Shown piece after piece: positions 1-64,000 of a stretch of 64,000 bases of DNA; positions within the stretch are counted from its first letter, which is position 1, and each line of letters opens with the position of its first letter. The notes beneath the pieces are model-generated. The model was not told the DNA's origin. It was given only the letters and a program-made list of their open reading frames with translations, and made no database searches. The DNA comes from Schlegelella aquatica (GTDB lineage: Bacteria > Pseudomonadota > Gammaproteobacteria > Burkholderiales > Burkholderiaceae_C), in NCBI RefSeq assembly GCF_026013905.1, contig NZ_CP110257.1, forward strand, positions 1,426,001 through 1,490,000. The letters run 5' to 3'. Both the position numbers and the translations under genes were made by a program.

Positions 1-3000
1 GATGCGGTCCAGCTCCTCGTCGCCCATCGCCTCCGTCACGAAGTGCCCGAACTGCTCGTACAGGTGTAGGCCGTGATGGCGCACCAGGTAGTAGAACAGG
101 CTGACGTACTTCTGGCCCTCGTCCCAGGAAAGCCGCCACAGGGAGGCGCAATGGACGGCCTTGCACGGAGCCCCTCGAACGGCGAACGCCGTGTTGAGAC
201 GATCGACGAGGCGCTGTGTCCGATCGTTCAGGCGGCGATAGATCGAGCGGCCCTCCTCCTTGAGGCGCAGCAGCGTGGCCCGTGCCGCGGCGAGCGCGAG
301 CGGGTGGCGGACGAACGTGCCCGCGAAATAGGTCACGCCCGCTTCAGGATAGGAATCGTCTGCGTACTGCCAGTACCCGCCATCCAAGGCATCGAGCCAG
401 CGGGCGGCACCAGCGATGGCAGCGAGGGGAAGGCCCCCGCCGATCACCTTCCCGTAGGTGCAGATGTCTGCCCGTACTCCATAGAACTCCTGCGCGCCAC
501 CCGGCGCGACACGGAACCCGGTGACCACCTCGTCGAAGATCAGCGCGCAGCCTGCCTCGTCTGCGATGCGGCGCAACTGGTGTACGAACTCCCGGGGTTG
601 GAGCGTGGGGCACTTGTTCTGGATCGGCTCGATCATGATCGCGGCCAGTTCGTGCCCTCGCTCGTGCAGCACCCGCAGAGATTCCTGGCTGTCGTAGTCC
701 AGCACGAGGACGTTCTCCACCGCACTGGCAAGAATGCCGGGCGCTGCGGAAACCGAGCGAAGCTGCTTGGTGCCGCGAACGATCACCTCATCGAAGATGC
801 CGTGGTAGGAGTTGGTGAAGATGGCGATCGTCTTGCGCCCCGTCACCGTGCGAGCGATACGCATGGCGCCCATCACGGCCTCCGACCCGGTGTTGCAGAA
901 CGCGACGCGTTCTGCGCCGGTCAGCTCCGAGATGAGCTGGGCGACCTCAGCCGACAACGGGTGCTGAGGGCCCACCTCGATTCCGGCCTGGAGTTGGTCG
1001 ACCATCGCCTGCACGACACCGGCCGGTTGATAGCCGAGCAGGTTGGCGCCGAAGCACGACAGCAGGTCGATGTACTCGTTGCCGTCGATGTCCCAAAGCC
1101 GCGCCCCATGCGAGCGGTTGACGACGATGGGGTAGACGAGGTCTTTCCAGAGCGGATTGAACCCCGTGACCACCCGGGGATCCGCCATGAGGCGGCGGTG
1201 CTGCTGACTGAACGCCTTCGACTTCGCGGTCCTTGCGTTGTAGCGGGCAATGAAGTCTTCGAGCCACCTGCGCTGCGCAGGCGTCTCGTCGTGCCTGGCA
1301 TCCAAGGTGATGCGGGCCGCTGCCCCGAAGGGTTTCTCGATCAGGGCCGTGATCGAAGGCTGCTCGGACGATTCCTTCGGCGCGGACACCGGCTGGGCCG
1401 AAGGGGCAGGTGCGCTGCCGGGCATCGGTGCCTGTGCACGCGGCTGCGCCAGGGCCGCCGGGGCTGGCCCCTGGCCGGCCAGCAGAGCGAGCTGCTGAGA
1501 CATCAGCTGCATCTGTTGTTGGAGGAGCTGGTGTAGGGCATCGGTGCCGATGCCTGTCGGCGCTGGCGAGGGGATGGCTGCGTTCGCGTCGCCCGCAAGG
1601 CTCGGGGTCACAGCGGCTGTGCCTCTGTGGGGTGTGGGCGAGAGCAGGGGAACGGCCTCCGGGGTGTGCGGCGTCGGGCCGGGCTGGGTGGAGGGCCCGC
1701 TCGAGACCTCGGGGGGCTGAGCCGGGCTGGGCCGGAAGCGATCGGGAGGAAGTTGTCCGTCGAGGAACACCGCCAGCTTGGGGACGGTGTCGAGGTCTTC
1801 CATCAATCGGCGCATCCGCAGCTTGACGCCGAACACTCGCTCGATCTCGAGTGTGGCCTGGGTGAGCGACAGAGAGTCGAGCCCTTGATCCAGGAAGCAG
1901 GCGGTGCCGCCCATCTCCTCGGCGGGCACGCCCGAGACGTCGCTGAGAATGCGCTGGAGTTCCTGTTCGAGAAGAGGCAATCGGGTCATGGTCGGAGTGC
2001 TGTTGGCGCAGAGGGGCCCGCGCACGGTGGTGGTCGCCTGCATCGGAGCCGCGACAGGAGCGGCTGCAGCGTGGGGTGGGCCAGCGTCGCGCGTGGTCGG
2101 ACGCTTGAACCAATGGACTTCGCCTTCGAAGGGGTAGGTCGGCAAGGGAATCCGGCGCGCCGAACGCGGCACCGGCCAGGTGATGCCGACTCCGAGGCAC
2201 CACAGCTTCGCCAGCGCTTCGAGCGCATGAACGGTGGGGGCCGTGGTGTCCTGTGCACGGCCCAGCAGGGGCACGACCTGAGGCGCCTGGCCTTCGCGGC
2301 CCCGGTGTTGGCGTACGAGTGCGGCAAGAGCCTGTCCTGCTCCGACCTCCACGAACACGCACGGACCGCGAGCGAGCTCACTCTCGACAGCCGTGCTGAA
2401 TTGGACCGGCGCGCGGACCTGCCGTGCCCAATAGTCGGGGTTCACCGCCTCTTCGTCCGTCAGCAGCGCACCGCTGGCGCAGGAGTACAGCGGCAAGCGA
2501 GGCGCGCGCAGACGACACCGACCGAGCGCCTGCCTGACCGAGTCCAACGCGCCTTCCATCGAGGCGCTGTGGAAGGCATGAGACACCTTGAGGCGCGTGG
2601 CTCCGATCCCTTGCGCTTCGAGCTGCTGCGCCAAGTCCTCGACGGCGTCCAGGCTGCCGGCCAGCACCGTCAGCGCGGGGGCGTTGCGCGCGGCGATCTC
2701 CACACTGGAAGGCAGCATCGGCGCCAGGACGTCGGCAGGGGCGCGCACGGCGAGCATCGCGCCGCGCGGCTGGCCGAACATCGCCTCGCCTCGCGCGACC
2801 ACGGCGGCCACCGCCTCCTCCGTCGTCATGACGCCGGCCACGCAGGCCGCGGCGTACTCGCCGATGCTGTGGCCGATCATGCTCTGGGGCCGCACACCGA
2901 GCGAGTCGAGCCAGCAAGCCAGAGCGTAGGACATCGCAAAAAGCGCAGGTTGCGCGTACCGCGTTTCGGCCAGCAGCTCGGAGGCGGCGGCGTCGTCAGG

Positions 3001-6000
3001 GGGGCAGTGGACCAGCCAGGGGCGCAGATCCGTTCCGAGCAAGGGTGCCGACAACTCGCAACACCGGTCGAGCGCCTCCCGGAAGGCCGGCACCTGCTCG
3101 TACAGGCCGCGCGCCATGCCGGGATGCTGCGAGCCCTGTCCGGGAAAGAGAAAGACCACCCGAGGGCTGGGCAGGCAGGCGGTCGCGCTGCTCACGCCGC
3201 GCAAGGCACGCGCCGCCCCGAGCGCGTCGCTCGCCACCACCGCAGCGCGGTGGTTCATGGGCCGGCGGCCGAGGGTGAGCGTGGCCAGCACCTCCTGCAG
3301 TGCAACGTCGGGGTGACCCTCCAGATAGGCGGCGAGATCGCGTGCCCGCCGTAGCACCGCGGAAGGGGTGCGGGCCGACAAAGGCAGGATGACCGGTTCC
3401 TGCGGTTCGCGCCGGGCCACGGTTTCGCGCAAGGGGGCTTCCTCCAGCACCGCATGGGCGTTCGTTCCGCCCACGCCGAACGAACTCACCGCCGCTCGTC
3501 GGGGCACCGCGGAGCGAGGCCAAGGTGTGTTGAGCGCGGCGACCTCGAACGGTGTGGACGAGAAATCGATCTGGGGATTGGGACGGCGGAAGTGCAGCGT
3601 GGCGGGAATGACCTCGTGGTGGAGCGACAGCGCGGTCTTGATCAGTCCGAGCACGCCGGCGGCTGCGATCGTGTGACCGAGGTTGCTCTTCAACGAGCCG
3701 ATGAGGCAGAACTGCTTGTCCGCGGTGTCGGCCCCCCAGGCCTGCGTCAGTGCGGCGATCTCGATGGGGTCGCCCAACGCGGTGCCCGTGCCGTGCGCTT
3801 CCACGTAGCCGATGCTGCGGGCGTTGAGCTGTGCGTGCTCCAGCGCCATGCGGATCGCGCCGGCCTGGCCGGTCACGCTGGGCGCGGTGAAGCTCGCCTT
3901 GTCGCCCCCGTCGTTGTTCAGACCCACCCCGCGTATGACAGCGTAGATGGTGTCGCCCTCGGCGACGGCGTCTTCGAGGCGTTTGAGCACCACCATGCCT
4001 GCGCCGCTCGCGAACACCGTGCCGCTCGCGTTCGCATCGAACGGGCGACAGTGCCCGTCGGCGGATTCCATCCCCCCTTCGACGTGGAGATAGCCCGCTT
4101 CCTGGGGCACCAGGACCGTCGCTCCGCCGGCCAGCGCGACATCGCACTGTCCGCTGGCCAGCGCGTGCCAGGCCTGCACCACCGCCACCAGGCCCGTGGA
4201 GCAGGCGGTGTGCACGCTGACGGCCGGCCCCCTCAAGTTGAGGCGGTGGGCGATGCGCGTGGCCACGTAGTCCTTCTCGCTGGCCAGCATGGAGGCGAAG
4301 TCGCCCAGCTGTTGGACGAGTTCGGGACGCTCCTCTTTGAGTGCGGCGATGTAGCTGTTGTTGGCGACGCCCGCATAGACCCCGATGCGCGCATCGCTGG
4401 CAGACGGATCGATCGAGGCGTGCTCCAGTGCAGCCCAAGCCAGTTCGAGCAGCAGCCTCTGCTGAGGGTCGAGGACGACGGCTTCTCTCGCCGACACGCC
4501 GAAGAAGGCCGCATCGAATCGACCCGGATCCTCGATCACCCCTCGGGCCGGCACGAAGTTCGTCCGCAACCGCATCTCGGCGGGAACGCTGGGGTCGATC
4601 TCCTCGGGCGCGAAGTGCCGGATTCCTTCTCTTCCTGCCAGCAGGTTCTTCCAGAACTCATCGACGTCGCAGGCACCGGCGGTGCGCACCGCCATGCCGA
4701 CGATGGCGATTCCGGCGGTGGCGCGGGGGGAGCGTCCTGTTCCGCGGTCGGTGCGGGGATCGGTCTTGTTCGACAGCAGCGACTCCAGGCCGCGCATCGT
4801 CGGTCGGTCGTATACGTCGGCGACCCCAATGCCGCGAATGCCTGCTTCTTTCAAACGCGCAACGAAGCGAAGTACGAGCAGCGACTTGGCACCGAGCTCG
4901 AAGAGATTCGCATCGGCCGGCAGTTCCTTCAGCCCGAGCAGCTCCTTCCAGACCGAGGCGGCAAAGGCGGCGGCATCCTCTGAGCTCGGCGAGGCACCAG
5001 CAGGTCCGGGCAATGGCAGCCGCTTCCTGTCGATCTTGCCGCTGGGGGTCGTCGGCAACCGGTCGAGCACGACGTACCGAACGGGCACCATGTACTCGGG
5101 CAGCCTCTCGCGCAGGAAGGAGCGCAGCTCGGAATCGATCGTGCTTGTGGGCAGATCGTGTTCAGGCTTGAGCACGAGGTGCGCGACCAGTTGCTTGCCG
5201 ACGCCCGGAATGTCGGGCGCGGTGACGACGGCCTCTCGGACGCCCGGATGCGCCATGAGCGCGATCTCGGTTTCCCCAGGCTCGATGCGGAAGCCATCGA
5301 CCTTCAGTTGCTGGTCGGTGCGGCCGAGGTAGATGTAGCCGTCCTGCCCACCCCGGCGGCGCACGAGATCCCCCGTGGTGTACCAGACGCCCGGCAATCC
5401 AGGTATGTCATCGCGGAAGCGCTCTCGGCTCAGGTCCTCGCGTCCCAGATAGCCGTGGGCCAAGGCCTGCCCGCCGAGCAGCAGTTCTCCGATGTCGTCG
5501 CCGGTCGGTGCGCCGCTGTCCGGGTCGCGCAACGCCAACCGCACATGGGGCAGCGGCGAGCCGATCGGCGGTATGTCGGGCCAGCCCTCCGCGGGCCCGC
5601 TGAGCTCGTAGGCCGTGACCACGTGGCTCTCGGTGGGGCCATAGTGGTTGTGCAGCACCGCCCCCGGCAGTTGTCGGAACAAGGCCCGGATCACCGGGGT
5701 GATCTGCAACTGTTCCCCGGCGCTGATCACGTCCTGCAGCGAAAGGGCAGGGGACGATCCTGCCTCGCCGGCGATCATCTGCAGCGCCACGTAGGGCAGG
5801 AAGATCCGCTCGACCTTGTGCCTGCGCAGTGCGGCCACGAGCAGAGCCGGATCGAGGCGATGCGTTTCCTCGAGCAGGACGAGCGTTCCTCCGCACGCGA
5901 TGGTCGAGTAGATCTCCTGAAAGTGGACGTCGAAAGACAGGGGCGCGAACTGCAGCGTGACGGCCGCTCGACCGAGACGCGGGTGCGAGGCATGCCACGC

Positions 6001-6561
6001 GATCAGGTGGCGCAGCGGCACAGACCCCATCGCGACGCCCTTGGGCTTGCCGGTGGACCCCGAGGTGAACAGCACGTAGGTGAGATCCGAGGCGGCTGCG
6101 TACGGGCGCGGGCCCGTTCCGGAAGCCGCGGGGTCGAGGCGACCGTCCTCGGGTCGCAGGCCCGCCTCGTAGAGAACATCCAACTGGGCCGGGTCGCCCA
6201 GCACGAGCCGGGGGGACGCTTCCGCGAGCATGGCTTGCAGACGCTCGGCCGGGTAGGCGAGGTCCAGCGGCACGTAGGCCGCCCCCGCGCGCACCGTCGC
6301 CAGGATGTCGACGATCGTGCGCAGGCTGCGGGTGGCCGCGATGCCCACCCGGTCGCCGGGAACGATGCCGCAAGACCGAAGCTGCGAGAGCCGCTCTTGG
6401 ACGAGCTTGGACAACTCGCGGTACGTGCATTGCTCTGTCGCCCACTGCACCGCCACCCGCTCGGGCCATTCCAGGCAAGCGCGTTCGAGCCAGTGATCGA
6501 GCAAGGGTGGAGGACGGTGGTCCTGCATGTCGCATCCTTCCTCGAGGCGTGGCTGGTTCAT
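1..6561 (-). CDS. Hybrid NRPS/PKS with aminotransferase domain (A-PCP-KS-AT-ACP-AMT), 3' part missing
   Basis: This is one open frame running off the left edge (2187 residues visible), checked in frame at every domain core. An adenylation domain (about 20-520) has 'FTSGSTGKPKGV' and 'TPSGKIDR'. Its pocket residues read D-V-Q-F-I-A-H-V-V-K, close to the known proline code. A peptidyl carrier follows (Ser561 in 'ELGAKSLL'), then a ketosynthase (617-1044; Cys787 in 'HTACSTGL', 'HGTGTALGDP'). The acyltransferase (about 1135-1480; Ser1232 in 'GHSIGEY') has 'HAFH', the malonyl signature. An ACP (Ser1563 in 'QGLDSLSL') and a Pro/Ala/Gln-rich linker lead to a class III PLP aminotransferase (from 1747; Lys2038 in 'TYGKVIGGG'). 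The layout resembles iturin/mycosubtilin and McyE-type synthases that make beta-amino units. Inferred product: a prolyl starter, one malonyl extension, then beta-amination. The start is ATG 6561 (GGAG); an in-frame ATG at 6528 has a better ribosome site (GGAAGGA). Confidence 0.93.
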   Translation of the reverse strand, partial: MNQPRLEEGCDMQDHRPPPLLDHWLERACLEWPERVAVQWATEQCTYRELSKLVQERLSQLRSCGIVPGDRVGIAATRSLRTIVDILATVRAGAAYVPLDLAYPAERLQAMLAEASPRLVLGDPAQLDVLYEAGLRPEDGRLDPAASGTGPRPYAAASDLTYVLFTSGSTGKPKGVAMGSVPLRHLIAWHASHPRLGRAAVTLQFAPLSFDVHFQEIYSTIACGGTLVLLEETHRLDPALLVAALRRHKVERIFLPYVALQMIAGEAGSSPALSLQDVISAGEQLQITPVIRALFRQLPGAVLHNHYGPTESHVVTAYELSGPAEGWPDIPPIGSPLPHVRLALRDPDSGAPTGDDIGELLLGGQALAHGYLGREDLSRERFRDDIPGLPGVWYTTGDLVRRRGGQDGYIYLGRTDQQLKVDGFRIEPGETEIALMAHPGVREAVVTAPDIPGVGKQLVAHLVLKPEHDLPTSTIDSELRSFLRERLPEYMVPVRYVVLDRLPTTPSGKIDRKRLPLPGPAGASPSSEDAAAFAASVWKELLGLKELPADANLFELGAKSLLVLRFVARLKEAGIRGIGVADVYDRPTMRGLESLLSNKTDPRTDRGTGRSPRATAGIAIVGMAVRTAGACDVDEFWKNLLAGREGIRHFAPEEIDPSVPAEMRLRTNFVPARGVIEDPGRFDAAFFGVSAREAVVLDPQQRLLLELAWAALEHASIDPSASDARIGVYAGVANNSYIAALKEERPELVQQLGDFASMLASEKDYVATRIAHRLNLRGPAVSVHTACSTGLVAVVQAWHALASGQCDVALAGGATVLVPQEAGYLHVEGGMESADGHCRPFDANASGTVFASGAGMVVLKRLEDAVAEGDTIYAVIRGVGLNNDGGDKASFTAPSVTGQAGAIRMALEHAQLNARSIGYVEAHGTGTALGDPIEIAALTQAWGADTADKQFCLIGSLKSNLGHTIAAAGVLGLIKTALSLHHEVIPATLHFRRPNPQIDFSSTPFEVAALNTPWPRSAVPRRAAVSSFGVGGTNAHAVLEEAPLRETVARREPQEPVILPLSARTPSAVLRRARDLAAYLEGHPDVALQEVLATLTLGRRPMNHRAAVVASDALGAARALRGVSSATACLPSPRVVFLFPGQGSQHPGMARGLYEQVPAFREALDRCCELSAPLLGTDLRPWLVHCPPDDAAASELLAETRYAQPALFAMSYALACWLDSLGVRPQSMIGHSIGEYAAACVAGVMTTEEAVAAVVARGEAMFGQPRGAMLAVRAPADVLAPMLPSSVEIAARNAPALTVLAGSLDAVEDLAQQLEAQGIGATRLKVSHAFHSASMEGALDSVRQALGRCRLRAPRLPLYSCASGALLTDEEAVNPDYWARQVRAPVQFSTAVESELARGPCVFVEVGAGQALAALVRQHRGREGQAPQVVPLLGRAQDTTAPTVHALEALAKLWCLGVGITWPVPRSARRIPLPTYPFEGEVHWFKRPTTRDAGPPHAAAAPVAAPMQATTTVRGPLCANSTPTMTRLPLLEQELQRILSDVSGVPAEEMGGTACFLDQGLDSLSLTQATLEIERVFGVKLRMRRLMEDLDTVPKLAVFLDGQLPPDRFRPSPAQPPEVSSGPSTQPGPTPHTPEAVPLLSPTPHRGTAAVTPSLAGDANAAIPSPAPTGIGTDALHQLLQQQMQLMSQQLALLAGQGPAPAALAQPRAQAPMPGSAPAPSAQPVSAPKESSEQPSITALIEKPFGAAARITLDARHDETPAQRRWLEDFIARYNARTAKSKAFSQQHRRLMADPRVVTGFNPLWKDLVYPIVVNRSHGARLWDIDGNEYIDLLSCFGANLLGYQPAGVVQAMVDQLQAGIEVGPQHPLSAEVAQLISELTGAERVAFCNTGSEAVMGAMRIARTVTGRKTIAIFTNSYHGIFDEVIVRGTKQLRSVSAAPGILASAVENVLVLDYDSQESLRVLHERGHELAAIMIEPIQNKCPTLQPREFVHQLRRIADEAGCALIFDEVVTGFRVAPGGAQEFYGVRADICTYGKVIGGGLPLAAIAGAARWLDALDGGYWQYADDSYPEAGVTYFAGTFVRHPLALAAARATLLRLKEEGRSIYRRLNDRTQRLVDRLNTAFAVRGAPCKAVHCASLWRLSWDEGQKYVSLFYYLVRHHGLHLYEQFGHFVTEAMGDEELDRI

Positions 6562-6753
6562 GGCGGCTCCGTTCAGGCGATGCGGCAGGCAGTGGCTCGA
6601 AACCGCTTCCGCGGCGCGGTGCCCAGCAGCGCGAGTTCGAGTGGTCGAGCGATTATGCGAGGGGGGGCATTCCTCTTGGCCCCTCAAATGAGTGAGGGGG
6701 GCGCCCCCTGAATGGGTGCTTGGAGCGACGGCCGAGGCGGGGATACTGCGTGC
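6562..6753. promoter_or_regulatory. Divergent intergenic region with a 12-bp palindrome
   Basis: This short region separates the minus-strand synthetase gene from the plus-strand SGNH hydrolase and must carry both promoters. A perfect 12-bp GC palindrome (GGGGGCGCCCCC) lies at 6697-6708. No convincing -35/-10 pair stands out. The palindrome could be an operator or a chance result of high GC. Confidence 0.3.
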
Positions 6754-7893
6754 ATGAGCGAACGGTGGACGGGCGAGCGCTTGCGCGTCGGCGGGCTCGC
6801 GGGAGCAGCGCTCCTCGCTTTGACCCTGGCCCTGTTGGCAGTGCTGGCGGTCGGCTCTGGCGGAAGCGGCGTGCGGTGGCAGCAGCCCGGAGCGGGTGCG
6901 ACACCGCTGGCTGTGCTCGGCGATTCGGACAGCCACTCTTACGGCGACAGCTTGTCGTTCCCGCGCGATTCGGACCTTCGCGGGGGCCGGTACCGCGCCT
7001 CGTCCTTGCAGTGGACCGAAGCGGTGAGCCGCCTCAGGCCCGGCCACCTCGATCTCGGCCCGTGGGGCGTGTGGGGCGTGCCGGTGCCGATCGGCCGGGC
7101 GGCGCGGTGGCTCGGCCTCAGTCTGCGACAGCCGCGCAAGGAAGACTACCTGCACAACTTCGCCTATGCCGGCGCCGGCTGCGACGACCTCACGCGAGGG
7201 GGAGGTCGGCAGACCCAGCACCTTCTTGATCTGCTCGCCTCCGACCGAGAGCGCTGGTCGCGCGGCGTCGTCGTGGTTCGCATCGGCATCAATGACCTCG
7301 GCACGCGCGAGGCCCTCGATGCCTTTGCCAGCGATCCCGTCGGCTCGCGTTCTGACGCGGTGGTCGAGGCGTGCTTGCGGCACATCGAGGAGGCGGTGGG
7401 CCTCGTGCGGTCCCGGCACCCGCAGGTTCGGTTGGTCCTGGTGGGGATTTTCAACAACGCGCACTGGGCCCGCTTCTCCGATCGCTGGCAGGACCCGGTG
7501 GCTCAAGAGCGGATCGCCCGGGCCCTCGACCGTTTCGACCACGGCCTGCAGGCGATGACGCTTCGTTTCGGCCCCGCGGTGTTCTTCGACGAGCGCTCCT
7601 GGTTCGCGGCGCGCTGGGGTGGGCGCGACGGTGCCGGAGCGCCCGCCTACCGGGCGGTGGCGCTGGGACCTGGGCTGCGTGTGGCGAACACCTCCGGCGA
7701 CGAGCCGTCCAACGCGGTGCTGGCCGACGGACACGCGGGTACGGCGTGGAACGCGATGTGGGCCGCTTCGCTGATCGATCTGTTGAACGGCACGTGGCAG
7801 CTTCGCGTTCCCGCGGTGCCACCTGACGAGATCGTGCGGCTCGTGCGCGCGGTCACATCCGGTGAGCCTCGGGGAGCCGGGCAGAACCCGTGA
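6754..7893 (+). CDS. Membrane-anchored SGNH/GDSL-family hydrolase
   Basis: A 379-residue protein with one hydrophobic segment (about residues 14-36), so it is probably a signal anchor facing the periplasm. The SGNH blocks are visible: block I 'VLGDSDSHSYGD' with the likely nucleophilic serine, block III 'RIGINDLG', and a C-terminal Asp-X-His ('LADGHAG'). These proteins are usually esterases or O-acetyl esterases acting on polysaccharides or lipids. The substrate cannot be read from sequence. The gene precedes two nucleotide-sugar genes, which makes a role in polysaccharide decoration plausible. An earlier in-frame ATG at 6712 would add 14 residues. The later start gives a normal n-region of a signal anchor; neither has a strong ribosome site. 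Confidence 0.8.
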   Translation: MSERWTGERLRVGGLAGAALLALTLALLAVLAVGSGGSGVRWQQPGAGATPLAVLGDSDSHSYGDSLSFPRDSDLRGGRYRASSLQWTEAVSRLRPGHLDLGPWGVWGVPVPIGRAARWLGLSLRQPRKEDYLHNFAYAGAGCDDLTRGGGRQTQHLLDLLASDRERWSRGVVVVRIGINDLGTREALDAFASDPVGSRSDAVVEACLRHIEEAVGLVRSRHPQVRLVLVGIFNNAHWARFSDRWQDPVAQERIARALDRFDHGLQAMTLRFGPAVFFDERSWFAARWGGRDGAGAPAYRAVALGPGLRVANTSGDEPSNAVLADGHAGTAWNAMWAASLIDLLNGTWQLRVPAVPPDEIVRLVRAVTSGEPRGAGQNP

Positions 7894-7968
7894 ATCGGGG
7901 ATTGGCGTCGCTCCATCGCTCTGTGACCATGCCCTCCGATGCGGTCGGACCGCGGCCATGGAGAAGCG

Positions 7969-9245
<1,277 letters not shown>

Positions 9246-9249
<4 letters not shown>

Positions 9250-10280
9250 GCCTGGACGAAATCACCGTGGTGCTGAGGGTCCGCCCCCGTCGATGGCTGC
9301 TGACGGGAAGCGCGGGCTTCATCGGGTCGCACCTGCTGGAGGTCTTGCTGCGTCACGGTCAGACCGTGACCAGCCTCGACAACTTCTCCACCGGCCACCG
9401 GGCCAATCTGGAGGAAGTGCGCGAGGCGGTCGGTGAAGAAGCATGGAGCCGCCACACCTTCATCGAAGGCGACATCGCCGACCCCGAGGTGTGCCGGCAC
9501 GCCTGCGAAGGGGCCTCGATCGTGCTCCATCAGGCGGCGCTCGGCTCGGTGCCGCGCTCGATCAAGGACCCCCTGGCCACGCATCGTTCCAATGCCACGG
9601 GTTTCGTGAATCTGCTGGCAGCCGCCTGCGAGGCGAACGTCCGGCGCTTCGTCTATGCCGCCTCCAGTTCGACCTACGGCGACTCCCTCACGCTGCCCAA
9701 GGTGGAGGACAGGATCGGCCGCCCGCTGTCGCCCTATGCGGTGACCAAGTACCTCAACGAGCTCTACGCCGAGGTGTTCTCGCGCTGCTATGGCATCGAG
9801 ACGATCGGGCTGCGGTACTTCAACGTCTTCGGCCCGCGGCAGGACCCGAACGGCGCCTACGCGGCCGTGATCCCCCGCTGGGTGGCGGAGATGCTGTCGA
9901 ACAAGCGCAGCGTCATCAATGGCGACGGCGAGACCTCGCGGGACTTCTGCTTCGTCGCCAACGCCGTGCAGGCGAACCTGCGCGCCGCGCTGACCGACAA
10001 CCCGCAGGCCGTCAATCAGGTCTACAACGTCGCTGTCGGCGAGCGGACGACGCTCAACCAGTTGCACGAGTTGATCGCCGGGGCCCTGGGAGGCGTTCGC
10101 TCCGACCTTCGCATACGCCCGCCCGAGTACGCCGACTTCCGCCCGGGCGACGTGCGCCATTCGCTGGCCGACATCGGCAAGGCCCGTCGCCTGCTCGGCT
10201 ATGCACCCACGCACACCGTTCAACAGGGCTTGCGTGAGGCGATCGGCTGGTACGTCTCCAAAGCCGCAGTGCCGGCATAG
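9246..10280 (+). CDS. tviC: UDP-N-acetylhexosamine(uronate) 4-epimerase, TviC/WbpP-like
   Basis: A 344-residue short-chain dehydrogenase/reductase-type NDP-sugar epimerase. The N-terminus has the glycine motif '[12 protein letters not shown]' after a short extension typical of WbpP/TviC. The catalytic Ser/Tyr/Lys set appears as 'AASSSTYGD' and '[11 protein letters not shown]'. The family interconverts UDP-GlcNAc and UDP-GalNAc, or the corresponding uronic acids. ATG 9246 overlaps the stop of the dehydrogenase gene, which implies translational coupling. The length matches WbpP (about 341). No glycosyltransferase or polymerase genes are next to it in this window, so the acceptor glycan is unknown. 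Confidence 0.92.
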
Positions 10281-10369
10281 CGAAGGGTACGATCCGGTGC
10301 CGTGCCCGCGCGGCGCCCTGCGTGCAACCCGCAACGGGCACCGGCGATCAGTTGCCGCAGAATCCCGTC

Positions 10370-11203
10370 ATGCAGTACGTGACCAGCCGACTGGGCACCA
10401 CCGCGCTGGTGCTCGATTCGCCGCACAGCGGCACATGGTATCCCGAGGACTTCGGCCATGCCTGCGACCTGGCGGTCCTGCGCATGGCGGAGGACACCCA
10501 TGTCGAAAAGCTCTACGCCTTCGCCTCGGAGCTCGGTGTGTCCTGGGTCGAGGCGCACTTTCCGCGCAGCTACGTGGATGTGAACCGGGCGCTGGAGGAG
10601 TTCGACACGGAGCTGATCGAAGGAGCGTGGCCTCATCCGGTTTCCCAGGGCAGCAAGGTGCGGCTCGGCAAGGGGCTGGTCTGGCGATGCACGGACGACG
10701 GCACCCCCATCTATGGCCGTCGCCTGTCGGTGGAGGAGGTCCTGCGGCGCATCGAGCGCTGCTGGTACCCCTACCATGAGGCGGTGCGAACGGCTCTCGA
10801 CGCGGCGTACGACCGTCATGGCTACTGCGTGCATCTCAACTGCCATTCCATGCCCTCGGTCGCAGCCGAGTACGCCACGGAGTTCCCGGGTGAGAGGCAT
10901 CCAGATGTCGTGCTCGGCGACCGCGACGGCACCACGGCGGCCTCGGCGCTCACCGCATCGATTGCGCAGTTCCTGTCGTCGCGCGGGTACGAGGTCGCGG
11001 TCAACCACCCTTACAAGGGCGTCGAGCTCGTGCGCCGGTACGGCCGGCCCTCGGAGCACCGGCATTCCATCCAGATCGAGGTGAACCGGCGGCTCTACAT
11101 GGACGAGGGCACGCTCGAACTGCACGAAGGCTTCGAGCGCCTGCAACGCGACTTGCGCGCGCTGATCGAACACCTGCTGGGCTTCGACCCGCGGCGCATC
11201 TGA
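10370..11203 (+). CDS. N-formylglutamate amidohydrolase family protein
   Basis: A 277-residue protein of the N-formylglutamate amidohydrolase (HutG-type) family. Characteristic segments are '[11 protein letters not shown]', '[10 protein letters not shown]', 'HLNCHSMPS' and a C-terminal '[11 protein letters not shown]'. These supply acidic residues and histidines typical of this zinc amidohydrolase fold. The family reaction is N-formyl-L-glutamate to glutamate plus formate in histidine degradation. No hut genes are adjacent, so a related amidase role is possible. ATG 10370 was chosen; an in-frame GTG at 10322 would add 16 residues of unconvincing sequence. It lies 7 bp upstream of the following oxidoreductase gene and is probably cotranscribed with it. 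Confidence 0.87.
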
Positions 11204-11210
11204 GGGGGCG

Positions 11211-12338
11211 ATGATGGAACGGGTGGACGCGCTCGTCGCGGGGGCCGGCGTGGTCGGCCTGGCGGTGGGCCGGGCGTTGGCACAGCGGGGACTGGAAACG
11301 GTGGTGCTCGAGCGCGAGACGGCGATCGGCTCGGGGACCAGCTCCCGCAACAGCGAGGTGATCCACGCCGGGATCTACTACCCCGCGGGCTCCTGGAAAG
11401 CGCGCCTGTGCGTCGAGGGCAAGCGGCGCCTGTACGCGTATTGCGACGAGCGAGGCGTGGAGCACCGCCGGTGCGGCAAGCTGATCGTCGCCACCTCGCA
11501 GGCCCAAGTGCCCGCCCTGCGCGACATCCTCGCGCGAGGCGAGGCCAACGGCGTCCACGATCTGGAATGGATGGACGGACCGCAGGTGCGCGACCGGGAG
11601 CCGGCGCTGCGTTGTGTGGCGGCGGTGTGGTCGCCCTCGACCGGCATCGTCGACAGCCATGGACTGATGCTGGCGCTGCTCGGGGACCTCGATGCGGCTG
11701 GCGGTGCAGTGGCGCTGGCCTCTCCGGTGCAGGCCGTCAGGTGCACGGGCGACGGTTTCATCGTGCAGACGGGCGGCGAGTCACCGATGGAGCTGGGAGC
11801 GCGCGTCTTCGTCAATGCGGCCGGCCTGGACGCCTGCGCTCTGGCCGGCCGGATCGAGGGATGGCCGCAGCATCTGACCCCGCGGGCCTACTACGCCAAG
11901 GGCAACTACTACGCGCTGGCACGCAAGGCGCCGTTCTCGCGGCTGATCTATCCTATCCCCGAGGCGGCGGGATTGGGCGTGCACCTGACGCTGGACCTCG
12001 CAGGGCAGGCGCGCTTCGGCCCCGATGTGGAGTGGGTGGAGCCGGATGGCCAGGGCCGGCTGGACTACCGGGTGGCGCCGGAGCGCGCCCAGGCGTTCTA
12101 TGCCGAGATCCGGCGCTATTGGCCCGATCTGCCCGACGATGCTCTGCAGCCCGCGTACAGCGGCATCCGGCCCAAGATCCACGGGCCGGGCGAGCCGGCC
12201 GCCGACTTCATGATCCTGCGGCCGTGCGAGCACGGCGTGGCGGGCCTGGTGCAGTTGTTCGGCATCGAATCGCCCGGGCTCACGGCTTCGCTGGCGCTGG
12301 GCGAGGTGGTGGCCCACGCGGCCCTTGCCGCCGCTTGA
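11211..12338 (+). CDS. FAD-dependent oxidoreductase, L-2-hydroxyglutarate oxidase (LhgO)-like
   Basis: A 375-residue DAO-superfamily flavoprotein. The N-terminal FAD motif is '[16 protein letters not shown]', followed by '[15 protein letters not shown]', a signature of L-2-hydroxyglutarate oxidase/dehydrogenase proteins. '[10 protein letters not shown]' and '[13 protein letters not shown]' near the end also fit. The enzyme would oxidise L-2-hydroxyglutarate or a similar 2-hydroxy acid to the 2-oxo acid. It starts 7 bp after the amidohydrolase gene with a G-rich ribosome site, so a two-gene operon is likely. A second ATG at 11214 is possible. Confidence 0.87.
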
Positions 12339-12356
12339 GGCCGCCGGCCGGCGGCT

Positions 12357-13403
12357 TCAGCCACGTCGCAGGGCCGCCACCGCCAGGGCGGCGTCGCGCA
12401 CGAGGGCGGGGCCCTGGTAGATGAGGCCCGTGTAGATCTGCACCAGGTCGGCCCCGGCCTCGATCTTGGCGCGAGCGTCGGCCCCGCTCATCACGCCTCC
12501 CACGCCGATGATCGGATAGCCGGCGCCCAGAGCCTGCCGCAGCCGACGGATCACGCGGTTGCTGGCCTCGAACACCGGCCGGCCGCTCAGCCCGCCCGTC
12601 TCCTGTCCGTGGGGAAGGTGCTGCACGGCGTCGCGGGCCACCGTCGTGTTGGTGGCGACGACGCCGTCGATGCCGTGCCGGCGCAGGGTGTGGGCGATGA
12701 CTTCCACCTGGGCGTCGTCGAGGTCCGGCGCGATCTTCACGAACAGCGGCACACGTTGCCCATGCTGGTCGGCCAAGGCCTCGCGCCGCTGCGCGATGGC
12801 GTCCAGCAGGGCGTCGAGGGCGGCGTCCGACTGCAGGCTGCGCAAGTTCTGGGTGTTCGGCGACGAGATGTTGACCGTCACGTAGTCGGCATACGGATAG
12901 ACGCCGGCGAGGCCCATCAGGTAGTCGTCCGCTGCACGCTCGATGGGGGTCGAGGCGTTCTTGCCGATGTTCAGACCGAGGATCCCTCCTTCATTGCGGA
13001 AGCGTGCACGCTGCACGTTGGCGATGAAGGCCTCCAGCCCGTCATTGTTGAAGCCCAGCCGATTGATCAGCGCCTGCGCTTGCGGCAGCCGGAACATCCT
13101 CGGCTTCGGGTTGCCCGGCTGCGGGCGGGGGGTCACCGTTCCCACCTCGATGAAGCCGAAACCCAACGCCGCCAGGCCGTCGATGCAGCGGCCGTTCTTG
13201 TCCAGCCCGGCGGCCAGGCCGATGCGGTTGGGAAAGGTGAGCCCCGCCACGGTGTACGGGTCCTCGACCCGTGCCTCTCCATAGAGGCAGGCCAGCGGCG
13301 TGCGCTGGGTGCGGGCCAGAGCGTCGAGCGTGAGTTCGTGCGCGCGTTCCGGGTCCATCTGGAACAGCAGCGGTCGTGCGAGGGCGTAAGGCAGCAAGGA
13401 CAT
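12357..13403 (-). CDS. pyrD: Dihydroorotate dehydrogenase (quinone), class 2
   Basis: A 348-residue class 2 dihydroorotate dehydrogenase for the fourth step of pyrimidine synthesis. It is membrane-associated and passes electrons to quinone. Visible signatures are '[20 protein letters not shown]', 'GLNIGKNA', 'VNISSPNTQ' with the class 2 catalytic serine, and C-terminal FMN phosphate motifs '[13 protein letters not shown]' and 'LVQIYTGL'. The N-terminal extension ('[11 protein letters not shown]') is typical of membrane-binding class 2 enzymes. ATG 13403 matches the family start; a longer frame to 13439 would invade the promoter shared with rpiA. It is convergent with the oxidase gene and divergent from rpiA. 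Confidence 0.96.
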
Positions 13404-13465
13404 GGGCGGTGGTTCGGGATAATCGCGAGATTGTCGCAAACAGGCCGCAGGCGGCCTTTCCTTCC

Positions 13466-14125
13466 ATGACGCAAGACGAACTGAAGGCCCTGGTCGGCCG
13501 GGCGGCGCTGGATCACGTGGTGCCCGGCACCATCGTGGGTGTGGGCACGGGCTCCACGGTCAACTTCTTCATCGACGAACTCGCCAAGATCAAGGACCGC
13601 ATCGCCGGCGCGGTCTCCAGCTCCCATCGCAGCACCGAGCGCTTGCAAGCCCACGGCATCCGCGTACTCGACGCCAACGAGGTCGAGTCCCTGCCGGTCT
13701 ACATCGACGGCGCGGACGAGATCGATCAGCGCGGCTTCATGATCAAGGGCGGCGGCGCCGCACTGACGCGCGAGAAGATCGTGGCGGACCTGGCCGAGCG
13801 CTTCGTCTGCATTGCCGATGCGTCCAAGCTCGTCACCACGCTGGGCCGCTTTCCGCTGCCGGTCGAAGTGATTCCGATGGCGCGCGCCCAAGTCGCCCGG
13901 CGCCTGGCGCGGCTGGGAGGCGAGGCGGTGCTGCGCGAAGGCGTGGTGACGGACAACGGGAACGTCATCCTCGACGTGCGCGGGCTGTCGATCACCGATC
14001 CGCTCCCGATGGAAACCGAGATCAACCAGTGGCCGGGGGTCGTGACGGTGGGCATCTTCGCGCGGCACCGCGCGAGCGTGTGCCTGCTGGGCACCCCCGA
14101 GGGGGTGCGCACGCTCAGCTTCTGA
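13466..14125 (+). CDS. rpiA: Ribose-5-phosphate isomerase A
   Basis: A 219-residue RpiA that interconverts ribose-5-phosphate and ribulose-5-phosphate in the pentose phosphate pathway. Diagnostic motifs are '[14 protein letters not shown]', 'IDGADEID' and '[12 protein letters not shown]', which include the substrate loop and catalytic acidic residues. ATG 13466 was chosen to give the family length and start ('MTQDELK'). A GATAAT -10-like hexamer lies at 13416-13421, between this gene and the divergent pyrD. Confidence 0.96.
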
Positions 14126-14143
14126 CGCCGAGGCCGGCCGGGC

Positions 14144-14794
14144 TCAGAACTTGAAGCCCGGCGGGGCGTTGCCTGCCGGCGGCGGGGGCGAGGGCAGGGG
14201 GCGCTGGGTGGAGGCCCCCGCGCTGCCGTCGCCTTGGCCCTCCTGCGTGCGCGCTTGGGGCGCAGCCGGAGGCTTGACCTCGACCAGCGGCGTGGCCGCC
14301 GGGAACTGGTAGCCCGCCGGCAGCCGTGACTGCTTGGGATAGCCGGCCGCGTCGAGGTACGCCGACCATTCGGTGCTGGAGAAACCGCGCACCCGTTGCT
14401 GGCCGATCTGGACCACCGGCAGCTCGTTGGCGCCCGTCAGCTGGCCGAGAGCCTGCGAGTCCTCGGCCGTGGTCACCGTCTTCTCCACGTGAGGAATCCC
14501 GCGTTGCCGCAGCAGTGCGCGGCCGGCATCGCAGGGCTGGCAATTGGCCGTGGTGTAGAGCGTGACCGGAAACCGCGAGGCGAGCTGGCGCAGCTCGAAC
14601 GGCAGGGCCGACGTCGTTTCGGTCGACGCGCCCGGAGCGCCGAGCGCCTGGGCGGGGCTGTGGGCCGGCGGCCGGTCGGTGTACGTGACCTTGCCGTCCG
14701 GCCCCACCACCTTGTAGAGCGCGTGGGCCGGCGACAGAACCCACAGCAACGCCAGCGGCGCGCCGTGCAGCAGTCGGATGAAGGTGCGCTTCAT
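14144..14794 (-). CDS. Periplasmic DUF4124 and glutaredoxin-like domain protein
   Basis: A 216-residue exported protein. It has an N-terminal signal peptide (to about residue 26), a DUF4124 segment ('LYKVVGPDGKVTYTDRPP', about 27-45), then a glutaredoxin-like thioredoxin fold (about 75-150). The redox motif is 'NCQPC', and 'NELPVVQIG' resembles the cis-proline loop. A proline-rich tail ends 'PPGFKF'. DUF4124 proteins are common in betaproteobacterial envelopes but poorly understood. A thiol-disulfide role in the periplasm is an inference from the CxxC. It is the last gene after prlC on the same strand (39-bp gap). Confidence 0.83.
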   Translation of the reverse strand: MKRTFIRLLHGAPLALLWVLSPAHALYKVVGPDGKVTYTDRPPAHSPAQALGAPGASTETTSALPFELRQLASRFPVTLYTTANCQPCDAGRALLRQRGIPHVEKTVTTAEDSQALGQLTGANELPVVQIGQQRVRGFSSTEWSAYLDAAGYPKQSRLPAGYQFPAATPLVEVKPPAAPQARTQEGQGDGSAGASTQRPLPSPPPPAGNAPPGFKF

Positions 14795-14833
14795 GCGTAG
14801 AGGCTCCTAGGAGCGTGAGCACACGGGATGCTA

Positions 14834-16849
14834 TCAGGCCATGCCTTGGTGGCGCAGCAGTGCGTCGATGCGCGGCTCCCGCCCGCGGAACGCGCGGAAG
14901 CTCTCGGCGGCCGGGCGGCTGCCTCCGGCCTCCAGAATCTCGCGGCGCAGGCGCCGGCCCGTCTCCACGTTGAGAACGCCTTCCTCCTCGAAGGCGCTGT
15001 AGGCATCGGCGCTCAGCACTTCCGCCCACTTGTAGCTGTAATAGCCCGCCGCGTAGCCGCCGGCGAAGATGTGCGAGAAGCTGTGCTGCATCCGGTTGAA
15101 CTCCGGCGGCGGGAAGACCGCGACCTCGCGCCGCACCTCGTCGAGCACTTCCTGGATACGGGCCTCGCTGCCGGGCTCGGCGTGCAAGCGCATGTCGAAC
15201 AACGCAAACTCGATCTGCCGCAGCGTCTGCAAGCCGCTCTGGAAGTTCTTGGCCGCGACCATCTTGTCGTAGAGCTCCCGGGGCAGCGGCTCGCCCGTCT
15301 CGACGTGGGCCGTCATGTGCCTGAGGACGTCCCACTCCCAGCAGAAGTTCTCCATGAACTGGCTCGGCAGTTCGACCGCATCCCACTCGACGCCGGAAAT
15401 CCCCGCCACGCCCAGGTCGTCGACCTGGGTGAGCATGTGGTGCAAGCCGTGACCGAACTCGTGGAAGAGGGTGATGACGTTGTCGTGTGTCAGCAGCGCC
15501 GGCCGGCCCCCCACCCCCTCGGCGAAGTTGCACACCAGGTGCGCCACCGGCGTCTGCAGCCGGCCCTCCGGGCGGGCCCAGCGGCCGCGGACGTCGTCCA
15601 TCCAGGCGCCCGAGCGCTTGCCGGTGCGCGCATAGAGGTCCAGGTAGAACTGCCCGACCAGCTCGCCGCCACGCTCGATGCGGAAGAACCGCACGCTGGG
15701 ATGCCACACCGGCGCCTCGTCGGGCCGGATCTGCACCTCGAAAAGCGTCTCGATGATGCGGAACAGGCCTTCCAGCACCTTGGGCTCCGTGAAGTACTGC
15801 TTGACCTCCTGGTCGCTGAAGGCGTAGCGCTTCTCCTTGAGCTTCTCGGACGCGTAGGCCAGGTCCCAGGCGGCGAGGTCCGTCAGCCCCAGCTCCGCGG
15901 CCGCGAACTCGCGCAGCTCGGCCAAGTCGCGCTCGGCATACGGGCGGGCCCGGCGCGCCAGGTCGCGCAGGAAGTCGAGCACCTGCCGCGGGGAGTCGGC
16001 CATCTTCGGCACGAGGGACACACAGGCGTAGTTCTCGTGTCCGAGCAGGCGGGCCTCTTCCTGACGCAGCGCGAGCAGCTCGCGCATGAGCTGCGAGTTG
16101 TCGTGTTCCGGGGCGCCGAGCTCGGAGGCCCGCGTGACGTAGGCCCGATACAGGCGCTCCCGCAACGGGCGGTGGCTGCCGTACTGCATCACCGGGAAGT
16201 AGCTGGGGAACTGCAAGGTGATCCTGTAGCCGTCCTTGCCCTCTCGCTCGGCCGCGGCCCGGGCGGCCTGCTTGGCGTCGTCGGGCACCCCGGCCAGTTC
16301 CTCGTCGGTGGCGTAGTAGGCAAATCCATCGGTCGCGTCCAGCACATGCTCGGAGAACTTCTGCGACAGCTCCGCCTGGCGCTCCTGGATCTGCGCGAAG
16401 CGCTCCTTGGCAGCGCCGGTGAGCTCGGCGCCGGAGAGCACGAAGTCGCGCATCGCGTTGGCCAGCGCCCGGCGGCGGGCCGCGCGCAGCGCCGCCGCGC
16501 CGGGGCCGCCGGCGATGGCCTTGTACTTGGCGTACAGCCGCTCGTCGGCCCCCAGCCGGGTATAGAACTCGGTGACCTTCGGCAGGTTCTCGTTGTAGGC
16601 GGCGCGCAGCTCCGGGGTGTCGGCCACCGCGTTCAGGTGGCTCACCGCCCCCCAGGCCCGGCCGAGCCGCTCGGTCGCCACGTCCAGCACGGCCGAGAGG
16701 GCGTCGTAATCGGCGGGGACCTCATCGCCCACCGCACGTTCGAGCGCCTCGTAGGCGGCCTTCAGCAGTTCGTCCACGGCCGGCGTGACGTGTTCCGGCC
16801 GGATCTCGGCGAATCGGGGCAGGTCTGACGTGTCGAGCAAAGGGTTCAT
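14834..16849 (-). CDS. prlC: Oligopeptidase A, M3 metallopeptidase
   Basis: A 671-residue M3-family zinc metallopeptidase that degrades short peptides, including cleaved signal peptides, in the cytoplasm. The zinc site 'HEFGHGLHHML' (around residue 462) supplies two histidine ligands and the catalytic glutamate. The third ligand follows near 'EWDAVELPSQFMENF'. Length and the C-terminal 'YYSYKWAEVLSADAYS' motif match PrlC/OpdA. It is transcribed in the same direction as folD upstream. Confidence 0.95.
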   Translation of the reverse strand: MNPLLDTSDLPRFAEIRPEHVTPAVDELLKAAYEALERAVGDEVPADYDALSAVLDVATERLGRAWGAVSHLNAVADTPELRAAYNENLPKVTEFYTRLGADERLYAKYKAIAGGPGAAALRAARRRALANAMRDFVLSGAELTGAAKERFAQIQERQAELSQKFSEHVLDATDGFAYYATDEELAGVPDDAKQAARAAAEREGKDGYRITLQFPSYFPVMQYGSHRPLRERLYRAYVTRASELGAPEHDNSQLMRELLALRQEEARLLGHENYACVSLVPKMADSPRQVLDFLRDLARRARPYAERDLAELREFAAAELGLTDLAAWDLAYASEKLKEKRYAFSDQEVKQYFTEPKVLEGLFRIIETLFEVQIRPDEAPVWHPSVRFFRIERGGELVGQFYLDLYARTGKRSGAWMDDVRGRWARPEGRLQTPVAHLVCNFAEGVGGRPALLTHDNVITLFHEFGHGLHHMLTQVDDLGVAGISGVEWDAVELPSQFMENFCWEWDVLRHMTAHVETGEPLPRELYDKMVAAKNFQSGLQTLRQIEFALFDMRLHAEPGSEARIQEVLDEVRREVAVFPPPEFNRMQHSFSHIFAGGYAAGYYSYKWAEVLSADAYSAFEEEGVLNVETGRRLRREILEAGGSRPAAESFRAFRGREPRIDALLRHQGMA

Positions 16850-16973
16850 GGAGCCTCACAAGAAAACCAGGACGCCCGGCGCCGCGGTCGGACCCGCAAC
16901 GCCCGGGCCGGCCACGCCCCCCGGGGCACGGCCTGTGCGCGGTGATCCCGCAGGCCGGGTCGCGCGCCGGGGC

Positions 16974-17831
16974 TCAGCCGCGAGCGGCCGCCCGTTCGGC
17001 AGCCTCGATGGTGTTGACGAGCAGCATCGCCCGGGTCATGGGCCCGACACCGCCCGGCACGGGCGTGATCCAGCCCGCTACTTGTCGCACACCTTCGAAA
17101 TCCACGTCGCCGCAGAGCTTGCCCGCTTCATTGCGGTTCATGCCGACGTCGATGACCACCGCGCCGGGCTTGACCATGTCCGCCGTCAGCACGTTGCGCT
17201 TGCCCACGGCGGCCACGACGATGTCCGCTTGGCGTGTATGGTGGCCGAGGTCCGCCGTGGCGCTGTGGCAAATCGTGACCGTGGCGCTGGCTTGCAGCAG
17301 CATCATCGCCATGGGCTTGCCGACGATGTTGGAGCGCCCGATCACCACCGCGTGCTTGCCTTTCGGGTCGTAGCCGATGGACTCGAGCATCTTCATGCAG
17401 CCGTAAGGGGTACAGGGCTTGAACCCGGGCTGCCCCACCATCAGGGCGCCCGCGCTCTGGACGTGGAAGCCGTCCACGTCCTTGGCGGGGGAGATCGTCT
17501 CGATCACACGCTGAGGGTCGATGTGCGCGGGCAGCGGCAGCTGCACGAGGATGCCGTGGATGGTGGGGTCCTCGTTGAGCGCCTGGATGCGCGCGAGCAG
17601 CTCTGCCTGGCTGATGGTCGCGTCGTACTTCTCCAGCACCGAGCGCATGCCGGCGCCCTCGCAATCCTTGACCTTGTGTTGCACGTACACCTGCGAGGCG
17701 GGGTTGTCCCCGACGAGGATGACGGCCAGGCCCGGGGTGCGGCCGATTCGGGTGAGAGCGGCCGCGCGGGCGGCGACATCGGAGCGGATCTGCTGGGCAA
17801 GGGCGTTGCCGTCGATCAGGCGTGCGGTCAT
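16974..17831 (-). CDS. folD: Methylenetetrahydrofolate dehydrogenase / cyclohydrolase
   Basis: A 285-residue bifunctional FolD that converts 5,10-methylene-THF to 10-formyl-THF using NADP+. Signature motifs include '[14 protein letters not shown]' with the catalytic Lys, '[12 protein letters not shown]', the NADP-binding '[13 protein letters not shown]' and '[15 protein letters not shown]'. It lies downstream of the FixJ-type regulator on the same strand, but a strong hairpin terminator sits between them, so it probably has its own promoter. Confidence 0.97.
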
Positions 17832-17862
17832 GGTCGGGTCTGTCGATCAGAGGTCAGAAACG

Positions 17863-17891
17863 AAAAAGGCCGCTTGGTTTCGCAAGCGGCC
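17863..17891 (-). terminator. Rho-independent terminator after the response regulator gene
   Basis: A 9-bp perfect stem (GGCCGCTTG / CAAGCGGCC, 17868-17876 with 17883-17891) is followed on the minus strand by five T residues (A run at 17863-17867). It lies 20 bp after the regulator stop codon and before folD. Confidence 0.85.
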
Positions 17892-17910
17892 TCGCGGATC
17901 GTGAATTCGT

Positions 17911-18534
17911 TCAGTTCTTGCCCTGAGCGCCCAGGGCAATCTTGAGCAGATCAGCGACCGTGTTGGCGTTGAGCTTCTCCATGATGTTGGCGCGGTGCGC
18001 CTCCACCGTCTTGATGCTGATGCCCAGGTCGTCGGCGATCTGTTTGTTCAGCCGGCCGGCGACGATGCGGTCGAGCACCTGCGCCTCGCGGGTGGTCAGC
18101 CGAGAAAGCAGGGCATCGCGGCTGGCGGCTTCCTGCTGCTGGGCGAACTGCTGACGCGCCACGTCCAGCATCCGCTCGACCAGCGCCACCAGTTCGTCTT
18201 CCTTGAAGGGCTTCTCGATGAAGTCCATCGCGCCCTTCTTCATCGTGCTCACGGCCATCGGCACGTCGCCGTGGCCGGTGATGAAGACGATGGGCAGCGG
18301 CGACTTGCGCTCGAGCAGCCGGTCCTGCAGCTCCAGGCCGCTCATGCCGTCCATGCGGATGTCGGCGATCAGGCAGGCGACCTCCCGGGGATCGAAGCGC
18401 GACAGGAAGGACTCGGCCGAGTCGAAGCACTTGACACGGTAGTCTTTGCCTTCGAGCAACCATTGCAGCGAATCGCGCACGGCCTCGTCGTCATCGACCA
18501 CGTACACGGTGCCTTTTTTCGGGATCAAGCTCAT
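17911..18534 (-). CDS. FixJ-family response regulator
   Basis: A 207-residue two-component regulator. The receiver domain (about 9-125) has the acidic pocket 'VVDDDEAV', phosphoacceptor Asp58 in 'LIADIRMDG' and Lys108 in 'FIEKPF'. The C-terminal LuxR/FixJ-type helix-turn-helix is around 145-195 ('LTTREAQVLDRIVAGRLNKQ'). It starts 9 bp after the adjacent histidine kinase gene, so the two form a cognate pair. Targets are unknown. The pair sits divergently upstream of the pyruvate dehydrogenase operon, making it a candidate regulator of that operon, but no binding site was identified. Confidence 0.93.
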   Translation of the reverse strand: MSLIPKKGTVYVVDDDEAVRDSLQWLLEGKDYRVKCFDSAESFLSRFDPREVACLIADIRMDGMSGLELQDRLLERKSPLPIVFITGHGDVPMAVSTMKKGAMDFIEKPFKEDELVALVERMLDVARQQFAQQQEAASRDALLSRLTTREAQVLDRIVAGRLNKQIADDLGISIKTVEAHRANIMEKLNANTVADLLKIALGAQGKN

Positions 18535-18543
18535 AGGCGCAGT

Positions 18544-21081
18544 TCAATGAGTTGCAGAGGCGGTTTCCACCGGCAAGGTGAATGAGAAGCGGCAGCCGAC
18601 GACCGTCGAACCATTGTATAAGTTCTCGGCACGAATCCGGCCCCGGTGCGACTCGACGATCGAGCGGCACAGGCTCAGGCCGATGCCCAGGCCGTCGGAC
18701 TTGGTCGAGAAGAAGGCCTCGTACATCCGGCCCAGCACTTCCTCCTTCAGGCCGGGGCCGCTGTCGGTCACGCTGAACTCGATCACGCCGCCTTCTTCCG
18801 GCGTGTGCTTGGGCACGACGCGCAGCTCGATGTTGCGGCGCGACGGCGGCAACCGGGCGTTGTCGATGGCCTCTGCGGCGTTCTTGAGCAGGTTGAGCAG
18901 CACCTGCTCGATGAGGATGGGGTCGACCATCAGGGTCGGCAGACGCTGCGCCACATAGGTGTGGATCGCCACGTTGCGCCGGCGCAGCTCGATCATCGCC
19001 AGCTCCACCGCGTCCTCGACGATCTCCCGGGCCTGCGCGGGCTGCCGTTGGGGCTCGCTCTTCTTCACGAAGGTGCGGATGCGGTGAATGATCTGCCCGG
19101 CGCGCTGCGCCTGCTTGGCGGTCTTCTCGAGGGCGGCGAGCAGGTCGTCGGTGTCCATCGCGCCGGCCTTGACCCGCGAGATGATGCCGTTGCAGTAGTT
19201 GGAAATGGCGGTGAGCGGTTGGTTCAGCTCGTGCGCCACGGACGAGGCCATCTCGCCCATCGTGACCAGACGGCTGGTGACCTGGGCCTTCTCCGCCTGC
19301 TGGGCCGCCTGTTCCTCGGCTCGCCGGCGGGCGGTCACGTCGGTGGCGATGAGCATCTGCGCCAGGCGCCCGTCGGTCCATTGCAGGTAGCGGGCTCGCA
19401 CGTCGAACCACTTGTCCAGCGACTCGACGTACACCTCGCGCGGGTCGGTGCCGGCCTCGGTGAGTTCCTGCGCCGGCAGCCCGCCGAGGTGGTCCACCGC
19501 ATCGTCCTCGTCGGGCAGGGGCAGATCCACCTCGCCGGGGTGGCCGCTGGCCAGATGCGTGTGTCCGCGCGCGTCCGCGCCGAACCACACCCGGTACGAG
19601 CGGTTGGCGAACAGCAGTTCGCCCTCCTGGACGGAGACCACCGACACCGCGGCGTCCAGCCCCTCCAAGACCGTGGTGAACCGCTCGTGCGCGGCGGAGA
19701 GCTGGTCGCGGATGCGCTTGGCCTCGGTGATGTTCGTCATCGAGGTCATCCAGCCCGTCTGGTTGCCTTTGGCGTCGATCAGCGGCGAGACGTACATCCG
19801 CGCGTCGAAGCGGGTGCCGTCTTTGCGCATGACCTTCACCTCGATCCCTCCCGGCGGGCTGCGGCCCTGGAGCTCCTGTTCCAGCAGGCGGCGGTTTTCC
19901 TCCATGCGCTCCGGCGGCCAATGCGGATAGGGCGGCAGCTTGCCGATGAGCTCCGACTCGGAGAACCCGGTCATCGAGCAATAGGCGGCGTTCACGTACG
20001 TGATGCGGCCTTCCATGTCCATCGCGCGCATGCCGGTGAGCATGGAGTTCTCCATCGCGCGGCGGAAGTTGGTCTCGGCGATGAGCGCGCTTTGGACCTG
20101 CAGCCGGCGTCGCATGTGACGCCACGTGCCGAGCAGCATCCAGACGGTGAGGCCGGACAGCGCCACCACCATCCAGAACAGCGTGTTGCCGATCAGCCCG
20201 ACGGAGGTGCGGTAGCCCAGCCCGCGCAGGATCAGCCCGTTGCCCACGGGCGCCACCGGGATGTCGTGCGAGATGGACGGCCGCTCGTGCGCCCCGGGAC
20301 CCTGCGCGATGGTGCTCGCCAGCACGCGGTCGTTGGCGTCCAGGAGCATCACGCCATGCCGGTTCACCACCTCGCTCGGCACGAAGTAGCGCAGCAAGGC
20401 CTCGACGGAATACTCGGCGACCAGTGTGCCGACGAACGCGCTGCGATCGATCAGCGGCACCTGCACCTGGAAGACATGCAGGCCTTGCGGGGTGGTGTAG
20501 GGGCGCGAATACACCGGCTGGCGCAGGTCACGGGCCGCCTCGAAGGCCCACTCGGGCTCGCTCTTGGTCACGCTCTTGGTGCCCGAGGCCGGCCGCGGTT
20601 GCGGCTCCACGCCCGGTTCGTACCGGCTGCCGTTGAAGCTGTAGCTGGGCGAGGTGTAACTGACGATGGGTTTGCGAGCGGAGGTGAGCCACACCATGCT
20701 CACGACCTCGGGCCGTTCACGGGCGAAGGTGGTGGCCTGCCCGAGGAATTCGTCCTGGTCCACCGCGCGGGTGGTGATCTCCCGGGCGATGCGCACCAGT
20801 TGCTCCTGGTTTTCGATCAGCCGCAGGCGTATCTGTTGCTGAGAGACCTCGGTATCGCGCTTGACCGCCTCACGCTCGCGTTCGATCTCCTCGGTGCGCA
20901 GGTACCAGAAGGCCGCGATGATCGCCGCCAGGAACAGCAGCACCGACACCAGCGGCCCGAGCGTGGCATAGCGGTCCTGCCGAGCGGGCGACTGCCGGCG
21001 CCACCAACTGCCGAACAGCCGCCGCGGTCGGCGGGGAAGCTCGTGCGTGCTGGGGCGAAATTCTTTTGGAATCGCGGACAT
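18544..21081 (-). CDS. PAS-domain sensor histidine kinase with extracytoplasmic sensor
   Basis: An 845-residue kinase. Two membrane segments (about 41-62 and 296-318) bracket a periplasmic domain of roughly 230 residues that looks Cache-like. Two PAS domains follow (about 335-450 and 460-580). The HisKA segment has 'SSVAHELNQPLTAI' (phosphoacceptor near His617). The ATPase domain shows 'NLLKNAAEAID', 'DSGPGL' and 'FFSTKSDGLGIGL'. It phosphorylates the FixJ-type regulator encoded just downstream. No heme-binding PAS signature was recognised, so oxygen sensing as in true FixL is not claimed. Small organic acids are a reasonable guess for a Cache domain. Confidence 0.92.
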   Translation of the reverse strand: MSAIPKEFRPSTHELPRRPRRLFGSWWRRQSPARQDRYATLGPLVSVLLFLAAIIAAFWYLRTEEIEREREAVKRDTEVSQQQIRLRLIENQEQLVRIAREITTRAVDQDEFLGQATTFARERPEVVSMVWLTSARKPIVSYTSPSYSFNGSRYEPGVEPQPRPASGTKSVTKSEPEWAFEAARDLRQPVYSRPYTTPQGLHVFQVQVPLIDRSAFVGTLVAEYSVEALLRYFVPSEVVNRHGVMLLDANDRVLASTIAQGPGAHERPSISHDIPVAPVGNGLILRGLGYRTSVGLIGNTLFWMVVALSGLTVWMLLGTWRHMRRRLQVQSALIAETNFRRAMENSMLTGMRAMDMEGRITYVNAAYCSMTGFSESELIGKLPPYPHWPPERMEENRRLLEQELQGRSPPGGIEVKVMRKDGTRFDARMYVSPLIDAKGNQTGWMTSMTNITEAKRIRDQLSAAHERFTTVLEGLDAAVSVVSVQEGELLFANRSYRVWFGADARGHTHLASGHPGEVDLPLPDEDDAVDHLGGLPAQELTEAGTDPREVYVESLDKWFDVRARYLQWTDGRLAQMLIATDVTARRRAEEQAAQQAEKAQVTSRLVTMGEMASSVAHELNQPLTAISNYCNGIISRVKAGAMDTDDLLAALEKTAKQAQRAGQIIHRIRTFVKKSEPQRQPAQAREIVEDAVELAMIELRRRNVAIHTYVAQRLPTLMVDPILIEQVLLNLLKNAAEAIDNARLPPSRRNIELRVVPKHTPEEGGVIEFSVTDSGPGLKEEVLGRMYEAFFSTKSDGLGIGLSLCRSIVESHRGRIRAENLYNGSTVVGCRFSFTLPVETASATH

Positions 21082-21232
21082 AGGCGGATTATCGAACGCG
21101 ACGCCATCCCTTCAGGGCCGTATGTCAGTTCGCATTATGAAATGAAGTCGCATTATTTGAAAACATGAGGGGCCTTGTGCGACACTACTCGTGTTGCCCC
21201 GGCTCCGCCGAACCACACGCACGAGGAGACCC

Positions 21233-23950
<2,718 letters not shown>

Positions 23951-24001
23951 GCGAGCTTGGCGGGGCGCCGCCAACGCGGCGCCCGCCGGGAGACAACAAG
24001 C

Positions 24002-25375
24002 ATGGCATTGGTGGAAGTGCAGGTTCCCGACATCGGGGACTTCAAGGACGTGGCCGTCATCGAGGTGCTGGTCCAACCCGGAGACACGGTGAAGGCCGAG
24101 CAAAGCCTCATCACCGTGGAGTCCGACAAGGCGTCGATGGAGATTCCATCGTCGCACGCGGGCGTGATCAAGGAACTCAAGGTGAAGGTCGGCGACAAGG
24201 TCAGCCAGGGCTCGGCCATTGCCGTGCTCGAGGCGGCGCAGGGGGTTGCCGCCCCGCCGCCCGCAGGCGAGGCGCGACCGGCCCCCGCATCGCAGCCGGC
24301 CGCAGCACCCCCATCGGCCGCCGCCGCCGCACCCGAGCCGGCGCCCGCCGCGCACGCCGGGGCAGAACTGGCCAGCCAGCCGGTCGAGCGCATCCCACCG
24401 ACCGCGGCCTTGCCACCCCATGAGCCGGCGGCGCCCAAGGGTCGGCTGCCGCACGCCTCGCCGAGCGTGCGCAAGTTGGCGCGCGAGCTGGGTGTGCCGC
24501 TGGAGGAGGTGCAAGGCACCGGGCCCAAGGGGCGCATCACGCAGGAGGACGTGCAGGGCTTCGTCAAGAAGGTGATGGCGGGCGAGGTGCAGACCCAGGC
24601 GCAGAAGGCCAAGGCCCCGGCGCAGGCGGGCGGCGGGGCGCTGCCGGGTCTGCTGCCTTGGCCCCAGGTGGACTTCGCCAAGTTCGGGCCGATCGAGCGC
24701 AAGGATCTGTCGCGCATCAAGAAGATCTCGGGCGCGAACCTGCACCGCAACTGGGTGATGATCCCGCACGTCACCAACCACGAGGACGCGGACATCACCG
24801 AGCTGGAGGCCTTCCGCGTCCAGCTCAACAAGGAGAACGAGAAATCCGGCGTCAAGGTGACGATGCTGGCCTTCCTGATCAAGGCGTGCGTGGCGGCGCT
24901 GAAGAAGTTCCCCGAGTTCAATGCGTCGTTGGACGGCGAGCAGCTCGTGCTCAAGCAGTACTACCACATCGGCTTCGCGGCCGACACGCCGAACGGCCTG
25001 GTGGTGCCGGTGATCAAAGACGCCGACAAGAAGGGCGTGCTGCAGATCGCCAAGGAAACCGCAGAGCTCGCGGCCAAGGCGCGCGAGGGCAAACTCAGCC
25101 CGGCCGACATGTCCGGCGGCTGCTTCTCGATCTCGTCGCTGGGCGGCATCGGCGGCACCTACTTCACGCCGATCATCAATGCGCCCGAGGTGGCCATCCT
25201 CGGCGTGTGCAAGTCGGCGATGAAGCCGGTGTGGGACGGCACGCAGTTCGTGCCGCGGCTCATGCTGCCCCTGTCGCTCAGCTGGGACCACCGGGTGATC
25301 GATGGGGCGTCAGCCGCCCGGTTCAACGCCTATCTGGCGAGCGTGCTGGCGGACTTCCGCCGCGTGATGCTGTAA
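24002..25375 (+). CDS. aceF: Pyruvate dehydrogenase E2, dihydrolipoamide acetyltransferase
   Basis: A 457-residue E2 core protein. It has one N-terminal lipoyl domain (about 1-78; lipoyl Lys in '[11 protein letters not shown]'), an Ala/Pro-rich flexible linker (about 80-150), a peripheral subunit-binding domain ('[14 protein letters not shown]', about 152-188) and the catalytic acyltransferase domain with '[11 protein letters not shown]'. It moves the acetyl group to CoA. Many gammaproteobacterial E2s have three lipoyl domains; here there is one, and another sits on E3. It starts 51 bp after aceE. Confidence 0.97.
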
Positions 25376-25388
25376 GGAGGAGCGCGGC

Positions 25389-27206
<1,818 letters not shown>

Positions 27207-27233
27207 ACGGCCCCCCGCGCTCAGCGAACCAAG

Positions 27234-27265
27234 AAAAAACGCCCGCAGGCCGCGGGCGTTTCTTC
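27234..27265. terminator. Bidirectional hairpin terminator between lpdA and hppA
   Basis: A 9-bp perfect stem (AACGCCCGC / GCGGGCGTT, loop AGGCC) lies between two convergent genes. On the minus strand it is followed by a run of T residues (A run 27234-27239), ideal for ending hppA. On the plus strand the tail is TCTTC, weaker, but it may serve the PDH operon. Confidence 0.85.
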
Positions 27266-27286
27266 AAGGGCAGACGCAGCCGGCGC

Positions 27287-29458
27287 TCAACGCGCTGCCG
27301 GCGTGACCGCGGCGGGCCCGGCGAGCGACGCCGGGCCTTTCGCGACCTGCACCTGCGCGGGCGGGGTGGCGGGCGCCTCGGCCCGCTGCGTGGGCATGCC
27401 GGCCGGCAGCAGCGGCACGATCAAGAGCGCCACGATGTTGATGATCTTGATGAGCGGGTTCACGGCGGGGCCGGCAGTGTCCTTGTAGGGGTCGCCCACC
27501 GTGTCGCCCGTCACGGCGGCTTTGTGGGCGTCGCTACCCTTGCCGCCGTGGTGGCCTTCTTCGATGAACTTCTTGGCGTTGTCCCACGCGCCGCCGCCGG
27601 TGCACATCGAGATGGCGACGAACAGGCCCGTCACGATGGTGCCCATCAACAGGCCCCCCAGTGCCGCCGGGCCGAGGAACATGCCGACCAGGATGGGCAC
27701 CACCACCGGCAGCAGCGAGGGCACGATCATCTCCTTGATCGCGGCGGCGGTGAGCATGTCCACCGCGGTGCCGTACTCCGGCTTGCCTGTACCTTCCATG
27801 ATGCCCGGGATGGTCTTGAACTGGCGTCGCACCTCCTCGACCACGCTGCCTGCCGCCCGGCCCACGGCTTCCATCGCCATGGCGCCGAAAAGGTAGGGGA
27901 TCAGGCCGCCGATGAACAGGCCCACGATGACCATGTGGTTGGACAAGTCGAAGCTCGTGGCGAGGTCGCGCGCTTCGAGCGCATGGGTGTAGTCGGCGAA
28001 GAGCACCAGCGCCGCGAGGCCCGCCGAGCCGATGGCATAGCCCTTGGTCACGGCCTTGGTGGTGTTGCCCACCGCGTCCAGCGGATCGGTGATGTCGCGC
28101 ACCGAGGCGGGCAGCTCGGCCATCTCCGCAATGCCGCCGGCGTTGTCGGTGATGGGGCCGTACGCATCGAGTGCGACGATGATGCCCGCCAGGCTCAGCA
28201 TCGAGGTGGCCGCCACGGCGATGCCGTAGAGGCCGCCGAGCAGGTACGACACGATGATCGCGGCGCAGACGAAGATCACCGGCCAGGCGGTGGACTTCAT
28301 GCTCACGGCCAGACCCGCGATGATGTTGGTGCCGTGGCCGGTCGTCGAGGCTTGTGCGACGTGCTTGACGGGCGAGTAGTCGGTGCCGGTGTAGTACTCG
28401 GTGATCCACACCATGAGGGCGGTGAGTGCCAAGCCCACCACGGCCGCGCCGAACAGCCGCATCTGCGTGCCCGAGGCGTAGATCGCGTCGTCCGGCACCA
28501 CCCACTTGGTGATGAAGTAGAAGCCGATCAGCGCGATGACCCCCGCGACGATGAGGCCCCGGTAGAGCGCCGGCATCACGTTCCGCATGCCCGGTGAGGC
28601 CTTCACCGCAAAGCAGCCGAGGATGGAGGCGATGATCGAGAAGCCGCCGAGCGCCAGCGGGTAGACGCTGGCCGCGAAGGGCGCCGCGGTCACCGTGAGC
28701 GCACCCAGCACCATCGTCGCGATCAAGGTCACGGCATACGTCTCGAACAAGTCGGCCGCCATGCCGGCGCAGTCGCCGACGTTGTCGCCCACGTTGTCGG
28801 CGATGACCGCCGGGTTGCGCGGGTCATCCTCGGGGATGCCCGCCTCCACCTTGCCGACGAGGTCGGCGCCCACGTCCGCCCCCTTGGTGAAGATGCCGCC
28901 ACCCAGCCGCGCGAAGATGGAGATCAGCGAGGCACCGAACGCCAGGCCCATCAGGGGCTTGAGCAAGGTCGCCAGCGAGGTGGTGGGCGTCATCTGGCCA
29001 TTGGTCGTGAGGAACCAGAAGAAGATGCCGACGCCCAGGAGGCCCAGGCCCACCACCAAGAGCCCGGTGATGGCGCCGCCGCGGAAGGCGACGGCCAGCG
29101 CCTCACCGATGCCGCGCGTGGCGGCCTGTGCAGTGCGCACGTTGGCGCGCACCGAGACGTTCATGCCGATGAAGCCGCAGGCTCCCGAAAGCACCGCGCC
29201 CACGACGAAGGCCACGGCCGTCGTCAAGTCGATGAAGATGCCGATCAGGATGGCGAGCACGACGCCCGCGATCGCGATGGTGCGGTACTGCCTCGCCAAG
29301 TACGCAGCCGCGCCCTGCTGGACGGCCGCGGCGATTTCCTGCATCCGGGCATTGCCCGGGTCCTGCCTGAGGATCCAGCTTCGCGAGACGAAGCCATAGA
29401 GCACCGCGGCAACGCCGCAAGCCAGCGCAAAGTAGAGCGCCGAAAAAGCCGTCGACAT
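27287..29458 (-). CDS. hppA: K+-independent proton-translocating pyrophosphatase
   Basis: A 723-residue integral membrane pyrophosphatase with about 16 hydrophobic segments. It couples PPi hydrolysis to H+ transport across the inner membrane. Family motifs are '[20 protein letters not shown]' and '[18 protein letters not shown]'. The segment '[11 protein letters not shown]' has Lys where K+-dependent enzymes have Ala, which marks the K+-independent class. ATG 29458 begins the first membrane helix; a longer frame to 29554 is not supported. It is divergent from the soluble pyrophosphatase gene 247 bp away. Confidence 0.97.
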
Positions 29459-29705
29459 GAAGTGGTCTCCTTCCTCTCGATCATCCGCGTGGTTGTCGTT
29501 CACGCCGCGTGTCTGACGCCGCGGTCGCACCCCCCGGCACGCAGCCAGGGGCAAAACCCATGCTACGGGAAGCGCTATAGGGCCGCAATCGCGGCGCCCC
29601 TGTGTTTACGCGCAGTTGCGGCGGCCCCACGACGGCAGCCCGTCAGGGCGCCGCAAGGCCAGCCGGTACACTGCGGGTTTTCCCTCGCATTGCCATCAAC
29701 ACATC

Positions 29706-30248
29706 ATGAGCCTGCACAACGTCACTCCCGGCGCCAAGGCGCCCGAGCAGTTCAACGTGATCATCGAGATCCCGATGAATGCGGATCCGATCAAGTACGA
29801 GGTGGACGAGGAAACGGGCGCGCTGTTCGTCGACCGCTTCATGGGCACTGCCATGCACTACCCGTGCAACTACGGCTACATCCCCCAGACGATCGCCGAC
29901 GACGGCGATCCGGTGGACGTGCTCGTGATCACGCCGTTCCCGCTCATCCCCGGCGTGGTGGTGACGTGCCGGCCCATCGGCATTCTCAAGATGGAAGACG
30001 AGGCAGGCGGCGACAGCAAGCTGCTGGCCGTGCCGATCGACAAGATCCTGCCGATCTACACGCATTGGCAGAAGCCCGAAGACATGAACCAGCTGCGCCT
30101 CCAGCAGATCCAGCACTTCTTCGAGCATTACAAGGACCTGGAGCCCGGCAAGTGGGTCAAGGTCAAGGGCTGGGAAGGCCCCGAGGCCGCCAAGGAGGAA
30201 GTGCGCAACGGCATCGCCAGCTTCCTGAAGGCGCGGCAAAAGGGCTGA
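29706..30248 (+). CDS. ppa: Soluble inorganic pyrophosphatase, family I
   Basis: A 180-residue cytoplasmic pyrophosphatase that hydrolyses PPi to two phosphates. Hallmarks are '[11 protein letters not shown]' and the Mg-binding '[10 protein letters not shown]'. ATG 29706 gives the family N-terminus. A TACACT -10-like element lies about 35 bp upstream. It is divergently arranged with the membrane pyrophosphatase hppA, so PPi can be either wasted as heat or used to pump protons. Confidence 0.97.
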
Positions 30249-30352
30249 GTGCTCTTTCCGGGCGCCGCCGTGCGGGGCCGGACTTGCGGCGCGCGGCCGC
30301 CTGCCGTAGGGTGCGCGCCGTGGAGTCCGCACTTCTCAGGAAAGGACGAGCG

Positions 30353-31003
30353 GTGGCGCGATGGGCATGGATGCGACGAGTGGCGCTGCAGACCGTGCGG
30401 CGCGCCCTCGGGCAGCAGGTGCGCATCGACACCCCGGACAGGCGCCTGCTCGAAGACGTCATCCTCCCTCACTACGGCGCACGCGAGGACGTGCGCTGTG
30501 TTCTTTTCGTCGGCACGCATTGGTACACGGCGCACTACCCGCAGTACTTCCCGGCGGCCCGCTTCCTCACGCTCGACATCGATCCCCGGCAGGCGCGGCA
30601 TGGGTCCCCTGGCGGGCACCTCGTCGCATCGGTCACCGAGGTGGACCGGCACCTGCCCGCGCGCTGCGTGGACCTCGTCGTGCTCAATGGCGTCTTCGGC
30701 TGGGGCCTCGATCGGCGCGAGGACGCGGAGCAGGCGCTCCACGCGATCCACGCTGTACTGCGCGATGACGGAGAACTGGTCGTCGGATGGAACGACGTGC
30801 CCTCGCGTCGGCCGTTTCCGTTCGGGGAACTGCGCGCCTTGAGCGGGTACGAGAAGGTGGTGTTTGCGCCCCTGGGCCGCGCCGTGGTGCTCAGCGGCGG
30901 CGACAACGCGCACCGATTCGAGTTCTATCGCAAGGCGGGCACACTCATGCCCGCGCCGATCCTGCCTGGCGCCCAAGGACGGGCGCCGCCGCGCGGCGCT
31001 TGA
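30353..31003 (+). CDS. SAM-dependent methyltransferase-like protein
   Basis: A 216-residue protein resembling class I methyltransferases. 'VLFVGTHWYTAHYP' occupies the place of motif I, 'RFLTLDIDPRQA' carries the acidic end of strand 2, and 'CVDLVVLNGVFGWGLD' resembles motif IV/V. The glycine motif is not canonical, so SAM binding is probable rather than certain; the substrate is unknown. GTG 30353 is preferred because AGGAAAGGA precedes it at good spacing. Later ATG 30371 and earlier GTG 30320 are alternatives. Confidence 0.7.
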   Translation: MARWAWMRRVALQTVRRALGQQVRIDTPDRRLLEDVILPHYGAREDVRCVLFVGTHWYTAHYPQYFPAARFLTLDIDPRQARHGSPGGHLVASVTEVDRHLPARCVDLVVLNGVFGWGLDRREDAEQALHAIHAVLRDDGELVVGWNDVPSRRPFPFGELRALSGYEKVVFAPLGRAVVLSGGDNAHRFEFYRKAGTLMPAPILPGAQGRAPPRGA

Positions 31004-31086
31004 CGCCCTGCCCAACCCGCGCCGGCAGACCGGGCTGCGCCCTCGCAGCGCGGCATCTGTCGTCGAGCGGCGGGTGCAACGCCTCG

Positions 31087-31284
31087 TCAGCCGCCCCCGA
31101 TGCCGCGCGTGACGCGTCCTGTGCCGTTGCAGGTGGTGCAGGGCCGGCCGTCGAGCCGGCCACTGCCGCCGCAGTCGGGGCACACCGACTCGCCGGTACC
31201 GGGGCTGCCCGGCGGCGCCTCGTCGCCCGGAGAAGGGCGCGGATCGGAAGGTGAGGGATCGGGTGAGGGCGAGGACGGGGTCAT
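31087..31284 (-). CDS. Small zinc-ribbon protein with DnaJ-type CxxCxGxG repeats
   Basis: A 65-residue protein. A Pro/Ser/acid-rich N-terminal half is followed by two repeats, 'CPDCGGSG' and 'CTTCNGTG', each matching half of a DnaJ-like zinc finger. It therefore probably binds one zinc ion. Its function is not known. GGAG precedes the ATG. It lies 30 bp downstream of the next small gene on the same strand, so the two are likely cotranscribed. Confidence 0.72.
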   Translation of the reverse strand: MTPSSPSPDPSPSDPRPSPGDEAPPGSPGTGESVCPDCGGSGRLDGRPCTTCNGTGRVTRGIGGG

Positions 31285-31314
31285 GGTCTCATGCTCCAGG
31301 TGGACGAGCGGGCT

Positions 31315-31722
31315 TCACGGACTGTGCGGCGGGCGAGTGCGGGCGGACGGCCTGTGCGCCCGGGAATCGAGCGCAAGGCCCGAGCGTGCCAGCACGTCGC
31401 TCGCGCCGTGCCGTCGCAGCAACTCCTCGACGCGGCCCTTCGCCGTCTCGTCTTCCAGCGTCACCGCGAGCAACCGGTTGCCCCGCTCGATCGCCGCACG
31501 ATAGAGGGCCTCCATCTCGCTTTGTGCGCCTTCCTCTCCAGTGAGCGAGAGGAACATGTCCTGGACGGTGTCCCGGATCGAGCCGTCGCTCTTGAAATCC
31601 GAGGCCTCGCCCTCGGGCTCCAGCGTCTGTGCCCCCAGTCCCGAGCCGGCCAGCGCTGCTCGCGCTGCGCGGGCGTCCTCGGCCCGCTCGAAGACGGCGA
31701 TCAGTGTGAGCTTGGGCGTCAT
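31315..31722 (-). CDS. Hypothetical protein, 135 aa
   Basis: The N-terminus 'MTPKLTLIAVFERAEDARAA' predicts a beta strand and helix like small alpha/beta regulatory folds. A second half ('GNRLLAVTLEDETAKGRVEE') repeats the strand-helix pattern, and acidic residues are frequent. AAGGAG lies 7 nt before ATG 31722, which decides the start. I do not recognise the family. A stress-related role is sometimes suggested for similar betaproteobacterial proteins, but nothing here proves it. Confidence 0.68.
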   Translation of the reverse strand: MTPKLTLIAVFERAEDARAARAALAGSGLGAQTLEPEGEASDFKSDGSIRDTVQDMFLSLTGEEGAQSEMEALYRAAIERGNRLLAVTLEDETAKGRVEELLRRHGASDVLARSGLALDSRAHRPSARTRPPHSP

Positions 31723-31890
31723 GGGAGGGTCTCCTTTCGAGTGCGCGGTGCTGCGACGAAGGCGAGCATCTGGCGTGCCGGGGCGCGATACCGGCGCGGG
31801 GGTAGGGCATGGCACGAGCGGAGAGCTTCGCGGGCCGCGCACCTCGCCCTTCGCTTCCCGGCGTATGCGGCTCGGCGCTACATTGGGCTC

Positions 31891-32814
31891 ATGTGCTACA
31901 GCGCCCAGATCAAAGCGGAGTACCAACGCTACGTGCGCGCATATGGGGCCGACATCGACCTCCACGAGTACTACGACTTGTATTGGAGGCGGCGCCAGGG
32001 AGCGAAGCTGAAGATCCCCAGGGGCGTGGATCTGTCGTTCTCGGCGCCGCAGACGGACGAGGAGCGCCGGATCAAGGCATTGATCGACGAGACCGATGCC
32101 GAACAGGCGTGGCAGTGGCAGCAGGAGCTCGCGCGGCAGAAGCAGCGGCTGGCCAGGGCCGAGGCGGCCCTGGCCGCCAAGCCGACCAAGAAGGCCCAGG
32201 ACGAGGCCCGGATCGCGGCCAACAAGATCGCCCAGTTGCGGGGCTGGCTCGAGGACCTGCAACGCACCGAGCCGCAGGCCAAGGATTCACGCATCTTCCC
32301 CGGCCACTATGCGCCGGTGATGGTCTCGGAGCACGGGCGCCGCGTGGTGCGCCTGATGCGCTACCAGTGCCGCCCGCCCGGCAAGCCGGCCCACTACGAC
32401 GAACGCTTCCCCGGCACCTACAACGCCCGCAGGGACAACCTGGAAGGTTCGTTCTGGCGCGATCTCTTCGGCCGCAACCACGGCGTCATCTTGATCTCGT
32501 CGTTCTACGAGAACGTCCAACGTGCGGGTGAGAAAGCGGTGGTCGAGTTCAAGCCTCGACCCGAGCACGACCTGCTGGTCGCCTGCCTCTGGTCGCGCTG
32601 GGAAGGCGAGGGCGAGGTCTTGTATTCCTTCGCGGCGATCACCGACGACCCCCCGGCCGAGGTGGCTGCCGCCGGGCACGACCGATGTCTCGTGCCGATC
32701 AAGCCGGAGCACCTGGACGCGTGGCTCAACCCCGACCCTTCGAACCTGCAAGCGCTCTATGCGATCCTCGACGACCGCGACCGCCCGTACTACGAACACC
32801 GACTCGCGGCCTGA
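31891..32814 (+). CDS. SRAP-domain protein (YedK/HMCES-like) with helical insert
   Basis: A 307-residue SRAP protein. Family members form a thiazolidine crosslink between Cys2 and abasic sites in single-stranded DNA, protecting forks. All active-site elements are present: Cys2 directly after Met1 ('MCYSAQ'), Asn178 in 'YNARRDN', Glu207 in 'SFYENV' and His263 in 'GHDRCLVP'. The start must be 31891 because Cys2 has to be the first residue after Met removal. It is about 80 residues longer than YedK because of a charged, coiled-coil-like insert (about residues 55-130). Confidence 0.88.
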   Translation: MCYSAQIKAEYQRYVRAYGADIDLHEYYDLYWRRRQGAKLKIPRGVDLSFSAPQTDEERRIKALIDETDAEQAWQWQQELARQKQRLARAEAALAAKPTKKAQDEARIAANKIAQLRGWLEDLQRTEPQAKDSRIFPGHYAPVMVSEHGRRVVRLMRYQCRPPGKPAHYDERFPGTYNARRDNLEGSFWRDLFGRNHGVILISSFYENVQRAGEKAVVEFKPRPEHDLLVACLWSRWEGEGEVLYSFAAITDDPPAEVAAAGHDRCLVPIKPEHLDAWLNPDPSNLQALYAILDDRDRPYYEHRLAA

Positions 32815-33004
32815 ACGGATTCGCAAGCCGCGCATCCGGAAGGAAGTCGAAAGGAGAGAGCGGCGAGAAGCCACCGGACACTGGCAGCGAGGGTGGCACC
32901 AACGAAGCAAAGCCGAAGGCTGAATGCAGCGCGGCGTAGCGGGGAGGGGAAGCGGGAGGTGAAACGGGAGGAGGTGGCACCAGAAGAGGCACCCAGCGCA
33001 AAGG
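32815..33004. other. Purine-rich intergenic stretch
   Basis: About 190 bp between the SRAP gene and the tRNA-Asn terminator. The plus strand is rich in A and G with many GGA triplets, and 'GGTGGCACCA' occurs twice. No ORF with convincing codon use or ribosome site was found. Confidence 0.35.
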
Positions 33005-33045
33005 AAAAGGCCCCAGCGTCGGCTGCTTCCAACGCTGGGGCTTTT
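33005..33045 (-). terminator. Terminator downstream of tRNA-Asn
   Basis: A 10-bp perfect stem (33010-33019 with 33032-33041, GCCCCAGCGT / ACGCTGGGGC). It is flanked by AAAA on the left and TTTT on the right, so it can work in both directions. On the minus strand it lies 9 bp after the tRNA CCA end. Confidence 0.85.
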
Positions 33046-33053
33046 GCTGTTTT

Positions 33054-33129
33054 TGGCTCCCCGACCTGGGCTCGAACCAGGGACCTGCGGATTAACAGTC
33101 CGTCGCTCTACCGACTGAGCTATCGGGGA
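33054..33129 (-). tRNA. tRNA-Asn (GTT)
   Basis: A 76-nt cloverleaf read on the minus strand. The acceptor TCCCCGA pairs with TCGGGGA. There is a D arm GCTCAGTCGGTAGAGC, anticodon loop CTGTTAA with anticodon GTT, and T arm CCTGGTTCGAGCCCAGG. The discriminator G and a genome-encoded CCA are present. Confidence 0.96.
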
Positions 33130-33165
33130 ACAGAGCCTCGCATTATAGAACGAGTTTTTGCGGCT

Positions 33166-35340
33166 TTACAAGTCTGCTTGCAGCGCGACGCGGAAGGTGC
33201 GCGGCGCGAGCGGGTAGAGGTACACATGGCCGAACTGATACGGCGACTCGCGCCAGGCGCGTTTGTCGGTCAGGTTCTCCACGCCGGCGCGCCAGGTGAG
33301 CACCGTGCCGCTCCTGCGCTGCTGCCAGGTCAGACCGAGGTCGTAGCGGGTCCAGGAGGGAATGCGCACGCTGTTGTCGGGCAGCACCATGCGATCGCCC
33401 TCGTGCACCAGGGTCGCGCCGATTCGCAGCCCTTCGACGCTCGGCACGCGGTAGTCGGCCGTCGCTTTGAAGGCGTGACGCGGCACGTTGACCGGTCGCT
33501 TGCCATCGAGCGACGGGTCGGCGCTGTCTTCGCGGCGTGCATGCAGCCACATCGCGCTCGCGCCCCAGGTCCAGGGCCCCTGTCGCAGTTGGGCGCCGAG
33601 CTCCACCCCTCGATGGCGTGCGTGGCCGTCGAAGCGGCGGGTGCAGCTGTCGCCGGGAGTGTCGTCGTCGCAGACGGTGCCCACATCCGAGGTGGCCGGG
33701 CGGCGGATGTCGAAGTAGGCCACGTCCCACGTCAGCCCTTCGAAGGCGTGCGACTTGTAGCCCAGCTCCCACTGACGGCTCTTGAGGGGCCCGAGCGCCT
33801 GCCCGCGGTTGGTGTAGCGAGCCCGGTTCGGCACGACGTCGGACTCGGCCCCTTCCCCCCAGCTGGCGTAAAGGAGCCGCCCGGGCGCCACCTCATGCCC
33901 CAGCGCCAGCCACGGCGTCGTGAACGACTGGGTGTAGTCGGTGGCGCGCGGATCTCCGCTCGTGCGCACGCTCTCGCGGGCCAGCCGTGTGTGCCGCAGG
34001 CCCGCCCACAGCTGCCACCCCGGCGCCAGCTGCGCCGCGTCGCGCACGTAGTACTCGACGCTGCGCTCGGTGCGGTTCGTGTTGGCATCGAAGAAGGGCG
34101 TGGACGGCTGGGGAACCTGGGTGTTTCCATCGACGGTGCCGACGCCGGCCCAGGTGTTGAGCCCGTCCTGGAAGCGGGCCTTGTAGCGCGTGAGCAGTAC
34201 CCCGGCCGTCAGGCGGTGACGCATGCCGCCCCACAGCACCTGCCCGTCCGCATGAAGGTCGAACGCCTGCGTGCGGCGCCGTTCGTTGTCGCTGACGTAC
34301 TCGTAGTAGTCGAAGCTGCCGTCGGCGCAGTAGCGGTCATACTGGTTGACCGCGCTGCATCCGAAGGGGTAGGCCAGGCGGTCGTCCGTGTCCAGGCGCT
34401 GCGTCCCATAGTGCGCCGTCACGCTCCAGTCGGCCGACAGCTCTTGGCGCAGCCGCACAGAGGCGGTGAGGGCGTCCATCACCACCGGCTGGGTCCAGCT
34501 CTGGTTGTTGAGGTTGATGCGCGGGTTTACCGGCTCGGGCAGGCGGTCGCCGAGCAGGCTGAAGCCCGGCTGGCTGGGTTGACTGCGACGGCTCGACTCG
34601 ATCTCGGCTTCCAGCAGGGTGCCCGGGGCGATGCGCCAGTCGCCCGCCACCGCCAGCAGCCGGCGGTGGCCGGTATCGCTGCGCAGCGGCGCGTCGAGGT
34701 GCTCGTAGGCGGCATTGACGCGCAGCCCGAAGCGGTCGTCGGTGCCGAAGCGATCCCCGACGTCCACCGCGACGCCGACCGTGGCCTTGCTGCGCCAGCC
34801 CAACTCCACGGTGCGCGTCCGTCCCTCAGGGCGCTTGACCACATGGTTCACGAGGCCGCCCGGCGCGCTCGTGCCGGCCTGGATGCCACTCGTGCCCTTC
34901 AGGATCTCGATGGCCGACTTGTTGTCCAGCGGGATGGAGGTTTCCGCGTTGATGGGCAGGCCGTCGCGCCGGTAGTTGAACCGGTTGTCGAGCACGAAGC
35001 CGCGCACGGTGAGGAAGTCCCAGTAGCCCTGGGAGTTGTAGGCGTCGCTGATGCTGGCGTCCAGGCCCACCACGTCGGCCAGGCGGGTGGCGCCGCGGTC
35101 CTTGAGATCGTCCAGCGTCCATGCCTGCGCCTGGAGCGGGGTCCGCGCCAGCGGCTCTTGCCCGAAGCCGGTGACGCTGGCGGGTGGCCGCTCCTGGCCT
35201 TTGACGGTGATCGCGGGCAGGGCCGTCTGGTCCGTCTGCGCGGCCGCCCAGCCGCACCACAGCAGGCACGCAGCCGCGATGGGGGAGCGACGCCGAACGA
35301 AATGCGAACGACGGGAGGAAGAAGGGTGGATGTGCGCCAT
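33166..35340 (-). CDS. TonB-dependent outer membrane receptor under TPP riboswitch control
   Basis: A 724-residue outer membrane receptor. A signal peptide ends at 'AAAQ', followed by a TonB-box-like 'LPAITVKG', a plug domain (about 50-180, 'ILKGTSGIQAGTSAPGGLVN') and a 22-strand-type barrel ending in aromatic-rich strands. By sequence it would be called a siderophore receptor (FhuA/FecA-like). A TPP riboswitch lies directly in its leader, so its true cargo is probably thiamine, a phosphate ester or a precursor. Thiamine-regulated TonB receptors have been predicted before (Omr1-type). ATG 35340 gives a normal signal peptide; an earlier start at 35391 would extend into the leader. Confidence 0.9.
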   Translation of the reverse strand: MAHIHPSSSRRSHFVRRRSPIAAACLLWCGWAAAQTDQTALPAITVKGQERPPASVTGFGQEPLARTPLQAQAWTLDDLKDRGATRLADVVGLDASISDAYNSQGYWDFLTVRGFVLDNRFNYRRDGLPINAETSIPLDNKSAIEILKGTSGIQAGTSAPGGLVNHVVKRPEGRTRTVELGWRSKATVGVAVDVGDRFGTDDRFGLRVNAAYEHLDAPLRSDTGHRRLLAVAGDWRIAPGTLLEAEIESSRRSQPSQPGFSLLGDRLPEPVNPRINLNNQSWTQPVVMDALTASVRLRQELSADWSVTAHYGTQRLDTDDRLAYPFGCSAVNQYDRYCADGSFDYYEYVSDNERRRTQAFDLHADGQVLWGGMRHRLTAGVLLTRYKARFQDGLNTWAGVGTVDGNTQVPQPSTPFFDANTNRTERSVEYYVRDAAQLAPGWQLWAGLRHTRLARESVRTSGDPRATDYTQSFTTPWLALGHEVAPGRLLYASWGEGAESDVVPNRARYTNRGQALGPLKSRQWELGYKSHAFEGLTWDVAYFDIRRPATSDVGTVCDDDTPGDSCTRRFDGHARHRGVELGAQLRQGPWTWGASAMWLHARREDSADPSLDGKRPVNVPRHAFKATADYRVPSVEGLRIGATLVHEGDRMVLPDNSVRIPSWTRYDLGLTWQQRRSGTVLTWRAGVENLTDKRAWRESPYQFGHVYLYPLAPRTFRVALQADL

Positions 35341-35405
35341 CTGCAGTCCTAGGTGGCGCAGGTGGCGGCTTTCGAGAGGGCGTGGATGCACGCCGCTTTC
35401 GGTCG

Positions 35406-35483
35406 CTTCCCTGCGCGAGGATTACCTCAATCAGGTTCGAAGGGACTCTCTCAGTCGGAGCGGCCACGCTCCAACACCCCTAG
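35406..35483 (-). promoter_or_regulatory. TPP riboswitch (THI element)
   Basis: Read on the minus strand, the conserved THI-box segments appear in order: TAGGGGTGTT, then CTGAGAGAG (the pyrimidine-sensing CUGAGA), CCCTTCGAACCTGAT, GGTAAT and finally CGCGCAGGGAAG, which pairs with the beginning. Spacing and order match the five-helix TPP aptamer. It ends about 65 nt before the receptor start codon, enough room for an expression platform that masks the ribosome site. Binding of TPP should lower expression. Confidence 0.93.
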
Positions 35484-35613
35484 CGAATGAACGCGGCGTC
35501 GCCTGGGCGGGGCCGCGTTCAGAATGTGGATTATCGCCCCAACGAGACCGTTGCGGTGCGTCCTGCTGCGTTTGCGGTGGCCGCAAAGGCTGGCCGGCGC
35601 CGCGCGCGCCGGC

Positions 35614-36702
35614 TCACTCGTCGTCGAAGGAGGGCGGCTCGACGCCCAGCGCCTTGTGGAGCTTGGGGCTCGTGGTCGTGTATTGCAGATGGACCGGCTT
35701 GTCCGGGAACACGTAGCGGGCCGCGCCGAAAGCGGCGAGCGCGGCCTCGTGAAAGCCGCAGAGGATGAGCTTCTTCTTGCCCGGGTAGGTGTTGATGTCG
35801 CCCACGGCAAAGACGCCCGGCTCGCTGGTCTCGAACTTCTCGGTGTCGACGACCAGCTGCTTGCGCTCGATCGCGAGCCCCCATTGCGCGATCGGGCCCA
35901 GCTTGGGGCTCAGGCCGTAGAAGACGAGCAAGGCCTCTGCCGGCACCACCCTCGTCAAGCCGTCCGGGGAGGTGACCTTGACACCCGCCATGCGCTCGCC
36001 CGCCGTTTCCAGCCCGCTGATCTGGCCCACGAGGAACTGCATCTGCATGGCATCGCACAGCTCGCGCATGCGGGCGACGGACGCCGGTGCGGCCCGGAAG
36101 CCGTCGCGCCGATGCACCAGCACGACGCTGGCGGCACGATGAGCGCCTTCCTGGGCGAAGTGGATGGCCCAGTCGAGGGCGGAATCGCCGCCGCCGGCGA
36201 TGACGAGGTGCTTGCCGGCAAAGTCCTGCGGGCGGCGCACCCGGTAGAAGATCTGCCGATCCTCCAGCGTGTCGGCCCCTTGCAGATGCAGCTTGCGCGG
36301 CTGGAAGGCGCCGACGCCGGCCGCGATGAAGACGGTCTTGGCAACGAACCGCGTCCCCAGCGAGGTGCCGATGTCGAATCGCCCGTCTTCGCGGCGGGCG
36401 AGCGCGGTCACTTCTTGACCCAGGTGGAAGGTGGGCGCGAACGGCCGGATCTGCTCCAACAGCCGCTCGGTCAGCTCGCGCCCCGTGCACATCGGCACGC
36501 CGGGAATGTCGTAGATCGGCTTGTCGGGGTAGAGCTCGATGCACTGACCGCCCGGCTCGGTCAGCGCATCGACCACGTGGGCCTCGATGTCGAGCAGCCC
36601 CAGCTCGAAGACCTGGAACAGACCCACGGGGCCTGCACCGACGATCAATGCGTCCGTCTCGATCGCAGCAAGGGCGGATTCGGGGGCGGCCGGGCGGGTC
36701 AT
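35614..36702 (-). CDS. Ferredoxin--NADP+ reductase, thioredoxin-reductase-like type
   Basis: A 362-residue flavoenzyme of the type 2 (YumC-like) FNR family. It has an FAD motif '[15 protein letters not shown]', an NADP motif '[16 protein letters not shown]' and a C-terminal FAD segment '[16 protein letters not shown]'. It lacks the CxxC of thioredoxin reductase, which fits ferredoxin reduction. It starts 22 bp after the ferredoxin gene, making a natural redox pair. It lies downstream of the sulfite-reductase operon and may feed it electrons. Confidence 0.93.
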
Positions 36703-36724
36703 GGACGAGGGCGGGCTGCGATGC

Positions 36725-37048
36725 TCAGCGGATCAGCTCGGAGAGCTTGTCCTTCTTGTCCTTCCACTCGTCGGCATCGGGCAGCGGGGCCTTGCGCTTG
36801 GTGATGCTCGGCCACTTCTTCGCCAGCTCTGCGTTGAGCTGGATGAAGTGCTGCTGGTCGGCCGGCACGTCCTCCTCGGGCAGGATGGCATTGACCGGGC
36901 ACTCGGGAATGCACACCGCGCAGTCGATGCACTCGTCCGGGTCGATGGCCAGGAAGTTGGGCCCCTCCCGGAAGCAGTCCACCGGGCATACGTCCACACA
37001 GTCGGTGTACTTGCAGCGGATGCAGGCCTCGGTCACTACGTGGGTCAT
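36725..37048 (-). CDS. fdxA: Seven-iron ferredoxin (3Fe-4S/4Fe-4S)
   Basis: A 107-residue FdxA-type ferredoxin. Cluster ligands are in '[17 protein letters not shown]' and '[12 protein letters not shown]'; the spacing of the first group is typical of a 3Fe-4S plus 4Fe-4S protein. The C-terminal extension ('KLSELIR') matches FdxA. ATG 37048 gives the standard N-terminus '[10 protein letters not shown]'; the longer frame to 37249 is a spurious extension. It is followed closely by the FNR gene. Confidence 0.96.
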
Positions 37049-37208
37049 ACAGGTCTCGCGTATGTGGTTGGTGAATCGGGATGTCCGTGTGCGCGGCGCT
37101 TGATCTCCCGCCCCGAGGGCGCGAGCCGCGCCCGGCGCGACCGCGCGGCCGGCTGAGCGCCGCGACCCGCGGCCCTCAGCCGCGAATTGGAGCAGCAAAC
37201 ATGCGATT

Positions 37209-37970
37209 TTAAGACGCCAGGGTTTTCCCCGGCACTTGACCCTGCGCAAGCTCGATGCCGGGCCGGGCAGGGGCGACCCCCAGGGGTGCGGCCCCCGCCC
37301 CCACTACCACCACGGTGGGCCGCCCGGCGTGCAGCACGCTGGCGCGTGCGAGGTCGGCGACGGTGTGGCGGCTGTGGAGTTGATCCGGCCAACCGGCGCG
37401 CGAGACGACGCTCGTGGGGGTGTCGGCCGGCCAGCCGGCCTCTTGCAGGCGGCGCGCCAAGGCGCCCAACTGCTTGCCCGCCATGTAGAAGACCTCGGTG
37501 TCGGCGGTGCGGCTGGCTCGCAAGTCGCCGGTGCGCGTCATCGCGGTGGTGAGGCTCACGCTGCGGCCGCTGCCGCGGCGCGTCAGCGGCAGCCGGGTGT
37601 CGGCGGCCGCGGCCAGGGCCGCCGTGACGCCCGGCACCACGATGGCCTCGAACCCCGCCCGCGCGAGCGCTTCCAGTTCTTCTTCCAGCCGCCCGAACAC
37701 GCTCGGGTCGCCGCCCTTCAAGCGCACGACCAGCGACGAGCGTGCGGCATGGCGGACCAGGAGCGCATTGATGGCGTCCTGGCCCGTGCTGTCGGCAAAG
37801 CCTCGTTTGCCGACGTCGATCCACCGCGCTTGGGGCGCCAGATCGCGCAATGCCGGGTCGGTGAGCGCGTCGTGCAGCACGACGTCGGCCTGCGCCAGCA
37901 AGCGCGCGCCGCGCAGCGTGATGAGGTCGGCCGCCCCGGGGCCCGCGCCGATGAATGCGACCGTTCCCAT
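37209..37970 (-). CDS. cobA: Uroporphyrinogen-III C-methyltransferase
   Basis: A 253-residue SUMT that makes precorrin-2 for siroheme. Motifs include '[19 protein letters not shown]', '[14 protein letters not shown]' and '[13 protein letters not shown]'. It has only the methyltransferase domain, not a CysG fusion, so dehydrogenase and chelatase must be encoded elsewhere. It is the last gene of the sulfate assimilation operon (27 bp after cysN), matching the need of CysI for siroheme. Confidence 0.95.
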
Positions 37971-37997
37971 CGCTCGTTCCTCGCTCCCCGCGCAGTC

Positions 37998-39275
37998 CTA
38001 CTGCGCCGCCTTGACGAGCAGCGCGCCACTCGTGCGGTTGCTCGCGGGGTCGACGATGATCAGTGCGCCGCCGACGCGGTTGTCTTCATAGGGCTCCACC
38101 GGCAGCGGCTGCTGTGTCTCGACGATCACATGGCCGATGTCGTTGACGGCCAGCTCCTGTGCGTCGGTGGCTTGCAGCGTGTGGATGTCCAGGCGGCTGT
38201 CGATCGCCGAGATGCGGGCTTGCACCCAGCGGTTGCCGTGGCGCACCCAGTACTTGCGCCCGACGACGGCCGGCTCGGTGTCGAGCCAGGCGAGCGTGGC
38301 CGCAAAGCGCTGAGCGGCGCGGATGGAGCCGGGCGTGGCGATCCAGTCCCCGCGCGAAACGTCGAGCTGACGGTCCAGCACCAGACCGGCCGATTCGCCG
38401 GCCGAGCAGCCGTCGACGACCTCGCCGGCACGCCGCACCTCGGCCACGGTGGCGAGTTCCCCGCTCGGGAAGATCTGCACCGAATCGCCCGCCTTGACGC
38501 TGCCGTGCGCGATGCGCCCCCACAGCGTGCGCGGCTGGTTGCCGGTGCCTTCGCCTTCACGGGCCACGTACTGCACCGGGATCAGCAGGTGGCCGCTCTG
38601 ACGCTCCTGCGTGGTCGGCAGCGACTCCAGCAGTTGCAGCAGCGAGGGGCCCTGGTACCAGGGCGCCTCCAGCGGCTGGGTGACGTTGTCCCCGCGCAGG
38701 GCCGACACCGGGATGATCCCCGCCGGGCGGATGGCGGCCTGCTCGGTGAAGTCCAGCAGCGCATCGCGCACCGCCTCGAAGGCGGCCTGCGGTTGGGCGA
38801 CCGCGTCGAGCTTGTTGATCGCGAACACGATGCTGGGCACGCGCAGCAGCTGCGCCAGCAGCGCGTGGCGGCGGGTCTGCGGCAACAGCGCGACCGGCCG
38901 GGCGGAGGTGTCCAGCTTGGTGATGTCCACCAACACGACGGCCGCATCGCTGCCGGCCGCCGCCGTCACCATGTTGCGGGTGTACTGCTCGTGGCCCGGG
39001 GCGTCGGCGATGATGAACTTGCGCTGGCGGGTCGCGAAATAGCGGTAGGCGACATCGATCGTGATGCCTTGCTCGCGCTCGGCTTCGAGGCCGTCGGTCA
39101 GCAGCGACAGGTCGATCTGCTCGCCGGCGGACTTCTTTTGCAGCACGTCGAGCTGATCGGCCAGGATCGCGCGGCTGTCGTAGAGCAGACGGCCGATCAA
39201 CGTGCTCTTGCCGTCGTCGACGCTGCCGGCCGTCAAGAAGCGCAGTGCGCGGTGAGGGGCGTGCTCCAGAGACAT
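37998..39275 (-). CDS. cysN: Sulfate adenylyltransferase subunit 1 (GTPase)
   Basis: A 425-residue EF-Tu-like GTPase subunit of ATP sulfurylase. G motifs are the P-loop 'GSVDDGKSTLIGRLL', 'DAPGHEQYTRNM' and 'NKLD'. It couples GTP hydrolysis to adenylation of sulfate by CysD. No CysC (APS kinase) domain is fused at the C-terminus, consistent with the APS-reductase route. The start codon overlaps the cysD stop by one base (TGATG), giving translational coupling. Confidence 0.97.
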   Translation of the reverse strand: MSLEHAPHRALRFLTAGSVDDGKSTLIGRLLYDSRAILADQLDVLQKKSAGEQIDLSLLTDGLEAEREQGITIDVAYRYFATRQRKFIIADAPGHEQYTRNMVTAAAGSDAAVVLVDITKLDTSARPVALLPQTRRHALLAQLLRVPSIVFAINKLDAVAQPQAAFEAVRDALLDFTEQAAIRPAGIIPVSALRGDNVTQPLEAPWYQGPSLLQLLESLPTTQERQSGHLLIPVQYVAREGEGTGNQPRTLWGRIAHGSVKAGDSVQIFPSGELATVAEVRRAGEVVDGCSAGESAGLVLDRQLDVSRGDWIATPGSIRAAQRFAATLAWLDTEPAVVGRKYWVRHGNRWVQARISAIDSRLDIHTLQATDAQELAVNDIGHVIVETQQPLPVEPYEDNRVGGALIIVDPASNRTSGALLVKAAQ

Positions 39276-40234
39276 CAGAAATACCCTTCCTTCTTGCGAC
39301 GCTCCATCGAGCTGTCGGAGGTGCGGTCGTCCATGCGGGTGGCGCCGCGCTCGCTGACGGTGACGGTCAGCGTCTCGGCGACGATCTCGGCCGGCGTGGC
39401 GGCCGTGCTTTCCACCGGGCAGGTGCAGGTCATGTCACCGACCGTGCGGAAGCGCACCTGCGCGGTCTCGACCTGCTCGCCGGGCTGCACGGGGGTGACC
39501 TCGGTCACCGGCACCAGCAGGCCCTTGCGCCGCACCACCTGGCGGTCGTGCGCGTAGTACAGGCTCGGCAACGGGATGTTCTCGCGCGCGATGTAGAGCC
39601 ACACGTCCAGCTCGGTCCAGTTGCTGATGGGAAAGGCCCGCATGTGCTCGCCCGGCTTGATGCGGGTGTTGAACAGCGTCCACAGCTCGGGTCGCTGCTC
39701 CTTGGGTTGCCATTGGCCGAAGCTGTCGCGGTGCGAGAAGATGCGTTCCTTCGCGCGGGCCTTCTCCTCGTCGCGCCGGGCGCCACCGATCAGCACGTCG
39801 AAGCGGTGCTCCTCGATGGCCTCCAGCAGCGTGACCGTCTGGTGGCCGTTGCGCGACTCGAGCGGGTGCGCCAGACGCACCTTGCCGCGCTTGATGGAGT
39901 CCTCCAAGTGGGCCACGACCAGGCGTTCGCCCATCTCGGCCACCCGCCGGTCGCGGAACTCGATCACCTCCGGGAAGTTGTGGCCGGTGTCGACGTGCAG
40001 CAGCGGAAAGGGCAGGCGGCCCTTGTACCGGCCTTGCCCCACGTGGGTCTTGAAGGCCTTCTCGGCCAGGCGCAGCACGACGCACGAGTCCTTGCCGCCG
40101 GAAAACAGCAGGGCGGGGCGCTCGAAGGCGGCGGCGGTCTCGCGCAGGATGAAGATCGCTTCTTCTTCCAGCCAGTCCAGGTGCCGATGGTCCAGCTCCG
40201 GCAACAGCTTGTCGAGGCTGACGGGGGCGTTCAT
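39275..40234 (-). CDS. cysD: Sulfate adenylyltransferase subunit 2
   Basis: A 319-residue PAPS-reductase-fold subunit that forms APS from ATP and sulfate. The PP-loop 'LLFSGGKDSCVVLRLA' is clear, with 'LHVDTGHNFPEV' and the C-terminal 'GDMTCTCPVESTA' typical of CysD. ATG 40234 overlaps the cysH stop. Confidence 0.97.
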   Translation of the reverse strand: MNAPVSLDKLLPELDHRHLDWLEEEAIFILRETAAAFERPALLFSGGKDSCVVLRLAEKAFKTHVGQGRYKGRLPFPLLHVDTGHNFPEVIEFRDRRVAEMGERLVVAHLEDSIKRGKVRLAHPLESRNGHQTVTLLEAIEEHRFDVLIGGARRDEEKARAKERIFSHRDSFGQWQPKEQRPELWTLFNTRIKPGEHMRAFPISNWTELDVWLYIARENIPLPSLYYAHDRQVVRRKGLLVPVTEVTPVQPGEQVETAQVRFRTVGDMTCTCPVESTAATPAEIVAETLTVTVSERGATRMDDRTSDSSMERRKKEGYF

Positions 40235-40983
40235 GCGTGGGCTCCGATGATCGATACGACGGCGGGTTCTTCCTGCTTCACGTGCAGCCCGCACTCCTTG
40301 GCTTTCTCGTCCTCCCACCACCAGCGCCCGGCGCGGAAGTCCTCGCCCACGGCGATGGCGCGGGTGCAGGGGGCGCAGCCGATGCTGGGCATGAACTGGT
40401 CGTGCAGCGGGTTGTAGGGGGCTCGATGCGTGGCGATGTAGTGCCACACGTCGTTCCAGCTCCAGTCGGCGAGCGGGTTGTACTTCGTGCGGCCCTGGTC
40501 GTCCGCTTCGCTGAAGGGCACCTCGGCGCGCGTGTTCGACTGCTCGCGGCGCAAACCGGTGATCCAGGCGCTGCGGCCGTTCAGCATGCGCGCCAGCGGC
40601 TCGAGCTTGCGGATCGCGCAGCACTGCTTGCGCAGGTCGATGCTCTGGTACATCGCCTTCTCGCCGTGCGTGCGCACGAAGTGAACCACCGTCTCCTCGA
40701 CCGGCCGGTACACCTCGACGCCGACACCATAGCGCTCCTCGATGCGCCCGATCAGCGCGACCGTCTCGTCGTGCAGCTTGCCGGTTTCGAGCGTGCCGAG
40801 CGCGATGGGCAGGCCGTGACGGGCGATGAGGTCAGTGAGGACCATGTCCTCCGCGCCAAGGCTCGTGGCCTGGACCACACGACCCGGATGCCGCGCGGCC
40901 GCTTCGCGCAGCACGGCCAGGGCGTGGTCCACCCGGGCTTCGAAGCCCGGGGTGTGACGGGCATAGAGTTCGATCGCGCTCAT
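40231..40983 (-). CDS. cysH: APS-reductase-type CysH (iron-sulfur)
   Basis: A 250-residue reductase that converts APS to sulfite. 'KQCCAIRKLEPL' and 'IGCAPCTRAI' supply the paired cysteines of a 4Fe-4S cluster, absent from PAPS-specific enzymes. The catalytic cysteine is in the C-terminal 'ECGLH'. The lack of a neighbouring APS kinase agrees with this. It overlaps both neighbours by a few bases. Confidence 0.95.
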   Translation of the reverse strand: MSAIELYARHTPGFEARVDHALAVLREAAARHPGRVVQATSLGAEDMVLTDLIARHGLPIALGTLETGKLHDETVALIGRIEERYGVGVEVYRPVEETVVHFVRTHGEKAMYQSIDLRKQCCAIRKLEPLARMLNGRSAWITGLRREQSNTRAEVPFSEADDQGRTKYNPLADWSWNDVWHYIATHRAPYNPLHDQFMPSIGCAPCTRAIAVGEDFRAGRWWWEDEKAKECGLHVKQEEPAVVSIIGAHA

Positions 40984-41465
40984 GCAACAGCTCCTTCCGG
41001 GCGGCGAAAGCGCGGCTGGCGCTCGTGCACGTCGCCCTGGTAGTACGCCGGGAAGTGCGCGAGCAAGCGCCGGGCGACCTCGGCGCTCTGGCCTTCGCGC
41101 AGCACGGCCGCATCGAAGCCGGTGCGGTGCAGGAGCGGCACCATGTCCACGACCACGTCGCCGGTGGCCCGCACCTGGCCGCTGAAGCGATAGCGGTTGC
41201 GCAGCAGGCGCGCCTGGCTGTAGGCGCGGCCGTCGGTCCATTTGGGGAAGTGCAGGGCGACCAGCGCAATGCGGGGCAGGTCCGGTTCCAGCGCCTCGAT
41301 GTCCGCATCGTTCGGGAAGGCGACGCCCACCGGCACGTCCGCCGGCCACTGCTCGCGCACCTGCTGCCACTGGGCCCAGGTCAGCAGGCGATTGGGCAGG
41401 GGAGTGCCCGGCTCGCCATCGGCCCAGGGCGTCCAGTCGTCGTGTAGGGGGTCGATGAAGTTCAT
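40980..41465 (-). CDS. DUF934 family protein of the sulfite reduction operon
   Basis: A 161-residue cytoplasmic protein of the DUF934 family, nearly always found beside cysI-like genes. Recognisable segments are 'LPNRLLTWAQW', 'VGVAFPNDADIEAL' and 'FPKWTDGRAYSQARLLR'. It has no obvious cofactor motif. An accessory role in sulfite reduction is inferred from conserved gene order. The stop overlaps the start of cysH. Confidence 0.9.
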   Translation of the reverse strand: MNFIDPLHDDWTPWADGEPGTPLPNRLLTWAQWQQVREQWPADVPVGVAFPNDADIEALEPDLPRIALVALHFPKWTDGRAYSQARLLRNRYRFSGQVRATGDVVVDMVPLLHRTGFDAAVLREGQSAEVARRLLAHFPAYYQGDVHERQPRFRRPEGAVA

Positions 41466-41480
41466 GTGCGGGGCTCCTCG

Positions 41481-43193
41481 TCAGGCGGCCATCGCCTTGC
41501 CGCCGGTGGTGCGTCGCACGGCGTTGGCCGCCGCCTTGAAGGGCTCCAGCCCGAGGCGCTTCACCGTGTCGATGAAGCGCTCGTGGGCCGCGCGTTGCTC
41601 GCGGTAGATCTCGATCACCGCCTCGATCACGTCGGGCACCTCGTCGGCCGCGAACGACGGGCCGATCACCTTGCCGGCGACGGCCGCGCCGCTGGGCGTC
41701 GAACCGTCGGAGCCGCCGAGGGTGATCTGGTACCACTCGGAGCCGTCCTTGTCGACGCCGAGGATGCCGATGTGGCCGCTGTGGTGGTGGCCGCAGGAGT
41801 TCATGCAGCCGCTCATGTGCACGTCGATGTCGCCGATGTCATAGAGCTCGTCGAGGTCCTGGAAGCGCTCGGTGATCGCCGCGGCGATGGGGATCGAGCG
41901 GGCGTTGGCCAGTGCGCAGAAGTCGCCGCCGGGGCAGGCGATCATGTCGGTCAGCAGGCCCACGTTCGGCGTCGCGAAGCTCGCGGCCCTGGCGGCCTGC
42001 CACAGGGCGTAGAGCTCGCTCTCGCGCACCCAGGGCAGCACCAGGTTCTGGTCGTGCGTGACGCGGATCTCGCCGGCGCTGAACCGCTCCGCGAGATCGG
42101 CCGCGGCTTCCATCTGCTCGGCCGTCACGTCCCCGGGTGCCTGGCCCACTCGCTTGAGCGACAGCGTCACCGCCCGGTAGCCGGGGAAGCGGTGCGCATG
42201 CACGTTGCGCTCCAGCCAGCGGCGGAAGGCCACGGGCACCTCGCCCACGTCCACGGCGAGCGAGTCATTGGCCGCGTCGTATCGCACCCCGGCCGGCACG
42301 TCGAAGTGCTGGGCCACGCGGTCCAACTCATCCTGCGTGAGGAGGTGAGCCGCGCCGTCGACATCGCGCTCGAGGATCGCCCGGAACTCCTCCTCGACGT
42401 CGTCGATGAAGCGAGGGCCCTCGGCCTTGACGAGGATCTTGATGCGGGCCTTGTAGATGTTGTCGCGCCGGCCATAGCGGTTGTAGACGCGCACGATCGC
42501 CTCGATGTAGACGAGGATCTGCTCCCACGGCAGGAACTCGCGCACGACGGTAGCGGTGATCGGCGTGCGGCCCATGCCGCCGCCCACCAGCACCTTGAAG
42601 CCCACGTCCCCCGCCTCGTTACGCACCAGGTGCAGCCCGATGTCGTGCCAGGCCAGGGCTGCGCGGTCTTCCTTCGCGCCCGTCACCGCGATCTTGAACT
42701 TGCGCGGCAGGAAGGCGAACTCCGGGTGCAGCGTCGACCACTGGCGCAGGATCTCGCAATAGGGACGCGGGTCCACCACCTCGTCCGGCGCGATGCCCGC
42801 GAAGGCGTCGCTCGTGATGTTGCGGATGCAGTTGCCGGAGGTCTGGATGCCGTGCATGTCCACCTCGGCCAGTTCCTCCATCACGTCGGCCGCGCGGTGC
42901 AGCGGGATCCAGTTGAACTGGATGTTCTGGCGCGTCGTGAAGTGACCGTAGCCGCGGTCGTACTCGCGGGCGATCCTGGCGAGGCGGCGCAGTTGCGCCG
43001 AGTTCAGCTCGCCATACGGAATGGCGATGCGTGCCATCGGCGCGTGCCGCTGGATGTACCACCCGTTTTGCAGCCGCAGCGGACGGAAATCATCGTCGCT
43101 CAGCGTGCCCGCCAAGTGGCGCTCGAGCTGATCGCGGAACTGCGCAGCCCGCAGCTTGATGAACTGCTTGTCGAATTCGGTGTAGCGGTACAT
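41481..43193 (-). CDS. cysI: Nitrite/sulfite reductase, siroheme hemoprotein
   Basis: A 570-residue siroheme/4Fe-4S reductase that takes sulfite to sulfide with six electrons. The cluster-siroheme ligands are in 'CPGGDFCALANARS' and 'GCMNSCGHHHSGHIG'. 'TSGNCIRNITSDAFAG' is another conserved core. Nitrite reductases share the fold, but the operon context (cysH, cysDN) assigns sulfite. No cysJ flavoprotein gene is present, so electrons probably come from ferredoxin; fdxA and an FNR gene follow the operon. Confidence 0.94.
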   Translation of the reverse strand: MYRYTEFDKQFIKLRAAQFRDQLERHLAGTLSDDDFRPLRLQNGWYIQRHAPMARIAIPYGELNSAQLRRLARIAREYDRGYGHFTTRQNIQFNWIPLHRAADVMEELAEVDMHGIQTSGNCIRNITSDAFAGIAPDEVVDPRPYCEILRQWSTLHPEFAFLPRKFKIAVTGAKEDRAALAWHDIGLHLVRNEAGDVGFKVLVGGGMGRTPITATVVREFLPWEQILVYIEAIVRVYNRYGRRDNIYKARIKILVKAEGPRFIDDVEEEFRAILERDVDGAAHLLTQDELDRVAQHFDVPAGVRYDAANDSLAVDVGEVPVAFRRWLERNVHAHRFPGYRAVTLSLKRVGQAPGDVTAEQMEAAADLAERFSAGEIRVTHDQNLVLPWVRESELYALWQAARAASFATPNVGLLTDMIACPGGDFCALANARSIPIAAAITERFQDLDELYDIGDIDVHMSGCMNSCGHHHSGHIGILGVDKDGSEWYQITLGGSDGSTPSGAAVAGKVIGPSFAADEVPDVIEAVIEIYREQRAAHERFIDTVKRLGLEPFKAAANAVRRTTGGKAMAA

Positions 43194-43203
43194 CGTGCCT
43201 GTT

Positions 43204-43971
43204 TCAGTGAATGACCTTGAGCCCGGCCGTCACGAGCGACACGCACAGCAGCCCGCGCACCAGGCGGTCGGGCATGCGGCGGGTGAGCTGGGCGCCGATC
43301 CAGATCCCCGGCACCGAGCCCATCAGCAGCGCCGCGAGGAGCGGCCAGTCCACGTGGCCCAGCGAGGCGTGGCCGATGCCGGCCACCAGCGTGAGCGGCA
43401 CGGCGTGGGCGATGTCGGTGCCGACGAGGCGACGCGCCTCGAGGCGGGGGTAGAGGAAGAGAATCAGCGTCGCGCCGATCGCACCCGCGCCGATCGAACT
43501 GAGCGAGACCAGCACGCCCAGGATGGCGCCGGCGGCGACCGTGAGTGCCGGCTTTCGGTGCTCCGGGAGCCAGCGTTGCAGCTTCAGCGCGACGCGGTGC
43601 CACGCCTGCTTGTAGGCGACGGTCACCGCCGTGAGCAGCAGCGCGATGCCCAGAGACAAGGTCAAGGCACTGGCCCACCCCTTGGTGATGCCCGTGGCGT
43701 GCATCAATCCGATCATGGCCAGCGTGGCCGGGATGCTGCCGGCCAGCAGCAGTCCGGCGATGCGGTAATCGACGTTGCCGTGCCGCTGGTGAGCCACGGA
43801 GCCGGAGATCTTGGTCAGGGCGGCGAACCACAGATCGGTCCCGATGGCGACAGCCGGGTTCAGCTTGAACACCGAGATCAGCAGCGGCGTCATCAACGAG
43901 CCTCCGCCCACCCCGGTCATCCCGACGATGGCACCGACACCGAACCCGCTGATCACCGCAATCCAATCCAT
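43204..43971 (-). CDS. TSUP family (TauE/SafE) sulfur-compound transporter
   Basis: A 255-residue inner membrane protein with about eight hydrophobic helices. It starts 'MDWIAVISGFGVGAIVGMTG', a typical TSUP first half-repeat. The family moves sulfite, sulfate, thiosulfate or sulfoacetate. As first gene of the sulfate assimilation operon, 10 bp before cysI, it could import sulfate or export excess sulfite. Direction cannot be told from sequence. Confidence 0.9.
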   Translation of the reverse strand: MDWIAVISGFGVGAIVGMTGVGGGSLMTPLLISVFKLNPAVAIGTDLWFAALTKISGSVAHQRHGNVDYRIAGLLLAGSIPATLAMIGLMHATGITKGWASALTLSLGIALLLTAVTVAYKQAWHRVALKLQRWLPEHRKPALTVAAGAILGVLVSLSSIGAGAIGATLILFLYPRLEARRLVGTDIAHAVPLTLVAGIGHASLGHVDWPLLAALLMGSVPGIWIGAQLTRRMPDRLVRGLLCVSLVTAGLKVIH

Positions 43972-44110
43972 ACCTGCCCTTCGTACCCGAGGCCGCCGAC
44001 TGGCGACGAGTGAAGACGCACTGTAGGAGGACGCTATATATATTGGAACTACAAATTCGTTGATTGGTTATCGCGTTCAGTTATTTGGTGGGTCCTAGAA
44101 TGCCGGGCCC
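43972..44110. promoter_or_regulatory. AT-rich divergent promoter of the cys operon and patatin gene
   Basis: The segment 44035-44090 is unusually AT-rich for this window. It contains TATATATAT (44035-44043), a possible -10 for the minus-strand cys operon, and two GTTAT half-sites 13 bp apart (44067-44071, 44080-44084) that could bind a LysR regulator such as CysB. TAGAAT at 44096-44101 lies 9 nt before the patatin start on the plus strand. The regulator assignment is inference. Confidence 0.5.
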
Positions 44111-45064
44111 ATGATCCCCGTGCTCGTCGGCGCTTTCCGAACGCTCGTCCCTCGGCGGGCCGCGACGGTTCTGCTTTGCGCGGCCTTGGCCGCCTGCCAG
44201 ACCGTGCCCCCCGGCTCTTCGACCACCACCGTCACTCCGCCCCCACCGCAGCCGCCATCCGCGACGGTGCCGACGCCTCCCGCGCGACCGCCGCGCATTG
44301 GGCTCGCGCTCGGCGGCGGGGCGGCCCGGGGCTTCGCGCACATCGGGGTGCTGCAGGTGCTGGAGGAGCAAGGGATCCGCCCCGATCTGGTGGTGGGGAC
44401 CTCGGCCGGTAGCGTGGTCGCGGCGCTGTACGCGGCCGGCAAGACCCCGGCCCAGTTGGCCAGCCTCGCGGCGTCGATGGACGAGTACACCATCAGCGAC
44501 TGGTCGTACCCGCTGCGCGGTGTGATCCGTGGCGAGGCCTTGGCACGCTATGTGAACCAGCAGGTGGGCGGCAAACGCCTGGAGCAGATGAACGTGCCCC
44601 TCGGCGTGGTGGCGACCGACCTCGGCACAGGCGAGCCCATCCTGTTCCAGCGCGGCGATACCGGCACGGCCGTCCGGGCCTCGAGCGCGGTCCCGGCGGT
44701 GTTCCAGCCGGTGCGCATCAATGGGCGGGAGTATGTCGACGGCGGCCTGGTCTCGCCGGTGCCCGTGCGGTTCGCGCGCCAGATGGGGGCGGACGTCGTC
44801 ATCGCCGTGGACATCTCCGCCGTGCCGCAGGGCAACCCGGTGAGCGACGCGGTGAGGCTGCTGCTCCAGACCTTCGCCATCATGGGGCGCAGCATCAACC
44901 AGTTCGAACTGCGCGAGGCGGACGTCGTGATCCGGCCCAAGCTGAACGGCGTGTCCAGCGCCGACTTCGCCGCGCGGGCACGGTCCATCCAGGCAGGACG
45001 CGAGGCCGCCCAGGCCGCCATTGCCGAGATCAAAGCCAAGATCGCCGGCGCGAAGGCCCATTGA
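44111..45064 (+). CDS. Patatin-like phospholipase lipoprotein (RssA-type)
   Basis: A 317-residue protein with a lipoprotein signal ('LAACQTV', lipidated Cys near residue 30) and a Pro-rich linker. The patatin domain (about 60-260) has the oxyanion motif 'GGGAARGFAHIGVL', nucleophile 'GTSAGS' and catalytic Asp in 'VDGGLVSP'. It is a predicted serine acyl hydrolase at the inner face of the outer membrane or in the periplasm. It is divergent from the sulfate operon and convergent with phaP. Confidence 0.9.
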   Translation: MIPVLVGAFRTLVPRRAATVLLCAALAACQTVPPGSSTTTVTPPPPQPPSATVPTPPARPPRIGLALGGGAARGFAHIGVLQVLEEQGIRPDLVVGTSAGSVVAALYAAGKTPAQLASLAASMDEYTISDWSYPLRGVIRGEALARYVNQQVGGKRLEQMNVPLGVVATDLGTGEPILFQRGDTGTAVRASSAVPAVFQPVRINGREYVDGGLVSPVPVRFARQMGADVVIAVDISAVPQGNPVSDAVRLLLQTFAIMGRSINQFELREADVVIRPKLNGVSSADFAARARSIQAGREAAQAAIAEIKAKIAGAKAH

Positions 45065-45109
45065 GGGCCCTGCGGGCGGACGGGCGGATCGAGGCCGGGC
45101 GGCAGAAGC

Positions 45110-45140
45110 AAAAAAAAAGCCCGGTGGAGGACCACCGGGC
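45110..45140 (-). terminator. Strong rho-independent terminator of the phasin transcript
   Basis: A perfect 9-bp stem GCCCGGTGG / CCACCGGGC (45119-45140) is followed on the minus strand by nine T residues (A run 45110-45118). It is placed about 135 bp after the phasin stop, so the transcript has a long 3' UTR. Confidence 0.9.
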
Positions 45141-45144
45141 CGAA

Positions 45145-45256
45145 GGTACCTTGAAGGGGATCTCGAAAGGTACCGAGGAGACAACCTTTCAGGGAGACCG
45201 TGAAGCATCACGGCTACCCTGTAGATAGGGCTACCGGTTCGAAGTTCAAGCCCTAT
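45145..45256 (-). other. Structured 3' UTR of phasin mRNA, possible small RNA
   Basis: Between the phasin stop and its terminator lie several hairpins: ATAGGGCT with AGCCCTAT (45225-45232 / 45249-45256), CCCT with AGGG (45217-45220 / 45227-45230), CCGTG with CACGG (45198-45202 / 45209-45213), and GGTACCTT with AAGGTACC (45145-45152 / 45167-45174). The first two share the same AGGG, so they exclude each other. No ORF of note is present. A stable UTR or a processed sRNA is possible. Confidence 0.5.
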
Positions 45257-45275
45257 ACAAAGTTTTACCTACTCC

Positions 45276-45827
45276 TCAGGCCGCGGCTCGCTTGGGCTTG
45301 GCCGCCTCGGCCGCCTTCACGGCGGTGTTCGTCACCGCCTGGATGTTGGCCTCGGCCACGTGCGCCGCTTGCTTCACGGCCTTGTGCACGCTCTCGAACG
45401 CGTTGTTGGCGGCGGTCACGGCCGACTTCACCAGCGCGGCGGCGTTCTCGGTGCCGGCGGGCGCGTTCTTGATCGCCGTGTCCACCACAGCCAGGAACTT
45501 GCGCTGCATGTCCGCCAGTTGCTCCTCCGCCACGCGGCCGACCTCGGCGTTGGTGGACGAGGCGATGTCGTAGAGGTGGCGGCTGTAGGCAGCGGCCTTC
45601 TCGGCGACGGGCTGGAGCAGACTGGCTTGCAAGGCTAGCAGTTCCTGGGCGTCCTTGACCGACAGGACGGCCTGGGCGTGGTCGGCGGCTTCCTTCAGCG
45701 ACGTCTTGGCAACCTGGACATTCAGCTCGACGAGCTTCTCGACGCCTTCCAGGGCCTTCTGGGTGAGACCGAACACGGTCTCGACGTTGGCTTTCTGGGC
45801 AGCAATGATTTGTTCAGCGGTCAACAT
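45276..45827 (-). CDS. phaP: Phasin, polyhydroxyalkanoate granule-associated protein
   Basis: A 183-residue, mostly helical, cysteine-free phasin. It begins '[20 protein letters not shown]', the standard start of the betaproteobacterial phasin family, and ends in an Ala/Lys-rich tail. It coats PHA granules and is usually abundant. A perfect GGAGG site precedes the ATG. Its promoter region carries two similar TGC-rich boxes, suggesting control by PhaR. Confidence 0.95.
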
Positions 45828-45878
45828 GTGAATACCTCCATGGCAGGTTAGATGTGCTCAGCGCTTGTTGACTGTATG

Positions 45879-45950
45879 TTGCGCTGCAGCATGACTTCAG
45901 TATAAGGACTGGAGCGGGCATTGCAAGCCTTCGTTGTTGCGATGCAGCAA
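45879..45950 (-). promoter_or_regulatory. phaP promoter with two PhaR-like boxes
   Basis: On the minus strand a -35 TTGCAA (45921-45926) and -10 TATACT (45899-45904) are separated by 16 bp. Two near-identical boxes, TGCTGCATCGCAA (upstream, 45938-45950) and TGCTGCAGCGCAA (downstream of the -10, 45879-45891), flank the core. PhaR is known to bind TGC-rich sites at phasin promoters; binding here is inferred. Confidence 0.72.
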
Positions 45951-45970
45951 AATTAGGGGCGGTCCTCTAA

Positions 45971-45986
45971 GGAAGGTCTGAACAAC
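45971..45986 (+). repeat. Left inverted repeat of the IS5-family element
   Basis: Sixteen bases identical, in inverted orientation, to 47115-47130. CTAA target duplication lies just outside. Confidence 0.95.
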
Positions 45987-46033
45987 TCCGCCCGATTGCG
46001 CGACAATGCCTCACCGTGATCGGGGTGAGTGCG

Positions 46034-47014
46034 ATGCAGCTGTCGTTCGGTGATGCCGAGGGTCTGGGGAGCCGCAAGCGCACGCGGCGCGAGGTGTTTT
46101 TGGCGGAGATGGAGCAGGTGGTGCCGTGGCAGGCGCTGCTGGGTCTGATCGAGCCGCACTACCCGAAGATGGGCCGTCCCGGTCGCCAGCCCTATCCGTT
46201 GGCGACGATGCTGCGCATCCACTTCCTGCAGCAGTGGTATGCGCTCAGCGACCCGGCGATGGAAGAAGCCTTGTACGACACGCCGGTGATGCGCCGCTTC
46301 GCGCAGTTGGGCGGGCTTGCCGACATCCCGGACGAGACGACGATCCTCAACTTCCGCCGGCTGTTGGAGACGCACGGGCTGGCCGAGAAGCTCTTCGAGC
46401 AGGTCAACGCCCATCTTCAGCGCAAGGGCCTGAGCCTGCGCAGTGGCACGATCGTGGATGCCACGATCATCAGTGCGCCGAGCTCGACCAAGAACAAGGC
46501 GGGCGAGCGCGATCCGGCGATGCACCAGACCAAGAAGGGCAACCAGTGGTTCTTCGGGATGAAGGCGCACATCGGCGTGGATGACGCGTCCGGTCTGGTG
46601 CACCACGTGGAATGCACGGCGGCGAACGTGGCCGACGTGACGCAGGTGTACAAGCTGCTGCACGGCCGGGAAGACACGGTGTGCGGCGACAGCGGCTACA
46701 CGGGTGCCGAGAAGCGCGAGGAGCTGCAGGACGTGGACGCCGGATTCCTGATCGCGGAGAAGCCGTCGAAGCTGCGTGCGATGAAGAACGAGCGCGAGCG
46801 GCGCTACGCCGAGCGGTGGGAGCGCTACAAGGCCAGTCTGCGGGCGAAGGTGGAGCACCCGTTCCGGGTGATCAAGCGGCAGTTCGGCTACACGAAGGTG
46901 CGCTACCGCGGCCTGGCGAAGAACGCGGCGCAGGTGCTGACGCTGTTCGCGCTGTCGAACCTGTGGATGGCGCGCCGGCGTTTGTTGCCGACGACGGGAG
47001 CAGTGCGTCCGTAA
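46034..47014 (+). CDS. IS5-family transposase (DDE)
   Basis: A 326-residue DDE transposase. An N-terminal DNA-binding part ('GRPGRQPYPLATMLRIHFLQ') precedes the catalytic core. The acidic triad appears in 'TIVDATIISAPS', 'CGDSGYTGAEKREE' and the Y-R-E-K-type region 'AKVEHPFRVIKRQFG'. Length matches IS5-group enzymes and no frameshift is seen. ATG 46034 gives 'MQLSFGDAE'; an in-frame GTG at 46016 would add six residues. It is the only gene in the element. Confidence 0.95.
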   Translation: MQLSFGDAEGLGSRKRTRREVFLAEMEQVVPWQALLGLIEPHYPKMGRPGRQPYPLATMLRIHFLQQWYALSDPAMEEALYDTPVMRRFAQLGGLADIPDETTILNFRRLLETHGLAEKLFEQVNAHLQRKGLSLRSGTIVDATIISAPSSTKNKAGERDPAMHQTKKGNQWFFGMKAHIGVDDASGLVHHVECTAANVADVTQVYKLLHGREDTVCGDSGYTGAEKREELQDVDAGFLIAEKPSKLRAMKNERERRYAERWERYKASLRAKVEHPFRVIKRQFGYTKVRYRGLAKNAAQVLTLFALSNLWMARRRLLPTTGAVRP

Positions 47015-47114
47015 GGCGGGGAAACCCGCCAAAAACCGCCCTGCACGGGCGAAATCCGGCTCGAAAGCGACGCCAGGCCGGCGCCACGATGCCGCAATCC
47101 GGGCGGCAGAGCGG

Positions 47115-47130
47115 GTTGTTCAGACCTTCC
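47115..47130 (-). repeat. Right inverted repeat of the IS5-family element
   Basis: Sixteen-base perfect inverted copy of the left end, followed by the CTAA target duplication at 47131-47134. Confidence 0.95.
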
Positions 47131-47284
47131 CTAACGGGCCAGGCTGTGCGCAGTGGACGAGGGCAGGGCATCCTGGCATCCGCAGGTGACACCCGCGTGA
47201 CGTGACGGCCGACGTTCGCGCGGCACAATCGGCCCAGGGCTCCAGGCCGGCCTGCCAGGCTGGTGGCGCCTGGCCCACCCCTTC

Positions 47285-48244
47285 ATGAGAGCCTTCTACT
47301 GCGACCATTTCGTGCTGCCTCTGCCGCCGGGGCACCGGTTCCCGATGCAGAAGTACGGCCTGCTGCGCGACCGGGTCGCGGCCGAGTTGCCGCAGGTGCG
47401 GCTGGAGGAGGCCCAGCCGGCGTCCGACGGCGAACTCGCGCTCGCCCATCACCCGCGGTACGTGAGCGCCGTGGCGCAGGGGTGGCTCACGTCCCAGGAG
47501 CAGCGGGAGATCGGGTTTCCATGGTCGCCCGCGATGGCGGAGCGCGCTCGCCGTTCGGTCGGCGCGACGATCGCCGCTGCCCGGGCAGCGCTGGACGACG
47601 GGGTCGGGGCGAACCTCGCCGGGGGGACGCACCATGCGTACGCCGATCGCGGGGGCGGTTTCTGCGTGTTCAACGATGTCGCGGTGGCGGCCCGGCTGAT
47701 GCAGGCCGAGTGGCACCGCAGACACCGGGCTCTGCTGCGGGTGCTGGTGCTGGACCTGGACGTGCACCAGGGCAACGGCACGGCGGCCATCTTCGCGGAC
47801 GACCCGACGGTCTACACGGTGTCCTTGCACGGCCAACGCAACTTCCCCTTTCGCAAGGAACGCAGCGACCTGGACGTCGAGCTGGCCGACGGGTGCACCG
47901 ACGAGCCGTACCTCGACGCGCTGGACGAGGCCCTGCGCGCGGTGTGGCGGCACCACGAGAACCGGCCTCCGGGCTTGGTGTTCTACCTGGCCGGAGCGGA
48001 CCCCCACGAGGGGGATCGTCTGGGCCGGCTGAAGGTCTCGGCGGCCGGCCTTGCCGAGCGCGACCGCAGGGTGTTCGCATCCATGCGCGAGCGGGGGGTG
48101 CCGGTGGTCGTGACCATGGCCGGCGGCTACGGGCACGACATCCATCAGACCGTCGCGATCCAATTGGAGACCCTGCGTATCGCGCAGGCCGTCGCCGTTC
48201 ATCCACGTTCTCCTGCACATCCCCATGTCGAGACCGCAACCTGA
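47285..48244 (+). CDS. Histone deacetylase-family (AcuC-like) deacylase
   Basis: A 319-residue zinc hydrolase of the HDAC superfamily. Metal and catalytic residues are visible in '[19 protein letters not shown]', '[16 protein letters not shown]' (zinc Asp and His), '[13 protein letters not shown]' (second Asp) and 'MAGGYGHD'. Bacterial members remove acetyl groups from polyamines, acetoin enzymes or proteins; the substrate is unknown. A CACAAT -10-like motif lies at 47224-47229. The 3' end overlaps the thioesterase gene by 20 bp. Confidence 0.92.
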
Positions 48245-48668
48245 GCCTCGCAGCGCCTATCCGTACTTCCTGCCCATCACGACACGCTGGATGGACAACG
48301 ACGTCTATGGCCACGTCAACAACGTCGTCTACTACAGCTACTTCGACACCGTGGTCAACCGCTACCTCGTCGAGCGGGGTGTGCTCGACATCCACCAGGG
48401 CCAGACCATCGGCCTCGTGGTCGAGACGCAGTGCAACTACTTCTCCTCGATCGCGTTCCCTCAGCTCGTGCATGCGGGGCTGCGTGTGGCGCAACTGGGC
48501 CATTCGAGCGTGCGGTACGAGGTGGGTCTCTTCGCGGACGACGAACCGCTCACCGCGGCGAAGGGGCACTTCGTGCATGTGTACGTCGACCGCGGGAGCC
48601 GCCGCCCGGCCGCGTTGCCGCAAGCCCTGGTGGCGGCACTCGAGCCGCTGAGACGCGCGCCGGGTTGA
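48225..48668 (+). CDS. Hotdog-fold acyl-CoA thioesterase (4HBT, YbgC-like)
   Basis: A 147-residue hotdog protein with the 4HBT signature: '[20 protein letters not shown]', in which Asp near residue 24 is the expected catalytic residue. It would hydrolyse short acyl-CoA thioesters. The gene overlaps the end of the deacylase gene in another frame, so the two are cotranslated. Confidence 0.9.
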
Positions 48669-48826
48669 CGGCGTCGCGAACGCTGCGCGATTTCAGCCAA
48701 TCGCAAGGTCGGGGGCGCTCCGGTTCCTATAATCGCGCCGCCCGCGGGCGTCCGTGGGCGACGCGATCCCGACGCCCCGCCGCGCCCAGCCCGGGCGTCG
48801 CAGGGCTCGTCTGCCGGAGTCCTCCC

Positions 48827-50242
48827 ATGAATCGCTTCGTGATCCGAGGGGCAGTGCTGACCCTCGCCAGTGCGCTGCTGCCCGGTCTCGCCCATGCAGC
48901 CGACATCGACGGCAGCCAATTGGCCGTGTGGTGGGCCATTCCCTTTGCGGGCATGCTCCTGTCGATCGCGTTCGTTCCGCTCATCGCGCCGTTCTTCTGG
49001 CATCACCATTACGGCAAGATCACCGCGGGCTGGGCGCTGGCGTTCCTGCTGCCGTTTGCCGCCGTGTTCGGGCCGGGGACGGCCGCGGCGGGCTTCGTGC
49101 ATGCGCTGGTGGCCGAGTACGTCCCCTTCATCATCCTGCTCACCGCGCTGTTCACGACGGCCGGCGGCATCTACATCCGCGGCAACCTGCACGGCAGCCC
49201 GGGGCTCAATGCGGGCCTGATGGCAGTGGGGGCGGGGCTGGCGAGCATCATGGGCACCACCGGCGCCTCGATGCTGCTGATCCGCCCGCTCATCCGGGCG
49301 AACGACAACCGCAAGCACGTCGCCCACGTGGTCGTCTTCTTCATCTTCATCGTCTCCAACATCGGGGGCTCTCTCACCCCCTTGGGCGACCCGCCGCTGT
49401 TCCTCGGCTTCCTGAAGGGGGTGGACTTCTTCTGGACGGCGCGGGTGATCTTCCCGGAGACGCTCTTCCTCGTCGCGGCCTTGCTCGCGCTCTTCTACGT
49501 GATCGACTCCTACTACTACCGCAAGGAGGGCGTCCAGCCCGTCGATCCGACCCCGGACTCGCGCGACGTCGGCATCGAGGGCAAGGTCAACCTGCTGTTG
49601 CTGCTGGTCATCGTCGGGCTGGTGCTGCTGAGCGGTGTGTGGAAGTCTTCGGTGGAGTTCGACGTTTTCGGGACCGCCGTCGGACTGCCCCAACTGATGC
49701 GTGACCTCGCGCTGGTGGCGGTGATCTTCGTCTCGCTCGCGGTGACGCCGCGGCAGGCGCGCGAGCAGAACCAGTTCGGCTGGGCCCCGATGGTCGAGGT
49801 GGCCAAGCTCTTCGCCGGCATCTTCCTCACCATCATCCCGGTGCTGGCGATGCTCAAGGCGGGTCTCCAGGGGCCTTTCGCTCCCATCGTGCAAGCCGTC
49901 ACCGGGGCCGACGGGCAGCCGGTTCCCGCCATGTATTTCTGGGCGACGGGGCTCCTGTCCTCGTTCCTCGACAACGCGCCGACCTACCTCGTCTTCTTCA
50001 ACCTTGCCGGCGGGGAGCCTCAGGTGCTGATGACGAGCCTGGCACCCGTCCTCGCGGCGATTTCCGGGGGGGCCGTGTTCATGGGCGCCAACACCTACAT
50101 CGGCAACGCCCCCAACCTGATGGTGAAGGCGATCGCGGAGGACCGCGGCATCCGGATGCCGAGCTTCTTCGGCTACATGGCGTGGTCGGGTTTCATCCTG
50201 CTGCCGCTGTTCGCGCTGGTGACCTGGATCTGGATGCGCTGA
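48827..50242 (+). CDS. Sodium:proton antiporter-like protein, ion transporter superfamily
   Basis: A 471-residue protein with a signal-like first helix ('LLPGLAHAA') and about eleven membrane segments. Motifs 'ASIMGTTGASMLLIRPL', 'NIGGSLTPLGDPPLFLGFL' and 'SSFLDNAPTYLVFF' are typical of the ArsB/NhaD ion-transporter superfamily. It probably exchanges Na+ for H+, but an organic acid cannot be excluded. GGAG precedes ATG 48827, and a TATAAT hexamer is about 95 bp upstream. Confidence 0.85.
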   Translation: MNRFVIRGAVLTLASALLPGLAHAADIDGSQLAVWWAIPFAGMLLSIAFVPLIAPFFWHHHYGKITAGWALAFLLPFAAVFGPGTAAAGFVHALVAEYVPFIILLTALFTTAGGIYIRGNLHGSPGLNAGLMAVGAGLASIMGTTGASMLLIRPLIRANDNRKHVAHVVVFFIFIVSNIGGSLTPLGDPPLFLGFLKGVDFFWTARVIFPETLFLVAALLALFYVIDSYYYRKEGVQPVDPTPDSRDVGIEGKVNLLLLLVIVGLVLLSGVWKSSVEFDVFGTAVGLPQLMRDLALVAVIFVSLAVTPRQAREQNQFGWAPMVEVAKLFAGIFLTIIPVLAMLKAGLQGPFAPIVQAVTGADGQPVPAMYFWATGLLSSFLDNAPTYLVFFNLAGGEPQVLMTSLAPVLAAISGGAVFMGANTYIGNAPNLMVKAIAEDRGIRMPSFFGYMAWSGFILLPLFALVTWIWMR

Positions 50243-50306
50243 GCTGCGCGCGGCGCATGGGGCAGGCCCCGGTGCGGCGGCCGGGCGCTTGCCCGACAAT
50301 GGGGCC

Positions 50307-51329
50307 ATGAAGCCCAAAGTCCTCGTCACGCGTCGCATCTTCCCCGAAGTGGTGGAGCGTCTGCGCCAGCACTTCGATGTCGAGTACAACGAAGCCGACC
50401 GGCTCTGGAGCCCGCAGGCGCTGGCCGAGCGCCTGCGCGAGAAGGACGGTGTCTTTCTGACGCCGACGGAGCGGGTGGACGTCGCCTTGCTCGACGCATG
50501 CCCCAGGCTCAAGGTGGTGGCCAACATGGCCGTGGGCTACAACCACATCGACGTGGCCGCATGCACCGCCCGCGGCGTCTTGTGCACGAACACACCCGAT
50601 GTCCTGACCGAGACCACGGCCGATTTCGGCTTCGCTCTCGTCCTTGCGGCGGCGCGAAGGGTGACGGAGGCCGAGCGTTTCCTGCGGGAAGGCCGCTGGC
50701 AGACCTGGTCCGTGCACATGATGATGGGCCGTGAGGTGCACGGCACCACGCTGGGCATCCTGGGGATGGGCCGCATCGGCCAGGCGATCGCCCGGCGCGC
50801 GGCGTTGGGCTTCGGCATGAGGGTGCTTTACCACAACCGCTCGCGCCTGCCCGAGGCCGTGGAGGCCCAGTACGGCGCTCGCTACGTGGACAAGGACACG
50901 CTGTTGCGCGAGGCGGATCATGTGATCGTGGTCGTGCCGTACTCCCCGCAGACGCACCACCTCATCGGTGCCGCCGAGCTGGCGCTGATGCGACCCACCG
51001 CCACGCTGACGAACATCGCCCGCGGCGGCGTCGTCGACGATGCGGCGCTCGCCCAGGCCCTGCGCGACGGGCGCATCGCCGCCGCTGCGCTCGACGTGTT
51101 CGAGGGCGAGCCGCGCGTGCATCCGCACTTGCTGCAAGTGCCGAACGTCGTGCTCACGCCGCACATCGCCAGCGCCACCGAGACCACCCGCCGGGCGATG
51201 GCCGAGCTCGCCGCCGACAACCTCATCGCCGGCCTGGGCTGCGGCCCGCAGGCGGGCCGACCGCCGACGCCCCTCAACCCCGAGGTGCTGTCGTCCACGG
51301 CCGCGGGCGAGGGGAGGGCCGGCTCGTGA
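50307..51329 (+). CDS. D-isomer 2-hydroxyacid dehydrogenase, glyoxylate/hydroxypyruvate reductase type
   Basis: A 340-residue NAD(P)H-dependent reductase. NAD motif 'LGILGMGRIGQAIARRA', catalytic Arg in 'NIARGGVVDDAAL', Glu in 'VFEGEPRVHP', and the catalytic His in 'TPHIASATETTR' are all present. It likely reduces glyoxylate or hydroxypyruvate (GhrB-like). No ribosome site precedes ATG 50307, but GACAAT ends 6 nt upstream, suggesting a leaderless message. The end overlaps rmuC by 4 bp. Confidence 0.92.
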   Translation: MKPKVLVTRRIFPEVVERLRQHFDVEYNEADRLWSPQALAERLREKDGVFLTPTERVDVALLDACPRLKVVANMAVGYNHIDVAACTARGVLCTNTPDVLTETTADFGFALVLAAARRVTEAERFLREGRWQTWSVHMMMGREVHGTTLGILGMGRIGQAIARRAALGFGMRVLYHNRSRLPEAVEAQYGARYVDKDTLLREADHVIVVVPYSPQTHHLIGAAELALMRPTATLTNIARGGVVDDAALAQALRDGRIAAAALDVFEGEPRVHPHLLQVPNVVLTPHIASATETTRRAMAELAADNLIAGLGCGPQAGRPPTPLNPEVLSSTAAGEGRAGS

Positions 51330-52786
51330 GCTGGGAGTGGATCGCCCTGGCGGGCATGCTGGCGGCCAACCTGGCCTTGTCGTGGTGGTTGTTGGCCACC
51401 TTGCGTTCGCGCGAGGCCCTCTCCCGCGCCGAAGCCTGGCGCGACGAATTGCACACCCTGGCCCGCATGCAGAACGAAGCCGGTGCCCGGATGGAGCGGG
51501 AGTTGCGCGACGAGGTGGCACGAACCGGCCAGGCCACGCGCCAGGAGCTCGCGACCACCCTCGCGCTCTTCCAGCAGACCCTGCTCACGCAGCAAGGCGA
51601 CGTGGCGCGCACGCAGAACGAGCAGATCGACAGCTTCCGCGCGCAGCTGGCGGCGATGCAGCAGGCGGTCGGCGATGCGTTGCGGCACGCGACGGCGGGC
51701 CTCGCAGCGCAGTCCCAGGCCGCCCGTGAGAGCCAGGATGCGGCGTTGCGCCGTTTCGGCGAGGCGCTCGGCGAGCAGGTGCGCCAGCTGACGGAGAGCA
51801 ACGAGCGCCGACTGACCGAGGTGCGCGCCACCGTCGAGACGCGGCTGGCGGCGCTGGCGGCCGACAACGAGAAGAAGCTGGAGCAGATGCGCCAGACGGT
51901 GGACGAGAAGCTGCACGCCACGCTCGAGCAGCGTCTGGGCGAGAGCTTCCGCCAGGTGGCGGAGCGGCTGGAGCAGGTGCACCGGGGCCTGGGCGAGATG
52001 CAGAACCTGGCGCAGGGCGTGGGCGACCTCAAGCGCGTCCTCTCTAACGTCAAAACGCGCGGCGTGCTGGGCGAAATGCAGCTGGCAGCCCTCCTCGAGC
52101 AGGTGTTCACGCCCGAGCAGTACGCGGCGAACGTGGCGACCGTGCCCGGCAGCCGCGAGCGGGTGGAGTTCGCCATTCGCCTGCCTGGCAAGGGCGACGA
52201 CGGCGCCCCCGTGTGGCTGCCGTTGGATGCGAAGTTCCCTCGAGAGGACTACGAGCGCTTGCTCGATGCGCAGGAGCGGGCGGACCGCGAGGGGGCTGAA
52301 GCCGCAGCGAAAGCGCTGGAGCTGCGCATCCGCGAGGAGGCGCGGACCATCTCGGCCAAGTACGTGGCGCCCCCGCATACGACCGATTTCGCCGTGCTTT
52401 TCGTGCCGACCGAGGGCCTCTACGCGGAGTTGCTGCGGCGCCCGGGCCTGCTCGAGTCGCTGCAGCGGGAGCACCGCGTCACGCTGGCGGGGCCGACGAC
52501 CTTGCTCGCGATGCTGAACAGCCTGCAGATGGGTTTCCGCACGCTGGCGCTCGAGAAGCGCTCGTCGGAGGTGTGGAAGGTGCTCGGCGCGGTCAAGACG
52601 GAGTTCCTGAAGTTCGGCGACGCGCTGGCCAAGACGCGCAAGAAGATCGAGGAGGCGGGCAACGTGATCGAGGCGGCCGAGCGTCGCACCCGCGTGATGG
52701 GGCGTGCGCTCAAGACCGTCGAGGCGCTGCCCGAGGCCGAATCGCTCGCCCTCCTGCCCGCGGCGAGCGCAGAAGAGGTGGACTGA
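51326..52786 (+). CDS. rmuC: RmuC-family DNA recombination protein
   Basis: A 486-residue protein with an N-terminal membrane helix ('IALAGMLAANLALSWWLL'), a long Gln/Ala-rich coiled coil (about 35-230) and the C-terminal RmuC nuclease-like domain ('VKTRGVLGEMQLAALLEQVF', 'LPLDAKFPREDYERL'). In E. coli RmuC limits inversion at short inverted repeats. A GTG start overlaps the previous stop. Confidence 0.93.
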   Translation: MSWEWIALAGMLAANLALSWWLLATLRSREALSRAEAWRDELHTLARMQNEAGARMERELRDEVARTGQATRQELATTLALFQQTLLTQQGDVARTQNEQIDSFRAQLAAMQQAVGDALRHATAGLAAQSQAARESQDAALRRFGEALGEQVRQLTESNERRLTEVRATVETRLAALAADNEKKLEQMRQTVDEKLHATLEQRLGESFRQVAERLEQVHRGLGEMQNLAQGVGDLKRVLSNVKTRGVLGEMQLAALLEQVFTPEQYAANVATVPGSRERVEFAIRLPGKGDDGAPVWLPLDAKFPREDYERLLDAQERADREGAEAAAKALELRIREEARTISAKYVAPPHTTDFAVLFVPTEGLYAELLRRPGLLESLQREHRVTLAGPTTLLAMLNSLQMGFRTLALEKRSSEVWKVLGAVKTEFLKFGDALAKTRKKIEEAGNVIEAAERRTRVMGRALKTVEALPEAESLALLPAASAEEVD

Positions 52787-52807
52787 AGCCGCCGGGGCGC
52801 TGGCCCC

Positions 52808-54748
52808 TCAGCGAGGCGCCCGGCGCACTGCGCGGCTGATGAAGCGGGCCGGGTCCAGCGCGTCGCGCAAGTCGGCCTCCACCGGCAGCGGGCTGCCGTC
52901 GATCCAGGCAGCGAGCACCTCGCCGCAGAGCGCCGACCAGGTGATGCCGCGGGAGCCGAGGCCGGTGCACAGATACAGGCCCGGGCGCCGCGGCACGTGC
53001 CGCGGCTGAGTCAGGCGCTGCGGCGAGGCCTGGGCCGCTTCGTCGTCGGGCACCGGGCCGACGAGCGGCAGGCGGTCCTCGGTGACGGCGCGCCAGCCCA
53101 CGCGCCCGCGCAGCGCGAGGGGTGAGGGGCGCACCGGGTGCCCCGTGAGCCGTGCCAGCTGCTCCAGGTTGTGGAGGTGGTCTGCCTCGCGCACCGCGCC
53201 GTCCGGATCGTCGGCCTGCGCGGTCGCGCCGCACCAGACCCAGCCGTCGTGCGCGGGCAGTACATAGCCTGCGCTGGCCACCGGCACGTGCGGTGCTCGC
53301 AACCCCGGGGAGTCCGCCGGAACACCCGTGATCTGGCCCCGCACCGCGCGCAGGCGCCACGCCGGGGACGGTGCAAGCCAGGCCGCGTCGGCGGCATTGG
53401 CGAGCACCACCACCGGTGCTTGCGCCAGCACCTCGCCGTGGGCCGCGCGCAGCTGCCATCCTTGCGGGACCGCGTGCAGCGCCTCCACGCGGGCGTCGCC
53501 GCGCCATTGCACGCCCGGCGTCCCCAGCCAGTGGGACACGAGCGAGGCCGGGCGCAACCATCCGCCGGAGGGGAAGAACCAGGCGGGCGAGGTCAGCCGG
53601 ATCCCCGCCATCTCGCTGGCAAGGCCCGCGTCGAGGGCCTGCGCGTACCGAGGCGGCAATCCCAGGGCGTCGAGGAGGGCTCGCATCTGCCCGAGCGTTG
53701 CCTCCTCGTCACCGGCGAGGAGGCTTTCCAGGCGAAGCAGCCCGTCGAAGCCCCCGACGAGTGCGGGGCGGAGGCGGTCGACCAGGGCCGCCAAGTGGAG
53801 CGCCGCGCTGCGGTGCAGGCGGGCATGGGGGCCGTCTTGTCGGTTCACGATGCCGCGGTACAGGCCCCCGGGGTTGCCGGAGCCTTCCTGGGCCGCGCTG
53901 GCATGCCGGTCGAACACCGTGCAGGCCCAGCCGCGCACCGCGAGCGCGGCCGCAACCGAGGCGCCCGCCAGACCGCCGCCGACGATCAGCGCCTCTCGCC
54001 GGGCCACGTCGGCCCCCTGGAGCGCCACCGGGCCGCGGGGCTGATGGCGAGGGGCATGGCGGGCGACGGTCATGTCGCGTTTGCCGCCGAAACCGGGCGC
54101 GGTCTCCACGTCGAAGCCCGCGGCCGACAGTCCATCGCGCACGGCTCGCGCCGCGCTCCAGGTGGCGGCCGTCGCGCCCGGCGCTGCCAGCCTCGCCAGC
54201 TGGTGAAAGACCGAGGGCGACCACATCTCTCGGTTCTTCGCCGGCGCGAAGCCATCGAGGTAGAGGGCATCGGCGCGGGCCTGCAGCTCCGGCAGCAGGT
54301 CCTCGACGTCGCCGAGCGCGAGAATCAGGAGCACCCGCCCGTGCTCGAACTCCAGGCGGTGCAGGTTGGGTGTGGCCACCGGCCACCGCGCGAGGAGTTC
54401 GCCGACGAGCTCGGGCCAGGGGTGCTCGCGGTGGACGGCGGCGAGATCGCTCGCCCGCAGCGGGTGCTTCTCGATCGAGAGGAACACCAGGCGTTCGCAA
54501 CGCGCGGGGTCGGCGCGCCAGGCGTGCCAGGTCGCGAGGAAGTTGTTGCCCAGCCCGAAGCCTGTCTCCAGCACGACGAACTCGCGCCGGCCGCGCCAGC
54601 GCTCGGGCAGGCCGTTGCCGCGCAGGAACACGTGCTGCGCCTGCGCCAGCGCTCCGGCGCGCGTGTGATAGACGTCACCGAATGCCGGGGCGAACGGCAC
54701 GCCCTCGCGCAGCTCGATCTCGGCAGGGCGGATGGGCTTCGTGTTCAT
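52808..54748 (-). CDS. mnmC: Bifunctional tRNA mnm5s2U34 biosynthesis enzyme MnmC
   Basis: A 646-residue fusion. The N-terminal methyltransferase (about 1-240; 'ETGFGLGNNFLATWHAW', 'LYLDGFAPAKNREMW') methylates nm5s2U to mnm5s2U. The C-terminal FAD oxidoreductase (about 250-630; 'IVGGGLAGASVAAALAVRG') removes carboxymethyl from cmnm5s2U. Both halves are complete. It is convergent with rmuC. Confidence 0.95.
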   Translation of the reverse strand: MNTKPIRPAEIELREGVPFAPAFGDVYHTRAGALAQAQHVFLRGNGLPERWRGRREFVVLETGFGLGNNFLATWHAWRADPARCERLVFLSIEKHPLRASDLAAVHREHPWPELVGELLARWPVATPNLHRLEFEHGRVLLILALGDVEDLLPELQARADALYLDGFAPAKNREMWSPSVFHQLARLAAPGATAATWSAARAVRDGLSAAGFDVETAPGFGGKRDMTVARHAPRHQPRGPVALQGADVARREALIVGGGLAGASVAAALAVRGWACTVFDRHASAAQEGSGNPGGLYRGIVNRQDGPHARLHRSAALHLAALVDRLRPALVGGFDGLLRLESLLAGDEEATLGQMRALLDALGLPPRYAQALDAGLASEMAGIRLTSPAWFFPSGGWLRPASLVSHWLGTPGVQWRGDARVEALHAVPQGWQLRAAHGEVLAQAPVVVLANAADAAWLAPSPAWRLRAVRGQITGVPADSPGLRAPHVPVASAGYVLPAHDGWVWCGATAQADDPDGAVREADHLHNLEQLARLTGHPVRPSPLALRGRVGWRAVTEDRLPLVGPVPDDEAAQASPQRLTQPRHVPRRPGLYLCTGLGSRGITWSALCGEVLAAWIDGSPLPVEADLRDALDPARFISRAVRRAPR

Positions 54749-54767
54749 CGGCGCGGCCCGGCCCCCA

Positions 54768-54795
54768 AAGCAAGAGCCGGCCCGCGGGCCGGCTC
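54768..54795 (-). terminator. Probable terminator after efp
   Basis: A 10-bp stem (GAGCCGGCCC / GGGCCGGCTC) at 54774-54795, followed on the minus strand by TTGCTTT. It lies about 70 bp after the efp stop. The T tract is imperfect. Confidence 0.55.
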
Positions 54796-54864
54796 GTCAC
54801 TCATGCCGCAGCCCCATGTCGCGGGGGCGGCGGATCGCTCCATGCACCGGGAGTCGAAAGCGCG

Positions 54865-55419
54865 TCACACGCGCTTACGGTACTCGTGCGTGCGGGTGTC
54901 GATTTCGATCTTGTCGCCGGTCTCGACGAAGATGGGCACCTGGATCTCGAAGCCGGTGGCCAGCTTGGCCGGCTTCATCACCTTGCCCGAGGTGTCGCCC
55001 TTGACGGCCGGCTCGGTGTAGGTGACCTCGCGCACGACGGTCGTGGGCAACTCCACGGAAATGGCCTTGCCGTCGTAGAACACCACCTCCACGGCCATGC
55101 CGTCCTCCAGGTAGTGGATCGCGTCACCCATGTTCTCGGCCTCGACCTCGTACTGGTTGTACTCGGCGTCCATGAAGACGTACATCGGGTCGGCGAAGTA
55201 GGAGTAGGTGCACTCCTTGTGGTCCAGGATGATCTGGTCCATCTTGTCGTCGGCCTTGAAGACGACTTCGGCGTTGGAGCCGTTGAGGAGGTTCTTCAGC
55301 TTCATGCGAACGGTGGCGGCGCTGCGGCCACCGCGGCTGTATTCGGTCTTGAGCACGACCATCGGGTCCTTGCCGTGCATGATCACGTTGCCGGCGCGGA
55401 TTTCCTGAGCGAGTTTCAT
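54865..55419 (-). CDS. efp: Elongation factor P, Arg32 (rhamnosylated) type
   Basis: A 184-residue EF-P that rescues ribosomes stalled at polyprolines. The tip of domain I reads '[14 protein letters not shown]', with Arg at position 32 rather than the Lys34 modified by EpmA. That is the class rhamnosylated by EarP, and an earP gene lies directly upstream on the same strand. ATG 55419 is fixed by family alignment ('[12 protein letters not shown]'). Confidence 0.97.
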
Positions 55420-55503
55420 GGCAGTCCCTCTGCGGGTGTCGTCGACGTGGCTTGCGCGCACTCGTCTAGAGAACCTTCGCAAGAACGCGCAAAGCCCATA
55501 ATT

Positions 55504-56580
55504 CTACCCCGTCCGGGAGACGAAGCGGACGAGCTGCGTCGTCAAGTCGTCCTGTGCGAGCAGCCCGTCACGCCAGCCCGCCGTGGCACGAGGCCAAACC
55601 TCCTGGAGGGCGGCCGCCGAGAATCCTGTGGCGAAGCCGTTCCAGGCCAAGAAGGCCTGGCGCAGCGTACGGGCCGCCTCGTGGTCCGAGGTGCCCGCCA
55701 GACGGCCGAGGAAGGCCTCGAGCTTGAGGCGATGAGCGTCGTCGCTCTGGGGGTAGAGCTGCCAGACGAAAGGCTGGCCGGCCCACACCGCCCTCACCAG
55801 CGAATCCTCTCCTCGCACGAGATTGAGGTCCGAGGCCCACAGCAGGCGGTCGAACTCCGGCTGGGGCAAGGCCGGCAGGCCGGCGACGCGCGCCAGCCCG
55901 ACTTCGAAGACGGCACCGGGCTGCGGCACACGGCCCAGCGCCTCGCCCACCGCTCGCGCGGCATGGCCGGGCGTGACGAGCAGCAGGTGGGGCGACTCCG
56001 CCAACTCGCCGAGCAACGCGGGCACGGCCGGGTTCGGGTAGCAGAAGAGGCTCACCACACGCTCACGCGGGCGCCGCCCCGGGCCGAGGCGTTGCAGCCA
56101 GGCCTCGCGGTCGAAGGCGGCGCGCGCCTCGAGCAGGCCGGGTTCGCGCAGCAACCCGCCCGTGGCCGGCGTGAAACCCGGGTAGAAGAAGCGCTTGATC
56201 AGGCCGGCTCCCGGCTCCACGTATCGCGGCGAGGGCAGGCCGTGGCAGCGCTCGACGTAGTCTTCCGCGCTCAGGTACTCCAGGTTGATCCACTGGGGCG
56301 GCGCGGGGCGCTCCGCCATGCGGGCAACGAAGCCTTGCGGCAGTTCGCACCCGAAAGCTTCGATGACGACATCTCCCGGCTGCGGCCAGTCGGCCGCGCC
56401 GTCCCATGGAAGCACCTCCACACCGCTGGCGCCGGCCGGTGCCATCCACGCGAGCGCGGCGGCGTCGTCCAGCCACAGCCGCACGGCATGGCCCCGCCCT
56501 GCGAGGTCGCACGCCAGCCGCCAACACACGCCCACGTCGCCGTAGTTGTCGATCACCCGGCAAAACACATCCCAGCGCAT
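55504..56580 (-). CDS. earP: EF-P arginine rhamnosyltransferase EarP
   Basis: A 358-residue GT-B-type glycosyltransferase that moves rhamnose from dTDP-rhamnose to Arg32 of EF-P. Conserved pieces are '[18 protein letters not shown]' at the N-terminus (includes a catalytic Asp) and '[20 protein letters not shown]' in the donor-binding half. It precedes efp on the same strand with an 84-bp gap. No ribosome site precedes the ATG; GATAAT ends 6 nt upstream. Confidence 0.96.
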
Positions 56581-56635
56581 GCCGGCATTATCCCGGCGTG
56601 CCTGGAGTCCCGCGCCGCTTGGCACAATTTGCCCA
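56581..56635. promoter_or_regulatory. Compact divergent promoter of earP and uvrC
   Basis: Only 55 bp separate the two start codons. GATAAT (minus strand, 56587-56592) lies 6 nt from the earP ATG and CACAAT (plus strand, 56623-56628) 7 nt from the uvrC ATG. No Shine-Dalgarno is present for either. If these are -10 boxes, both messages are leaderless. Confidence 0.5.
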
Positions 56636-58603
56636 ATGAGTGATTCACCGACGAGCGAGCCGACCAGCGGGCCCGAACAGAGGCGGCCCGCTGCGCCTGC
56701 GTGCGCCTCCGCGTCGGATGCTCCGCGCGATCGGTTGCTGGCCGAAGTGGCGGCCTTGCCCAGCCTGCCGGGTGTCTACCGCTACTACGACGCCGACGGG
56801 CAGGTGCTGTACGTCGGGAAGGCACGCAACCTGAAGAAGCGCGTGTCGAGCTACTTCCAGAAGAACCACGGCGGCACGCGCATCGGCCACATGGTGACCA
56901 AGATCGCGCGACTCGAAACGACGGTCGTGCGCTCCGAAGCCGAGGCGCTGCTGCTCGAGAACAACCTGATCAAGACGCTCAACCCGCGGTTCAACATCCT
57001 GTTCCGCGACGACAAGAGCTATCCGTATCTCAAGATCGCGAGCCACGCCTACCCGCGCGTGGCCTACTACCGCGGGTCGGTGGACCGCAAGCACCGCTAC
57101 TTCGGCCCGTATCCGAGCGCATGGGCGGTCAAGGAGACGATCCAATTGCTGCAGAAGGTGTTCCGCCTGCGCACCTGCGAGGACACCGTCTTCTGCAACC
57201 GCACCCGGCCTTGCCTGCTCTACCAGATCAAGCGCTGCTCGGGGCCCTGCGTGGGCCTGGTCTCGCCGGACGACTACGCGCGCGACGTCGCCCACGCCGA
57301 GCGTTTCCTGCTCGGCGAGCAGCAGGAGGTGATGGAGGCGCTGCAGGCGCAGATGATGGCGCATGCAGAGCGGCTGGAGTTCGAGAAGGCGGCCGAGATC
57401 CGCAACCAGCTCTCGGCGCTCTCGCGCGTGCTGCATCAGCAGGCGGTCGACATCGGCTCGGACAAGGATGCGGACATCCTCGCGGTGCGGGTGCAAGGGG
57501 GCAAGGCCTGCGTCAACCTGGCGATGGTGCGCGGGGGCCGGCACCTCGGGGACCGGGCCTACTTCCCCTCACACGTCGAGGACGCTGCGTCCGTCCGCGC
57601 GGAGGAGGGGGAGGACACCGAAGGCGAGGCACCCGACGCGCCGATCGAGGTGCAGGTGCTGGAGGCGTTCATCGCGCAGCACTATCTCGAGAGTCCCGTG
57701 CCGGGCCTGCTCGTCCTGAGTCACCCGGTGAGCGGCGGCTTGCTGCAAGTACTCACCGAGCACAGTGGCGTGAAGGTCACCGCCGTGCACCAGCCGCGCG
57801 AGCAGCGCCGCGTCTGGCTCGAGATGGCGCAGAAGGGGGCCGAGCTTGCGTTGGCGCGGCTGCTGGCGGAGGAAGGCTCCCAACAAGCTCGCACACGCGC
57901 GCTGGTGGAGGCGTTGGACCTTTCGCCGGAAAGCCTCGATAGCTTCCGCATCGAGTGCTTCGACGTGAGCCACACCGCCGGCGAGGCGACGCAAGCCTCG
58001 TGCGTCGTGTTCGAGAACCACCGGATGCAGCCTTCGCAGTACCGCCGCTTCAACATCGACGGCATCACGCCCGGGGACGACTACGCCGCGATGCGGCAGG
58101 TGCTCACCCGCCGCTATGCCAAGCTCGCCGAAGCCGTGCAAAAGGGCGAGGCGCGGCTGCCGGATCTCGTCCTGGTGGACGGCGGGCGAGGGCAGGTGTC
58201 GGTGGCGCGCGAGGTGTTCGAGGAACTCGGCCTGGATCTGGGCGTGATCGTCGGCGTGGAGAAGGGCGAGGGGCGCAAGGTGGGCCTGGAAGAGCTCGTG
58301 TTCGCCGACGGCCGCGAGAAGGTGTCTCTCGGCAAGGACTCGGCCGCGCTGATGCTCATCGCGCAGATTCGCGACGAGGCCCATCGCTTCGCCATCACCG
58401 GCATGCGGGCGCGCCGCGCCTCCGTGCGCACGCGAAGCTCGCGGCTGGAGGACATCCCCGGCGTCGGACCGAAGAAGCGGGCTAGACTCCTGCAGCGCTT
58501 CGGCGGATTGCGAGGCGTGGCGGCTGCGAGCGTGGACGATCTCGCCTCGGTGGAGGGGATCTCGCGCGAGTTGGCCGAAGAGATCTACCGCGCGCTGCAC
58601 TGA
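56636..58603 (+). CDS. uvrC: Excinuclease ABC subunit C
   Basis: A 655-residue UvrC, the dual-incision nuclease of nucleotide excision repair. GIY-YIG domain near residues 45-130 ('[20 protein letters not shown]'), UVR motif ('[16 protein letters not shown]'), RNase H-like endonuclease with 'DVSHTAGE' and 'LVDGGRGQ', and a C-terminal helix-hairpin-helix pair ('[14 protein letters not shown]', '[14 protein letters not shown]'). It has a slightly extended, Pro/Ser/Glu-rich N-terminus. The start choice is the first ATG downstream of CACAAT. Confidence 0.97.
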
Positions 58604-58638
58604 GCGCGCGGCGCCCCACGGGGAAGGAACACACGGCA

Positions 58639-59151
58639 ATGACGAATGGCGATCGCAACAAGGGCTGGCGCGCGCGAGTGCTGGCGTGGTCCGGCATGGT
58701 GGCGGGTGCCGCGTCCTTTCTGGTCGGCTGTGCCCAGGCACCGCGCGGCCCGGGCGAGGCGCCGCCCGCCGCGAAGCTGCCGGCAGCCGGTGCGCCCACC
58801 GGCCCGACGCGACCGACCCTGGGGCCGGCCCGCAACTGGGCCGAGTACCGGCTGCGCGTCGCCCAGCGTCTGGCTGAAGTCAACGCCGAGCGCGTCTACC
58901 TCGACGCCCCGCCGGACATTCTGCTGGCCATCCCGGTGCTCGAGATCGAGCTCAATGCCGACGGCAGCATCCGTCGCATCGAAGTGCTGCGCTACCCGGG
59001 GCAGGCGCGCGACACCACCCAGATCGCCATCGACGCCGTGCGGCGCGCCGCGCCCTTCGGCAGCGTGGCGCACCTGCCCAAACCGTGGAAGTTCCCGGAG
59101 ACGTTCCTGTTCCGCGACGACCGCCGCTTCAAGCCGCGCACGCTGGACTGA
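58639..59151 (+). CDS. Putative lipoprotein with TonB C-terminal-like domain
   Basis: A 170-residue exported protein. A signal ending in 'FLVGCAQ' suggests a lipidated cysteine (about residue 31), followed by a Pro/Ala linker. The C-terminal half ('IPVLEIELNADGSIRRIEVL', 'DAVRRAAPFG') resembles TonB/TolA C-terminal domains. Its partner is not known. It lies 35 bp after uvrC. Confidence 0.78.
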   Translation: MTNGDRNKGWRARVLAWSGMVAGAASFLVGCAQAPRGPGEAPPAAKLPAAGAPTGPTRPTLGPARNWAEYRLRVAQRLAEVNAERVYLDAPPDILLAIPVLEIELNADGSIRRIEVLRYPGQARDTTQIAIDAVRRAAPFGSVAHLPKPWKFPETFLFRDDRRFKPRTLD

Positions 59152-59308
59152 AGGCCGGGCGCTCGGCCGCCCGGAGCCGGGCCGCGACCCCCATGGGGGG
59201 TGGGGCGCCAGCCCCGGGGGGCGAAGATGGAAGGCCCGTGCACCGGCCGACCGCCCCCGGCCGGACTCTGTCACGAGCCCGGCGCGGCTTTGAGACACAA
59301 TCCGCGCC

Positions 59309-59875
59309 ATGTTCTTCAATCTGCCGACGCTGCTCACCTGGGCGCGCATCGTCGCGATCCCGCTCATCGTGGCCGTGTTCTACCTCCCGCTGGAGGGAAG
59401 CACCCGCAATCTGATCGCGACCGTGCTGTTCGTCGTCTTCGCGCTGACGGACTGGCTGGACGGGTGGCTCGCCCGCAAGCTCAACCAGACCTCCGCTTTC
59501 GGGGCCTTCCTCGATCCCGTGGCCGACAAGTTCCTGGTGTGCGCGTCGCTCCTGGTCTTGGTGCAACTCGATCGTGTCAACGCCCTCGTCGCGCTCGTCA
59601 TCATCGGGCGGGAGATCGCCATCTCCGCGCTGCGCGAATGGATGGCCCAGATCGGCGCCTCGCGCAGCGTGGCGGTGCACATGCTGGGCAAGCTCAAGAC
59701 GACCACCCAGATGATCGCGATCCCTTTCCTGCTCTATGACGGTGTCGTGCTGGGTCGGGTGGATACGAGGATCTGGGGCACCGGCCTCATCTACCTGGCG
59801 GCGGTGCTCACCATCTGGTCCATGGTGTACTACCTGCAGAAGGCGCTGCCAGAGATCCGCGCCAAGGCCCAGTGA
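59309..59875 (+). CDS. pgsA: CDP-diacylglycerol--glycerol-3-phosphate 3-phosphatidyltransferase
   Basis: A 188-residue membrane enzyme making phosphatidylglycerol phosphate. The CDP-alcohol phosphotransferase motif is intact: 'DWLDGWLAR' and 'GAFLDPVADK'. About five membrane segments are visible. CACAAT ends 7 nt before the ATG and no ribosome site is seen. It overlaps the downstream transporter gene by 4 bp. Confidence 0.95.
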   Translation: MFFNLPTLLTWARIVAIPLIVAVFYLPLEGSTRNLIATVLFVVFALTDWLDGWLARKLNQTSAFGAFLDPVADKFLVCASLLVLVQLDRVNALVALVIIGREIAISALREWMAQIGASRSVAVHMLGKLKTTTQMIAIPFLLYDGVVLGRVDTRIWGTGLIYLAAVLTIWSMVYYLQKALPEIRAKAQ

Positions 59876-60762
59876 ATACCGTCGCGCACGGCCGTGGCGA
59901 CGCGTTGCTGCGCGCGATGCCGTGGGTGTTCGTGCTCGTCTGGAGCACGGGCTTCATCGTCGCCCGCTACGGCATGCCCTACTCGCCACCGATCACGTTC
60001 CTCACGTGGCGGTACGGCCTGTCGATCCTGTGCTTCCTGGTGTGGGTGGGGCTCTCGCAGGCCCAGTGGCCGCGAGGGGCCGCCCAATGGGGGCACCTGG
60101 CCGTCACGGGCGTCCTGATGCATGCGGGCTACCTGGGGGGCGTGTGGGCGGCCGTCAAGGCCGGCATGGGGGCAGGCACCGTTGCCCTGATCGTCGGCCT
60201 GCAGCCCGTGCTCACCGCTGTCTGGCTCACTGCGCGCGATGCGCAGAACCGCGTGACCGCGCGCCAATGGATGGGGCTCGCGCTCGGCTTCGGCGGGCTG
60301 GTGCTCGTCGTGCACGGCAAGCTGGGCGTGGGGGAGATCAACCCGCTGAATCTCGGGCTCGCGGTGTTCGCGCTGCTGGCCATCACCACCGGCACGCTCT
60401 ACCAGAAGCGCCACGTGCAGCCTTGCGACGTGCGCACCGCCAACACCGTCCAACTGGCCGCGGCGTGGCTCGTCTCCTTGCCGGTGGCCTGGTGGGAGAG
60501 CGAGCCCGTCGTCCTGCACCCGCATCTTCTCGGTGCGATGGCGTGGTCGGTGCTCGGGCTGACCCTCGGGGGCAGCTCGCTGCTGTACCTCCTGATCCAA
60601 CGGGGGGCGGCCACCGCGGTGACGAGCCTGCTCTACCTCGTGCCGCCTTGCACGGCGCTGATGGCGTGGCTTCTCTTCCGCGAACCCCTGACTGTGCTTA
60701 CCCTCGTGGGTATGGGCCTCGCCGTGTTCGGCGTGCTGCTGGTCGTGCGGCCGACTCGCTAG
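59872..60762 (+). CDS. EamA/DMT-family transporter
   Basis: A 296-residue protein with ten membrane segments in two EamA repeats. Segments such as 'VWSTGFIVARYGMPYSPPIT' and 'VTSLLYLVPPCTALMAWLLF' are typical of the drug/metabolite transporter superfamily. The substrate is unknown; export of metabolites or amino acids is common. GTG start overlaps pgsA. Confidence 0.9.
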   Translation: MNTVAHGRGDALLRAMPWVFVLVWSTGFIVARYGMPYSPPITFLTWRYGLSILCFLVWVGLSQAQWPRGAAQWGHLAVTGVLMHAGYLGGVWAAVKAGMGAGTVALIVGLQPVLTAVWLTARDAQNRVTARQWMGLALGFGGLVLVVHGKLGVGEINPLNLGLAVFALLAITTGTLYQKRHVQPCDVRTANTVQLAAAWLVSLPVAWWESEPVVLHPHLLGAMAWSVLGLTLGGSSLLYLLIQRGAATAVTSLLYLVPPCTALMAWLLFREPLTVLTLVGMGLAVFGVLLVVRPTR

Positions 60763-60851
60763 CCCGGGGCGCACCGCCGCGAGGATCTTGCGCCGGTGTG
60801 CCCACTCGCCGCGCCGCGCGACGACATCCGCGTGTTCTTCAAGGAGTGACG

Positions 60852-61943
60852 ATGAGCAAGACCTACCGCATCGCCGTGATCCCGGGCGACGGGATCGGCA
60901 AGGAGGTGATGCCCGAGGGCCTGCGTGTGCTGGACGCCGCGGCGCGCCGGTTCGGCATCGGCGTCGCGTTCGACCATTTCGACTTCTCGAGCTGGGACTA
61001 CTACGAGCGCCACGGCCAGATGCTGCCCGACGACTGGAAGGATCGGATCGGGGGTCACGATGCGATCTACTTCGGCGCCGTGGGCTGGCCCGAGAAGATC
61101 CCCGACCACGTCTCGCTGTGGGGCTCGCTGCTCAAGTTCCGGCGCGAGTTCGACCAGTACGTGAATCTGCGCCCCGCACGGCTCATGCCCGGGATTCGCT
61201 CGCCACTGGTGCGCCGTGACGGCAGCGAGCGCCAGCCGGGCGAGATCGACATGCTCATCGTGCGAGAGAACACCGAGGGCGAGTACTCCAGCATCGGCGG
61301 GCGCATGTTCGAGGGCACCGAGCGCGAGGTGGTGATCCAGGAGACCGTGATGACGCGCACCGGAGTCGATCGCGTGCTGCGCTACGCGTTCGAGTTGGCG
61401 CAATCCCGCCCCAAGAAGCACCTCACGTCCGCGACCAAGTCGAACGGCATCTCGATCACCATGCCGTACTGGGACGAGCGCGTGGAGGCCATGGCCCGCG
61501 AGTACCCCGAGGTGCGCGTCGACAAGTTCCACATCGACATCCTCACCGCTCACTTCGTTCAGCGGCCGGAGCACTTCGATGTGGTGGTGGCGAGCAACCT
61601 GTTCGGCGACATCCTGAGCGACCTCGGGCCGGCGTGCACCGGCACGATCGGGATTGCCCCTTCGGCCAACCTGAACCCCGACAAGCGCTTCCCGTCGCTG
61701 TTCGAGCCGGTGCACGGTTCGGCGCCCGACATCGCCGGGCGGCATATCGCCAATCCGATCGGACAGATCTGGTCGGGCGCCCTGATGCTCGACTTCCTCG
61801 GTCACCGGCAGGCGCACGATGCGATCGTCCGCGCGATAGAGCAGGTGCTGGACCCCGCCTCGGGCGGGCCTCGCACCCCCGATCTCGGCGGCTCGGCGCG
61901 TACCGAGGACCTCGGTCGAGCCATCGCCGAGGCCGTGCGATGA
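60852..61943 (+). CDS. ttuC: Tartrate dehydrogenase / decarboxylase-like (isopropylmalate dehydrogenase family)
   Basis: A 363-residue NAD-dependent beta-decarboxylating dehydrogenase. 'IPGDGIGKEVMPEGLRVL', 'ENTEGEYSSIGGR', 'SNLFGDILSDLG' and 'FEPVHGSAPDIAG' are the family motifs. The segment 'AVGWPEKIPDHVSLWGSLLK' is typical of tartrate dehydrogenases rather than LeuB. It probably oxidises tartrate or D-malate. AAGGAG precedes ATG 60852. Confidence 0.9.
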   Translation: MSKTYRIAVIPGDGIGKEVMPEGLRVLDAAARRFGIGVAFDHFDFSSWDYYERHGQMLPDDWKDRIGGHDAIYFGAVGWPEKIPDHVSLWGSLLKFRREFDQYVNLRPARLMPGIRSPLVRRDGSERQPGEIDMLIVRENTEGEYSSIGGRMFEGTEREVVIQETVMTRTGVDRVLRYAFELAQSRPKKHLTSATKSNGISITMPYWDERVEAMAREYPEVRVDKFHIDILTAHFVQRPEHFDVVVASNLFGDILSDLGPACTGTIGIAPSANLNPDKRFPSLFEPVHGSAPDIAGRHIANPIGQIWSGALMLDFLGHRQAHDAIVRAIEQVLDPASGGPRTPDLGGSARTEDLGRAIAEAVR

Positions 61944-62004
61944 CGGTCTACGGCAGTCCTGCACACTGCGCGAGGGTGATTCCACTTAGAATCCGCCCTC
62001 GCGC

Positions 62005-62033
62005 TTGACACTGCCTAGACCCCTCGCTGTAAT
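62005..62033 (+). promoter_or_regulatory. Sigma-70 promoter of hupB
   Basis: TTGACA (62005-62010) and TGTAAT (62028-62033) with a 17-bp spacer, an almost ideal promoter. It implies a 5' leader of roughly 110 nt before the hupB GTG. Confidence 0.8.
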
Positions 62034-62150
62034 TTGGCCGGGCAGCGGCCTTGCGGAGGGTGCGGGGTTTCACGCTGCCGATCCACGGGTCTGTCCCGTG
62101 CTCGCGGCACACCAAATCCATCTCGTGAGACCTGAGAGAGGGGGTACTTC

Positions 62151-62423
62151 GTGAACAAGACCGAGTTGATCGAGCACATCGCCAAGCAGGCCGACATCTC
62201 CAAGGCCGCGGCCACTCGTGCGCTCGAGGCGATGCTGGGCGGTGTCAAGACGACGCTGAAGAAGGGCGGCACCGTGTCGCTCGTCGGTTTCGGCACCTTC
62301 GCGGTGGGCAAGCGCGCGGCTCGAAGCGGCCGCAACCCCCGCACGGGCGCCGCCATCAAGATCAAGGCAGCCAAGATTCCGAAGTTCCGTCCCGGCAAGG
62401 CCCTCAAAGACGCATTGAACTGA
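62151..62423 (+). CDS. hupB: DNA-binding protein HU-beta
   Basis: A 90-residue HU protein. '[20 protein letters not shown]' begins the helical body and '[14 protein letters not shown]' is the beta-arm with the intercalating proline. It compacts and bends DNA without strict sequence preference. GTG start; a purine-rich GAGAGAGGGGG precedes it. tRNA-Val follows 12 bp after the stop. Confidence 0.97.
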
Positions 62424-62435
62424 CCCATCGTTCCC

Positions 62436-62511
62436 GGGTGCTTAGCTCAGTTGGTAGAGCGGCGCCCTTACAAGGCGTAGGTCGGGGGTTCGAGCCCCTC
62501 AGCACCCACCA
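62436..62511 (+). tRNA. tRNA-Val (TAC)
   Basis: A 76-nt cloverleaf. Acceptor GGGTGCT pairs with AGCACCC, D arm GCTCAGTTGGTAGAGC, anticodon loop CTTACAA with TAC, T arm GGGGGTTCGAGCCCCT. Discriminator A and encoded CCA. Confidence 0.96.
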
Positions 62512-62649
62512 TCTCGGGACACTACGGGCCGCAGGGCGGCGGCGCGGCGCGGTCGCCGGCTGTCGCTAGAATGCCTGATTGGCGCACGGGCCGCCGGGAT
62601 TCCGCAGCCCTGTGTATCGCGGCGGCCCGTGGCCCCTCTCCGATGACGA

Positions 62650-62673
62650 GGCGAACCGCGGTTCGCCTTTTTT
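62650..62673 (+). terminator. Terminator between tRNA-Val and ppiD
   Basis: An 8-bp perfect stem GGCGAACC / GGTTCGCC (62650-62667) followed by six T residues. It ends the hupB/tRNA-Val transcript. Confidence 0.88.
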
Positions 62674-62725
62674 GTGTCTGCCCCAGGCCGAAAGGCCCTT
62701 CCTTCGACACGCTCGAGGTTCGTTG

Positions 62726-64000
62726 ATGTTCGATTTCGTCCGCAACAACACCCGCATCCTGTTCTTCGTGCTGCTGTTGTTGATCATCCCTTCGTTCGTC
62801 TTCTTCGGCGTGCAGGGCTACAGCCAGTTCCGAGAGGGCGCCGACGGCGTGGCGAAGGTGGCGGGCCATACGATCACCGTGGCCGAACTCGACGCAGCGC
62901 ATCGCAACCAGGTCGAGCGCGCCCGGGCGCAGATGCCCAATGTCGATCCCAAGCTCTTCGACTCGCCGCAGATGAAGCGGCAGACGCTGGAGATGCTCGT
63001 GCGCGAGCGTGTGCTGGCGCAGGCCGCTGAGGACCTGAAGCTGCTCACCGGCGACGAGCGCCTGCACCGTGTGTTCGTCAACGACCCGCAGTTCGCGTTC
63101 CTGCGCAAGCCGGACGGCTCGGTCAACAAAGACCTCCTCTCGGCCCAGGGCATGAGCGTGGAGATGTTCGAGCAGCGCCTGCGGCACGACCTCTCGGCTC
63201 AACAGGTGCTGCGTGGCGTGGCCGACAGCGCGCTGGTGGGCAAGAGCGTGAGCAATCGGGCGCTCGATGCCTTCCTGCAGCAGCGCGAGGTGCGCGTCGT
63301 GCGCTTCGACGCCAAGGACTACCTCGGCAAGGTACAGCCCACCGATGCGCAGATCGAGGCGTACTACAAGGCCAATGAAGCGCAGTTCCAGACGCCCGAG
63401 CAGATCAAGGCGGAGTACGTCGTGCTCGACCTCGACAGCATCAAGAAGACGATCACCGTCGCGCAGGAGGAACTGCACAAGTATTACGAGCAGAACGCCG
63501 CTCGTTACACCGCCCCCGAGGAGCGCAGGGCGAGCCACATCCTCATCCAGCCCGATGCGTCGGCGCCCGATGGGCGCGCCAAGGCCAAGGCACGCGCCGA
63601 GGAGTTGTTGGCCCAGCTGCGCAAGAACCCCGAGGCGTTTGCCGATCTGGCGCGCAAGCATTCGCAGGACCCGGGTTCGGCCCCCAACGGCGGCGACCTC
63701 GACTTCTTCCGTCGCGGCATGATGGTCAAACCGTTCGAGGAGGCCGCTTTCGCGCTCAAGCCGGGCGAGATCAGCAACGTGGTCGAGACGGAGCACGGCT
63801 ACCACATCATCAAGCTCGCCGCGGTGCGCGGCGGCGAGCGCAAGCCCTTCGAGGCGGTGCGTGCCGAGATCGAGGACGAGGTCAAGAACCAGCTGGCCCA
63901 GCAGCGCTATGCCGAGGCGGCCGACCAGTTCTCGAACATGGTGTACGAGCAGCCGGACAGCCTCCAGCCGGTGGCCGACAAGCTCAAGCTCCAGGTGCGG
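62726..64000 (+). CDS. ppiD: PpiD-type peptidylprolyl isomerase / periplasmic chaperone, 3' end missing
   Basis: The first 425 residues of a SurA_N/PpiD protein, cut by the window edge. One N-terminal membrane anchor ('ILFFVLLLLIIPSFVFFG', about residues 11-28) places the rest in the periplasm. The chaperone domain follows (to about 235), then a parvulin domain (about 265-375; 'ASHILIQPDA', 'GEISNVVETEHGYHIIKL'). It helps newly exported proteins at the translocon. The position after hupB and tRNA-Val matches the usual order. Confidence 0.95.
   Translation, partial: MFDFVRNNTRILFFVLLLLIIPSFVFFGVQGYSQFREGADGVAKVAGHTITVAELDAAHRNQVERARAQMPNVDPKLFDSPQMKRQTLEMLVRERVLAQAAEDLKLLTGDERLHRVFVNDPQFAFLRKPDGSVNKDLLSAQGMSVEMFEQRLRHDLSAQQVLRGVADSALVGKSVSNRALDAFLQQREVRVVRFDAKDYLGKVQPTDAQIEAYYKANEAQFQTPEQIKAEYVVLDLDSIKKTITVAQEELHKYYEQNAARYTAPEERRASHILIQPDASAPDGRAKAKARAEELLAQLRKNPEAFADLARKHSQDPGSAPNGGDLDFFRRGMMVKPFEEAAFALKPGEISNVVETEHGYHIIKLAAVRGGERKPFEAVRAEIEDEVKNQLAQQRYAEAADQFSNMVYEQPDSLQPVADKLKLQVR

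What the first reader, a model, noticed from the sequence alone, without database searches (positions are those of the whole stretch)
1..6561. Hybrid NRPS/PKS predicted to build a beta-amino acid from proline and malonate
Seen: A-PCP-KS-AT-ACP-class III aminotransferase in one frame, all active-site residues intact. Known: proline A domains such as GrsB use a D-V-Q-x-I-A-H-V code, malonyl AT domains use HAFH, and PKS-fused aminotransferases make beta-amino units (mycosubtilin, microcystin). Inferred: prolyl starter, one malonyl extension and amination would give a pyrrolidinyl beta-amino acyl unit. Iturin-type synthases start with a fatty acid and McyE with an aryl unit; I know of no described system with a proline-like loading A domain in exactly this layout.
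Basis: partly seen in the sequence, partly recalled or inferred. Interest (0 to 1): 0.75.

Follow-up and report, generated by a model that had tools for sequence, protein, structure and literature searches.

The report
Peptide-polyketide synthase inside a slime-polysaccharide locus
A bacterial assembly-line enzyme that probably turns proline, malonate and an amine into an unusual beta-amino acid followed by two glycines turns out to be a widespread family, and here it sits in the gene cluster for the cell's slime polysaccharide next to two enzymes of unknown function that may unload its product.

Summary
On the minus strand from 6561, A-PCP-KS-AT-ACP-aminotransferase lie in one frame with intact active-site motifs. 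The gene runs on past the window to 4,376 aa, adding C-A-PCP-C-A-PCP. The loading A-domain pocket matches the GrsB and TycB proline domains best, the aminotransferase matches MycA best, the AT looks malonyl-specific and both later A domains look glycine-specific. Prolyl-beta-amino-Gly-Gly is a fair prediction.

The layout is not unique: it is in print (Milano 2013), and 67 of the 80 related loci kept have it.

What is new is the setting. In this Caldimonas genome the gene closes an XrtA/PEP-CTERM-type exopolysaccharide locus that holds no exosortase. A polysaccharide-export gene lies within 65 kb in 11 of 14 genomes (about 1 expected). Non-Pseudomonadota relatives mostly end in a thioesterase-like tail. 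Most Pseudomonadota copies lack one and are followed by two hydrolases, one with Cys as nucleophile, one with none. The exosortase-A-associated hydrolases show the same pattern, and in Luteimonas the second is fused to the synthetase. I propose that this pair unloads the peptide, perhaps onto the polysaccharide. Neither product nor transfer is shown.

The parts
1..6561 (-). gene A, N-terminal half: hybrid NRPS/PKS (continues left of the window to G000 1,419,431; 4,376 aa in all)
   Evidence: open frame; Pfam
5002..6504 (-). loading adenylation domain, code DVQ-F-I-A-H-V-V (proline-like)
4777..4995 (-). peptidyl carrier domain (FELGAKSL)
3412..4716 (-). ketosynthase, TACSTG / EAHGTG / NLGH
2242..3171 (-). 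acyltransferase, GHSIGE and HAFH (malonyl type, motif meaning recalled)
1756..1983 (-). acyl carrier domain (DQGLDSL)
1..1326 (-). class III aminotransferase domain, closest solved relative MycA; its last residues lie left of the window
6712..7893 (+). GDSL/SGNH hydrolase, divergent neighbour; homologues near this gene family in G001, G041, G098, L058, L062, L066, L075
   Evidence: Pfam 32.1 bits, just under its cut-off 32.9
7939..9249 (+). nucleotide sugar dehydrogenase, TviB-like (UDP-GlcNAc C6 dehydrogenase)
   Evidence: over the NDP-sugDHase cut-off, under the TviB cut-off; linkage
9246..10280 (+). NAD-dependent epimerase, TviC-like
   Evidence: under the TviC cut-off; start; linkage

Best explanation
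Gene A is a modular synthetase. Its first A domain loads proline onto the PCP. The KS-AT-ACP module adds one malonyl unit. The in-line aminotransferase turns the beta-ketone into a beta-amine, giving a 3-amino-3-(pyrrolidin-2-yl)propanoyl unit. Two further modules add two glycines. The synthetase has no thioesterase. The finished chain is taken off by the two alpha/beta hydrolases encoded nearby (here after gene B; in most relatives directly after gene A): a Cys-nucleophile enzyme (hydrolase 1-like) and a partner without a nucleophile (hydrolase 2-like). The genes belong to an XrtA/PEP-CTERM-type exopolysaccharide locus, so the most likely use is to make a small amine-rich peptidyl group for that polysaccharide, or for its carrier lipid or an attached protein, rather than a free antibiotic. 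Shown by sequence: domain order, motifs, conservation, linkage, Cys versus no-nucleophile pattern, one fusion. Inferred from codes and relatives: proline (about 0.8), malonate and amination (about 0.9), glycines (about 0.8). Inferred from context: off-loading by the hydrolase pair (about 0.7; raised from 0.6 after the recount), attachment to the polysaccharide (about 0.35).
For: Domains and motifs. Proline pocket. MycA-like aminotransferase. Glycine-type DILQLGM codes in the next two modules: (meaning recalled). Starter DVQ-type in 52 of 64 readable starters; of 51 of those with a readable next A domain, 39 have DILQ there. Locus: TIGR03013, 03027, 03007, 03018, 03016 and 03015 all over curated cut-offs at 1,380.6-1,389.2 kb, then glycosyltransferase-like, asparagine-synthase-like and Wzy-like genes. 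Linkage: Poly_export gene within 65 kb of the aminotransferase in 11 of 14 genomes, expected 1.0, P about 6e-11. Lysobacter L063 and Aquimonas L060 have XrtA-type EPS genes within a few kb. Hydrolases: of 31 Pseudomonadota loci, 22 have a hydrolase 1-like and 20 a separate hydrolase 2-like gene, none of 49 others. In the two of the 22 without a separate hydrolase 2-like gene, both Luteimonas (L090, L108), a 286-aa tail follows the last carrier; the L090 tail is hydrolase 2-like (31% identity, 6e-23; L108 tail not compared). Two Pseudomonadota loci without the pair (L059, L081) have a cis thioesterase instead. Among the other 49 loci, 43 of 44 C-A-PCP proteins have a 244-325 aa tail, 42 with a serine motif; Pfam names it thioesterase in the two scanned. 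Cys at the elbow in 35 of 35 hydrolase 1-like rows, no Ser or Cys at that column in 32 of 32 hydrolase 2-like rows, some rows being the same genome twice. Canonical hydr1_PEP: Cys in all 20 loci fetched of 32; hydr2_PEP: Arg in all 20 fetched of 32. Models place Cys117 of hydrolase 1 and Arg124 of hydrolase 2 between a strand and a helix.
Against: No product or enzyme activity is known. Position next to polysaccharide genes does not prove a joint product; the linkage test treats related genomes as independent and the 65 kb limit was chosen after seeing the distances (G007 lies at 62.9 kb). In G098 and G079 the export gene is on another contig; in G041 the nearest is 666 kb away, but the cluster lies at a contig end. 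Seven of 31 Pseudomonadota loci show neither pair nor tail (L060, L065, L067, L070, L071, L072, L077; L065, L067 and L072 are short contigs). The hydrolases score below the NCBIfam cut-offs and are only about 20% identical to the canonical ones. With the whole A domain as query, linear gramicidin synthase A ranks first by total score over two domains, not a proline domain; the best single-stretch match is Tyrocidine synthase 2. In G000 and G001 a second synthetase with an acyl-ligase-like start follows, whose place is unknown. Exosortase presence is only weakly associated (11 of 15 against 60 of 134, P 0.054).
Confidence: 0.45

Rival explanations
1. An ordinary secreted small molecule (signal, siderophore or antibiotic). 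The synthetase lies beside the polysaccharide locus only because both are carried in one genomic island, and the hydrolases simply release or proof-read the chain.
For: Bacteroidota relatives have a cis thioesterase-like tail and often a PPTase gene and look like a stand-alone small-molecule cassette. Most characterised NRPS/PKS products are free (recalled).
Against: Linkage to polysaccharide genes persists in Burkholderiales and Lysobacterales. In L104 an acyltransferase-3 and a glycosyltransferase-like gene precede it on the same strand. No transporter was noted, but none was searched for.
Confidence: 0.35
2. In this species genes A and B together make a lipopeptide: gene B (fatty-acyl-ligase-like domain-ACP-C-A-PCP-C-A-PCP) supplies an acyl dipeptide that is joined to gene A's chain, giving a surfactant-like product.
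For: Gene B follows directly, same strand; the last A-PCP of both genes share a 1,647 bp block at 99.7% identity.
Against: In the stretches fetched, gene B is seen only in G000 and G001 of 8 close genomes, so it is not part of the conserved core. Gene A begins with an A domain and has no C domain to accept gene B's chain.
Confidence: 0.15
3. The starter is not proline but another amino or imino acid, so the unit is a different beta-amino acid.
For: Codes are predictions. Relatives switch starter: G008 reads DILQ (glycine-like), G040, G057, G098 and G024 read DALW (valine-like, recalled). Only 21 of the 52 DVQ-type codes keep A-H-V.
Against: The pocket segment matches the two proline domains far better than any other solved A domain.
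Confidence: 0.15

Closest known systems
MycA / iturin-type synthases (mycosubtilin)
   Same: KS-AT-ACP-aminotransferase-C-A-PCP order (recalled for MycA); its aminotransferase is this domain's closest solved relative
   Different: MycA starts with a fatty-acyl ligase (recalled); here the starter is an amino acid A domain, there is no cis thioesterase, and the setting is a polysaccharide locus
A-CP-KS-AT-CP-PLP1 proteins listed by Milano et al. 2013 (Pedobacter heparinus C6XWU5; Thiorhodococcus drewsii G2E5C9)
   Same: same domain layout at the start; predicted Nrp-Mal-Gly-Pk for Pedobacter
   Different: the passages and section read give no proline assignment and no polysaccharide or hydrolase context; the two Pedobacter relatives here have a thioesterase-like tail
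XrtA/PEP-CTERM exopolysaccharide loci (ligase_PEP_1, ACP, hydr2, hydr1)
   Same: same EPS genes; hydrolase pair in the same order with the same Cys / no-nucleophile pattern
   Different: here the NRPS/PKS stands where ligase and ACP stand at the one canonical locus annotated; no exosortase in the locus; hydrolases below family cut-offs
Detoxin/rimosamide/chitinimide synthases
   Same: hybrid NRPS/PKS thought to extend a proline-like unit with malonate (recalled; PMC8302735 passages name DetG, RmoI, ChmD and a KR domain)
   Different: ketoreductase and beta-hydroxyl there, aminotransferase and beta-amine here

Membership tests
NRPS/PKS hybrids with in-line class III aminotransferase (MycA type) | KS-AT-ACP followed by Aminotran_3 then C-A-PCP in one protein | tested here: met
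NRPS/PKS hybrids with in-line class III aminotransferase (MycA type) | fatty-acyl ligase start (iturin subtype) | tested here: not met
   gene A starts with an amino acid A domain; the ligase-like domain is on separate gene B
NRPS/PKS hybrids with in-line class III aminotransferase (MycA type) | amino transfer to a carrier-bound beta-ketone | not testable with these tools
   needs purified enzyme
A-PCP-KS-AT-ACP-AMT layout of Milano 2013 | domain layout | tested here: met
XrtA/PEP-CTERM exopolysaccharide locus | EPS core genes over family cut-offs | tested here: met
   six families over cut-off
XrtA/PEP-CTERM exopolysaccharide locus | exosortase in the locus | tested here: not met
   the only PF09721 match in G000 is at 758 kb
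hydr1_PEP / hydr2_PEP (TIGR03100 / TIGR03101) | score over curated cut-off | tested here: not met
   72.0 of 168.45 and 96.0 of 202.75 bits
hydr1_PEP / hydr2_PEP (TIGR03100 / TIGR03101) | paired order, Cys elbow in 1, no nucleophile in 2 (pattern found here, not a published definition) | tested here: met
proline-activating A domain | pocket code like GrsB/TycB proline | tested here: met
   activity not tested

The most novel reading that the evidence does not exclude
A new kind of polysaccharide decoration: an NRPS/PKS assembly line builds a prolyl-derived beta-amino-Gly-Gly group, and a Cys acyltransferase with a catalytically dead partner moves it from the carrier protein to the exopolysaccharide. 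The same pair would do the same job in ordinary XrtA loci with the group made by ligase_PEP_1 and its ACP, which would give a function to hydr1_PEP and hydr2_PEP.
Probability: 0.3. Interest if true: 0.85.

Novelty: new variant of a known kind. Interest (0 to 1): 0.62.

Why it matters
If right, secondary-metabolite assembly lines can serve cell-envelope polysaccharide chemistry. It would also give a testable role to two protein families that NCBIfam lists as hypothetical equivalogs named only 'hydrolase 1/2, exosortase A system-associated'. The beta-amino acid unit itself would be an unusual building block. A laboratory strain with recombineering, Schlegelella brevitalea DSM 7029, carries the gene set (G007: its length equals the genome size in PMC8302735, and NRPS/PKS domains lie at that paper's glidobactin coordinates), so the question can be tested directly.

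Tried and rejected
Exosortase co-occurrence as an explanation: weak (11 of 15 aminotransferase genomes against 60 of 134 others, P 0.054), though within the genus 7 of 7 carriers have an exosortase and 2 of 2 non-carriers lack one. Mutual exclusion with canonical hydrolase pairs: 1 of 15 against 31 of 134, P 0.19, not significant. Sigma-54-type sites: 72 matches in the window, 76.9 expected, nothing. Literature: ten searches (one search found no paper). None of the titles and abstract openings listed describes an NRPS/PKS in an exopolysaccharide locus or a pyrrolidinyl beta-amino acid from such a synthase; I opened only the papers named in the full report, and the library lacks most subscription papers. 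Fold search of the hydrolase models was not available. My first count treated all Pseudomonadota copies as lacking a thioesterase; the recount found one at L059 and at L081 and the hydrolase 2-like tail at L090, and the text was changed.
Full report
What is there. The window is bases 1,426,001-1,490,000 of a single-contig 3,348,564 bp genome. The tool places it in one genus with G003, which has the contig length of Caldimonas mangrovi, and with G007, whose 6,476,147 bp is the size given for Schlegelella brevitalea DSM 7029 (PMC8302735, passages). Active-site motifs are present; the first C domain reads SHLILDG, with the second His of the motif kept. No thioesterase family was found in gene A. 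Gene B follows on the same strand (open frame 1,419,252-1,410,715): an acyl-ligase-like domain (AMP-binding plus PF23024; the name fatty-acyl-AMP ligase is recalled), ACP, C-A-PCP-C-A-PCP. The last A-PCP of A and B share 1,647 bp at 99.7% identity, a recent copy or conversion.

Substrates. The loading A domain reads D-V-Q-F-I-A-H-V-V at the pocket columns (which residue stands for position 278 depends on the alignment). Its pocket segment against all solved chains ranks Gramicidin S synthase 2 (3.9e-21) and Tyrocidine synthase 2 (1e-20) first, next 3e-13; the alignments show the same D-V-Q, I-x-A, H and V-V residues. That those two domains take proline is recalled. With the whole domain, linear gramicidin synthase A ranks first on two summed domains and Tyrocidine synthase 2 is the best single stretch. 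The aminotransferase ranks two MycA entries first (7e-117, 2.3e-116), then glutamate-1-semialdehyde aminomutase (3.7e-52). The two later A domains of gene A read DILQLGM, a glycine-type code (recalled). Predicted chain: prolyl, malonyl, amine, Gly, Gly.

How common it is. The aminotransferase search of 149 genomes (own included) gave 15 with a match at E below 1e-100. Of those 80, 73 have a KS and 67 have A, KS and AT domains upstream of it; the 7 without KS are L067, L083, L084, L110, L111, L116, L121. The starter code was read in 64: 52 DVQ-type, of which 21 strictly DVQ-x-x-AHV; 12 read differently and 16 loci gave no reading. The next A domain was readable in 71, DILQ in 51. A tree of 95 aminotransferase rows puts the Caldimonas sequences in a fully supported group of Pseudomonadota, mostly Burkholderiales and Lysobacterales (100/100), apart from a Bacteroidota group (100/98). 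Milano et al. 2013 (PMC3870968; outline, passages and section 8 seen) already list the layout for Pedobacter heparinus and, with more domains, Thiorhodococcus. So the layout is not new; I saw no proline assignment there.

The setting. Left of gene B lie two hydrolases, an unassigned gene and an ElyC-like (DUF218) gene, then an exopolysaccharide locus. EpsB_2, export protein, chain-length protein, kinase, outer-membrane protein and ATPase of the XrtA/PEP-CTERM type are all over curated cut-offs. Glycosyltransferases and asparagine-synthase-type amidotransferases related to XrtA-system families follow, below those families' cut-offs, and a Wzy_C protein. The only exosortase match of the genome is at 758 kb. 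On the other side, in the window, are a GDSL-like hydrolase and TviB- and TviC-like sugar-nucleotide genes. TviB-like genes also lie near the synthetase in G001, G003 (= L051), G008, L053, L059, L060, L063, L064 and L074, weakly matching ones in L090 and L108. In Lysobacter L063 and Aquimonas L060 EpsB_2 is over cut-off close by, in L063 also the export protein. Distance from aminotransferase to the nearest polysaccharide-export gene: under 65 kb in 11 of 14 genomes (G110 not included), 1.0 expected, P about 6e-11. That test ignores kinship, uses rounded genome sizes for most, and its limit was set after looking.

Off-loading. Hydrolase 1-like genes lie in the fetched stretches of 12 of the 15 genomes with the aminotransferase (not G057, G098, G110). 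At the 31 Pseudomonadota loci among the named 80, a hydrolase 1-like gene was found in 22 and a separate hydrolase 2-like gene in 20 of these; none in the other 49 loci. In the remaining two of the 22, Luteimonas L090 and L108, a 286-aa tail follows the last carrier domain, and that of L090 is hydrolase 2-like (31% identity over 278 aa, 6e-23; L108 has the same tail length but was not compared). Two loci without the pair, L059 and L081, end in a Pfam thioesterase. Seven show neither: L060, L065, L067, L070, L071, L072, L077, three of them on short contigs. In the other 49 loci, 43 of 44 C-A-PCP proteins on the + strand carry a further 244-325 aa, 42 of the 43 with a serine motif such as GYSFG; Pfam names it thioesterase in the two scanned. 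So thioesterase and hydrolase pair mostly replace each other. Hydrolase 1-like rows have Cys at the nucleophile elbow in 35 of 35, hydrolase 2-like rows no Ser or Cys at that column in 32 of 32, a few rows being the same genome twice. Canonical hydr1_PEP: Cys in 19 of 20 fetched by alignment, and L140, a cut locus that failed to align, shows it too; hydr2_PEP: Arg in 20 of 20; in each case 20 of 32 genomes were fetched. Canonical pairs occur in the same 32 of 149 relatives, hydr1 over cut-off in 32 and hydr2 in 31. At the one canonical locus annotated (L173) they follow a divergent ligase_PEP_1 and an 83-aa ORF that reads like a carrier protein. AlphaFold models of one hydrolase of each kind, from L052, are confident (pLDDT 88.2 and 90.5); Cys117 lies between strand 110-116 and helix 118-129. 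Cys in such enzymes favours acyl transfer over hydrolysis (recalled), which is why I read the pair as a transfer device. This is inference.

Variation. In G003, G004 and G007 the last A domain looks degenerate; in G041 one module lacks an A domain. G008 starts with part of a C domain and a glycine-like A domain. A PPTase gene follows the pair in G007 and lies in the G041 cluster; PPTase-like genes were found at 38 of 80 named loci.

Literature. Haft 2006 (PMC1569441) does not contain the words hydrolase, ligase, acyl carrier, nonribosomal or glycine (word search only). PMC9850573 passages tie a large polysaccharide locus and PEP-CTERM genes to floc formation. A title in the reference list of PMC11511702 (Craig 2011) reports N-acyl amino acid synthases linked to the PEP-CTERM/exosortase system; that paper was not held. 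The S. brevitalea homologue lies at 3.726-3.739 Mb, outside the cluster deletions of route 1 in Table 1 of PMC8302735 (passages); that paper's glidobactin coordinates do hold NRPS/PKS domains in G007, so coordinates agree. Other passages seen: PMC10587159.

Verdict. The finding is real, its chemistry prediction is sound as far as sequence goes, and its novelty claim for the layout fails. The interest lies in the polysaccharide setting and the paired hydrolases.

Noticed in passing
G000 1,410,818-1,412,464 and 1,419,564-1,421,210 (left of the window): 1,647 bp block of 99.7% identity between the last A-PCP of genes B and A.
   Followed up: partly
G000 1,380,623-1,434,241: XrtA-type exopolysaccharide locus without an exosortase; the exosortase match is at 758 kb.
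   Followed up: partly
window 6712-7893: GDSL-like hydrolase that recurs near this synthetase family in other genera.
   Followed up: partly
L104 1385-4690: In Mucilaginibacter an acyltransferase-3 gene, a glycosyltransferase-like gene (below cut-off) and a further ORF that looks like one (not scanned) precede the synthetase on the same strand.
   Followed up: partly
L063 17861-18766; similar ORFs at L068-L072 and others: Cupin/JmjC-type oxygenase near the synthetase; only the L063 copy was scanned.
   Followed up: no
L081 14740-15621: The cis thioesterase has GLCAG, a Cys, where a Ser is usual.
   Followed up: no
G001 1,542,667-1,555,955; G002 C6 15,861-28,977: Gene A homologues split over two frames; could be real or assembly errors.
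   Followed up: no
L070 14882-19993, L071 14781-19901: Rhodanobacter loci have an extra synthetase whose first A domain reads DSRFMGEVV.
   Followed up: no
L063 and L074: The synthetase begins with a carrier domain and no starter A domain; TviB- and TviC-like genes sit upstream.
   Followed up: no
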